Assembly: GCA_902768735.1 (NCBI GenBank)
Contig: CACXMK010000014.1
Coordinates: forward strand, 1-41,372
Length of the DNA stretch: 41,372 bases
Direction: 5' to 3'
Source of the DNA: an uncultured Lachnospiraceae bacterium
Lineage (GTDB): Bacteria; Bacillota; Clostridia; Lachnospirales; Lachnospiraceae
Part shown: one piece after another, positions 1-41,372 of the stretch
Numbering within the stretch: position 1 is the stretch's first letter
Layout of the letters: every line of letters starts with the position of its first letter
Notes under the pieces: model-generated
What the model was told of the DNA's origin: nothing
Databases searched by the model: none
The model's input: only the letters and a program-made list of their open reading frames with translations
Made by a program: the position numbers and the translations under genes

Positions 1-13
1 AGGAGGTATCACG

Positions 14-1153
14 ATGAAACTGCTCTTCGCTTCCGATTCATTCAAGGGAACTCTGTCCAGTGAAAAGACTGTAGAACTGCTTACCAAAGCTGCGCACGAA
101 GTATTCGGCGCCTGTGAGACGTCCGGTGTTCCGGTTGCCGACGGCGGAGAAGGCACGACTGACGCCGTGATCCTCGCAAGAAATGGCGGTCGCGTTTACA
201 CCGATGTCCACGGTCCTTTGATGGAGATGACCCGCGCGTATTACGGCAAGCTCGGCGACAACGAGGCCGTTCTGGAGATGGCACAGGCCTCCGGCCTTCC
301 GATGGTCCCTCCGGAACTGAGAAATCCTCTCAACACCACGACCTACGGCACCGGCGAGCTGGTCCTTGCAGCGATCAACGCAGGCTATACAGACCTCTCG
401 ATCGCGATCGGCGGCTCCGCCACCAACGACGGCGGCATGGGCTTTGCGAACGCCCTGGGCGTACGCTTCTATGATGCGGAAGGCAATGTCCTGGAAGGCA
501 AGGGCAGCGATCTCGAGAAAGTCGCGCACATCGACGCATCCGGCATCCCGGAGAATGTTAAGAACGCAAAATTCACCGTCATGTGCGACGTCACCAATCC
601 CCTCAGCGGCAAAGACGGCGCGACCTACACCTTTGGCAAGCAGAAGGGCGGCACGCCTGAGATCCTCGATCGCCTCGAGGCAGGTATGGAGAATTACCGC
701 AGCGTGATCATCAAAGAGTTCGGCATCGACCCTAACGAGACGCCCGGAACCGGCGCTGCCGGCGGCCTTGGCGCTGCGCTCAAGATCTTCTTTAAAGCCG
801 AGATGAAGTCCGGTATCGAGACCGTTCTGGATCTGATCGACTTCGACGGCCTGCTTCAGGGAACCGACCTCGTCGTGACCGGTGAGGGAAGAACGGACTG
901 GCAGAGCTGTTTTGGCAAAGTCATGCAGGGCGTCGGCGACAGGGCGAAGAAGTACGATATCCCCGCAGTCGCGCTGTGCGGCGGCCTTGGAAAAGGCTAT
1001 GACGGCATCTACGAGCACGGCATTGATTCGATCATCACGACTGTCGACGGCCCGATGCCGCTCGAGGAAGCTCTTGACCGCGCCGAGGACCTCTACTACA
1101 AGGGCGCGATCCGCATGTTCCGCATGGTCCGCGCCGGAATGCGCATGAAATAA
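14..1153 (+). CDS. Glycerate kinase (GlxK/GarK family)
   Basis: This 379-residue protein matches the bacterial glycerate 2-kinase family, which phosphorylates D-glycerate with ATP to feed lower glycolysis in the cytoplasm. The start MKLLFASDSFKGTLSS, the VPVADGGEGTTDA segment near residue 40, IAIGGSATNDGGMGFANALG near 130-150 and GTGAAGGLGAAL near 245-257 are hallmarks of the family, and the length is normal. The start is fixed by AGGAGG at positions 1-6, seven bases upstream of the ATG. The gene stands alone before a strong terminator; its promoter lies outside the window. No obvious partner (tartronate semialdehyde reductase, glycerate transporter) is visible. GlxK versus GarK naming cannot be decided from sequence alone. 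Confidence 0.93.
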   Translation: MKLLFASDSFKGTLSSEKTVELLTKAAHEVFGACETSGVPVADGGEGTTDAVILARNGGRVYTDVHGPLMEMTRAYYGKLGDNEAVLEMAQASGLPMVPPELRNPLNTTTYGTGELVLAAINAGYTDLSIAIGGSATNDGGMGFANALGVRFYDAEGNVLEGKGSDLEKVAHIDASGIPENVKNAKFTVMCDVTNPLSGKDGATYTFGKQKGGTPEILDRLEAGMENYRSVIIKEFGIDPNETPGTGAAGGLGAALKIFFKAEMKSGIETVLDLIDFDGLLQGTDLVVTGEGRTDWQSCFGKVMQGVGDRAKKYDIPAVALCGGLGKGYDGIYEHGIDSIITTVDGPMPLEEALDRAEDLYYKGAIRMFRMVRAGMRMK

Positions 1154-1209
1154 TCGCCGCAGGGCAGCAAATACGCAACAATTTGCATACAATACTCCTC
1201 CTCTATATA

Positions 1210-1243
1210 AGAAATCCGGCAGTGATTGCCGGATTTCTTTTTT
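1210..1243 (+). terminator. Rho-independent terminator after glycerate kinase
   Basis: An AGAAATCCGGC / GCCGGATTTCT stem with a seven-base loop is followed by a T run. It lies 57 bases after the glycerate kinase stop codon. Confidence 0.9.
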
Positions 1244-1867
1244 GTCTGCGGGGTTTCCAGTCTCTTGACTAGCGTTTCTTACCTTCTCCGAGGCGATTTC
1301 TAGTTCTCCTCTGATGGGGCAAAATTCTAAACGGTGTGTCCATTTTATAGGTACCAGTTTACCTCACGGCGTTTGGGCACAGCAGAGATTTTTTCTGATT
1401 TGTTCCCCCGGGTTTTTTGTGTATTTCGGGGTTTTTGGGTACAGCAGAGAATTTCATAAGAATTGTTCCCCGGGCTAGATTCTATAACGGGCACAGATAG
1501 TCCTAACCGAGGAAATGTTCTCTTTTCTGACTGGAGGTCGTGGGGAACAATTTATCGAGAATGCCTGCCCGTACCCAATCTTGCTCAAATACGTCAAAAT
1601 ACAGGGGTCACACTTTTTTGACTTAGTGCTCCTGTACCCAACTCCCGGAAATCCCGGGGGAACATTTGCAGTATTTTGTCATCTGTGCCCAACCACACAG
1701 ACTGCAAACAATGATATCCAGCATTAGTTCGGCATTCCGATCATTTCCAACCGAAGCGTCAATTACCGCAACGATTCGGCACCTCTTCTTTCAAAAACGG
1801 CAGCGAAATATTAGAATAATAGTAAAAATGAGCGTGCTACGCATGAAAAGTCAAAGGAAAGACGAAC
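1244..1867. other. Long non-coding spacer with a repeat cluster
   Basis: After the terminator there is no convincing gene up to the amidohydrolase start. Short open frames here run through the repeats and have no ribosome binding site. The main content is six copies of a roughly 35-base repeat between 1375 and 1690 (listed separately). The last 170 bases are AT-rich and probably hold the amidohydrolase promoter, but no clear -35/-10 pair stands out. Confidence 0.7.
1375..1690. repeat. Cluster of six ~35-bp intergenic repeats, three in each orientation
   Basis: Six units share a GGGYACAG left end and a TGTTCCCC right end, with a variable A/T-rich middle of about 20 bases. Forward copies are at 1375-1409, 1437-1471 and 1489-1522; reverse-oriented copies are at 1542-1576, 1604-1639 and 1656-1690. 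Copy 5 is the most diverged (TGTGACCCC at its end). The two ends of each unit are themselves near-inverted (GGGYACA against GGGAACA), so every unit can fold into a short hairpin. Start-to-start spacing is 52 to 62 bases. The function is unknown to me. Confidence 0.75.
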
Positions 1868-3073
1868 ATGAAGCCTTACAGATTGACTGAAGAAGAATAC
1901 AACAGGATCCTCGCGTTCAAGCGCGACCTTCACATGCACCCGGAGCTTTCCAGGCAGGAATTCCAGACAACAGAAAAGATCCGGAAATTCCTCATGGACC
2001 TTCCGGATTTCGAGATCCTCCCTCTGAATACTGAAACAAAGACCGGCGTCGCCGCACAGATCCGCGGGTGCGGCGGAACAGGATCAGAACAGCGTGCGCG
2101 CGAGGTCCTCCTCCGCGCCGACATCGACGCCCTTCCGCAGAACGAGGAATTTGACAGCCCCTGGAAATCCCAGAACCCCGGCGTCATGCACGCCTGCGGG
2201 CACGACTTCCACACCGCCGCCCTGCTCGGAGCAGCCCTGCTCCTGCAGCGCGCGAAGGATGACGGCGAACTCCACGGTACAGTGGATCTTCTGTTCCAGC
2301 CTGCGGAGGAAGGGACGGCAGGCGCTCACATGGTGATCGAATCGGAGCTGTTTGAAAGGATCCGGCCGGATCTGTGTTTTGGCCTGCACAACTGGCCTTC
2401 AGTGCAGACCGGAAAGATCGCCTGCCACGAAGGCCCTCTTATGGCGGGGAAGCGCAACTTCGAGATCGTGATCCGCGGGGTCGGCGGACACGGAGCGATG
2501 CCGCATCTGTGCGCGGACGCGATCGTCTGCGCCGCCGCCGTGATCCAGTCCCTTCAGACGGTGGTGAGCCGCAATACGGCACCGCTGGATTCCGTTCTCC
2601 TCACTTTGGGCAGGATCGAAGGAGGGGTGCGGGAGAACATCATCGCGGACCGTGTCAGCATCCTCGGGACCGTGCGCTCGCTCTCCGACGATGCCCTGGA
2701 CCGCGCGATCTCCCGCATAGAAACGATCGTCCAAAAGACCGCTGAGGCCTATGAATGCAGCTCGGAGATCCTCTGGAAAGAAAGGGTCCGCGCAGTGTGG
2801 AATTCCCCCGAAATGACTGCGCTTGCCAGAAAGTGCGCTGCCATGACAGGATGTGAAGTGACAGACGCGCCGCCCTCCCTTGCCAGCGAGGATTTCGCGA
2901 GTTACCGGCAGTTCGCCCCGTCCTTCTTCTACTGGGTGGGAAGCACTGCTTCCGGAGATATACCGGTGGAACTGCACAAGCCGACGTTCCACACCGACGA
3001 TACCGCGCTGCGCTATGCAGCGGAGCTGCTCGCGATCTCAGCTATGAAGGGGCTGGAACAACAGTCCGACTAA
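1868..3073 (+). CDS. M20-family metal-dependent amidohydrolase (N-acyl amino acid / peptide hydrolase)
   Basis: The 401-residue product is an M20D peptidase-family hydrolase of the hippurate hydrolase / N-acyl-L-amino acid amidohydrolase / IAA-amino acid hydrolase type, which removes acyl groups from amino acids or cleaves small peptides using a two-metal centre. The metal-site motif MHACGHDFHTA lies near residue 107, QPAEEGTAGA near 146, GLHNWPS near 170, GVGGHGAMPH in the lid domain, and the final LHKPTFHTDD supplies the last His. No signal peptide is seen, so it should be cytoplasmic. The ATG is preceded by AAAGGAAAG. It is monocistronic, flanked by the repeat spacer and a strong terminator. 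The exact substrate cannot be told from sequence. Confidence 0.92.
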   Translation: MKPYRLTEEEYNRILAFKRDLHMHPELSRQEFQTTEKIRKFLMDLPDFEILPLNTETKTGVAAQIRGCGGTGSEQRAREVLLRADIDALPQNEEFDSPWKSQNPGVMHACGHDFHTAALLGAALLLQRAKDDGELHGTVDLLFQPAEEGTAGAHMVIESELFERIRPDLCFGLHNWPSVQTGKIACHEGPLMAGKRNFEIVIRGVGGHGAMPHLCADAIVCAAAVIQSLQTVVSRNTAPLDSVLLTLGRIEGGVRENIIADRVSILGTVRSLSDDALDRAISRIETIVQKTAEAYECSSEILWKERVRAVWNSPEMTALARKCAAMTGCEVTDAPPSLASEDFASYRQFAPSFFYWVGSTASGDIPVELHKPTFHTDDTALRYAAELLAISAMKGLEQQSD

Positions 3074-3074
3074 C

Positions 3075-3119
3075 AAAAAAAGACCTCTGGGGTCGTTTTT
3101 CGCCCCGGTGGTCTTTTTT
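3075..3119 (+). terminator. Rho-independent terminator after the amidohydrolase
   Basis: AAAAAAGACC and GGTCTTTTTT form the outer stem, with an inner GGGG/CCCC pairing around a T-rich loop. It starts directly after the stop codon. Confidence 0.92.
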
Positions 3120-3187
3120 GCGTACAATTATTTAAATAATCCCATCGTATAAAGGGACATCACAAGGCTTGCAAAATACGGAACCAT

Positions 3188-3247
3188 GGGGCTGTCGCAT
3201 TAAGTGAAGGTTCAAAACCTACGCTTTTGCGGCAAGCCCCTTTTATT
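3188..3247. terminator. Hairpin between converging genes, probable terminator
   Basis: GGGGCTGTCGCA pairs imperfectly with TGCGGCAAGCCCC and is followed by TTTTATTT on the plus strand. An inner AGGTTC..AACCT arm makes it a long hairpin. The T run favours plus-strand termination; it also sits right behind the minus-strand hydrolase and is the only candidate to end that operon. Confidence 0.6.
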
Positions 3248-3251
3248 TCAG

Positions 3252-4070
3252 CTATCCTATCTTCTTCACGAACCCTTCGATCAGATGATTCACGAGCTCC
3301 GGCTCATCCGTATTGGAATTGTGCCCTGCCCCCTTGATCCAAGTGATCGGGATCCCTGACTTTTTGTGCCATGCCTTATTGTAGCGGATGCACGACCCGG
3401 CGTGATCCTGGTCTCCGCAGATCAGCAGCGCAGGACATTTGATGTCATAGGGAAGCTCCGCCTCCACCGCATCCGCGAGGATCCTATAGCCGTGGCCGGC
3501 GAGCTTCGCGTACCGCTCCTGATCGCCGTCATAGACCATCATCATGTCATGCATGAGCTTTCTCCCCTGCTCAGAAGAAGCCACGCCGTTTGTTCCCTGC
3601 TTTACAAGCGTCTTCCAGGGATAATGGCGGTAGACCGGCTCCATTCTCTTGAGAAGCCAGATCTCAACTGCCGTCGTATATTCCCGCTTAAGCGGCGCGG
3701 AATCGATTGAGATAAATCCCCTGAGCTTTTTCGGAAACTGCTGCGCGTATGCCTGGCCGACATAACCTCCCATGGATTGGCCAATAATGACCGGTTCATC
3801 AAAGCCCTCAAGCTGCAGGATCTCGTCCACCCACTTCGCTTTATCCATGAGGGAAAATGTCATCTCAAACGGATACGAAGCCGTGTGTCCGGGCGCGTCC
3901 CACACGAACAACGGATACCTGCCTTCGAAGTATTCGATCTGTTTCCCAAACAGGCGGTGGTCCGCCGTCAGGCCCGGCAGAAACACCAGCTGCGGCGCTG
4001 CCGCTGCCGCTTCTTTACTTACCCAGTAATGGATCACCCCACAGGATGTCTCGTAGGTTTTTTCTATCAT
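3252..4070 (-). CDS. Alpha/beta-fold hydrolase
   Basis: The 272-residue protein has the alpha/beta hydrolase layout. The nucleophile elbow is GQSMGG with Ser at residue 99, the oxyanion-loop region is VFLPGLTADHRLF, the acid is probably in LLICGDQDHAG and the catalytic His in KGAGHNSNTDEP near the C-terminus. Such enzymes cleave esters, lactones or similar bonds; the substrate is not evident. Its start lies 24 bases after the aldolase stop, with a G-rich AGGGGGG ribosome site, so it is the second gene of an aldolase-hydrolase operon under the operator pair at 4804-4925. No signal peptide or membrane segment is seen. That it belongs to the sugar pathway is inferred only from this operon. Confidence 0.88.
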   Translation of the reverse strand: MIEKTYETSCGVIHYWVSKEAAAAAPQLVFLPGLTADHRLFGKQIEYFEGRYPLFVWDAPGHTASYPFEMTFSLMDKAKWVDEILQLEGFDEPVIIGQSMGGYVGQAYAQQFPKKLRGFISIDSAPLKREYTTAVEIWLLKRMEPVYRHYPWKTLVKQGTNGVASSEQGRKLMHDMMMVYDGDQERYAKLAGHGYRILADAVEAELPYDIKCPALLICGDQDHAGSCIRYNKAWHKKSGIPITWIKGAGHNSNTDEPELVNHLIEGFVKKIG

Positions 4071-4094
4071 GATCTTACCCCCCTGTCAGCAAAA

Positions 4095-4769
4095 TCACAG
4101 TTCCGCCATTGTACTCTTTCCGGTAAGCGTCTCAAAATCCTTTATGAACGCATCCACCGCAGCATAGATCGCCGGATTCGCCACGAAGCTCTCGATCACA
4201 TCCGGAGAAACGGTCGCGCAGCCAATGCCGTACTCCGCAAGCTCCAGCACCTGCTGGGAATTCTTAAAGCTGGCAGCCAGCATCTGCGTCTCCATTCCGT
4301 TGTTGTCAAAGATGTCCTGGATCTCTTTGCAGACCGCGACGCCGTCGTATCCCATGTTGTCGATCCTGTTGATGTACGGCGCGGTGAACGACGCGCCCGC
4401 CTTGCCCGCCAGATACGCCTGCATCGGCGTGTAGATCGCTGTTCCGGTCGTTCGGATTCCTTTCTGCGACAGTGCCTTCATGGCCTTGAACCCTTCCGGG
4501 ATGCAGGGGATCTTCACGATCGTGTCCTCTCCGAGCTCCTTCACGATGCGCTCCGCGTCTTTTAGCATACCTGCGGCATCCGTCGCCAGCACCTGCACAT
4601 GGAGGTCCGCATCCTTTCCGATGAAATCGCGGATCTCCTTTAACACATCAAACGGCTGCTTTCCGGTCTTTGCCAAAATACTGGGATTTGTAGTGACACC
4701 GTCGATCGGATAGAGATCGTAGATCCGGCGGATTGCTGCTATATTTGCATCATCGATCAAAAGCTTCAT
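4095..4769 (-). CDS. Fructose-6-phosphate aldolase / transaldolase-like protein (FSA/TalC type)
   Basis: The 224-residue product belongs to the short transaldolase family. The Schiff-base Lys is in TIVKIP at residue 86, GVTTNPSILA lies near residue 24, and APYINRID places a Tyr at 132, where true transaldolases carry Phe and E. coli FsaA has Tyr131. A Gln at residue 59 (HVQVLA) and a Thr near 110 match other FSA active-site residues. I therefore favour aldolase over transaldolase activity: reversible cleavage of fructose-6-phosphate, or a 1-deoxy analogue, to glyceraldehyde-3-phosphate and a three-carbon ketone. A longer frame exists upstream, but AGGAGG eight bases before the ATG at 4769 fixes the start. 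The promoter at 4837-4864 is near consensus and an operator covers its start site. It leads an operon with the downstream hydrolase. Confidence 0.92.
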   Translation of the reverse strand: MKLLIDDANIAAIRRIYDLYPIDGVTTNPSILAKTGKQPFDVLKEIRDFIGKDADLHVQVLATDAAGMLKDAERIVKELGEDTIVKIPCIPEGFKAMKALSQKGIRTTGTAIYTPMQAYLAGKAGASFTAPYINRIDNMGYDGVAVCKEIQDIFDNNGMETQMLAASFKNSQQVLELAEYGIGCATVSPDVIESFVANPAIYAAVDAFIKDFETLTGKSTMAEL

Positions 4770-4803
4770 TGTTTTCCTCCTTGCCGCCTTTGCGAAAAAT
4801 TCT

Positions 4804-4832
4804 ATTCGTAATATGTGATTGCTTCTTACGAA
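4804..4832. promoter_or_regulatory. Operator O1 at the aldolase promoter
   Basis: TTCGTAA at 4805-4811 and TTACGAA at 4826-4832 form a perfect 7-base inverted repeat separated by 14 bases. It lies immediately downstream of the aldolase -10 element, over the expected transcription start, so binding should block transcription. The same arrangement with the same spacing recurs at 4898-4925. I infer that the DeoR protein at 10068-10814 binds it. Confidence 0.75.
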
Positions 4833-4836
4833 ATTT

Positions 4837-4864
4837 ATTATACGCATATGAGGAGTATTGTCAA
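4837..4864 (-). promoter_or_regulatory. Consensus promoter for the aldolase-hydrolase operon
   Basis: On the minus strand TTGACA (4864-4859) and TATAAT (4842-4837) are separated by 16 bases, a fully consensus sigma-A pair. A promoter this strong, flanked by two operators, is what a repressed inducible operon would have. Confidence 0.85.
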
Positions 4865-4897
4865 TGATTTTTGCATACATAATAAAAATTAATTTCA

Positions 4898-4925
4898 TTC
4901 GTAATTTCTATTGCTTGTTTACGAA
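4898..4925. promoter_or_regulatory. Operator O2 at the transporter/activase promoter
   Basis: TTCGTAA at 4898-4904 and TTACGAA at 4919-4925, again with a 14-base spacer, overlap the -35 element of the plus-strand promoter. The spacers of O1 and O2 also share ATTGCTT. The distance between O1 and O2 centres is about 93 bases. Confidence 0.75.
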
Positions 4926-4938
4926 TCCGTGCTATACT
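4911..4938 (+). promoter_or_regulatory. Promoter for the EamA transporter-activase operon
   Basis: TTGCTT (4911-4916) and TATACT (4933-4938) are spaced by 16 bases on the plus strand. The -35 lies within operator O2. The leader to the transporter start is about 100 bases. Confidence 0.65.
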
Positions 4939-5040
4939 GTGTCTATGAGCAGCCGGGCCACTGCCATGGCCACGCAAAAAACGACACACTAATATAATAA
5001 TGGTAGCGTTGCAGAGAACGTGCCGTAATGGAGATTCATA

Positions 5041-5934
5041 ATGAAACCACCAATGCAAACAAACGCCAATTCTTCCACTGGGCTTTCCAATCGCACGAAG
5101 GGGATCCTGTTCATACTAATGGCAGGCTTTTTCTTTTCCCTGATGTCGGTCTTTGTGCGGCTTTCGGGCAATGTGCCGACCATGCAGAAAGCTTTTTTCA
5201 GAAATATCATTGCCACTGCCGTGGCAGCTGTCCTTCTTGTAAGGTCCGGACAGAGCGTTTTCATAGGCCGGCGAAATCTGCCCGCGCTTCTTATGCGCTG
5301 CATTTTTGGAACGGTCGGGATCGTAAGTAACTTTTGGGCAGTCGACCATATGCGAATTGCTGACGCGAATATGCTCAACAAGCTCTCTCCGTTTTTTGCC
5401 ATACTGATGTCGATCTTTATTCTTAAGGAATTGCCGAGTAAAGTAGAATGGATCTGCGTCATTGTTGCATTCATCGGGGCGGCGTTTGTTGCAAAGCCGA
5501 GTGCAGGCATGGTCTCATTTCCCGCCCTCGTCGGGCTGCTGGGTGGATTCACGGCGGGAACCGCGTACACATTTCTGCGCAAACTGGGGCTTAACGGCGT
5601 ACGCGGGCCGGTGATCGTGATGGCGTTCTCCGCTTTTTCGACAGTGGTCCTCTTACCGAACCTCATCCTGAATTATCATCCGATGACACTGCAGCAGTTC
5701 CTGTGCCTGATCATGGCAGGCTCCTGCGCAGCCGGCGGACAGCTGTCGATCACGGCGGCATATCAGCATGCGCCCGCGCGGGATATTTCCGTCTTCGATT
5801 ACTCGCAGGTCGTGTACGCAGCGATGTTCGGGTTTCTTCTCTTCGGAGAGCTTCCGGATATCTGGAGTTTTGTCGGGTATGTGATCATCATCGGAACAGC
5901 ATTTGTAAAGTGGTTCTTAAGACCGGCGGAATGA
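5041..5934 (+). CDS. EamA/DMT-family membrane transporter
   Basis: The 297-residue protein is a drug/metabolite transporter superfamily (EamA) protein with about ten hydrophobic helices arranged as two repeated halves. The first helix is around residues 20-38 (GILFILMAGFFFSLMSVFVR) and the last ends near 290 (GYVIIIGTAFVKWF). Members carry amino acids, nucleotides, sugars or efflux substrates. A GGAG lies eight bases before the ATG. It is the first gene of an operator-controlled unit that continues into the glycyl radical activase 74 bases later, so uptake of the pathway substrate or export of a small product is a reasonable guess. The substrate is not shown by the sequence. Confidence 0.88.
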   Translation: MKPPMQTNANSSTGLSNRTKGILFILMAGFFFSLMSVFVRLSGNVPTMQKAFFRNIIATAVAAVLLVRSGQSVFIGRRNLPALLMRCIFGTVGIVSNFWAVDHMRIADANMLNKLSPFFAILMSIFILKELPSKVEWICVIVAFIGAAFVAKPSAGMVSFPALVGLLGGFTAGTAYTFLRKLGLNGVRGPVIVMAFSAFSTVVLLPNLILNYHPMTLQQFLCLIMAGSCAAGGQLSITAAYQHAPARDISVFDYSQVVYAAMFGFLLFGELPDIWSFVGYVIIIGTAFVKWFLRPAE

Positions 5935-5941
5935 ACAATGT

Positions 5942-5990
5942 GAGTCAAAACAGTCAACTCCCCGACTCTTGGGGACAGAATGTCTGACTC
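5942..5990 (+). repeat. Intergenic stem-loop between transporter and activase
   Basis: GAGTCA (5942-5947) pairs with TGACTC (5985-5990), and an inner TCCCC (5959-5963) pairs with GGGGA (5971-5975). There is no T run, so it is not an ordinary terminator. It could lower read-through, protect mRNA ends, or be a small intergenic repeat. The activase ribosome site (AAGGAG) follows within ten bases. Confidence 0.55.
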
Positions 5991-6008
5991 AGTTTAAGGA
6001 GAACTCGA

Positions 6009-7046
6009 ATGAATGACATAAATACTGTTACTTCCGGATCTGCAGTAAGCGGCACCGTGTTCAACATCCAGAAATTCAGCCTGAACGACGGTCCGGGGAT
6101 CCGTACAGTCGTATTTCTGAAGGGCTGCCCCCTGCACTGTCTCTGGTGTTCCAATCCGGAGAGCCAGTCACCAAAGCCGCAGATCCTATGGGATGAAAAA
6201 AAGTGCCTGCATTGCGGGCACTGCGTGCTTACTTGTCCGGAAGGAGCTGTACATCGCATCGACCCGCACGGTGCCCTTGTGGGCGAAGCCGCGAAGCTTG
6301 CCGGTACTCTTGAAAGCGCCACTGCGCAGCAAACCGATGCCATGAAAGGCGCGAACGCTTCCGCTGAACAATTTCGCATCCATGTGGATCACCATCACTG
6401 CACAGGCTGCGGCCATTGCCTTAAGGAATGCCCCGGAAAAGCCCTGAAAACAGAGGGAGAGACCAAGACCGTAGCGGATGTCCTGCGCGTCGTTATGCAG
6501 GATCTAGCGTTCTACGAAGAGAGCGGCGGCGGGATCACTCTATCCGGCGGCGAACTCCTCATGCAACCGCGGTTTGCCTCCGCACTGCTGAAAGAAGCCA
6601 AAAAGAACGGCCTTGATACCGCTGTCGAAACCACAGGTTTCGCTGTCCCGGCTGTGTTTAATGAAGTGACGAAAGACGTGGATCATTTCATGATCGACCT
6701 CAAGCACTGGGATGAACGCGCTCATGTAAAGTGGACCGGTGTCTCGAACCGTTATCCTCTTCAGAATATGAAACACGCGACAGAAACCGGCAAAGACGTG
6801 CTTCCCCGAATTCCTGTCATACCCGGGGTCAACGATTCTCCGGAAGACGCCGCCGGCTTTGTGAAGCGACTCCAGGAGGCCGGCGCTTCAAAGGTACAGC
6901 TTCTCCCCTTCCATCAGTTCGGCGAGAATAAATATGCGCAGCTCGGAAAGGACTATGCTTTTACAGATGTGAAAGCCCTTAAGCAGGAAGACCTCGAGGA
7001 GTACCGCCAAATCTTCCTGAAGGCCGGGATCGACGCATTTTTCTAA
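6009..7046 (+). CDS. Glycyl radical enzyme activase (radical SAM, PflA/YbiY-like)
   Basis: The 345-residue protein generates the glycyl radical on its partner enzyme by reductive cleavage of S-adenosylmethionine. The radical-SAM CxxxCxxC motif is at Cys40, Cys44 and Cys47 (KGCPLHCLWC). Two further 4Fe-4S ferredoxin motifs follow at Cys66/69/72/76 and Cys131/134/137/141, as in activases of the non-PFL glycyl radical enzymes. GGGITLSGGE near residue 178 is the SAM-binding GGE region. A loop at about residues 87-124, between the two clusters, is longer than I expect and Ala-rich. The start has AAGGAG eight bases upstream. It converges on the glycyl radical enzyme, its probable partner, and is presumably co-transcribed with the transporter under operator O2. 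Confidence 0.94.
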   Translation: MNDINTVTSGSAVSGTVFNIQKFSLNDGPGIRTVVFLKGCPLHCLWCSNPESQSPKPQILWDEKKCLHCGHCVLTCPEGAVHRIDPHGALVGEAAKLAGTLESATAQQTDAMKGANASAEQFRIHVDHHHCTGCGHCLKECPGKALKTEGETKTVADVLRVVMQDLAFYEESGGGITLSGGELLMQPRFASALLKEAKKNGLDTAVETTGFAVPAVFNEVTKDVDHFMIDLKHWDERAHVKWTGVSNRYPLQNMKHATETGKDVLPRIPVIPGVNDSPEDAAGFVKRLQEAGASKVQLLPFHQFGENKYAQLGKDYAFTDVKALKQEDLEEYRQIFLKAGIDAFF

Positions 7047-7047
7047 T

Positions 7048-7082
7048 AAAAAGGGCTGTCGCACGAAATGCGGCAGCCTTTG
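7048..7082. terminator. Bidirectional terminator between activase and lyase
   Basis: AAGGGCTGTCGCA / TGCGGCAGCCTT is a strong stem with a short loop, with A's on one side and T's on the other. It directly follows the activase stop and lies downstream of the minus-strand lyase and kinase remnant, so it can serve both directions. Confidence 0.85.
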
Positions 7083-7123
7083 TCTCGTCTTTTTGCTAAT
7101 TTTGAACCTGTGAATTTCGAGTT

Positions 7124-7158
7124 GGGTACAGACGATGATTTCAGAAAACATTCTTCAG
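7124..7158 (+). repeat. Possible degenerate seventh copy of the ~35-bp repeat
   Basis: GGGTACAG at 7124-7131 followed by an A/T-rich middle and AACATTC resembles the forward units at 1375-1522, but the CCCC end is lost. It lies exactly where the ROK-kinase similarity ends. The likeness may be chance. Confidence 0.35.
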
Positions 7159-7377
7159 CGATCAAATCACCGGAAGAAACATCCTTAAAGAACCTGATCC
7201 CATCCACCTGCGACTCGGGGATCTTTTTCCGATCCGCATATTTCCTGCACAAAGCAGGTACACTGCAGCGGTTTCCCCAAATAACATCTCTGTCTGGATA
7301 TCCGCTTCCCTCGGTAATGATATAGCTCACCTCACCCGCCGCGAAATTCTTTCCGCGGTACAAAGTGTGGTTCCGGA
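7130..7377 (-). pseudogene. Remnant of a ROK-family sugar kinase/regulator
   Basis: Read on the minus strand from just after the lyase stop codon, about 75 residues resemble an internal part of ROK proteins: LYRGKNFAAGEVSYI corresponds to the GxxxAGExGHI region, then an IWG....SVPALCRKYA helix and a stretch ending GDLIAEEC. Both the N-terminal ATP-binding DxGxT region and the C-terminal half are missing. A TTG at 7361-7363 opens the frame, but there is no ribosome site and the lyase stop abuts it. I read it as the decayed 3' neighbour of the lyase gene. The identification rests on motif memory, not a search. If right, the locus once carried a kinase, or ROK regulator, that is now lost. Confidence 0.5.
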
Positions 7378-9792
7378 TTACAGCGTCTGCTCCGTCCTCG
7401 CAATGATGTCATCCTGTGTCGCCCTGGACAGAACGTTAAAGAACGCACTGTATCCTGCAACGCGGACGATCAGGTCTTTATGCCGCTCCGGATGCGCCTG
7501 TGCATCCAGCAGCGTCGCGCGGTCCACGATGTTGTACTGCACATGGTATCCGTGCAGGCGGTGGAAGAAGGTGGCGATCAGCATCTCGAGTTTTTTCTTA
7601 TTCTCCTCTGTGGAGAGCATCTGCGGAGTCATCTTCTGGTTCAGCAGAACGCCGCCGGTGATCTTCTCCGTGCGGAGCTTGGAAACTGTCTTAAAGACTG
7701 CTGTAGGGCCATTCTTGTCACAGTTATGCGCTGGGCTGCAGCCTTCTGCCAGCGGTTCGCGCGCCTTTCTGCCATCCGGCGTCGCCATGGTTCCCATGCC
7801 CTGCCCGACGTTCGCGCTGATCGAGGAGGTCCCGCCATAGCGGATCCCGCCGATCGGTCCGCGCATGTTCCTGGTATTCGGGTAATGTGTGATCTCGTCG
7901 AGATAGGAATCGTAGGCATCCACCACCAACTGGTCGACGTAATCGTCGTCGTTTCCGTATTTTGGCGCCTCATCCTCCAGCATCTGGCGGATCTTCCGGT
8001 TCTCGGGAGAAGTATAATTGTCCAGGATCGCGTCCCAAAGCTGGGCAGGTGTGATCCTCTTTTCCTCGTACACGAGCTTCTTGATCGCAGCCAGCGAATC
8101 TGCCATATTGGCGATCCCGACCTGAAGGGCCGAGATGTAGTCGTAGACCGCGCCGCCCTCCTTGATCGTCTTGCCCCTGCCGATGCAGTCGTCTGTCAGC
8201 GCGGAGCAGAGGATATCGGGCACGTCGCGCTCGGAAGCAAGGTCGACCGCGTTCTCGATGATCACGCTGTACTTCGTCATCTCGCGGATCGTGCGGTCCC
8301 ATGCGTCGAAGAGCTGGTCATAGGACGTCCAGTCCTTGAAATACCCGTATCCCTTGGTAAAGCGCTTCCCGCTGGTCAGATCGACGCCGTCGTTCATGGC
8401 GCAGAGCAGAATGCGGGGGAAGTTGATGTAGCTCATTCCCGTGCAGCGATAGCCCCACTTGCCGGGTACAGCCGTCTCGACGCAGCCGATCGCGCTATAG
8501 TCATACGCGTCATCCTCCGCAACGCCCCAGCTGATGAACGAGGGGATAATGATCTCGTCATTGTTGAACGCGGGCATGCCAAATCCCAGCTTCATGACTT
8601 CGATGCACTCGTCGTAAAACTTCTTGTCGATGCCGTGGTGCCAGCGCACGGTAAGGTTGGGCTGCGTTAGGCGCGTCTGCGCCACCGACTGCAGCACGAG
8701 CCAGGAGAGGCTGTTCACCGCGTCCTTCTTGTCCCTGGTCTGTCCGCCGATGGTCACGTTCTGGTACATCGGGCTTCCCGCGCTCGAGAAGGTGTGCGCC
8801 TGCGAACGGATCTTGTTGATGGTAAGGCTCTTGATCCAGAGGCAGGTCAGCAATTCCATCGCCTCTTCCTTCGTGATCCGGCCCTCCGCCATATCTTTGT
8901 CAAAATACGGATACATATACTGATCGAACCTACCGTAAGAGAGCGAATGCCCGTTGGATTCGATCTGCAGGATCAGCTGGATGAACCATACCGCCTGTAC
9001 GGCTTCACGGAAAGTCTCAGCAGGCTCATAGGGAACTTTCTCGCAGATGCGGGCCATCTCTTCGAGCTCTGCTTTGCGTGCGGGATCCGCTGTCTTTTCT
9101 GCCATCTCCGCAGCCAGTGCGCTGTAGCGCGCAGCAAACCTGCGCACGGCGCCAATCACCGTCAGGACCGCTTTATAGAATACGTTCTTGTCGAGTGCTT
9201 TCGGCACTGTCAGATCCAGGCCTGCCTTCAGCTCAAGGACTCTCTTCTCATATCCTTTCAGGCCTTCTTTGAGCATTCTTCCGTAATTCACCGCGATGTG
9301 GGCATCACCGGCGTTCAGCTTCCCTTCCATTCCGAAGACACCTGTCTCCATAAAGACACTGACTTCTTCGGGAATCAGTGCATCACCGCGCGCGCGGAGG
9401 TTGTTGTTCTCCCAAAACGGCGCGATCTCACGCAGCTGCTCTTTCGTTTCTTCTGTGATATAAAAGACGTCTCCGTCTCTCTTCTCAAACAGATCCAGCT
9501 CGTCGATCACAAACTTCATCGTGTATTCCGGGAAGATCGGGGCGTTCTTGTTCTTCTGCGCCTGGTTTCCGGCGAGAAGTGTCCTGTCCTCGATATAGAT
9601 CGACATGTTGTCCAGGATGTGCTCCAGCATGAGTGCACGCATCATCACTCTGGGCTGGTGTCTGTTAGCCTTATACACTTCCGTCGCAAGCACGGCGCGC
9701 TCTGCGTCAATATAAGGCTTCTCGTCCAGGACTTCCTCCCGGAACGCCTGCATCCTCTGTGTGAGTGCCCCGAAGTGCTCTTTGTTTTCCAT
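7378..9792 (-). CDS. Glycyl radical enzyme, YbiW-like (candidate 1,5-anhydroglucitol-6-phosphate lyase)
   Basis: This 804-residue protein is a glycyl radical enzyme. The radical Gly is in VRVAGYSAFF at residue 780, 25 from the C-terminus, and the active-site thiyl Cys437 with Glu439 is in AIGCVETAVPGKWGYRC. It is not pyruvate formate-lyase, which has adjacent Cys-Cys. Many stretches match E. coli YbiW as I recall it: IQLILQIESNGHS, AGSPMYQNVTIGGQ, FGMPAFNNDEI, GKWGYRCTGMSYINF, APKYGNDDD and TSSISANV. YbiW has been reported to open 1,5-anhydroglucitol-6-phosphate to 1-deoxyfructose-6-phosphate, which an FSA aldolase then splits. A glycerol- or propanediol-dehydratase-like role is the alternative. 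AAAGGAG precedes the ATG. The gene diverges from deoR; the activase converges on it. It needs anaerobic conditions. Confidence 0.93.
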   Translation of the reverse strand: MENKEHFGALTQRMQAFREEVLDEKPYIDAERAVLATEVYKANRHQPRVMMRALMLEHILDNMSIYIEDRTLLAGNQAQKNKNAPIFPEYTMKFVIDELDLFEKRDGDVFYITEETKEQLREIAPFWENNNLRARGDALIPEEVSVFMETGVFGMEGKLNAGDAHIAVNYGRMLKEGLKGYEKRVLELKAGLDLTVPKALDKNVFYKAVLTVIGAVRRFAARYSALAAEMAEKTADPARKAELEEMARICEKVPYEPAETFREAVQAVWFIQLILQIESNGHSLSYGRFDQYMYPYFDKDMAEGRITKEEAMELLTCLWIKSLTINKIRSQAHTFSSAGSPMYQNVTIGGQTRDKKDAVNSLSWLVLQSVAQTRLTQPNLTVRWHHGIDKKFYDECIEVMKLGFGMPAFNNDEIIIPSFISWGVAEDDAYDYSAIGCVETAVPGKWGYRCTGMSYINFPRILLCAMNDGVDLTSGKRFTKGYGYFKDWTSYDQLFDAWDRTIREMTKYSVIIENAVDLASERDVPDILCSALTDDCIGRGKTIKEGGAVYDYISALQVGIANMADSLAAIKKLVYEEKRITPAQLWDAILDNYTSPENRKIRQMLEDEAPKYGNDDDYVDQLVVDAYDSYLDEITHYPNTRNMRGPIGGIRYGGTSSISANVGQGMGTMATPDGRKAREPLAEGCSPAHNCDKNGPTAVFKTVSKLRTEKITGGVLLNQKMTPQMLSTEENKKKLEMLIATFFHRLHGYHVQYNIVDRATLLDAQAHPERHKDLIVRVAGYSAFFNVLSRATQDDIIARTEQTL

Positions 9793-9897
9793 AGTGTCTC
9801 CTTTCGGTTTTCAGAAGCCGTATGCTCCTTGCTCTATTTTGACCTAATCCATTTTTGTTGGTTTCATACATAATTATTAAATGTTTCATTCGAATAA

Positions 9898-9926
9898 ATC
9901 CTAGCATCTTCTTCCCGCGATGTCAA
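9898..9926 (-). promoter_or_regulatory. Candidate promoter of the glycyl radical enzyme gene
   Basis: On the minus strand TTGACA (9926-9921) and TAGGAT (9903-9898) are spaced by 17 bases. Just downstream lies TTTCATTCGAATAA (about 9884-9897), whose TTTCATTCG start equals that of operator O2, so a variant half-site may sit over the start of transcription. Confidence 0.5.
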
Positions 9927-9983
9927 GCAAAAATGCACTAAGATAAGTGTAAAACATTTATTATCAAACAAATATTAGTTACG

Positions 9984-10005
9984 TTCGTAATCCAATATTG
10001 ACGAA
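9984..10005. promoter_or_regulatory. Candidate operator O3 upstream of deoR
   Basis: TTCGTAA (9984-9990) and TGACGAA (9999-10005) repeat the half-sites of O1 and O2 with one mismatch, but with an 8-base spacer instead of 14. The left half also forms a small palindrome, TTACG-TT-CGTAA. The site overlaps the -35 element of the deoR promoter, which fits autoregulation. Confidence 0.55.
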
Positions 10006-10026
10006 ATCGCTTTTTTTCTCTAGAAT
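9998..10026 (+). promoter_or_regulatory. Promoter of the deoR gene
   Basis: TTGACG (9998-10003) and TAGAAT (10021-10026) are separated by 17 bases, about 40 bases upstream of the ATG. Confidence 0.65.
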
Positions 10027-10067
10027 GAAACCGTAGTGAGTGACATCGAAAGGGGTTACAGAAAGCC

Positions 10068-10814
10068 ATGAAAGACCGCTCAAACGCGATATTAGCACTG
10101 CTTACAAAGCACGAAAAAATAGAAGTCGCCAAGCTCTCGGAAGAACTCGGCGTATCACAGGTCACGATCCGCAAGGATCTGGACAAGCTCATGTCCATGA
10201 ATCTGGTCATCCGGGAACATGGCTATGCCATGCTCAACAGCCCGGATGATGTAGCAGGACGTCTCGCATTCCATTATGAGGAGAAAAAGAAGATCGCCGA
10301 ACGGGCCGCTGAGCTTGTCGGAGACGGCGATACTATTATGATCGAAAGCGGGAGCTGCTGCGCTCTTCTTGCCCTCGCGCTCACGGAAACGAAGAAGAAT
10401 GTGACGATCATCACAAACAGCGCTTTCATTGCCGATTACATTCGTAAGAAAACAGATTTCCAGATCATTCTCCTCGGCGGGATCTATCAGCACGACTCCC
10501 AGTGCATGGTCGGCCCCATGGTCCGGGATGGCGCGGCGAACTTCAATGTGAAATATTTCTTCGTGGGGGCAGATGGCTTCACCGCGAGAGCAGGATTCAC
10601 CAACAAAGACCAGATGCGTGCACAGGCTGTGCGGGACATGGCGGAATCCGCGGAAACGGTCGTCGTGCTGACAGAGAGCTCCAAGCTGGGCGCGCACGGA
10701 ACGGTCTCCATGAACCTTCGCGGAAAGAAGCTCACACTCATCACGGATCAGCAGGCTTCGCAGGAGTATCTCGAGATCCTGAAAGAGAAAGGGATTGACG
10801 TCGTGCTGGCATGA
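10068..10814 (+). CDS. DeoR-family sugar-phosphate-responsive transcriptional regulator
   Basis: The 248-residue protein has an N-terminal winged helix-turn-helix of DeoR type (residues 1-57, with KLSEELGVSQVTIRKDL as the recognition region) and a C-terminal DeoRC sensor domain. Sensor signatures are GDTIMIESGS near 85, ITNSAFIADY near 119, LGGIYQ and FFVGADGFTARAGFTNKD near 165-180. The family usually represses sugar catabolic genes until a phosphorylated sugar binds. It diverges from the glycyl radical enzyme, and TTCGTAA half-sites lie in front of both itself and the aldolase/transporter promoters, so it is the probable local repressor. AAAGGGG lies somewhat far upstream of the ATG. A strong terminator follows. 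Confidence 0.93.
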   Translation: MKDRSNAILALLTKHEKIEVAKLSEELGVSQVTIRKDLDKLMSMNLVIREHGYAMLNSPDDVAGRLAFHYEEKKKIAERAAELVGDGDTIMIESGSCCALLALALTETKKNVTIITNSAFIADYIRKKTDFQIILLGGIYQHDSQCMVGPMVRDGAANFNVKYFFVGADGFTARAGFTNKDQMRAQAVRDMAESAETVVVLTESSKLGAHGTVSMNLRGKKLTLITDQQASQEYLEILKEKGIDVVLA

Positions 10815-10952
10815 GGCAGTGTTGTGGCCTGCCGTCTCTGGTTGGCGGGCGGATCCAACTTGCTTTATATCATTTTGGAGCTGTAGCCTCTGGGTAATTC
10901 TAGGGCAGATTCTATTATGATTTCTGAGATGGGATCTGCCTGCTATTTGGAG

Positions 10953-11002
10953 GTGCATCAACTTTTAGGGAAAACCTGATTTGTTGATGCACTCTTTTTT
11001 TT
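10953..11002 (+). terminator. Rho-independent terminator of deoR
   Basis: GTGCATCAAC and GTTGATGCAC form a perfect 10-base stem around a 20-base loop, followed by TCTTTTTTTT. It lies about 140 bases after the deoR stop. Confidence 0.88.
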
Positions 11003-11170
11003 AATCCTTACGGCCCCATCTCCCCATAATTGAGTTTGGAGCTGCCCGCAGCTCCAGCTACCCTCCGCCCCATCTGCCCGCAGCTCCATCGGCCCATCAA
11101 ACCGTAGCCCCACCTTCCAACCATGCCTACAATGCCAACACCCCCACCACCCTTCCCAATAAAACAATAA

Positions 11171-11210
11171 CTGCCGCACCAAGAAAATATCCCTGGTGCG
11201 GCAGTTTATT
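11171..11210. terminator. Terminator downstream of guaA
   Basis: CTGCCGCACC (11171-11180) and GGTGCGGCAG (11195-11204) form a perfect 10-base stem. On the minus strand it is followed by TTATTGTTTTATT, placing it as the end of the guaA transcript; T's on the other side make it potentially bidirectional. Confidence 0.85.
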
Positions 11211-11230
11211 GCGTTAATTGAATTCATTCG

Positions 11231-12796
11231 TCATTCCAGCTCGATCGTCCCCGGCGGCTTGCTCGTCAGGTCATACAGTACGCGGTTGACGCCCTTCACC
11301 TCGCCAATGATGCGGTTCATGCAGGTCTGCAGCACGCTCCACGGGATCTCCGCCGCTTCCGCAGTCATGAAGTCGTCGGTGATCACGCCCCTGAGCGCCA
11401 CTGCATAGTCATAGGTCCTTCCGTCGCCCATGACGCCAACAGATCGCATGTTGGTCAATGCGGCAAAAAACTGCCCTTTCCCGGTATCGATGCCGCCCTT
11501 CTCCAGTTCCTCCCTGAAGATCGCATCCGACTCCTGCACGATCCTGACCTTCTCAGCAGTGACGTCGCCCACGATCCGTACGCCCAGTCCCGGGCCCGGG
11601 AACGGCTGCCGGAAGACCAGATGGCGGGGCAGGCCGAGCTCCAGCCCTGTCTGCCTCACTTCATCCTTAAAGAGCAATCTGAGAGGCTCCACGATCTCTT
11701 TGAAATCCACATGCTCCGGAAGGCCGCCGACATTGTGATGCGACTTGATCACGGCGCCGCCGCTTCCTGTACCGCTCTCCACCACATCGGGATAGATCGT
11801 TCCCTGCGCCAGGAAATCGACCTCTCCGATCTTCTTCGCCTCTTCCTCAAAGACGCTGATGAATTCGGCGCCGATGATCTTTCTCTTCATCTCCGGATCC
11901 GTGATGCCCGCCAGCTTAATATAGAATCTCTCCTGCGCGTTCACACGGACAAAATTCAGCTCGAACGGACCTTCCGCTCCAAAGACCGCCTCGACCTCAT
12001 CCCCCTCGTTCTTACGAAGAAGACCGTGATCGACAAAGACGCACGTCAGCTGCTTTCCAACTGCGCGCGACAGGAGCGCCGCCGCGACAGAGGAATCCAC
12101 GCCGCCCGACAGTCCCAGAAGGACTTTGCCGTCTCCAATGCGCTCCCGGAGCTCGCTCACCGTCGTCTCGACAAACGAAGACATCTTCCAGCTTCCGCTG
12201 CAGCCGCAGACATCCATGACGAAATTGCGCAGGAGCTGCTTTCCAAACGGCGTGTGCACAACTTCCGGATGGAACTGCACCGCGTAGAGCCTGCTGCCCG
12301 ACAGTTCCATTGCCGCCACGGGACAGTGATCTGTATGTGCGGTGACCTTAAACCCCCTCGGAGGCACCGCAATGTAATCCGTGTGGCTCATCCAGCAGGA
12401 GGATTCCCGCGCAGCGTCCACCGCGATCCCCTCAAAGAGCCTGGATCCCGTTCCTGCCCCATCCAGCACGATCTCTGTGTGGCCGTACTCGCTCACAGGT
12501 GCCGTCGCCACTTTTCCGCCAAGTTTATAGGCCATGAGCTGCGAGCCGTAGCAGATCCCGAGCACCGGAATGCCCAGGCCGAACAAAGCGGGATCGCAGG
12601 TCGGCGAATCCGCCGCGTAGACACTGTTCGGACCACCCGTGAGGATAATGCCCCTGGGCCTCATCGCCAGGATCTCCGCCGGCGTCTTCGTATAGGGATG
12701 GATCTCGCAATACACGTTGCATTCCCTGACCCTTCTCGCGATCAGCTGCTTATACTGGCCGCCGAAGTCCAGGACGATGATGAGTTCTCTGTCCAT
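11231..12796 (-). CDS. guaA: GMP synthase (glutamine-hydrolysing)
   Basis: The 521-residue enzyme converts XMP to GMP with ATP and glutamine, the last step of guanine nucleotide synthesis. The N-terminal class I glutaminase has its Cys near residue 82 ([10 protein letters not shown]) and the His/Glu pair in QFHPEVVHT. The ATP-pyrophosphatase domain follows with its P-loop [16 protein letters not shown] near 225, and the GMP-synthase dimerisation domain ends [17 protein letters not shown]. An in-frame ATG eight codons upstream exists, but TGGAGG six bases before the ATG at 12796 supports the shorter start. It follows asnS on the same strand with a strong hairpin between, so it may have its own promoter. 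Length and motifs are normal. Confidence 0.97.
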
Positions 12797-12852
12797 TCTT
12801 ACCTCCATTTCGAAGCGCATCGCGCCAAAACAGCGCCGCCCCGATGTATACG

Positions 12853-12901
12853 AAAAGGGCGGCCCGCCGTCCGTTCCATGAACGGCCGGCGCGGCAGCCC
12901 T
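12853..12901. terminator. Long GC-rich hairpin downstream of asnS
   Basis: GGGCGGCCCGCCG..CCGTTC pairs with GAACGG..CGGCGCGGCAGCCC around a CAT loop. On the minus strand a CCCTTTTCG tail follows, consistent with termination of asnS before guaA. Confidence 0.75.
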
Positions 12902-12914
12902 CTTTGGCTAAAAA

Positions 12915-14318
<1,404 letters not shown>

Positions 14319-14334
14319 GCTGCTCTCCTTTTAC

Positions 14335-14402
14335 TGCGCGGCTTCTGCCGCGTCTTTTTTTATTTTTGCTCACGTTTCAGCGCGGCTTCTGCCGCGCTGA
14401 AC
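14335..14402. repeat. Paired GC-rich hairpins between lipoprotein gene and asnS
   Basis: Two stems share GCGCGGCTTCTGCCGCG: the first at 14336-14353, followed by a plus-strand T run, and the second at 14378-14402 flanked by TTCAG/CTGAA. In the minus direction no T run follows the second stem, so it may act as a processing or attenuation structure rather than a full terminator. Confidence 0.6.
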
Positions 14403-14414
14403 GGGTGCTTTCTT

Positions 14415-15641
14415 TTACTGTGCGGCTTCCTCTGCAGTCGCGCTTTCGCTTGCATCTTCAGCTGCGGGAGCCACCACGTTGGCCTTACCCTTGAGGAACT
14501 CAAGGATCTTCTGTCTGTCGAGGACCTCTCTGTAAGCCTCTACGTCCTCTTTGGGAACGTCAGATACGGAGGTGTATCCGCTTGCGCTGTTCACGGCCGT
14601 CTCCAGTTCCGCCTGGAACTGATCGTCGGTCATGCTCAGGCCTTCCTTGTCGCCGATCGCCTTGAGGATGATGATCCTCTGGACACTCTCCTCCGCCATT
14701 GCACGGATATCATCCAGATAGGTCTCCTCTGTGGAACCGTAAGCGAGCTGCATCAGCGTCTTGAGGTCAATGCCGTACTGCATGCCATAGCTCGTCAGTT
14801 CCTGCGTCATCGTCTCGCTGACCCTTTGAACCATGGCCTCCGGAATCTCCTTCTTGAAGGAGGACTTCTCCATCAGCGTGCTCTTGATCGCTTCCTCGAG
14901 CCTCTGTGTATACTGGCTCTCGTTGTTCTCGATCAGGTAATTTCTCACATAGGCGCGGAAATCAGAGACCGTGGAAACAAGGTTTCCGAAATCATCTGTG
15001 ATACCCAGTGATACCACAAAATCATCCGTCAGGTCCGGAACGACATACTCCTTGATCGCATTGATCGTGACGTCAAATTCCGCGGCGACGCCCGCTTTCG
15101 TTGTGTCGCTGTAGTCTTCCGGGAAAGTAAGTGACAGCGTCACAGTCTCGCCGACTTCGTGGCCGATCAGTCCGTCTTCAAAACCGGCGATAAAGCTTCC
15201 GGAACCGATCGTCAGATCGTAATCCGAGTCGGTGCCGCCGTCAAACTCTACGCCGTCGATCTTCCCGACATAATCGATATTGGCAGTATCCCCTTCCTGT
15301 ACTACGGATCTGCCTTTGATCTCCTGGAGTTCTTTCTTTGCTTCCCTCTGTCTGTCGATCAGGCTCTCTACTTCCTCGTCCGTCACTTCCGCGGCGGGCT
15401 CCACCTCTACGGTAAGGGATGCATAATCTGCCGGAAGCTCCACGAAATCGGCCGCAGTGATCCCTGTGAGATACGCTGTGGGATCCGTCTGCCACTCATA
15501 TTCCGCTGCGACCTCTGCCTCCTGCGTTGTCGCCACAGCAGCTGCCTCTTCCGTAGTGGTACTTGTGGTTGTGCCGCCGCATCCTGCCAGTACCAAGACC
15601 GCCGCCGCAGTCATCATTGCCGCAAAGATTCTCTTGTTCAT
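14415..15641 (-). CDS. Exported trigger-factor-like peptidyl-prolyl isomerase lipoprotein
   Basis: The 408-residue protein begins with a lipoprotein signal peptide: positive MNKR, a hydrophobic stretch and the lipobox LAGC with Cys21. A Thr/Ala/Glu-rich linker follows to about residue 50. Residues 80-200 resemble the middle of trigger factor: a helical VTDEEVESLIDRQR segment, then an FKBP-type isomerase domain (EGDTANIDYVGKIDG, GSGSFIAGFEDGLIGH, FPEDY). Residues 205-390 resemble the trigger factor C-terminal chaperone arm. The ribosome-binding N-terminal domain is replaced by the lipoprotein leader. It probably works outside the membrane as a folding helper, analogous in place to PrsA. The Ala/Glu-rich tail is low-complexity. 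Its ribosome site is weak (AAAGGC). Confidence 0.87.
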   Translation of the reverse strand: MNKRIFAAMMTAAAVLVLAGCGGTTTSTTTEEAAAVATTQEAEVAAEYEWQTDPTAYLTGITAADFVELPADYASLTVEVEPAAEVTDEEVESLIDRQREAKKELQEIKGRSVVQEGDTANIDYVGKIDGVEFDGGTDSDYDLTIGSGSFIAGFEDGLIGHEVGETVTLSLTFPEDYSDTTKAGVAAEFDVTINAIKEYVVPDLTDDFVVSLGITDDFGNLVSTVSDFRAYVRNYLIENNESQYTQRLEEAIKSTLMEKSSFKKEIPEAMVQRVSETMTQELTSYGMQYGIDLKTLMQLAYGSTEETYLDDIRAMAEESVQRIIILKAIGDKEGLSMTDDQFQAELETAVNSASGYTSVSDVPKEDVEAYREVLDRQKILEFLKGKANVVAPAAEDASESATAEEAAQ

Positions 15642-15873
15642 AACTGTTTTGCCTTTCTGTTTATGCTATTTTTTAAAAAAACCTGAAAATAACTAATACA
15701 GTTTAGCACAACCTTAAGATTCTTAAAAGATATAGCCGCGTAAAAACATTAACTTTTCGGTAAATTATCTGTAAAAACCGCAGATTTTTGTTGTTCCTTC
15801 TTTCATTCGCTTGTTGCCATGCCCCTCATTCAATGATAAAATGCTTAGTAGCGTATTTGAGGAGGGTTCTGTT

Positions 15874-16350
15874 TTGAAAACAAGTACTATCGTTTTATTA
15901 GTGATCTTATTGATTCTGATCGGTGTTCTGGTCGCTCTTTACTTTTTCGGAAAGCGCATGCAGAAGAAGCAGGAAGAGCAGAATGCACAGGTCCAGGCCA
16001 ACAAACAGCCGTATGTTATCATGGCCGTCGATAAGAAAAAACTTAAGCTCAAGGAATCCGGACTCCCTGCGGAAGTGATCGCGAACACCCCGTGGTATGC
16101 ACGCCGCGCGAAGGTCCCGGTCGTAAAAGCTAAGATCGGAAACAGGTTCATGAATCTGATCGCAGACGAGAACGTCTTTGACCTGATCCCGATCAACAAG
16201 CAGGTGAAAGCCATGATCAGCGGCATCTACATCGTGGAAGTCAAGGGAATGCGCGGCCAGAGGCTCGTCTCCGACAACCCGGTCAAGAAGAACTGGTTCC
16301 GCAGACAGATGGACAAGATCAAGGAAAAGGCAGGCGCCAAGCCCGTTTAA
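15874..16350 (+). CDS. Small membrane-anchored protein of unknown function
   Basis: I place the start at the TTG at 15874, seven bases after GAGGAGGG; the frame stays open upstream to an ATG at 15811, but that has no ribosome site. The 158-residue product has one N-terminal membrane helix (about residues 4-24, IVLLVILLILIGVLVALYFF), a basic/Gln-rich linker and a soluble domain of about 100 residues. That domain holds ESGLPAEVIANTPWYARRAK, a KAKIGNRFMNLIADE core and a basic tail. The N-terminus is probably outside and the domain cytoplasmic. I do not recognise a named family. It diverges from the trigger-factor-like gene and ends in its own terminator. Confidence 0.8.
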   Translation: MKTSTIVLLVILLILIGVLVALYFFGKRMQKKQEEQNAQVQANKQPYVIMAVDKKKLKLKESGLPAEVIANTPWYARRAKVPVVKAKIGNRFMNLIADENVFDLIPINKQVKAMISGIYIVEVKGMRGQRLVSDNPVKKNWFRRQMDKIKEKAGAKPV

Positions 16351-16429
16351 CAGCTAAGCTCAACTTGAGCCAAAAGGACAGCGGCATATCACAGACCCTT
16401 TGGTCCACTTTAAAAATTGCATAGTTTAA

Positions 16430-16455
16430 GGCCGGCTGTACAGCCGGCCTTTTTT
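16430..16455 (+). terminator. Rho-independent terminator after the small membrane protein
   Basis: GGCCGGCTGTACAGCCGGCC is a perfect hairpin followed by TTTTTT on the plus strand. Confidence 0.93.
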
Positions 16456-16465
16456 CATGTCTGGA

Positions 16466-16912
16466 TTACTCCACGGGCTCCGCCTTCACCGTCACCGCGC
16501 ACTCCATGGGATCCCCTCCCTCCGGGACCAGCCTGTAGCGGATCCGCGCATGGAAGTTACCTCCGATCTCCTTCACCGCGAAATGCCTTGTGAGGACCGC
16601 CATCGGGATCGCCCCGAACGGGGTTCCGTACATACAGTTCTGTTCCTGTCCCGGCGCAAACTTCATGACCACATTGATCCCGCCGCTTCTTGTAATGCTG
16701 CAGATTCCTTCCGAAAACTCCATTACGGACTCTGTGACAGCGCCGCTCTGCGAATCCTCCTCGCGGAAGCGGAATACACGGACGCCGTCCCTGTTCTCAT
16801 AAAGAGCCCGGACGCTCGTCCTGCTGCTGTCCTTACTCCCCTCCGCAAGCGTCTGTTCCCCGGTCACGGTCAGCCACACTTCTGTCTTTGCATAGTCCTG
16901 CGCAGCCGTCAT
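16466..16912 (-). CDS. DUF1934 / YwiB-like beta-barrel protein
   Basis: The 148-residue protein resembles the DUF1934 (B. subtilis YwiB) family, small calycin-like beta-barrels of unknown role. Characteristic features are VWLTVTGEQ at the start, a middle MEFSEGICSITRSGG strand pair, and MYGTPFGAIPMAVLTRH followed by alternating strands to the end (IRYRLVPEGG). The longer open frame begins at 16954, but the ATG at 16912 overlaps the TGA of the upstream GntR gene in an ATGA arrangement with GAGAGCGGG before it, so translational coupling is likely. No signal peptide is present. No pathway can be assigned. Confidence 0.78.
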   Translation of the reverse strand: MTAAQDYAKTEVWLTVTGEQTLAEGSKDSSRTSVRALYENRDGVRVFRFREEDSQSGAVTESVMEFSEGICSITRSGGINVVMKFAPGQEQNCMYGTPFGAIPMAVLTRHFAVKEIGGNFHARIRYRLVPEGGDPMECAVTVKAEPVE

Positions 16913-17610
16913 TTCCCGCTCTCCGAAAGAAGCCGGTTCCGGATCGACTCCCACTGGCGCACGATATGGATCCGCGCCGCCCTCTCTGCGGCTTCCCTGT
17001 CTCCGCTCTGGATCGCCCTGTACAATTCGCTGTGTTCAGCGATCAGGTGCTCGTAATGCTCGTCGTCCCTGATATACTCGTAGCGGTAGCGGTAAATGTT
17101 GTCGGCGAGTCCTTTCAGAATACTGCCGAGCTTCTCGTTCTTGGCCGCTTTGAGGATCATGTCGTGGAACTTAACGTCCGCTTCCGCGATCTCCAGGCTG
17201 TCTCCCGTATGCGTGCTCCTTATAAACGCGTTGCACGCCTCGCGAAGCTGCTCCGTCTCTTTTTCCGTGATCCGCACGCTCGCAAGGCCGGCGCTTAGCT
17301 GTTCCAGCGCACTCCGGATCTCCATCACTTCCTGCAGATTCTCAGGCGTCATACGTGATACCCTGGCGCCGCTCCCCGGAACGATCGTGACAAGCCCTTC
17401 CAGTTCCAGCATCCGGATCGCTTCCCTGATCGGCGTCCGGCTGGTCCCCAGGACCTTGCCGAGTTTCACTTCCGTTAGTCTCTCCCCGGGCTTGATCTTT
17501 CCGGTCAGGATCGCTTTTCGAAGCGATACAAAGACCGCGTCCCGAAGAGGCATGGACTGCTGCTCTTCCGTCATGGCCATCCCGGCAGTGAGAAAACTGT
17601 CCTGTCCCAT
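16909..17610 (-). CDS. GntR-family (FadR/FCD subfamily) transcriptional regulator
   Basis: The 233-residue protein has an N-terminal winged helix (about residues 20-85; LTEVKLGKVLGTSRTPIREA is the recognition region) and a C-terminal all-helical FCD ligand-binding domain. There, MEIRSALEQLSAGLA, DVKFHDMILKAAKNEKL and EHSELYRAIQSGDREAAERA carry the Asp/His metal-type ligand positions. Such regulators sense organic acids or amino acids. The ATG at 17610 has AAGGGGG in front and is 10 bases after the ispE stop, so it is co-transcribed with pyrKD-ispE; an upstream open extension reads through ispE in another frame and is discarded. The target genes are not evident. Confidence 0.9.
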   Translation of the reverse strand: MGQDSFLTAGMAMTEEQQSMPLRDAVFVSLRKAILTGKIKPGERLTEVKLGKVLGTSRTPIREAIRMLELEGLVTIVPGSGARVSRMTPENLQEVMEIRSALEQLSAGLASVRITEKETEQLREACNAFIRSTHTGDSLEIAEADVKFHDMILKAAKNEKLGSILKGLADNIYRYRYEYIRDDEHYEHLIAEHSELYRAIQSGDREAAERAARIHIVRQWESIRNRLLSESGK

Positions 17611-17620
17611 GTGTACCCCC

Positions 17621-18508
17621 TTAAATCCGGTAAACAAACCTGGTGGCGAGCACCCGGCAGTCTCTTGCGCTGTCCGTGGCAGCAAACGCTTTCGCTGCGT
17701 CTTCCGCCTCTTCTTCCGTTGTAAAAACAGCAAATACAGTAGGTCCGCTCCCTGACATTTTCGAGACCAGCGCCCCTTCACTCTCAAAGAACTTCTCGAT
17801 CTCCCCGATCTGCGGGTACATGGCGCCTGTCACTTCTTCAAGCACGTTGACGCACTGGGCGGCCATCCCGCGCAGGTCTCCGCGCCTGATCGCGTCCAGC
17901 TGCGCGTCGATGTCGGGATGCCTGACTGCTACAAGGCTGTCATAGCGCTTGTACACTTCCCCTGTCGAGACTCCTGCGGAAGGCTTACAGATCACAAGTC
18001 CGCAGGCCGGTGCGTCCGGAAGCACGGTCAGGATCTCGCCGATCCCCTCCGACAACTGCGTCCCGCCTGTAATACAGTAGGGAATGTCAGCGCCCAGTGT
18101 CGCGCCGATCCTCTGCAGCTGCCCGTCGCTCACTTCCGGTACAAAGAGGTCTCTCACAGCGCGCAGCGCGGCAGCGGCGTCGGTACTTCCTCCCGCCAAA
18201 CCGGCGGCGACCGGGATCCTCTTTGTCAGGGTGATCTTCAGATCCCCGCGGAGGCCGAATTCCTTCTCCATGCTCCGCACCGCCCTGACGATCAGGTTGT
18301 CCTCGCCACAGGGGATTTCCCCGCTGTCCGTCGCGAGCGCGATCTCCATCGGCGAGCAATCCTTGTCCTGAGTCTCAAAAATAAGATCGTCGCTGATGCC
18401 GATCGTCTGCATGATCATCCTGACGATGTGATATCCGTCTTCCCGTCTCCCAAGAACATCCAGACTGAGATTGATCTTGGCATACGCTGTCTGCTCAATT
18501 CTTCTCAT
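17621..18508 (-). CDS. ispE: 4-diphosphocytidyl-2-C-methyl-D-erythritol kinase
   Basis: The 295-residue GHMP kinase phosphorylates CDP-methylerythritol in the MEP isoprenoid pathway. Visible signatures are AYAKINLSLDVLGRREDGYH at the N-terminus (catalytic Lys), the ATP-binding glycine loop PVAAGLAGGSTDAAAALRA near residues 96-114 and GADIPYCITGG. The C-terminal KMSGSGPTVFAVF is the third GHMP motif. The start ATG overlaps the pyrD stop (ATGA), with GGGAG seven bases upstream, so translation is coupled to pyrD. A much longer upstream frame runs through pyrD and is not coding. Length is normal. Confidence 0.95.
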   Translation of the reverse strand: MRRIEQTAYAKINLSLDVLGRREDGYHIVRMIMQTIGISDDLIFETQDKDCSPMEIALATDSGEIPCGEDNLIVRAVRSMEKEFGLRGDLKITLTKRIPVAAGLAGGSTDAAAALRAVRDLFVPEVSDGQLQRIGATLGADIPYCITGGTQLSEGIGEILTVLPDAPACGLVICKPSAGVSTGEVYKRYDSLVAVRHPDIDAQLDAIRRGDLRGMAAQCVNVLEEVTGAMYPQIGEIEKFFESEGALVSKMSGSGPTVFAVFTTEEEAEDAAKAFAATDSARDCRVLATRFVYRI

Positions 18509-19440
18509 AAAACGGCTCCCGTCAATTCCTTTGCTGCCGCGATGGAATGCCTGGTCAGATACTGCCCGATCCCATCGATCACTTTTACTGTCAGACAAGG
18601 GTCGTGGAAATTCATCGCGCCGACCGCCACAGCCGTGGCTCCGGCCAGCATAAACTCCACCGCGTCCTCGGCGGATGCAATTCCGCCCATTCCGATGATC
18701 GGTATCTTTACCGCCTGCGCGGCTTGCCATACCATTCTGACCGCGACCGGTTTGATCGCCGGCCCGGAAAGTCCCCCTGTTTTATTGGCAAGAACAAATC
18801 TTCTCTTTTCTATATCGATCTTCATCCCGGTGATCGTATTGATGAGAGAGATGGCATCTGCGCCTCCGGCTTCCGCCGCGCGCGCCATTTCCGCGATGTC
18901 CGTCACATTGGGCGTCAGTTTCATGATCACAGGCTGCTTCGCGATCCGCTTGATCTTTTCCGTGATCTCGGAAAGGCACTTCGGGTCCTGTCCGAACTGG
19001 ATCGCGCCCTGCTTGACATTGGGGCAGGAGACGTTGATCTCCAGCATGTCCGCCGGCTGGTCCGCCAGCCTCTCCACGACCTCGAGGTATTCCTCTTCCG
19101 TGTGCCCGCAGACATTTACGATCACCTTCGTGTCGAACTGTGTCAAAAAAGCGAGATCCCTCTCGATGAACACGTCGATCCCGGGGTTCTGCAGGCCGAT
19201 CGCGTTGAGCATCCCCCCGTAGACCTCCGCCACGCGGGGCGTCGGGTTCCCCTCCCACGGCACATTGGCGACGCCTTTCGTCACAACCGCGCCGAGCCGG
19301 TTCAGGTCCACAAATTCGGAATACTCCATCCCGGATCCGAACGTCCCGGAAGCTGTCATCACGGGATTTTTGAATGTCACGCCGGCGATCTCGACGGACA
19401 GATCGGGCTTTCCTGTTTTGGCAATTCCGTTCGAGCTCAT
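18505..19440 (-). CDS. pyrD: Dihydroorotate dehydrogenase B, catalytic subunit
   Basis: The 311-residue FMN-barrel enzyme oxidises dihydroorotate to orotate in pyrimidine synthesis. It is the class 1B NAD-linked type: the catalytic base is Cys near residue 139 (INVSCPNVKQGAIQFG), unlike the Ser of class 2. Other signatures are NPVMTASGTFGSG, NAIGLQNPG and IIGMGGIASAEDAVEF for the FMN phosphate site. It overlaps pyrK by four bases (ATGA) and works with it as an alpha2beta2 complex. It likewise overlaps ispE at its own end. Class and partner agree. Confidence 0.96.
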   Translation of the reverse strand: MSSNGIAKTGKPDLSVEIAGVTFKNPVMTASGTFGSGMEYSEFVDLNRLGAVVTKGVANVPWEGNPTPRVAEVYGGMLNAIGLQNPGIDVFIERDLAFLTQFDTKVIVNVCGHTEEEYLEVVERLADQPADMLEINVSCPNVKQGAIQFGQDPKCLSEITEKIKRIAKQPVIMKLTPNVTDIAEMARAAEAGGADAISLINTITGMKIDIEKRRFVLANKTGGLSGPAIKPVAVRMVWQAAQAVKIPIIGMGGIASAEDAVEFMLAGATAVAVGAMNFHDPCLTVKVIDGIGQYLTRHSIAAAKELTGAVL

Positions 19441-20231
19441 CCGATCTCCACCTCCTCCGCGTCAAATACAGGGCCCTCCGTACAGATCCTGGCGTTGCGC
19501 ACGTGGGAATGGCCGTCCACTTTCGCGGTCTTCGTGACGCACCCGAGGCACGCGCCGACGCCGCAGGCCATCCTCTCCTCCAGGGAGAGATAAGCGGGGA
19601 TCCCCGCCTCCCGCGCGAATCTCTTCACCGCGCGGAGCATCGGCATCGGTCCGCAGGCGCACACCACATCCGCTTCCACTGCGTTTGCACGCACGGCGTC
19701 CAGTACGTTTCCTTTTGTCCCGGCGCTCCCGTCCTCCGTGGCGATCAGAAGGCGCGCGTATCTGCGCAGCTCCTCCGTCAGGAACATGTCTCTGTCCCTG
19801 TAGCCCATTGCCGCCGTGACGTCTGTCCCCGGCTCCTTAAAAAGGGCTGCCGCAAGTTCCAGCATAGGGGGGATCCCGATCCCTCCTCCCAGGAGCAGCA
19901 CTCTTTTTCCCGCCAGCTTTTCGATGTCATAGCCGTTTCCGAGAAGGCCCAGCATATCCACAGTGTCGCCGGTTTTCTGCGCCGCAAGGGACAGGGTCCC
20001 CGCGCCGGCTGTCCGAAACACGAAACGCAGTTCTTTCTTCTCCGGATCGAAACGGCAGATGCTGATCGGCCTTGGCAGGAGCTTGGAGGGGTCATTCGGA
20101 TAGAGCCCCGCGAACTGACCGGGCCTTACCTCTTCCGGCGCCGCATTTTCGGGATACTTCAGCGTCATGCTGCAGATCCCCTCCGCAAGGAACCGGATAT
20201 CTGTCACTGTCATCGTCGTCTTTTTCTTCAT
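19437..20231 (-). CDS. pyrK: Dihydroorotate dehydrogenase B, electron transfer subunit
   Basis: The 264-residue ferredoxin-reductase-like subunit passes electrons from PyrD's FMN through a 2Fe-2S cluster and FAD to NAD. The FAD motif LPRPISIC lies near residue 50, the NAD-binding glycine motif VLLLGGGIGIPPM near 110, and the cluster cysteines in MACGVGACLGC near residues 219-229 with a fourth Cys in ARICTEGPVF. It precedes pyrD with an ATGA overlap, the usual clostridial/bacillar arrangement. plsC is 14 bases upstream in the same direction. Confidence 0.96.
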   Translation of the reverse strand: MKKKTTMTVTDIRFLAEGICSMTLKYPENAAPEEVRPGQFAGLYPNDPSKLLPRPISICRFDPEKKELRFVFRTAGAGTLSLAAQKTGDTVDMLGLLGNGYDIEKLAGKRVLLLGGGIGIPPMLELAAALFKEPGTDVTAAMGYRDRDMFLTEELRRYARLLIATEDGSAGTKGNVLDAVRANAVEADVVCACGPMPMLRAVKRFAREAGIPAYLSLEERMACGVGACLGCVTKTAKVDGHSHVRNARICTEGPVFDAEEVEIG

Positions 20232-20245
20232 GTTCCTATTCCCGT

Positions 20246-21007
20246 TTACTCCTGATCCTGCTCAGTTAATCCGATCAGCTTGCTGTTCTTCTTATAGGTC
20301 TCCTCCATCAGGGCTTTCACCCTGTCCGGCAGCTCTTTCTGCGCGTTCCTGTCCATGTCCGCCGTCTCGATCGGCTCGCCGAACTCGATCGCCACAGGCA
20401 CCCATTTCAGGCGGGGATAGTGATCTTCGAAGAGATCGCCCGTTCCCACGATCGTCACGGGTATGACGGGAACTTTCGCTTTGGTCGCTATTTTGAAGCT
20501 CCCGGCGTGAAAGGGAAGGAATGTCCCCTCCACCTTACATCTTGTTCCCTCTGGGAAGATGAACATGGAGATGCCTTCCTTTACGTAGTCGATCGCGGTG
20601 AGGATCGTCTTGAGGCCCTGCCGGGCGTCCTCCCTGTCAAGAAACAGGCAGTGGATCTCCTCCATGATGATCTTAAGAGGGGTGCTCGCCAGCTCTTTTT
20701 TGGCAACGAACCCCACCGGGTAGGTGATCAGGGATCCCGCGAGGATAATGTCGAAAATGCTCCTGTGGTTCGCCACGAACAGCACCGGCCGGTCCGTCGG
20801 GACGTTCTCAAGACCGATGATGGTCGTCTTTCCGCCGGCAAGAAACCATATCCCTTTCATCGCAGCCCTGGCGAAGCCGTGGCGGAAGCGGGTACAGGAT
20901 CCCGGTTTCGCCTTCTCGATCAGCATAGTGATCAGATGAAGCGGCAGATCGATCAGAATGACCAGCGCGGCGAACAGCAGCGCGAAAAACATGCGAATGA
21001 CCCACAT
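20246..21007 (-). CDS. plsC: 1-acyl-sn-glycerol-3-phosphate acyltransferase
   Basis: The 253-residue membrane-associated acyltransferase makes phosphatidic acid from lysophosphatidic acid. The catalytic HX4D motif is in VANHRSIFDIILAG, and FIFPEGTRCKVEGTF carries the phosphate-binding EGTR motif. An N-terminal hydrophobic segment (FFALLFAALVILIDLPLHL) anchors it. I choose the ATG at 21007, which has AAAGGA about ten bases upstream, over an ATG eight codons earlier with no ribosome site. It leads the plsC-pyrK-pyrD-ispE-gntR-DUF1934 transcript. Confidence 0.92.
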   Translation of the reverse strand: MWVIRMFFALLFAALVILIDLPLHLITMLIEKAKPGSCTRFRHGFARAAMKGIWFLAGGKTTIIGLENVPTDRPVLFVANHRSIFDIILAGSLITYPVGFVAKKELASTPLKIIMEEIHCLFLDREDARQGLKTILTAIDYVKEGISMFIFPEGTRCKVEGTFLPFHAGSFKIATKAKVPVIPVTIVGTGDLFEDHYPRLKWVPVAIEFGEPIETADMDRNAQKELPDRVKALMEETYKKNSKLIGLTEQDQE

Positions 21008-21076
21008 AGATTCTAATTCCTTTCTACTCATATAAACGCCGGACCGGCGCAGTTCACATACACGTTATACATTCAC

Positions 21077-21105
21077 ATTATATCAGAAAAACGGGATTCT
21101 GCCAT
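21077..21105 (-). promoter_or_regulatory. Promoter of the plsC-pyrKD-ispE operon
   Basis: On the minus strand ATGGCA (21105-21100) and TATAAT (21082-21077) are spaced by 17 bases, about 70 bases upstream of plsC. Confidence 0.6.
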
Positions 21106-21127
21106 CATGCGGTATTCGCTATATTTA

Positions 21128-21136
21128 TGCTATACT
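21128..21136 (+). promoter_or_regulatory. Extended -10 promoter of pyrC
   Basis: TGCTATACT is an extended -10 (TGn plus TATACT) about 40 bases before the pyrC ATG. A -35 match is weak. No PyrR-type leader is evident in the short 5' region. Confidence 0.55.
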
Positions 21137-21175
21137 GTGATTGGCGCTTCAACAAGTTAACGAGGAGAAAACAGC

Positions 21176-22447
21176 ATGCTTCTGGTCCAAAACTGTTATA
21201 TGATCGACCCCGCTTCCGACACGGAAGGCAGGCGCGATATCCTGATCGACAACGGCCGCTTTGTCAAAATAGAGAAACACATCCTCCCTCCCGCCGGAGC
21301 CTCTGTGATCGACGCCGGCGGCATGATCACATGCCCCGGCCTCATCGACACCCACTCCCATTTCAGGGATCCCGGCTTCACTTACAAAGAAGACCTCTCG
21401 ACCGGTGCCGACGCCGCCGTCAAGGGAGGATATACCTCCGTCATCCTGATGGCCAACACAAAGCCCCCCGTCGACTCTGTCTCCACGCTGGACGACATCC
21501 TGGCGCGCGGGCGGGATCTCCCCGTCCACCTGTACAGCTGCGCTAATGTAACGAAAGGCATGGCCGGCAGGGAGCTCTGCGACTTTCGCGCGCTGGCGGA
21601 CTGCGGAGCGGCGGGCTTTACGGACGACGGCGTTCCCGTCATGGACAGCGCCCTTCTGTCAGAGGCGCTGAAAGCGGCCAAAAAACTGGACCTCCCCGTC
21701 AGCCTGCACGAGGAAGATAAGAGCTATATCACCGAGAACGGGATCAACGGCGGCGGAAAAGCCGCGCAAGCGCTGGGCCTTACGGGATCCCCACGCGAAG
21801 CGGAATACACCCTCATTGCCCGCGACGTGGAGATCGCCTCTGCTCTGGACGCGCCCCTTTGCATCCAGCATATCAGCACCGCGGAAGGCGTTGAATACGT
21901 GCGCCGCGCCCGCAGCGCACACCCCTGTATCCATGCGGAAGCCACGCCCCATCACTTCTCCCTCACGGAAGACGCGATCCTGACCCGCGGCACGCTCGCT
22001 AAGGTCAACCCGCCTCTAAGGACGGAGCGCGACCGGATGGCAGTCATCCATGGCCTCATGGACGGAACCATCGACATCATCGCGACGGATCACGCCCCGC
22101 ACGCGTCCTATGAAAAAGAGAAATCCTTTGTCGAGGCGCCCAGCGGCATGATCGGCCTTGAGACCGCGCTGTCCCTCGCGATCCGCCACCTCGTGTTCCC
22201 CGGATACCTCACCATGCAGCAGATGCTGGCCTGCCTGACCAGCAATCCCGCGGACTTCTATCACCTTCCCGCGGGGCGGATCGAGATCGGAGCACCGGCG
22301 GATCTTGTGATCTTTGATCCGGACGACGAGTGGATCGTCCCCTCCCAGTTCGCGTCAAGGTCCTGCAATTCACCGTTCATAGGCGAGAAATTACCCGGCG
22401 TCATCCACTATACGATAAAGGATGGCGAGGTCGTCTACCGCAGATAA
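21176..22447 (+). CDS. pyrC: Dihydroorotase (type I)
   Basis: The 423-residue zinc amidohydrolase closes carbamoyl-aspartate to dihydroorotate, the step before PyrD/PyrK across the divergent promoter. Metal ligands are in DTHSHFRDPGF near residue 58, VSLHEED near 180, CIQHISTAEG near 227 and IATDHAPHA near 303; EATPHHFSL is another family signature. Long length and HSHFRDPG mark the Bacillus-type PyrC/AllB class rather than the short E. coli type. GAGGAG precedes the ATG. A strong bidirectional terminator follows the stop. Confidence 0.95.
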   Translation: MLLVQNCYMIDPASDTEGRRDILIDNGRFVKIEKHILPPAGASVIDAGGMITCPGLIDTHSHFRDPGFTYKEDLSTGADAAVKGGYTSVILMANTKPPVDSVSTLDDILARGRDLPVHLYSCANVTKGMAGRELCDFRALADCGAAGFTDDGVPVMDSALLSEALKAAKKLDLPVSLHEEDKSYITENGINGGGKAAQALGLTGSPREAEYTLIARDVEIASALDAPLCIQHISTAEGVEYVRRARSAHPCIHAEATPHHFSLTEDAILTRGTLAKVNPPLRTERDRMAVIHGLMDGTIDIIATDHAPHASYEKEKSFVEAPSGMIGLETALSLAIRHLVFPGYLTMQQMLACLTSNPADFYHLPAGRIEIGAPADLVIFDPDDEWIVPSQFASRSCNSPFIGEKLPGVIHYTIKDGEVVYRR

Positions 22448-22479
22448 AAAAAGCCACGGGATATCCCGTGGCTTTTTTA
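22446..22479. terminator. Bidirectional terminator between pyrC and murF
   Basis: AAAAAAAGCCACGGGATATCCCGTGGCTTTTTT is nearly a perfect palindrome with A and T tracts on either side. It ends both converging transcripts. Confidence 0.94.
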
Positions 22480-22505
22480 TTATGCTTTTAATATTATGCC
22501 GGTTA

Positions 22506-24017
22506 TCATGCCATCTTCCTGCAGAAGCCGCACAGCTCTTCCAGCGCCATGCCCCGGGACGCTTTGAACAGGAATGCCGTATCGGGGCCAAAAAGCTCCG
22601 CCAGCACTGTTTTGGCCTGCTCCTTGTCCTCGCAGGGGCGCACGTCTTCCATGCCGCTCTCCAGCGCGGCCTCCGCCAGCCATCCGGCGCGGGTGCCTAC
22701 TGTGACCAGCGTGTCGATCGGCAGTTCCGCCGCGAACGCGCCCACCTCGCGGTGTAGTCTCTCCGCGAAGGGTTCGAGCTCAAGCATATCGCCCACGACC
22801 GCTACTTTCCGCGCCGCGCGGGCGTTCGCAAGGATCCCCAGCGCCGCTTTCATGGACTGCGGGTTCGCGTTGTAGGTGTCGTTGTAAAGCGTGATGCCGT
22901 TTTCCATCTCTTCGACGTCCATGCGCATGCGGGTCGCCTTGAAATCGCGGATCCCTTCCGCGATCTCTTCCCCTGAGAGGCCAAAATACTGCCCCACCGC
23001 AGCCGCCGTCATTGCCGGATAGATCATGTGCCTGCCGGGGCTCGGGATCTCCAGCTCGAAGTTCCCTGAAGGCGTCTGCGCTATACAGCGCACGCGGTCG
23101 GGAAGCGTGTCCTCGATCTCCCCGGCCCTGTAATCACAGCCTTCCGTCTCGCCTGCCCAGTGATATGTAAATCCGCCGGCTTCGATCTCAGCATACATCT
23201 TAGCGAACGCCTCGACGTCAATGTCTGCACCTCCCGGGCAAGCTGTCCCCGCAGCACCCGCTGAGGAGGCAATCCCGGAATCTTCCGCCGCGCCGACCTT
23301 CGCAGCCTCCGGCCGCAGCGTCGCAAGAAGCGCATCGTCGCCGTTCAGAACGGCTATTCCGCCCTTTTTAAGGCCCCTGAAGATCTCGCACTTGGCGCGC
23401 AGGATGTTCTCCCTGCTGCCGAGGATCCCGATGTGCGCGTCGCCGACGTTCGTGATGACCGCTACGTCGGGCTGCGCGATCCGGGTCAGGTAATCGATCT
23501 CGCCAAGGTGGTTCATTCCCATTTCCAGAACAGCGATCTCGTCCTCCGACGTCAGCCGAAAGATCGTCATCGGAAGCCCGAGGTGGTTGTTGAGGTTCCC
23601 GGAGGTCTTGAGCGTTCTGTATCTGACGGAGAGGACGGAAGCAATCATGTCTTTCGTGGTCGTCTTTCCGACGCTTCCCGTGATCCCGACGACAGGAATG
23701 CCCATCCTGCGGCGGTAGTATGCCGCCAGGTCGCCCATCGCCTTCGCGGTATCCGGGACCAGGACGCAGAATTTCCCTTCGGGAACGGTCTCCGGCACTT
23801 TACTGACCAGACAGCCTGCTGCGCCTTTTTCCATTGCGCCCGGGACGAACCGGTGCGCGTCGAATCGCTCTCCCACGATCGCGACAAACAAGTCACCGGC
23901 CTCTGCCGCCCTGCTGTCTGTCTGCACGTTCACAACGAACGTCTTCTCAGCGTCGATCTCTCCCAGAAGCTGTCCGCCGACGGCTTCGAGGATCTCCTTT
24001 ACGTTAATCTTCTCCAT
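22506..24017 (-). CDS. murF: UDP-N-acetylmuramoyl-tripeptide--D-alanyl-D-alanine ligase
   Basis: The 503-residue Mur ligase joins D-Ala-D-Ala, made by the adjacent ddl product, to the UDP-MurNAc-tripeptide. The N-terminal domain has VQTDSRAAEAGDLFVAI near residue 30, the ATP P-loop is GITGSVGKTTTKD near 115, and TSGNLNNHLGLPMT and EMGMNHLGEID are MurF-specific. The C-terminal domain holds YNDTYNANPQSMKAAL near 385. An Ala/Gly-rich stretch at about residues 238-270 looks like an inserted low-complexity loop. It follows ddl by 15 bases. Length is above the usual 450-460. Confidence 0.96.
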   Translation of the reverse strand: MEKINVKEILEAVGGQLLGEIDAEKTFVVNVQTDSRAAEAGDLFVAIVGERFDAHRFVPGAMEKGAAGCLVSKVPETVPEGKFCVLVPDTAKAMGDLAAYYRRRMGIPVVGITGSVGKTTTKDMIASVLSVRYRTLKTSGNLNNHLGLPMTIFRLTSEDEIAVLEMGMNHLGEIDYLTRIAQPDVAVITNVGDAHIGILGSRENILRAKCEIFRGLKKGGIAVLNGDDALLATLRPEAAKVGAAEDSGIASSAGAAGTACPGGADIDVEAFAKMYAEIEAGGFTYHWAGETEGCDYRAGEIEDTLPDRVRCIAQTPSGNFELEIPSPGRHMIYPAMTAAAVGQYFGLSGEEIAEGIRDFKATRMRMDVEEMENGITLYNDTYNANPQSMKAALGILANARAARKVAVVGDMLELEPFAERLHREVGAFAAELPIDTLVTVGTRAGWLAEAALESGMEDVRPCEDKEQAKTVLAELFGPDTAFLFKASRGMALEELCGFCRKMA

Positions 24018-24032
24018 AATAGGCCTTCTCTC

Positions 24033-25103
24033 TCACTGAAAGCGCGGCAGCGCGTCATTTACGATGATCTCGCACAGATCCTCGTAGGAAATGCCCACCG
24101 CCTCCGCTTCCTGCGGCACAAGGCTTGTCGGCGTCATGCCGGGCAGCGTGTTGACTTCAAGGAACCACGCGTTGTCGTACTTATCCACGATAAAATCGCT
24201 GCGAGAATACGTGCGAAGGCCCAGGATGTTGTGGACTCTGAGCGCCATCTCTCCCATCTGCCGTTCCACTTCGGGCGTGCAGCGCCCGGGACAGATCTCG
24301 ACAGTGGCGCCGGCTTTGTATTTATTCTCGTAGTTGTAGAAGTCCGTCTTGGGCACGATCTCCACTGAGGGGAGCGCCCGGTCCTGCAGCACCGCGCAGG
24401 TGAACTCCCTGCCCTCGATCAGCTGCTCTACAAGAATGTCCGGTCCGAATTCCAGGCATTTCTCTACAGCGGGCTTTACGCCGTCCTGGTTTGTCACGAT
24501 ATAGACGCCGACAGAAGAGCCGCCGGTCGGTGTTTTGATCACGCAGGGCGCCTCGATCCGGGACGCGATCTGCACTGCGGTTTCGGTGAGATCCTCCGTA
24601 CCTGCGATCATTCCCGCGTGAAATGTCTTCCAGGCGGGCGTCCTGACGCCTTTATCCTTCACCATTTCTTTGGTGATCATCTTATCCATCGCCATCGCCG
24701 CGCCAAGGTATCCCGATCCCGTATAAGGGATGCCGAGCATGTCAAAAGCCGCCTGCACGCGGCCGTCCTCGCCGTTCATGCCGTGAAGCGCAATGAACAC
24801 CATATCCGCCATGCGGCAGATTTCCAGTACGCCCATCCCGAACAGTGAAGGGCTCTTCCACTTTCTCGACGCTCTGATCGCCTTTAGGTCCGGCGCAGTT
24901 CCGTCAAACTTCAGTGCCGGCAGCTCCGGCAGATTTTCAAAGAGAGACGCCGGATCGTCCGTCACGTCTTCCAGCCCCATAAAAAGATCCACCAGGACCG
25001 CCTGGTGTCCCCTTGTCCTGAGCGCCCTGCACACTTTTGTCCCCGAGAGGAAGGAAATGTTCCTCTCCGTGCTCAGTCCGCCGCATAAGACCACAATTTT
25101 CAT
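24033..25103 (-). CDS. ddl: D-alanine--D-alanine ligase
   Basis: The 356-residue ATP-grasp ligase forms the D-Ala-D-Ala dipeptide for peptidoglycan. VVLCGGLSTERNISFLSG starts the protein, ALHGMNGEDGRVQA and YTGSGYLGAAMAMDK lie in the first half, TPTGGSSVGV and ILVEQLIEGREFTC are ATP-grasp strands, and FLEVNTLPGMTPTSLVPQ carries the Mg/ATP ligands. AGGAGG is eight bases before the ATG. It forms an operon with murF, whose product uses the dipeptide. A segment at about residues 45-85 is longer than in E. coli DdlB. I see nothing specific to D-Ala-D-Lac ligases, but this was not checked by alignment. Confidence 0.95.
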   Translation of the reverse strand: MKIVVLCGGLSTERNISFLSGTKVCRALRTRGHQAVLVDLFMGLEDVTDDPASLFENLPELPALKFDGTAPDLKAIRASRKWKSPSLFGMGVLEICRMADMVFIALHGMNGEDGRVQAAFDMLGIPYTGSGYLGAAMAMDKMITKEMVKDKGVRTPAWKTFHAGMIAGTEDLTETAVQIASRIEAPCVIKTPTGGSSVGVYIVTNQDGVKPAVEKCLEFGPDILVEQLIEGREFTCAVLQDRALPSVEIVPKTDFYNYENKYKAGATVEICPGRCTPEVERQMGEMALRVHNILGLRTYSRSDFIVDKYDNAWFLEVNTLPGMTPTSLVPQEAEAVGISYEDLCEIIVNDALPRFQ

Positions 25104-25135
25104 AATGACCTCCTATAGTGAAGTACGCTCCGCTC

Positions 25136-25144
25136 ATTATAGCA
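25136..25144 (-). promoter_or_regulatory. Extended -10 promoter of ddl-murF
   Basis: On the minus strand TGCTATAAT forms an extended -10 about 33 bases before the ddl ATG; no clear -35 is seen because the glgP hairpin occupies that position. Confidence 0.55.
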
Positions 25145-25156
25145 TATGTGACAAAT

Positions 25157-25183
25157 GAGGGCTGCAAAAACTGCAGCCCTCAC
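25157..25183 (-). terminator. Hairpin after glgP
   Basis: GAGGGCTGC and GCAGCCCTC form a 9-base stem with an A-rich loop, just downstream of glgP. The T tail on the minus strand is short (ATTTGT), so termination may be partial. Confidence 0.65.
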
Positions 25184-25188
25184 AATCA

Positions 25189-27696
25189 TTACGAATTCTT
25201 CGGCTTTCTGCCTCTTCTTGCGGGGATCTGCACCTTCTGAAGGCCCCAGATCTCCTGTGCGTACTGCTCGATCGTCCTGTCGGAAGAGAACTTTCCAACA
25301 TTCGCGACGTTCATCATAGCCATGCGCGCCCATCTCTTGCTGTCATTGTAGGCAGCTTCCACATCTCTCTGCGCCGCGGCGTAGGACTCGAAATCCGCAA
25401 GGATGAAGTATCTGTCCGCGCGGTCATTTCCCTGCCTCTGCAGGAGAGAATTGTACAGCGGGCGGAAAAGATCCGGATCCTCAGGAGAATACGTGCCGTC
25501 GATCAGCTGTACGAGCACCTGACGGATATTCTGGTCCTCATTGAAATACCTCATGGGATCATAGCCGCCCCTGTTCTCATACTCAATGACTTCCTTGGAG
25601 GTCAGTCCGAAGATAAAGGCGTTCTCTTCGCCCACTTCGTCCACGATCTCTACGTTCGCGCCGTCAAGCGTACCCAGTGTCACAGCGCCGTTGAGCATGA
25701 ACTTCATATTGCCGGTGCCGGATGCTTCCTTGGAAGCCGTGGAGATCTGCTCGGAGACGTCAGCCGCCGCGATGATGATCTCCGCGTTGGAGACGCGGTA
25801 ATCCTCGATGAAGACGACCTTGATCTTATCTTCGATATCAGGATCGTTGTTGATCACATCCGCCACGGAGTTGATCAGCTTGATGGTCAGCTTCGCGGTC
25901 TTATAACCTGCCGCAGCCTTGGCGCCGAAAATGAACGTTCTCTTTGTGAACGGCATATCCGGATTCGCCTTGATCTGGTTGTACAGGTACATGATGTGCA
26001 GGATGTTCAGGAGCTGCCTCTTGTACTCGTGAAGTCTCTTGACCTGTACATCGAAAATAGAGCGGGGATCCACTTCCACGCCGTTGTGCTCGAGGATGTA
26101 CTTGGCAAGGCGGACTTTGTTCTTGTACTTGATGTTCATGAACTCCTTCTGCGCCTTCGTGTCATCCACGTAGATCTCGAGCTCTTTCATGTGGGAGAGG
26201 TTTGTGATCCACTCGTCGCCGATCCTGTCGGTCACCCACTTCGAGAGGTTCGGGTTCGCGTGAAGAAGGAATCTTCTCTGCGTGATACCGTTTGTCTTGT
26301 TGTTGAACTTCTCAGGGAACATCTCGTAGAAATCCCTGAGCTCTTCGCTCATCAGGATCGCCGTATGGAGCTCGGCGACACCGTTGACGGAGAATCCGGC
26401 CACGATCGCAAGGTTTGCCATGCGGATCTGTCCGTCGTAAATGATACCCATCTTGTAGATCTTATGGCCGACATCCACGCCGGTATTGTCGTAGCGGCGG
26501 TGGATCTCGATCTCGAACCTGCGGTTGATCTCTTCCACGATGGAATAGATCCTGGGAAGAAGTCTCTTGAACAGCTCAATAGGCCATTTCTCAAGCGCTT
26601 CCGCCATGATGGTGTGATTGGTGTATGCACAGGACTTTGTGACTACTGTCCACGCCTCGTCCCATGTCAGGGCGTACTCGTCCATAAGGATGCGCATCAG
26701 CTCGGGGATCACGAGTGTGGGGTGCGTGTCATTGAGCTGGAAGACATACTTCTCATGGAGTGCCTTGATATCGTCGTGCGTTTTCATATATTTCTGGATC
26801 GCGCACTGGATCGTCGCGGAGACAAAGAAATACTGCTGTTTCAGGCGCAGCTCCTTGCCCTGGACGTGGTCGTCGCTGGGATACAGGACGTTGCAGATCG
26901 TTCTCGCGAGGTTCTCCTGCTCAACGGACTTCTGGTATTCACCGCGGTCGAAGGAGTCGAGCTTGAAGCAGACAACGGGCTCCGCGTCCCAGATCCTGAG
27001 CGTATCGACAAAGCCGTTGCCGTAACCGATCACGGGCAGGTCGTAGGGAACAGCCTTGACAGCGCTGTAGCCTTCCAGCTTGAACATCGTGCGGCCGTTT
27101 CTGTCCTTATAGTTGCTGACATATCCGCCGAAGTGCACTTCCTGCGTATACTCGGGTCTGCGCAGCTCCAGCGGGTTTCCGTTCTCCAGCCAGTTGTCCG
27201 GAACTTCCACCTGGAAGCCGTCCCTGATCTGCTGCTTGAACATGCCGTAATGATAGCGGATACCGGCGCCGTAAGCGGGATAGTTGAGTGTCGCGAGGGA
27301 ATCCAGAAAACATGCCGCAAGTCTTCCAAGACCGCCGTTTCCAAGCGCTGCATCGGGCTCTTCGTCCTCGATCGCGTTGAGCTTGAAACCAAGTTCCTTG
27401 AGCGCCTGCTTGATCGGCTCGTAAGCCATGAGGTTGATCGCGTCGTTACCGAACGCGCGGCCCATGAGGAATTCCATGGAAAGGTACACGACCTGCTTGG
27501 GATCCTTCTCGTCGAACACTTTCTGTGTTCTCATCCAGCAGTCGATGATCTGGTCTTTCAGCGCCATCGCAGAGGCCTGGAAAACCTGCTGATCCGTAGC
27601 TTCTTTCATAGTGCGGCGGTACATCGTGCGTACGTTGTACTCGACACTTCTCTTGAAGAGGTCCTTGTCAAAGTTAAAAGTAGGTCTTTTTATCAT
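25189..27696 (-). CDS. glgP: Glycogen/starch phosphorylase
   Basis: The 835-residue PLP enzyme releases glucose-1-phosphate from glycogen. The PLP-binding Lys is in EASGTGNMKFMLNGAVTLGT near residue 663. Other family hallmarks are DAALGNGGLGRLAACFLDSL, RYHYGMFKQ, FQLNDTHPTLVIPELMR and RRFLLHANP. The C-terminal end is basic (RRGRKPKNS). It follows ileS by 16 bases in the same direction, so both are probably co-transcribed although their functions are unrelated. A spaced AAGGAG precedes the ATG. With glgC/glgD at 38-41 kb it points to glycogen storage. Confidence 0.97.
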   Translation of the reverse strand: MIKRPTFNFDKDLFKRSVEYNVRTMYRRTMKEATDQQVFQASAMALKDQIIDCWMRTQKVFDEKDPKQVVYLSMEFLMGRAFGNDAINLMAYEPIKQALKELGFKLNAIEDEEPDAALGNGGLGRLAACFLDSLATLNYPAYGAGIRYHYGMFKQQIRDGFQVEVPDNWLENGNPLELRRPEYTQEVHFGGYVSNYKDRNGRTMFKLEGYSAVKAVPYDLPVIGYGNGFVDTLRIWDAEPVVCFKLDSFDRGEYQKSVEQENLARTICNVLYPSDDHVQGKELRLKQQYFFVSATIQCAIQKYMKTHDDIKALHEKYVFQLNDTHPTLVIPELMRILMDEYALTWDEAWTVVTKSCAYTNHTIMAEALEKWPIELFKRLLPRIYSIVEEINRRFEIEIHRRYDNTGVDVGHKIYKMGIIYDGQIRMANLAIVAGFSVNGVAELHTAILMSEELRDFYEMFPEKFNNKTNGITQRRFLLHANPNLSKWVTDRIGDEWITNLSHMKELEIYVDDTKAQKEFMNIKYKNKVRLAKYILEHNGVEVDPRSIFDVQVKRLHEYKRQLLNILHIMYLYNQIKANPDMPFTKRTFIFGAKAAAGYKTAKLTIKLINSVADVINNDPDIEDKIKVVFIEDYRVSNAEIIIAAADVSEQISTASKEASGTGNMKFMLNGAVTLGTLDGANVEIVDEVGEENAFIFGLTSKEVIEYENRGGYDPMRYFNEDQNIRQVLVQLIDGTYSPEDPDLFRPLYNSLLQRQGNDRADRYFILADFESYAAAQRDVEAAYNDSKRWARMAMMNVANVGKFSSDRTIEQYAQEIWGLQKVQIPARRGRKPKNS

Positions 27697-27712
27697 GCTT
27701 TTCTATTTCTCC

Positions 27713-30700
27713 TTACATCTTCTGGACACCGATCGTGACCTTCTCGCCGTTGATATCCCATTTCTTCTCATTCGCCAGCGGCGCATTCTTTTCGATCTTC
27801 TCCGCGAGGACCTTTCCTGCGATCGCCGCCTCGTTTGCCTCGGCTACTTTCGACAGCTTGTCGTTGCCGTTCAAAGAGACGCGGATGCGGTCCATAACCT
27901 CGAAGCCGGACTCTTTTCTCATTGTCTGGATCTTGCTGATCAGCTCGAATACAAAGCCCTCTTCTACCAGTTCCGGTGTCAGGTTGGTGTCAAGGACAAC
28001 TGTAAAGGTGCCGTCTTCCTGGCTCACATAGCCCTCCTTGCGGGCTGTGTCGATGAGCAGGTCGTCCATACCAAGTTCCACCGTAACGCCGTTTACATCG
28101 AAGCGAAGAGCGCCTTCGGCGTTCAGTGTATCCATGGCGGCATTGCCGTCCAGCTCCGCGAGATACTTCCTGATGCCGCCCAGCTGCTTGCCGTACTTGG
28201 GTCCGACAGTGCGGAGCTGCGGCTTGAAGGTATAACTCGTAAAGTCGCGGACATCGTCCGTAAAGATCACTTTTTTGACATTGAGCTCGTTCTCGATGAT
28301 CTCCTGATAGAAGGGATCGAGAGCCTTGTCTGCCTTGACGAACATCTGCGCGATCGGCTGTCTGTTCTTGATGTTGGAAGCATTGCGGCACGCGCGTCCC
28401 ATGACGACGATCCTGAGGACTTCATCCATGCTCTCCTCGAGTTCCCTGTTGATATGGGCTTCGTCCGCCTTCGGGAACAGGCAGAGGTGGATGCTCTCAG
28501 GAGCGGTCTGGTCAACGCTTCTTACGATATTCTGGTAGATCTCCTCCGTCATGAACGGGATCATCGGCGCAGCGCACTTGCAGACGTTCACCAGCGCGGT
28601 GTACAGCGTCATGTAGGCGCCTATCTTATCCTGCTCCATGCCTTTTGCCCAGAAGCGGTCACGGCAGCGGCGGACATACCAGTTGGACATCTCGTCCACA
28701 AAGCTCTCCAGCGCGGAAGCGGCTTCGGGGATCCTGTACTTCTCAAGGTTCGCGTCGGTATCCTTGATCATAGTGTTCATTCTGGAGAGAAGCCACTTGT
28801 CCATAACGGACAGCTTGTCGTAGTCCAGCGTGTATTTCGTGGGATCGAAGCCGTCGATGTCAGCGTAAAGCGTATAGAAAGCGTAGGTGTTCCACAGTGT
28901 TCCGAGGAACTTGCGCTGTCCTTCCTTAACGGTCTTGTCAGAGAACTTGTTAGGCAGCCAGGGCGCGCTGTTGGTATAGAAGTACCAGCGGATCGCGTCC
29001 GCGCCGTGTGTCCGGAGCGCCGTGAAGGGGTCAACAGCATTGCCCTTGCTCTTGGACATCTTATTTCCGTCCTCGTCGAGGACAAGACCCAGGACGATGA
29101 CGTTCTCATAGCAGGGCTTGTCGAACAGGAGCGTGGACTCCGCGTGCAGGGAATAGAACCAGCCGCGGGTCTGGTCCACCGCTTCGCTGATGAAGGCTGC
29201 GGGGAACCACTTCTCGAAGAGGTCCTTGTTCTCAAAAGGATAGTGGAGCTGCGCGTAAGGCATCGCACCGGAGTCGAACCAGCAGTCAATGACCTCGGGA
29301 ACGCGCTGCATCATGGCGCCGCACTCGGGGCAGCGGATCTCAAAGGCGTCCACGTAAGGCCTGTGAAGCTCAGTGTGCGCCGCTTCCGGATTTCCGGACA
29401 GCTCGGCGAGCTCCTGTCTGCTTCCTACACTGATCTGATGGCCGCAGCCTTTGCACTCCCAGATATTCAGAGGAGTTCCCCAGTATCTGTCACGGGAGAT
29501 GCCCCAGTCCTGAATGTTCTCGAGCCAGTTGCCGAAACGGCCCTCTCCGATGTTCGGAGGGATCCAGTTGATCTTCTTGTTGCCGCTTACCAGGTCATCC
29601 CTGACTGCCGTCATCTTGATGAACCAGGACTGGCGCGCATAGTAAAGAAGCGGTGTGCCGCAGCGCCAGCAGTGCGGATAATCGTGCTCAAACTTCGGTG
29701 CGGAGAATAAAATGCCGCGCGCGCTCAGGTCCTTTAAGACCTCGGGATCGGCGCTGACCGCGCCCTTTTTCATTTCTTCCTCTGTGGGCTTGCAGCGCAT
29801 GCCGGCGAAAGGAGTTCCCTCCACGAGGCGTCCCTGCGCGTCTACGAGCTGCACAAAAGGAGCATCGTATCTGCGGCCGACTCTTGCGTCGTCTTCACCG
29901 AAAGCGGGCGCGATGTGGACGATACCGGTACCGTCTGTCATCGTTACATAGTCGTCGCAGTACACAAAGAACGCTTTTTTGTGCTGCTGGTCGGCTCTTC
30001 TCTTCGCCTCCTCGTACAGGGGCTCATAGCTCTTGTACTCGAGGTCCGTTCCCTTCATGGTCGCAAGGATTTCATACGCCTTGCCGTCTGCTGTCGCCGT
30101 GAATTTCTCTTTCAGAGGATCCAGGACAGTATCCAGCAGCGCTTCCGCCATGTAATAGGTATAACCGTCGATCGCCTTTACCTTGGCGTACGTGTCATCC
30201 GGGTTCACGCAAAGCGCGATATTGGAGGGCAGCGTCCAGGGGGTCGTCGTCCACGCCAGGAAATACGCGTCCTCGTCCATCAGCTTGAAGCGGACGACCG
30301 CGGAGCGCTCTTTGAGCGTCTTGTAGCCCTGTGCCACTTCGTGGGAGGACAGGGGCGTTCCGCAGCTGGGGCAGTAAGGAACGACCTTGAAGCCCTTGTA
30401 GAGAAGGCCTTTCTCCCAGATCGTCTTGAGAGCCCACCACTCGGACTCGATATAGTCGTCATAATACGTCACGTAAGGGTTGTCCATGTCCGCCCAGAAA
30501 CCGACGATACCGGAGAAATCCTCCCACATGGATTTGTATTTCCAGACGCTTTCCTTACACTTTTCCACAAAAGGAGCGATTCCGTACTCTTCGATCTGCT
30601 CCTTGCCCTCGATGCCGATCTCTTTCTCCACTTCCAGTTCCACAGGAAGTCCGTGGGTGTCCCAGCCAGCTTTTCTGGGAACCTGATATCCCTTCATCGT

Positions 30701-30916
30701 GCGGTAGCGCGGCACCATGTCTTTGATAACTCTCGTAAGGACATGGCCGATGTGCGGCTTTCCGTTTGCCGTGGGGGGGCCGTCATAGAACATATAGGTC
30801 GGGCATCCCTCGCGCTCCTTCACGCTCTTTTCAAAGATCTGATTGTCTTGCCAGAATTTCAGTGTATTGTGTTCTCTCTCCACGAAATTCAGGTCGGGGT
30901 TTACTTTCTTGTACAT
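27713..30916 (-). CDS. ileS: Isoleucyl-tRNA synthetase, long (type-2-like) form
   Basis: The 1067-residue class I synthetase charges tRNA-Ile. The HIGH motif is in GPPTANGKPHIGHVLTRVI at residues 55-58, the editing domain begins near 190, and the KMSKS motif is in GNKMSKSKGNAVDP near residue 620. The C-terminal region lacks the zinc finger of the classic type-1 enzyme, and overall length and wording (GWDTHGLPVELEVEKEIGI) fit the eukaryote-like type 2, often little affected by mupirocin. That typing is from motif memory. The leader of about 90 bases from a strong promoter contains no T-box that I can see. Confidence 0.96.
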   Translation of the reverse strand: MYKKVNPDLNFVEREHNTLKFWQDNQIFEKSVKEREGCPTYMFYDGPPTANGKPHIGHVLTRVIKDMVPRYRTMKGYQVPRKAGWDTHGLPVELEVEKEIGIEGKEQIEEYGIAPFVEKCKESVWKYKSMWEDFSGIVGFWADMDNPYVTYYDDYIESEWWALKTIWEKGLLYKGFKVVPYCPSCGTPLSSHEVAQGYKTLKERSAVVRFKLMDEDAYFLAWTTTPWTLPSNIALCVNPDDTYAKVKAIDGYTYYMAEALLDTVLDPLKEKFTATADGKAYEILATMKGTDLEYKSYEPLYEEAKRRADQQHKKAFFVYCDDYVTMTDGTGIVHIAPAFGEDDARVGRRYDAPFVQLVDAQGRLVEGTPFAGMRCKPTEEEMKKGAVSADPEVLKDLSARGILFSAPKFEHDYPHCWRCGTPLLYYARQSWFIKMTAVRDDLVSGNKKINWIPPNIGEGRFGNWLENIQDWGISRDRYWGTPLNIWECKGCGHQISVGSRQELAELSGNPEAAHTELHRPYVDAFEIRCPECGAMMQRVPEVIDCWFDSGAMPYAQLHYPFENKDLFEKWFPAAFISEAVDQTRGWFYSLHAESTLLFDKPCYENVIVLGLVLDEDGNKMSKSKGNAVDPFTALRTHGADAIRWYFYTNSAPWLPNKFSDKTVKEGQRKFLGTLWNTYAFYTLYADIDGFDPTKYTLDYDKLSVMDKWLLSRMNTMIKDTDANLEKYRIPEAASALESFVDEMSNWYVRRCRDRFWAKGMEQDKIGAYMTLYTALVNVCKCAAPMIPFMTEEIYQNIVRSVDQTAPESIHLCLFPKADEAHINRELEESMDEVLRIVVMGRACRNASNIKNRQPIAQMFVKADKALDPFYQEIIENELNVKKVIFTDDVRDFTSYTFKPQLRTVGPKYGKQLGGIRKYLAELDGNAAMDTLNAEGALRFDVNGVTVELGMDDLLIDTARKEGYVSQEDGTFTVVLDTNLTPELVEEGFVFELISKIQTMRKESGFEVMDRIRVSLNGNDKLSKVAEANEAAIAGKVLAEKIEKNAPLANEKKWDINGEKVTIGVQKM

Positions 30917-31016
30917 AGTTTCTTGCTTCTCCTTCCGCCTTTCTCGTCAGCATATTTAGGATCTGTCAGTGTGGCAAAACAGAAAAATCCACCAGTTTCA
31001 CCACAGTAACCCATAG

Positions 31017-31046
31017 ATTATACCGTTATGGATAAATGACTGTCAA
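31017..31046 (-). promoter_or_regulatory. Promoter of ileS-glgP
   Basis: On the minus strand TTGACA (31046-31041) and TATAAT (31022-31017), both full consensus, are spaced by 18 bases. Confidence 0.85.
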
Positions 31047-31064
31047 GAACTGCGTTTTAAAACT

Positions 31065-31140
31065 GGCTAAACAGGCTAAACAAATTGCACTACCTGCGGA
31101 TTCGTAGTATTATCAGTTAAAAGACTGTTGTTAAAACAGT
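31065..31140 (+). promoter_or_regulatory. Promoter and candidate operators of the nicotinate phosphoribosyltransferase gene
   Basis: TTGCAC (31085-31090) and TATTAT (31108-31113) are spaced by 17 bases. A perfect tandem repeat of GGCTAAACA (31065-31073 and 31074-31082) abuts the -35, and ACTGTT..AACAGT (about 31124-31140) forms an inverted repeat just after the start site. Either could be the target of an NAD-responsive regulator. Confidence 0.6.
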
Positions 31141-31197
31141 ACTCAGGATGTCATATGAAATACGGCAAATCCGGAAACTTCTCCAGGAGGGATAATA

Positions 31198-32670
31198 ATG
31201 GACAGACAAAATCTGACATTGCTCACAGACCTTTATGAGCTGACAATGATGCAGGGATATTTTAAGAATAAAGAAGAGAACAATATGGTGATCTTCGACG
31301 CGTTCTTCAGGAACAATCCCTTCGGCGGCGGCTATTCGATCATGTGCGGGATCGAGCAGCTGGTCAAGTATATCAACGAGCTGCACTTCAGCAAGGAGGA
31401 CGTCGAATACCTCCGCGGGCTCGGGATCTTCGAAGAGGATTTTCTTGAGTATCTCGCCAACTTCCGTTTTACCGGAACCATCTACGCGATCCCCGAAGGC
31501 GCCCTGATGTTCCCGAGGGAACCCATGGTCAAGGTCATCGCACCGATCATGGAAGCGCAGCTGGTTGAGACCGCGATCCTCAATATCATCAACCACCAGA
31601 GCCTGATCGCCACCAAGGCCGCCAGGATCTGCTATGCGGCCCGCGGTGACGGGATCATGGAATTCGGCCTCCGCCGCGCGCAGGGCCCCGACGCCGGCAC
31701 CTACGGCGCCCGCGCCGCAGTCATCGCAGGCTGCGTCGGCACTTCCAACGTTCTCTGCGGACAGCTGTTCGGCGTCCCTGTAAAGGGGACCCACGCGCAC
31801 AGCTGGATCATGAGCTTCCCGGACGAACTGACCGCCTTTAAGACCTACGGCGATATGTATCCCAACGCCTGCATTCTTTTGGCCGATACCTACGACACCC
31901 TCAAATCCGGTGTCCCCAACGCCATCAAGACATTCCAGTATCTGCGCGACAAGGGGATACTCGGCAAGGGCTATGGAATCCGTCTCGACAGCGGCGACCT
32001 TGCGTACATCTCCAAGAAAGCCCGCAAGATGCTTGACGAAGCCGGTTTCCCGGATGCGATCATCTCCGCTTCCAACGACCTGGACGAGCACCTGATCGAT
32101 TCCTTAAAGAACCAGGGCGCGACCATCACCTCCTGGGGCGTAGGAACGCACCTGATCACAGCCAAGGACAATCCGTCCTTCGGCGGCGTCTATAAGCTCG
32201 CCGCGATCCAGAGGCCTGACGGGACTTTCGATCCCAAGATCAAGCTCTCCGAGAACACCGAAAAAGTGACCAATCCCGGAAACAAGAAGATCTACAGAGT
32301 CTACGAAAAGGAGAATCACAAGATCATAGCCGATCTGATCTGCCTTGAGGAAGAGACCTTTACGGACCAGCGCCCGCTGGTGCTCTTCGACCCCGCGGAG
32401 CCCTGGAAGAAGACGCTTCTGGAAGCGAACACATTCGAGCTCAGGGAACTGATGATCCCGCTGTTCATAAACGGCGAGTGCGTCTACACTTCCCCCAGCA
32501 CCATGGAGATCCGCGAGCAGTGCCTGAAGGAACAGGACACCCTCTGGGAGGAGTCCAGACGTCTCGTCAATCCTCACCAGGTCTACGTCGATCTCTCCAG
32601 GAAACTGTATGACACGAAGCTCCGCCTGCTCGACGAAGTCGGTGAAAAGACACAGGGCATCCAGAGCTGA
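31198..32670 (+). CDS. pncB: Nicotinate phosphoribosyltransferase
   Basis: The 490-residue enzyme converts nicotinate and PRPP to nicotinate mononucleotide in NAD salvage. The N-terminal LTDLYELTMMQGYF, FGLRRAQGPDAG near residue 160, the phospho-accepting His region VKGTHAHSWIMSF near 200, and GIRLDSGDLAYISKKAR near 260 are standard signatures. AGGAGGG sits before the ATG. Length is typical of the Gram-positive form. It is monocistronic, with its own promoter, operator-like repeats and terminator. The convergent neighbour is a vitamin-type ECF S component, possibly linked to niacin uptake. Confidence 0.96.
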   Translation: MDRQNLTLLTDLYELTMMQGYFKNKEENNMVIFDAFFRNNPFGGGYSIMCGIEQLVKYINELHFSKEDVEYLRGLGIFEEDFLEYLANFRFTGTIYAIPEGALMFPREPMVKVIAPIMEAQLVETAILNIINHQSLIATKAARICYAARGDGIMEFGLRRAQGPDAGTYGARAAVIAGCVGTSNVLCGQLFGVPVKGTHAHSWIMSFPDELTAFKTYGDMYPNACILLADTYDTLKSGVPNAIKTFQYLRDKGILGKGYGIRLDSGDLAYISKKARKMLDEAGFPDAIISASNDLDEHLIDSLKNQGATITSWGVGTHLITAKDNPSFGGVYKLAAIQRPDGTFDPKIKLSENTEKVTNPGNKKIYRVYEKENHKIIADLICLEEETFTDQRPLVLFDPAEPWKKTLLEANTFELRELMIPLFINGECVYTSPSTMEIREQCLKEQDTLWEESRRLVNPHQVYVDLSRKLYDTKLRLLDEVGEKTQGIQS

Positions 32671-32693
32671 TCCTTACAACATGGCATAGTGAA

Positions 32694-32718
32694 AGGCCGG
32701 GCATGTGCCCGGCCTTTT
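32694..32718. terminator. Terminator between pncB and the ECF S component
   Basis: AAAGGCCGGGCATGTGCCCGGCC is a perfect stem with TTTTCTT on the plus strand and TTTC on the minus strand, serving pncB and possibly the opposing gene. Confidence 0.9.
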
Positions 32719-32743
32719 CTTACGCCTGTCATTATAAATATCA

Positions 32744-33358
32744 TTACAGATAAAAGAACAGCCCTGTTTTTTTGAGGGGGGCGCGCAGCGCCAGATACAG
32801 CCCGACGGCGATGAACGCCGATACCACCGAGTTGATGGCTGTCACGCCGATGTTGATCGCGAAAGAGACCTCCGCGGCAGGTTTGCCGAGGATCAGGATC
32901 TTGTAAAAGTAGCGGATCGTCGGATCGAACACCGCGTTGAACAATAGTCCGGTGACTACTGCGGCCACTGTCCAACGGACGACCCTGACAGGATCCTTTT
33001 CGGTCGTGATGTGACCCATTCTGTGCGCCACAACGCCCACCAGAATACCCATCAGGAACTTGATCACAAAGGTGATCGGCGCCTGTACGATATAGACGGG
33101 GTCGATCAGGTCCGCAATCGTAAGGCCCAGTGCGCCGCCCGCTCCGCCGTAGGCGCTTCCCAGGATCAGGGCGCCGAGCACGCAGAACGCGTTGCCCAGA
33201 TGCACCGTGACTTTGTCGCCCGCGATCGTAGGGATCGGAATGGACAAAAAGGTAAAGACCACATATGTGACCGCCGCAAAGATCCCGGCAAATACCAGTT
33301 TCCGCAGCTGCTCTTCCTTCGCGACATTGATCGCTGCTGCCGTGTTCATATCATTCAT
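32744..33358 (-). CDS. ECF transporter S component (vitamin-type substrate-binding membrane protein)
   Basis: The product of about 204 residues has five to six membrane helices in the pattern of ECF S components: VFAGIFAAVTYVVFTFLSIP with small residues for docking to EcfT, a VTVHLGNAFCVLGALILGSAYGG helix pair and an ALGLTIADLIDP loop. These proteins bind a vitamin or metal and rely on a shared EcfAAT module not present here. The ATG at 33358 has AGGAGG five bases upstream; a GTG at 33415 with AAAGGAG six bases upstream is an equally strong in-frame alternative giving 223 residues. The ligand is not evident; convergence with pncB hints at niacin. Confidence 0.88.
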   Translation of the reverse strand: MNDMNTAAAINVAKEEQLRKLVFAGIFAAVTYVVFTFLSIPIPTIAGDKVTVHLGNAFCVLGALILGSAYGGAGGALGLTIADLIDPVYIVQAPITFVIKFLMGILVGVVAHRMGHITTEKDPVRVVRWTVAAVVTGLLFNAVFDPTIRYFYKILILGKPAAEVSFAINIGVTAINSVVSAFIAVGLYLALRAPLKKTGLFFYL

Positions 33359-33508
33359 ATCATCCTCCTGACCCGCCCTGTCCGGGCGCTTCGGTTCTTC
33401 TTTCCCGTGTTTCACAATGCACTCCTTTGATCACAGATCGAGTGTTTCTTGTTTATCACACAGTATAACCATGCCTGAGCATATGAATAGTATCAACACG
33501 TTATTGTT

Positions 33509-36500
33509 TTATATAACCAGATGCCGTGCCATCGCGATCAGCAGTTCTTCCACAGCGTTCAGCAGGATCTGCTCGTCCCTGACAGTGACGCCGACCGCCT
33601 TGTACCTGTACAGAAACTCCGGCAGCCCGCGTCCGCTGAACCCCTTGACGCTGAAGGTGAGATTTCTTCCGCGGTCCCGCAAGAGGACAGGGATGTTCTC
33701 CCCGCGCACCTTGGCGTCCGGCGCCATGTAAAACCGGATCGTTCCCGGAAGCCCTACGATCTCCGTGATCCCGATCCTCGCCGCGACCGAGCGGATCAGC
33801 GCGATCCTGAGGAGATTGGAAGCCGGGGCGGGAATTTCTCCGAAGCGGTCGACAAGTTCCTCTTTGATCTCGTCGTAGTCCTCGGTGGAACCGATCGCCG
33901 CGATCTTTTTGTAGATCTCGAGCTTCTGCTCCTCGCTGATGATGTAGGACTCGGGCAGGTACGCGTCCACACTGAGATTGACACGCACGGTGCGCTCTTC
34001 CTCCACCGGCTCTCCCTTCGCCTCTTTGACAGCCGCGCTAAGGAGTTTGCAGTACAGGTCGTAGCCCACCGCCTGCATGTGGCCGTGCTGCGCCTTTCCC
34101 AAAACACTGCCCGCACCGCGGATCTCCAGATCCCGCATGGCGATCCTGAAACCGCTCCCGAGATCCGTGTATTCCCGGATCGCCCGAAGTCTCTTCTCCG
34201 CTTCGATCCTGAGGATCTTGTTCCTCCTGTACATCAAAAAGGCGTATGCCGTCCTTCCGCTCCTTCCGACTCTGCCGCGAAGCTGATACAGCTGTGAAAG
34301 GCCCATTTTTTCAGAGTCGTGGATGATGATCGTGTTGACGTTGGAGATGTCCAGCCCCGTCTCGATGATCGTTGTTGAGACAAGGACGTCGATCTCTCCG
34401 CCGATGAAATCATACATGATCTTTTCCAGTTCCGACTCCTTCATCTGGCCGTGCGCGAAAACGATATTGGCTTCCGGGACGATCTGTGAGAGCCTTGCCG
34501 CCACCTCATCGATGTCGCTCACCCGGTTGTACACGTAGTAGACCTGCCCCTTTCGGGAGAGCTCCCTAAGGATCGCTTCCCTGACCATCTCCTCGTCATA
34601 TTCCATGACGTATGTCTGGATCGGGACGCGTCCTTCCGGCGCTTCCTCGAGGACCGTCATATCGCGGATCCCGACAAGACTCATGTGAAGGGTCCTGGGG
34701 ATCGGCGTCGCTGACAGCGTCAGCACATCCACATTTTCCTTCATCTTCTTGATCTTTTCCTTGTGGGTGACACCGAAGCGCTGTTCCTCGTCCACGACAA
34801 GAAGTCCCAGGTCATGGAATTTGATGTCTTTCGAGAGAAGTCTGTGTGTCCCGACGACTATATCGCAGAGCCCCTGGGAGAGCTCCTTGATCGTCTGCTT
34901 CTGTTCCGCGCTCGAGCGGAATCTTGAAAGCATTCCGACCGTGACAGGGAACCTGCGCATTCTCTCGCAGAATGTGTTGTAATGCTGCTGTGCGAGGATC
35001 GTCGTGGGGACGAGCACCGCCACCTGTTTTCCTTCCTGTACTGCTTTGAAAGCGGCCCTGACGGCGATCTCTGTTTTGCCGTAGCCGACATCTCCGCAGA
35101 TCAGGCGGTCCATAATGCGGTCGCTCTCCATGTCCCGCTTTGTCTCTTCGATCGCCGTGAGCTGGTCTTCCGTCTCCTCATAGGGAAACAGTTCCTCGAA
35201 CTCTTTCTGCCACACCGTATCGGGTCCGAACGCGTATCCCTTTACGTTCTGCCTCGCCGCATAGAGCTGCACGAGATCCTCCGCGACTTCACTAACTGCA
35301 CTCTTGACCTTCTTCTTGGTCCCCGCCCACTCCTGGGTCCCGAGCTTATTGAGCTTGGGTTTCGCGGATCCCGCGGAAGCGTATTTCTGCAGCACGGAGA
35401 GCTCTGTGGGCAGCACATAGAGCGTGCCTCCCCCGCCGTACTCGATCTTGAGATAATCCTTTTGGATGTGGTTGACCTCGATCTTCTCGACACCGCGGTA
35501 GATCCCGATGCCGTGGTCCTCATGCACCACGTAATCGCCGGCTTTGAGTTCCGAGAAGGCCTGGATCTGCTCTCCCTCGTATTTTTTCTTTTTTGCTTTC
35601 TTTTTCTTCTGTACGCCGAAAATATCGGATTCCGCTATGACCGCGAACCTGATCTCAGGATACTCGAATCCCTGCCCGATCTGTCCGTAGTAGGTCATGA
35701 TCTCTCCGGGCTCGAGCGTGCGCTCCGGGTTCTCGCTGTAAAACGCCGTGAGGCCGTCATCCGTCAGGTCCTTCGCGAGTCTCTTCGCCCTGGTTCTCGA
35801 CGGCGAGATCAGGATCGTCCTGTAGCCTTTTTTCCGGTACGACGCGAGGTCTTTTTCCAGCGCGCTGAAGCTCTTGTTGAAGGGCGACATCGCCCTTGCG
35901 CTGATCGACACCGTGAGAGACGGCTCCATGTAGCCGCATCCGGTTGAGAGGCCCGCAAGGCCAACGCACCGAAAACCGAGTATCCTCGCAATGACTTCCT
36001 CCTTTGGAGCGAGAAGGGACATCTGTCCGGGGAGGATATAGCCCTTCTGGGCCCGGCTTGTCATGCTCTCAATAAACTCCGTCTCCACCGCGCCTGCGTG
36101 CTGGCGGACCCTGTAGGGCTCGTCCACAAAGATCGTCGTCGCGCTTTTTGGGAACAGGCCGAGGAACGTGTCTGTCATCGGGTAAAAATAGTGGATATAC
36201 CCCTCGAGCGGCCCGTACCGGTGCCATTCCAGAGCCTCTTCTTCCATCTGTGCGACGATCGTCTTAAGGCGGTGCGCCTCTTCGGGGCGGTTCTGTTCCC
36301 GGTAGAGCTTTTCAACTTTCTTCTCTTCCCTGCGGATCCGCTCAAGCCCGTCCCTGAGCCTTGTCCCCGGAAGGATCATCTCCGAGGCGGGATAAATCCG
36401 GACAGTTTCGAGCCTTGCAAGGGATCTCTGACTTAGCACGTCAAAGGCGCGGATCGACTCCACCTCGTCTCCCCAAAGCTCGATCCTATAGGGGTTCTCC

Positions 36501-37072
36501 TCCGTCAGGTCAAAAATATCCAGAATATCCCCCCGGATCGCGAACTGGCCCGGTTTTTCGACCTGATACTGTTTTTCATAGCCCATGCTCACAAGCCGGT
36601 CCGCAGTGGAGGTCAGGGAGAGCTCTCCTCTCTTTTTCACTTCAATGACGCTTTTTTCCAGCACCTCCGGCGGGACAAGCGGCGTCATCAGCGCGGAAAA
36701 TGTCGTTACAACGGTCGCGGGTTTTCCTTCCATCAGGCGCCTGAGGCAGCGGATCCTCTCCGTATCCAGTTCCTTACCCCGCAGGTCCGCCTGATAAAAG
36801 ATCAGGTCCTTGGCCGGAAAGAGCACGGTGTTCCTGTCGTAGAACCTGAATCCCTCCTGGATCTCCCTTGCCCGCTGATCGCTGTATGTCACGATCAGGC
36901 GGAACCGCATGCTGCCCGCAAGACTATCCTCCCTGGTCAGCGCATACGCAAGGTGCAGCTTCTGCGCTTCGGCGCAGCCTTCCGCCAGAACACAGGCATG
37001 TTCGTTTTTCAGGGCTTCTACGATCCGATTATAATTTTCCGACTCCCTGAGGGGTGCTGTTAATGTGGACAT
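33509..37072 (-). CDS. mfd: Transcription-repair coupling factor
   Basis: The 1187-residue translocase removes stalled RNA polymerase and recruits UvrA. The N-terminal UvrB-like region is followed by the RNA-polymerase-interacting domain (GDYVVHEDHGIGIYRGVEKI, near 515) and a Lys-rich linker KKKKAKKKKYEGEQ just before it. The helicase core has Walker A LICGDVGYGKTEIAVRAAFK near 660, DEEQ box VVDEEQRFGV and the TRG-like SATPIPRTLHMSL, and a TRCF C-terminal domain ends the protein. Its start overlaps the end of pth by 13 bases with GAGGAAAT in front, so the two are coupled. This is the standard pth-mfd order of Firmicutes. Confidence 0.97.
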   Translation of the reverse strand: MSTLTAPLRESENYNRIVEALKNEHACVLAEGCAEAQKLHLAYALTREDSLAGSMRFRLIVTYSDQRAREIQEGFRFYDRNTVLFPAKDLIFYQADLRGKELDTERIRCLRRLMEGKPATVVTTFSALMTPLVPPEVLEKSVIEVKKRGELSLTSTADRLVSMGYEKQYQVEKPGQFAIRGDILDIFDLTEENPYRIELWGDEVESIRAFDVLSQRSLARLETVRIYPASEMILPGTRLRDGLERIRREEKKVEKLYREQNRPEEAHRLKTIVAQMEEEALEWHRYGPLEGYIHYFYPMTDTFLGLFPKSATTIFVDEPYRVRQHAGAVETEFIESMTSRAQKGYILPGQMSLLAPKEEVIARILGFRCVGLAGLSTGCGYMEPSLTVSISARAMSPFNKSFSALEKDLASYRKKGYRTILISPSRTRAKRLAKDLTDDGLTAFYSENPERTLEPGEIMTYYGQIGQGFEYPEIRFAVIAESDIFGVQKKKKAKKKKYEGEQIQAFSELKAGDYVVHEDHGIGIYRGVEKIEVNHIQKDYLKIEYGGGGTLYVLPTELSVLQKYASAGSAKPKLNKLGTQEWAGTKKKVKSAVSEVAEDLVQLYAARQNVKGYAFGPDTVWQKEFEELFPYEETEDQLTAIEETKRDMESDRIMDRLICGDVGYGKTEIAVRAAFKAVQEGKQVAVLVPTTILAQQHYNTFCERMRRFPVTVGMLSRFRSSAEQKQTIKELSQGLCDIVVGTHRLLSKDIKFHDLGLLVVDEEQRFGVTHKEKIKKMKENVDVLTLSATPIPRTLHMSLVGIRDMTVLEEAPEGRVPIQTYVMEYDEEMVREAILRELSRKGQVYYVYNRVSDIDEVAARLSQIVPEANIVFAHGQMKESELEKIMYDFIGGEIDVLVSTTIIETGLDISNVNTIIIHDSEKMGLSQLYQLRGRVGRSGRTAYAFLMYRRNKILRIEAEKRLRAIREYTDLGSGFRIAMRDLEIRGAGSVLGKAQHGHMQAVGYDLYCKLLSAAVKEAKGEPVEEERTVRVNLSVDAYLPESYIISEEQKLEIYKKIAAIGSTEDYDEIKEELVDRFGEIPAPASNLLRIALIRSVAARIGITEIVGLPGTIRFYMAPDAKVRGENIPVLLRDRGRNLTFSVKGFSGRGLPEFLYRYKAVGVTVRDEQILLNAVEELLIAMARHLVI

Positions 37073-37785
37073 ATTTCCTCGCTTTTCCCGGGTCTGCCAT
37101 CTCCGGCCGGTTCATCTGCCCGGCCTGCTGCAGCTGTATTGACTGTTTTACCCGCCTCATCCGCAGTCCCGTCTTCCTCCCGGACAGCTTCCTTTTTCTT
37201 CTTCTTTTTAGCTGTATTGTAGAGGTTCATCGCCCGGTCCGGGCCATCTTTTAAGATACACTCGACCGCGTCCGCTGCCTTAACGAACGCCTCCTGCATG
37301 ACCGTCTTTTCCTCTCCTGTAAAATGGCCGAGCACAAAGTTCGCGAGCTCCGTGTCCGGGTCGGGTTTTCCGCCGACGCCGATCCTGATCCGGGTGAAGT
37401 CGCCGCTGCCCAGATGCTGGATGATATTCTTAAGCCCGTTGTGTCCGCCGGCGCTCCCCTTTTTCCGGATCCTGATGTGTCCGGCAGGAAGGTCGATGTC
37501 GTCCGAGATAACGATCAGATGCACAGACGGGTCGGCTTTATAGAAATTCACGACTTCCCTGACTGCTTCTCCACTCAGGTTCATATATGTCAAGGGCTTC
37601 ATCAGGATCACTTTCTGTCCGCCGATGACGCCTTTTCCGATCAGGGATTTTCCGAATCGGACCGGTCCGCCGATCCTGAAGCGGTCCACCAGCTCGTCGA
37701 TCACATTAAACCCGACATTGTGCCTTGATCCGTCATATTTTCGCCCCGGGTTGCCCAGCCCCGCAATGATATAGTATTCGTCCAT
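37060..37785 (-). CDS. pth: Peptidyl-tRNA hydrolase with C-terminal extension
   Basis: The 241-residue protein recycles peptidyl-tRNAs released from stalled ribosomes. The catalytic His22 and Asn12 are in GLGNPGRKYDGSRHNVGF, Asp near 97 in VISDDIDLPAG, and KGSAGGHNGLKNI is the substrate-clamp region. The family is normally about 185-195 residues; here a Lys-run (KKKKKKEA) and a 43-residue Ala/Glu/Gly-rich, probably disordered tail follow to the stop, ending over the start of mfd. GGAGAAG precedes the ATG. Confidence 0.95.
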   Translation of the reverse strand: MDEYYIIAGLGNPGRKYDGSRHNVGFNVIDELVDRFRIGGPVRFGKSLIGKGVIGGQKVILMKPLTYMNLSGEAVREVVNFYKADPSVHLIVISDDIDLPAGHIRIRKKGSAGGHNGLKNIIQHLGSGDFTRIRIGVGGKPDPDTELANFVLGHFTGEEKTVMQEAFVKAADAVECILKDGPDRAMNLYNTAKKKKKKEAVREEDGTADEAGKTVNTAAAGRADEPAGDGRPGKSEEICPH

Positions 37786-38092
37786 TTTTATTTCTTCTCC
37801 GTCTTTTGGTCTTCCGTCCTCACGCCCTCACAACGGCCTGTTCTCCTGCTTCCGCCGTGCATTTCCTTACATATCACAATTATAAGGCTATCGTCAAGAA
37901 TCGGGTAGGATTCTCCTGCTCGATTGACCGTTGGCCGTCAAATGTATCTTCCTGCAGGCGCAAGATGCGATTGACGGCTTATCGCACAAAAGAGACCGCC
38001 GCATTCCTGTGAGGCTCTGCGGCGGTCTCTTTTTTGTCATTATAGTTCCATATTCAGCTATCATCGAACGTGCTATGCCATGCTGTCGTACC
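37786..38092. other. Spacer between spoVG and pth
   Basis: It contains the spoVG operon terminator at its right end, TATAAT on the minus strand at 37884-37879 as a candidate pth -10 without a good -35, and three TTGAC-type words (around 37895, 37922-37940 and 37971), two of them inverted. No gene is evident. Confidence 0.55.
37987..38036. terminator. Terminator of the glgC-glgD-spoVG operon
   Basis: AAAAGAGACCGCCGCA pairs with TGCGGCGGTCTCTTTTTT around a 14-base loop. It lies downstream of spoVG, with T's on both sides. Confidence 0.9.
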
Positions 38093-38368
38093 TTAAGCTG
38101 TGCCATCCTCCTGCAACGCACTTTTTTCGTATTCTTCCAGGATAATGCTTTCAAGCATTGCCCTGGTATCAGTATTGATGGGATGTGCGATGTCTCTGTA
38201 CTCGCCGTCCGCCGATTTCTTGCTCGGCATCGCGATAAAGAGTCCTTTCTCCCCTTCAATGACCTTGATATCATGAACTACGAAAACCTGATCGATCGTA
38301 ATTGAGACGACTGCTTTCATCTTGCCTTCTTTGGCAATCCTTCTAACTCTTACATCCGTCACCTGCAT
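38093..38368 (-). CDS. spoVG: Septation/regulatory RNA-binding protein SpoVG
   Basis: The 91-residue protein matches Spo[13 protein letters not shown] at the start, [40 protein letters not shown] and a C-terminal helical region. It is a small nucleic-acid-binding regulator tied to septation, sporulation and surface functions in Firmicutes. I start at the ATG at 38368, six bases after GGAGA; an ATG four codons earlier has no ribosome site. It follows glgD by about 15 bases and so is the last gene of the glgC-glgD-spoVG unit, linking a regulator to glycogen synthesis genes. Confidence 0.96.
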
Positions 38369-38382
38369 AGCGTTCTCCATTT

Positions 38383-39501
38383 CTAAATGGTATAACGTTC
38401 GTTCTTTTCCACCACGATCCTTATACCATTTTCACCTTTGTAACAGGAATTCGCCTGAATGGTGTCTCCGCTCTCCACGATGCAGTTCTCTATGATAGTA
38501 TTGTCTCCGATGTAAACATCATTCAAAATAAGGGAATTCCTGATCACACAATTATTGCCAACATAGACCTGTTGGAACAATACAGAATCCTCAACCGTTC
38601 CGTTCACGATACAGCCGCTGGACAGCAGGCTGTTTCTAATGTGAACTCCCACGTTGTATTTCGCGGGGGGAAGATCTGCGACCTTTGAATGGACTTCCGG
38701 ATACTGTTTAAAGAAATAGTCTCTGATCTCCGGATTCAGAAAATCCATATTCGTTCTGAAATAGTCCTCAACCGTCGCGATATTGCTCCAATAGTTGTGC
38801 AGTTTATAACCGTAGATTCTCTTCAGGCCTCTGTAGCGAATGAGGATGTCCTGAACCAGATCATACCGGTTCTCTTCCATGCATTTCTCTAAAAATTCGA
38901 TCAGCAGCCTTCTTCTGATCACATAGATCCCGCATGAAATCGTGTTGTACTGGGCGATCACGGGCTTCTCCTCAAATTCCCTGATCCTCCCGTCTGCATC
39001 CATCTGCACTGTACCATACCGTTCCACATTAAAGTTTTCCGGCATTTCCTTGACCACTACAGTGATATCCGCCCTCTTCTCCACATGGTATTCGAGCACA
39101 TCGTTGTAATCCATCTTGTAGACGCAGTCGCCCGAAGCGATCACAACGTAGGGCTCATGAGAATTCTTGAGGAAACTGATATTCTGCGCGATCGCGTCAG
39201 CTGTCCCACGGTACCACTGACTGCTGGCGTCCGCAAAGGAAGGCGTAAAGAGAAACATTCCTCCCTGCTTACGTCCGAAATCCCACCATTTGGACGAAGC
39301 CAGGTGTTCATTCAGACTTCGGGAATTATACTGCGTCAAAACAGCGACCTTCTGGATTCTGGAGTGCTCCATATTGCTGAGTGCAAAGTCGATGCTGCGA
39401 TAGCTCCCCGCGACGGGCATTGCGCACACCGCTCTACGTCTCGACAATTCCTTCATGCGTCTGCTGTTGCCGCCGGCCAAGATAACCCCTACTGCCCTCA
39501 T
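38383..39501 (-). CDS. glgD: Glucose-1-phosphate adenylyltransferase subunit GlgD
   Basis: The 372-residue protein is the GlgD-type partner of ADP-glucose pyrophosphorylase. It keeps the nucleotidyltransferase fold ([61 protein letters not shown]) and a C-terminal left-handed beta-helix with hexapeptide repeats ([20 protein letters not shown] type). The catalytic-loop wording differs from GlgC (GGNSRRM in place of GGQGSRL), consistent with a mainly regulatory subunit. It overlaps glgC by four bases (ATGA), giving balanced expression of the two subunits. Confidence 0.94.
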
Positions 39502-40775
39502 TTAGCGTCACCTTCTTTCACCAGAGTTTTTCCGCTCTCAAGCCTGCTGCCGGGGTAATCCTCCGCTGTTGTCACGCCGGAGATCATAACGTTCTTTCCG
39601 ACATGGACGCCTGCGGGGATAACCGCGCCTTCTCCCAGTGTTACGATACCTTCACGATAAATATCAGGTCTGGTGTCATTAGGGATCTCGTAGCCTTCGC
39701 CAAGGACCACTCCGCTGCCGATCGTAACGTTCTCCGCAGCGATGACCTTGTAAAGCCTGCTGCCGGCGCCGACCCGGGTTCCGTTCATCAGGATCGAATC
39801 CCTTACCTCCGCGCCGCTTTCGATCGTAACGTCACAACCGATCACAGAATTGTATACCCTGCCGTAAACCTCAGTTCCTTCACCGATGATCGTTCTCTCC
39901 GCCGTGCCTTCCGGTCCAAAATACTGGGGCACATTGGACGTACTCTTCGTGTAGATCTTCCAATACTCTTCGTACAGATTGAATTCCGGCACAATGTCGA
40001 TCAGCTCCATATTGGCTTCCCAATAGGAGGTGAGGGTCCCGACATCTTTCCAGTATCCGTTGAACTCGTACGCGTAGAGGGGAGATCCGTTGTCGCGGCA
40101 GTACGGGATGATGTGTTTGCCAAAATCCAGATTCGGCTGCTCCTTATTGGCGACCAGCGCATCCCTCAGCGTCTTCCAGTTGAAAATATAGATTCCCATG
40201 GAAGCCAGATTACTGCGGGGGTGCGCGGGTTTCTCCTCAAAGTCCACAACCTTTTTGTTCTCATCCGCGATCATGATTCCGAAACGGCTTGCCTCCTCCA
40301 TAGGGACGGGCATGACAGCGATGGTCACTTCCGCGCAGTTTTCCTTGTGAAAGTCTAACATCGACTCGTAATCCATCTTGTAGATATGATCTCCCGACAG
40401 AATAAGCACGTATTCCGGATGAAAGCTCTCCATATATGCGAGATTCTGATAGATCGCGTTCGCGGTGCCGGTGTACCATTCCGTATTCTGTATCTGCTCA
40501 TACGGAGACAGTACGGTGACACCACCCACGTTCTTATCGAGATCCCACGGGATGCCGATCCCAACATGCGAATTGAGTCGAAGCGGCATATACTGTGTCA
40601 AAACACCGACCGTATCCACACCTGAATTGATACAGTTGCTGAGCGGGAAGTCGATGATCCTGTACTTTCCGCCGAAGGATACTGCCGGTTTGGCCATGTT
40701 TGATGTAAGAATTCCGAGCCTGCTCCCCTGGCCGCCTGCCAACAGCATAGCGATCATTTCTTTCTTAACTATCAT
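39498..40775 (-). CDS. glgC: Glucose-1-phosphate adenylyltransferase, catalytic subunit GlgC
   Basis: The 425-residue enzyme makes ADP-glucose for glycogen synthesis. [15 protein letters not shown] is the nucleotide-binding signature, then [50 protein letters not shown] (metal Asp) and [12 protein letters not shown]-terminal beta-helix region of hexapeptide repeats follows from about residue 290. AGAGGTGG lies before the ATG. It leads the glgC-glgD-spoVG operon and diverges from murC. Synthase and branching enzyme are not in the window, but glgP is. Confidence 0.96.
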
Positions 40776-40855
40776 GTTGCCACCTCTGGTATGTTTTTCG
40801 CAAAACGGAATGACGTTATGTTTAGTTCGATTAACGCATACAATTTTGCTAGATT

Positions 40856-40884
40856 ATTATAGCATACCGTATGCAGAAATGAAA
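40856..40884 (-). promoter_or_regulatory. Promoter of glgC with adjoining palindrome
   Basis: On the minus strand TATAAT (40861-40856) is preceded by TGC, an extended -10, with a weak TTTCAT -35 at 40884-40879. A perfect 13-base palindrome GCATACCGTATGC (40862-40874) directly abuts the -10 and could be an operator. Confidence 0.6.
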
Positions 40885-40915
40885 CCAGACAATAATTCAC
40901 GGAAATTTCTGAAAA

Positions 40916-40944
40916 TTGACTTAAAAGGCGTCTTATTGTATGAT
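40916..40944 (+). promoter_or_regulatory. Promoter of murC
   Basis: TTGACT (40916-40921) and TATGAT (40939-40944) are spaced by 17 bases, 33 bases before the murC start. Confidence 0.7.
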
Positions 40945-40977
40945 ACGAACGTCAATAAAAACCCAAAAGGAGGGCTT

Positions 40978-41372
40978 ATGGAAAAGCTCGATCAAAATAC
41001 ACAACTTGATTTTAATACTCCGATCCACGTCTTTTTTTCGGGGATCGGCGGGATCTCCATGAGCGGTCTCGCGAGGATCTTAAAGAGCCGGGGCTTTACC
41101 GTCTCCGGTTCCGACCGCTCGGCATCTGCCATTACCGACGGGCTTTCGGCCGACGGCATCCGTGTCTTCATCGGACAGAAAAAGGAGAACATCACTCCCG
41201 ATATCGATCTCGTCGTCTTCACAGCGGCGATCAAGCCGGACAACCCGGAATATATAGCGGTCATGGAAAACGGGATCCCTCACATGAACCGTTCCGTCCT
41301 TCTCGGACAGATCATGAGGGGGTATAAAGATCCTGTCGCGATCAGCGGGACACACGGAAAGACAACTACCAC
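40978..41372 (+). CDS. murC: UDP-N-acetylmuramate--L-alanine ligase, 5' part (runs off the window)
   Basis: The first 131 codons of a Mur ligase are present, with no stop before the window edge. HVFFSGIGGISMSGLARIL near residue 16 is the MurC-type N-terminal glycine motif, SGSDRSASAITDGL follows, and the sequence ends in the ATP P-loop SGTHGKTTT. MurC adds the first amino acid to UDP-MurNAc. AAAGGAGGG precedes the ATG. The wording GIGGISMSGLA separates it from MurD/E/F; Mpl is a less likely alternative. Confidence 0.93.
   Translation, partial: MEKLDQNTQLDFNTPIHVFFSGIGGISMSGLARILKSRGFTVSGSDRSASAITDGLSADGIRVFIGQKKENITPDIDLVVFTAAIKPDNPEYIAVMENGIPHMNRSVLLGQIMRGYKDPVAISGTHGKTTT

Follow-up and report, generated by a model that had tools for sequence, protein, structure and literature searches.

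A putative YbiW-type anhydroglycolysis regulon with a decayed ROK kinase, dispersed among genes of the guaA neighbourhood in an uncultured Lachnospiraceae bacterium

We analysed a 41-kb stretch of DNA (the window) from a draft metagenome bin whose assembly is 85.5% complete. The reading we favor, with a probability of roughly 0.7, is that it carries a horizontally acquired YbiW-type anhydroglycolysis regulon, originally fed by a ROK-family kinase rather than by a PTS, which was scattered among resident genes at guaA and whose own kinase has decayed. Most likely this gene set breaks down 1,5-anhydroglucitol via an oxygen-sensitive radical enzyme, the host being a gut bacterium. This compound is a diet-derived sugar analogue; in two human neutropenias, neutrophils accumulate its 6-phosphate and are damaged by it (PMC12441222). 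Knowledge of its gut degraders, of the induction of the genes and of the route of phosphorylation makes the pathway findable by the operator described below, and testable.

All six genes of the preliminary description were confirmed in position and family, the latter by Pfam/NCBIfam profiles, and its two divergent gene pairs are real (Table 1). Its assignments of the enzyme clade and the FSA-type aldolase were supported by sequence, as was, through a shared operator, its regulon over several transcripts; its proposals that the hydrolase and EamA transporter may be new pathway parts and that the lack of nearby PTS and GldA genes sets the locus apart were not supported.

Table 1. Genes, predicted regulatory sites and other features in the window
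Feature	Position	Strand	Basis or detail
Alpha/beta hydrolase, 272 aa, behind FSA; probably resident, not a pathway enzyme	3252..4070	-	Pfam Abhydrolase_1
FSA-type aldolase, 224 aa from ATG at 4769	4095..4769	-	TAL_FSA
Weak operator-like site downstream of FSA -10	4800..4811	-	matrix score 7.0
Weak operator-like site at FSA promoter	4822..4833	-	matrix score 6.5
FSA promoter TTGACA-16-TATAAT, 12/12	4837..4864	-	promoter scan
Predicted DeoR operator TTACGAATGAAA between FSA and EamA promoters	4893..4904	-	score 24.9, best in window
Possible EamA promoter TTGCTT-16-TATACT, spacer holds TTACGAAT	4911..4938	+	by eye
EamA transporter (DMT family), 297 aa; probably resident, perhaps now under operator control	5041..5934	+	Pfam EamA
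Radical-SAM activase, 345 aa	6009..7046	+	TIGR02494
Hairpin between convergent activase and GRE, likely terminator	7053..7078		fold of 99-nt segment, -20.7 kcal/mol
ROK-family sugar kinase relic, ~residues 134-213 of 295, starts at GRE stop codon	7145..7384	-	L002 ROK match
YbiW-type glycyl radical enzyme (GRE), 804 aa	7378..9792	-	Cys437, Glu439, Gly780
Operator-like site between GRE -10 and start	9862..9873	-	score 8.4
GRE promoter TTGACA-17-TAGGAT, TG before -10	9898..9926	-	promoter scan
Predicted DeoR operator TTACGAACGTAA between GRE and DeoR promoters	9979..9990	-	score 17.2
DeoR promoter TTGACG-17-TAGAAT	9998..10026	+	promoter scan
DeoR-family repressor, 248 aa	10068..10814	+	HTH_DeoR, DeoRC

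The enzymes and their predicted reactions

The GRE has the domains PF02901 (697.9 bits) and PF01228 (111.3 bits) and scored 905.5 bits against TIGR01774, above the NCBIfam cut-off of 678.2; these PFL-like and Gly_radical domains, together with the active Cys and the RVAGY radical motif, place it in the PFL2/glycerol dehydratase subfamily. Sequence comparisons support its assignment to the YbiW clade and not to PflD, HypD, CutC or glycerol dehydratase, as the preliminary description had proposed. Phmmer scores were highest for YbiW (843 bits for YbiW chains, 850 for 6xs4), with 611 bits for glycerol dehydratase, 446 for PflD and 438 for HypD, and identity was 50% to E. coli YbiW versus 36% to PflD. 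The GRE also fell below the NCBIfam equivalog cut-offs for HypD (582 versus 1100 bits), CutC (537 versus 1050), PflD (551 versus 1109) and sulfopropanediol dehydratase (548 and 541 versus 1000). In a quick tree, which has long branches and some joins flagged by the program, the YbiW-side branch had a value of 98% against the PflD and HypD-type rows; glycerol dehydratase and CutC, neither of which was placed in the tree, are set apart by profile and phmmer scores alone. All 164 columns that are invariant in the 84 other clade rows are kept in the GRE, and at 30 of these both PflD and a HypD-type row (L097) have other residues. The stretch GKWGYRCTGMS is common to the GRE and YbiW and is replaced in the PflD and HypD-type rows. 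There were no signs of decay in the GRE, which has no stops and a dN/dS of ~0.09 versus its counterpart in locus L002, with dS near saturation.

FSA splits 1-deoxyfructose-6-phosphate into glyceraldehyde-3-phosphate and hydroxyacetone, and the aldolase encoded here, whose active site is kept in agreement with its earlier classification as FSA-type, is predicted to do likewise. Of 13 FsaA positions checked, 12 are identical and one differs, L107 being T here. The Schiff-base residue Lys85 and the phosphate-site residues Arg134 and Ser166 (FsaA numbering) are all conserved when the aldolase is aligned with FsaA and FsaB. The aldolase scored below three NCBIfam equivalog cut-offs (212.4 versus 245.95, 207.1 versus 214 and 204.3 versus 306) and is 67 and 71% identical to the FSAs of loci L002 and L005, respectively. 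The activase scored 340.9 bits against TIGR02494 (cut-off 174.35) and has an intact radical SAM CX3CX2C motif and two intact CX2CX2CX3C motifs for extra 4Fe-4S clusters; it would install the radical on Gly780 of the GRE. By analogy with the YbiW family, Cys437 would then abstract the hydrogen from C2 of 1,5-anhydroglucitol-6-phosphate and Glu439 would help to open the ring at C1-O5, yielding the aldolase substrate, 1-deoxyfructose-6-phosphate. As for a GldA-like hydroxyacetone reductase, there are four Fe-ADH matches in the genome, and the three Fe-ADH contigs compared with L002 GldA gave at best 21% identity over 198 residues. The hairpin downstream of the activase was not listed by the terminator scan; an Rfam scan gave no match at gathering scores and no tRNA was found.

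A predicted shared operator at two divergent promoter regions

The best NCBIfam model for the DeoR repressor was YciT, with a score of 205 bits versus a cut-off of 450. Of 80 related loci, which are the best 80 of 590 confirmed relatives, 55 have a DeoR relative no more than 6 kb from the GRE. An operator matrix learned from the relatives, TTACGAAYGAAA, had five matches (score ≥6) in the window, all inside the two divergent promoter regions, as compared with 0 to 2 in each of 30 block shuffles of the window. This common operator supports the earlier proposal of one regulon spread over several transcripts. The best site, between the FSA and EamA promoters, is the sole exact match in the 2.7 Mb genome; the possible EamA promoter beside it was not listed by the promoter scan.

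In a held-out control, a site was present within 400 bp in 33 of the 55 GRE promoters left out of the matrix versus 3 of 344 background stretches. Held-out sites were associated with DeoR when only repressors at least 44% identical were counted (26/35 versus 7/20, p = 0.009), and no association was seen with any DeoR counted (p = 0.53). A simple operator pattern allowing up to two mismatches matched 15 times in the window versus 4.95 expected, with 10 of the matches outside the two divergent regions. Genome-wide, with one mismatch allowed, there were 24 sites versus 12 for the reversed pattern. The idea that remote sites lead to the transporter or kinase was rejected: seven of these loci were read for genes and yielded no pathway gene, and the best remote site, which lies upstream of a PRD-like regulator (L242), scores 15.4 and is close to chance expectation.

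We propose that DeoR binds the TTACGAAYGAAA sites in both divergent regions (FSA/EamA and GRE/DeoR) and may keep all four transcripts silent until it is released by the phosphorylated anhydrosugar or a product of that sugar. The operator and the ROK-kinase form make direct predictions for many Bacillota.

Probable resident genes, the kinase relic and the origin of the locus

On comparison with genus relatives, the EamA transporter and the hydrolase are probably resident genes of the guaA neighbourhood, and would have been trapped between pieces of the pathway. Of 50 other genomes of the genus, 25 have a match to EamA (E <= 1e-40), which lies within 4.3 kb of guaA in four of the eight nearest relatives; the hydrolase had matches in 15 of the 50 (E <= 1e-20; two are 53-residue fragments) and lies ~1.1 kb from guaA in one (G007). 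The idea that they are conserved pathway parts was rejected because in genus relatives guaA has EamA or the hydrolase nearby with no GRE genes there, and because among the best 80 of 590 related loci the hydrolase is never near the GRE and EamA is so in one, at a distance of 5.6 kb and with 50% identity. Neither was found in 11 genus stretches around the GRE. Running counter to residency, EamA is somewhat commoner in the genus with the GRE (9/11 genomes versus 16/37 without; Fisher p = 0.039, kinship uncorrected, n = 48) and adjoins the operator here; the hydrolase showed no such association (4/11 versus 7/37, p = 0.25). A role for both, with the hydrolase freeing the anhydrosugar from an ester or conjugate, EamA importing the sugar or exporting a product, and all being co-induced, would fit this mild co-occurrence, the tightly spaced same-strand FSA-hydrolase and EamA-activase pairs, the position of the best operator and an EamA promoter that differs from those of relatives, since homology with them ends at 5087. 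We nevertheless think such a role quite improbable, given the rarity of both genes near the GRE, their occurrence beside guaA elsewhere and the lack of a hydrolase association. The locus cautions that neighbours such as these can mimic pathway parts by an accident of insertion. Very doubtful is a broader version, a kinase-less, dispersed anhydroglycolysis in which captured EamA and hydrolase serve uptake and release, a general PTS or the ROK kinase of contig C52 phosphorylates, and two feeding forms share the operator; if true, the YbiW pathway would exist in PTS and ROK-kinase forms under one conserved DeoR operator. That the GRE acts on another anhydrosugar phosphate, or a related polyol phosphate, its clade having diverged in substrate from E. 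coli YbiW, is unlikely: the identity to the characterised YbiW is just ~50%, but every clade-invariant column, including the GKWGYRCTGMS stretch, is retained and the FSA partner is the same as that of YbiW.

The kinase relic, overlooked in the preliminary description, directly follows the GRE stop codon and matches residues 134-213 of the L002 ROK kinase (57.5% over 80 aa, E = 4e-26); a PF00480 search of the genome did not report it. Among the best 80 of 590 loci, 17 have an intact ROK kinase within 6 kb of the GRE, seven have PTS genes there, none has both and 56 have neither ROK nor the PTS type searched, counts to be read with 6 kb present on both GRE sides in 43 of the 80 and some others cut by contig ends. 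Two further GRE loci (L026 and L126) have partly deleted kinases. Most ROK-free loci show no relic, so kinase loss holds for this lineage and not as a rule. Weak matches to the ROK queries in L013, L014, L127 and L129 were taken as chance or as other ROK-like proteins. We infer that the donor cluster supplied the pathway via a dedicated ROK kinase adjoining the GRE, and not a PTS; no report of a ROK-fed form was found in the literature searched, which covered Ma et al. (2024) as described in PMC12441222. Since 80 residues are what is left of the local kinase, the sugar would have to be phosphorylated by another system of the cell, perhaps a PTS or the C52 ROK kinase. PTS EIIC genes are present in the genome, as are three full-length ROK proteins; none of these has a link to the operator. 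Contig C153, on which part of a ROK gene and an iron-type dehydrogenase adjoin PTS genes, was rejected as the missing kinase-dehydrogenase pair: it has no match to the L002 ROK or GldA, and a 98-residue, 34% match to another ROK. The relic, the partly deleted kinases of the two other loci and the dispersed genes would also suit a dying remnant whose pathway stopped working after kinase loss. This is very unlikely, based on the open GRE, activase, FSA and DeoR genes with their catalytic motifs kept, the low dN/dS of GRE and FSA, the near-consensus FSA promoter and its operator, and the 56 relatives (best 80 of 590) with no adjoining kinase or searched PTS type, from which it is evident that the set can persist without a kinase alongside.

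Horizontal acquisition, as in the favored reading, is suggested by the GRE tree. There, the window GRE groups with sequences from Erysipelotrichaceae, Selenomonadaceae, Coriobacteriia and others in a clade of 25 rows (100%). The 12 rows labelled as its own genus (four of which, L026, L028, L032 and L072, were given that label in this analysis) lie apart from it. The window GRE is 83% identical to members of the clade versus 74-76% to full-length genus copies. The GC of the inserted genes is similar to that of the host, so recent import is not supported. The regulon would have been gained horizontally and then broken up among residents at the guaA locus.

Comparison with related systems

Like the E. 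coli YbiW system (ybiW-ybiY-fsaA; Ma et al., 2024, J Am Chem Soc 146:26187, as cited in PMC12441222), the locus has a YbiW-clade GRE, an activase and an FSA aldolase, and no PTS or GldA gene adjoining the GRE. The absence of the latter two is therefore not the contrast that was first proposed, since the 15-kb surroundings of E. coli ybiW likewise lack both; E. coli gldA, fsaB and the Frw PTS are located at pflD. Unlike the E. coli system, the locus has a dedicated DeoR repressor with a conserved operator, separate transcripts with resident genes in between, and a ROK kinase relic, with no FSA-GldA pair. Streptococcus-type loci (L041, L042, L044, L065 and L077) have the same operator and similar proteins (DeoR ~50%, GRE ~71% and FSA ~39% identical), but include PTS EIIA/B/C and GldA inside their cluster. 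The PflD pathway (pflD-pflC-fsaB-gldA-frw) carries out an analogous reaction on the manno epimer, as summarized in PMC12441222, with a GRE on a separate branch. The closest full pathway among the best 80 of 590 relatives is L002, from the Oscillospiraceae MAG RGIG3788 (GRE 83%, FSA 67%, DeoR 57%), whose ROK kinase is matched in its middle part by the relic; it differs in being compact, with all genes intact and with DeoR and activase divergent from GRE-FSA-ROK-GldA. In several of the ROK-kinase loci, the kinase is next to sugar ABC transporter genes.

Gene set and identity of the glycyl radical enzyme

All six genes of the preliminary description are present between 3252 and 10814 and match the set it described. 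The glycyl radical enzyme (GRE) scored 905.5 bits against the TIGR01774 subfamily, passing the cut-off of 678.2, and fell below the cut-offs of all the named-relative equivalogs listed, among them HypD, PflD, CutC and sulfopropanediol dehydratase. Compared with solved structures, it scored highest with 6xs4 (850 bits) and with YbiW (chains 8id7 and 8yjn, 843), followed by glycerol dehydratase (611 bits) and PflD (446 bits); its identity is 50.3% to Escherichia coli YbiW (803 columns) and 35.6% to PflD. In a quick tree of 93 rows, long branches flagged, the GRE groups with YbiW and the relatives from 80 loci (the best 80 of 590 confirmed) with a branch support of 98, apart from the PflD and HypD-type rows. 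All 164 columns that are invariant among the 84 other rows of this clade are kept, Cys437, Glu439 and Gly780 are in place, and the assembly contains one PFL-like GRE.

The FSA-type aldolase conserves Lys85, Tyr131, Arg134 and Ser166 of FsaA, which we take to have catalytic or binding roles, and the activase carries the radical-SAM motif plus two additional cluster motifs. The dN/dS values were ~0.09 for the GRE (versus L002, an Oscillospiraceae locus) and ~0.13 for FSA (versus L005, another relative), with dS near saturation in both; dS of the activase was not computable. At 345 aa the activase exceeds its cluster median of 298, and the linker between its two ferredoxin-like motifs is longer.

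Features of the locus
Feature	Position	Strand	Remark
Alpha/beta hydrolase	3252-4070	minus	
FSA-type aldolase	4095-4769	minus	
EamA transporter	5041-5934	plus	
Radical-SAM activase	6009-7046	plus	
ROK kinase relic	7145-7384	minus	80 residues; directly 3' of GRE stop codon
YbiW-type GRE	7378-9792	minus	804 aa
DeoR repressor	10068-10814	plus	

A kinase relic and the published pathway

The relic shares 57.5% identity with residues 134-213 of the L002 ROK protein, whose gene lies in the order GRE-FSA-ROK-GldA; a Pfam ROK search of the genome did not report it. Among the best 80 of 590 loci, 17 have an intact ROK gene no more than 6 kb from the GRE and seven have PTS EIIA/EIIB genes at that distance; no locus has both. 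Only 43 of the 80 have 6 kb flanks on both sides. Within the window's genus, L131 has an intact ROK gene downstream of FSA. Kinase loss has happened more than once, because the ROK gene behind GRE-FSA is also degraded in L126 of this genus (5965-6078, reduced to residues 1-38) and in L026 (3593-4102, an internal deletion), a locus assigned to the genus by tree position.

The anhydroglycolysis pathway was reportedly published by Ma et al. in 2024 and is described in PMC12441222. The pathway here is most likely that known one; what is different at the sequence level is the dispersed gene order, a predicted DeoR operator and a putative trace of a kinase-fed form instead of a PTS-fed one.

Elsewhere, the assembly encodes three full-length ROK proteins, of which the one on contig C52 shares 38% identity with that of L002. 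It also contains PTS EIIC genes, including one with 37% identity to E. coli FrwC, along with four matches to iron-type dehydrogenases. None of these could be linked to the regulon, and at 85.5% completeness an absence carries little weight.

Related loci vary further. L052 (Lactobacillus selangorensis) carries a YbiW-type GRE (10001-12400) and, 3 kb further along, another GRE (15384-17672) scoring 1182 bits against the PflD equivalog cut-off of 1109, so that both anhydrosugar branches adjoin. L063 and L081 have in a row a YbiW-type GRE, FSA, activase and a different second GRE at ~14028. Five loci with GRE and ROK (L045, L047, L055, L073 and L016) have putative ribose-type sugar ABC transporter genes within ~7 kb, a possible uptake route replacing the PTS there. 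Downstream of GRE-FSA-ROK in L059 (14084-16044) are a calcineurin-like phosphoesterase and an aldo/keto reductase that could substitute for GldA.

Predicted DeoR operators

In a set of 31 GRE promoters from relatives, a repeated TTACGAATGAAA-like box recurs near the promoter: 27 of them carry one or more copies with no more than a single mismatch, and 12 carry at least two. A matrix was built from 36 different sites, the window excluded (L072 and L128 being the same contig). Five matches scoring at least 6 occur in the 41-kb window, all inside the divergent regions 4770-5040 and 9793-10067; the top two (24.9 and 17.2) score above anything in 30 block shuffles (highest 14.7). The only exact copy of the operator pattern in the 2.7-Mb genome is at the FSA promoter. 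In a held-out test, a site scoring at least 11 was found in 33 of 55 GRE promoters unused for the matrix, versus 3 of 344 background stretches (three of the best 80 of 590 loci, with upstream sequence missing, were omitted). Among the held-out loci, sites were associated with a nearby DeoR of at least 44% identity (26/35 versus 7/20, p = 0.009) and not with one of any identity (p = 0.53). Of six streptococcal loci, three have similar boxes upstream of the PTS EIIA gene and a fourth has them at the annotated start of that gene. Given the predicted sites in both divergent regions, the held-out check and the streptococcal boxes, a regulon over four transcripts, as originally proposed, is a fair reading. 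An operator-like site (15.4, a score close to chance expectation) also precedes a putative PRD-type PTS regulator gene on another contig of the assembly (L242, C69:2123-2134).

Probable resident genes and possible origin of the locus

The proposal that EamA and the hydrolase are new pathway parts is not borne out: within 6 kb of the GRE (E ≤ 1e-10) in the best 80 of 590 loci, the activase was found in 65, DeoR in 55, FSA in 46, EamA in one and the hydrolase in none. Both may have been drawn into the regulon by position. In eight genus genomes with GuaA at least 90% identical, the stretches around guaA, some of which stop at contig ends, gave no match to GRE, FSA, activase or DeoR. EamA lies within 4.3 kb of guaA in four of the eight (less than 30 bp away in genome G022; G003 has it as two fragments), and in one of the eight the hydrolase is ~1.1 kb away. 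At the nucleotide level, the genus matches the window over EamA (5087-5924), the hydrolase (3263-4070) and guaA (from 11229), and not over the pieces between them. From this pattern we read the GRE genes as inserted among resident ones, probably in more than one step.

A YbiW-type GRE (at least 71% identity) occurs in 11 of 48 same-genus genomes; a contig end truncates one of these copies and another is split in two. They share less identity with the window GRE than copies found in other families do (83%), and they fall apart from it in the tree, which together suggests a horizontal origin of the window GRE.
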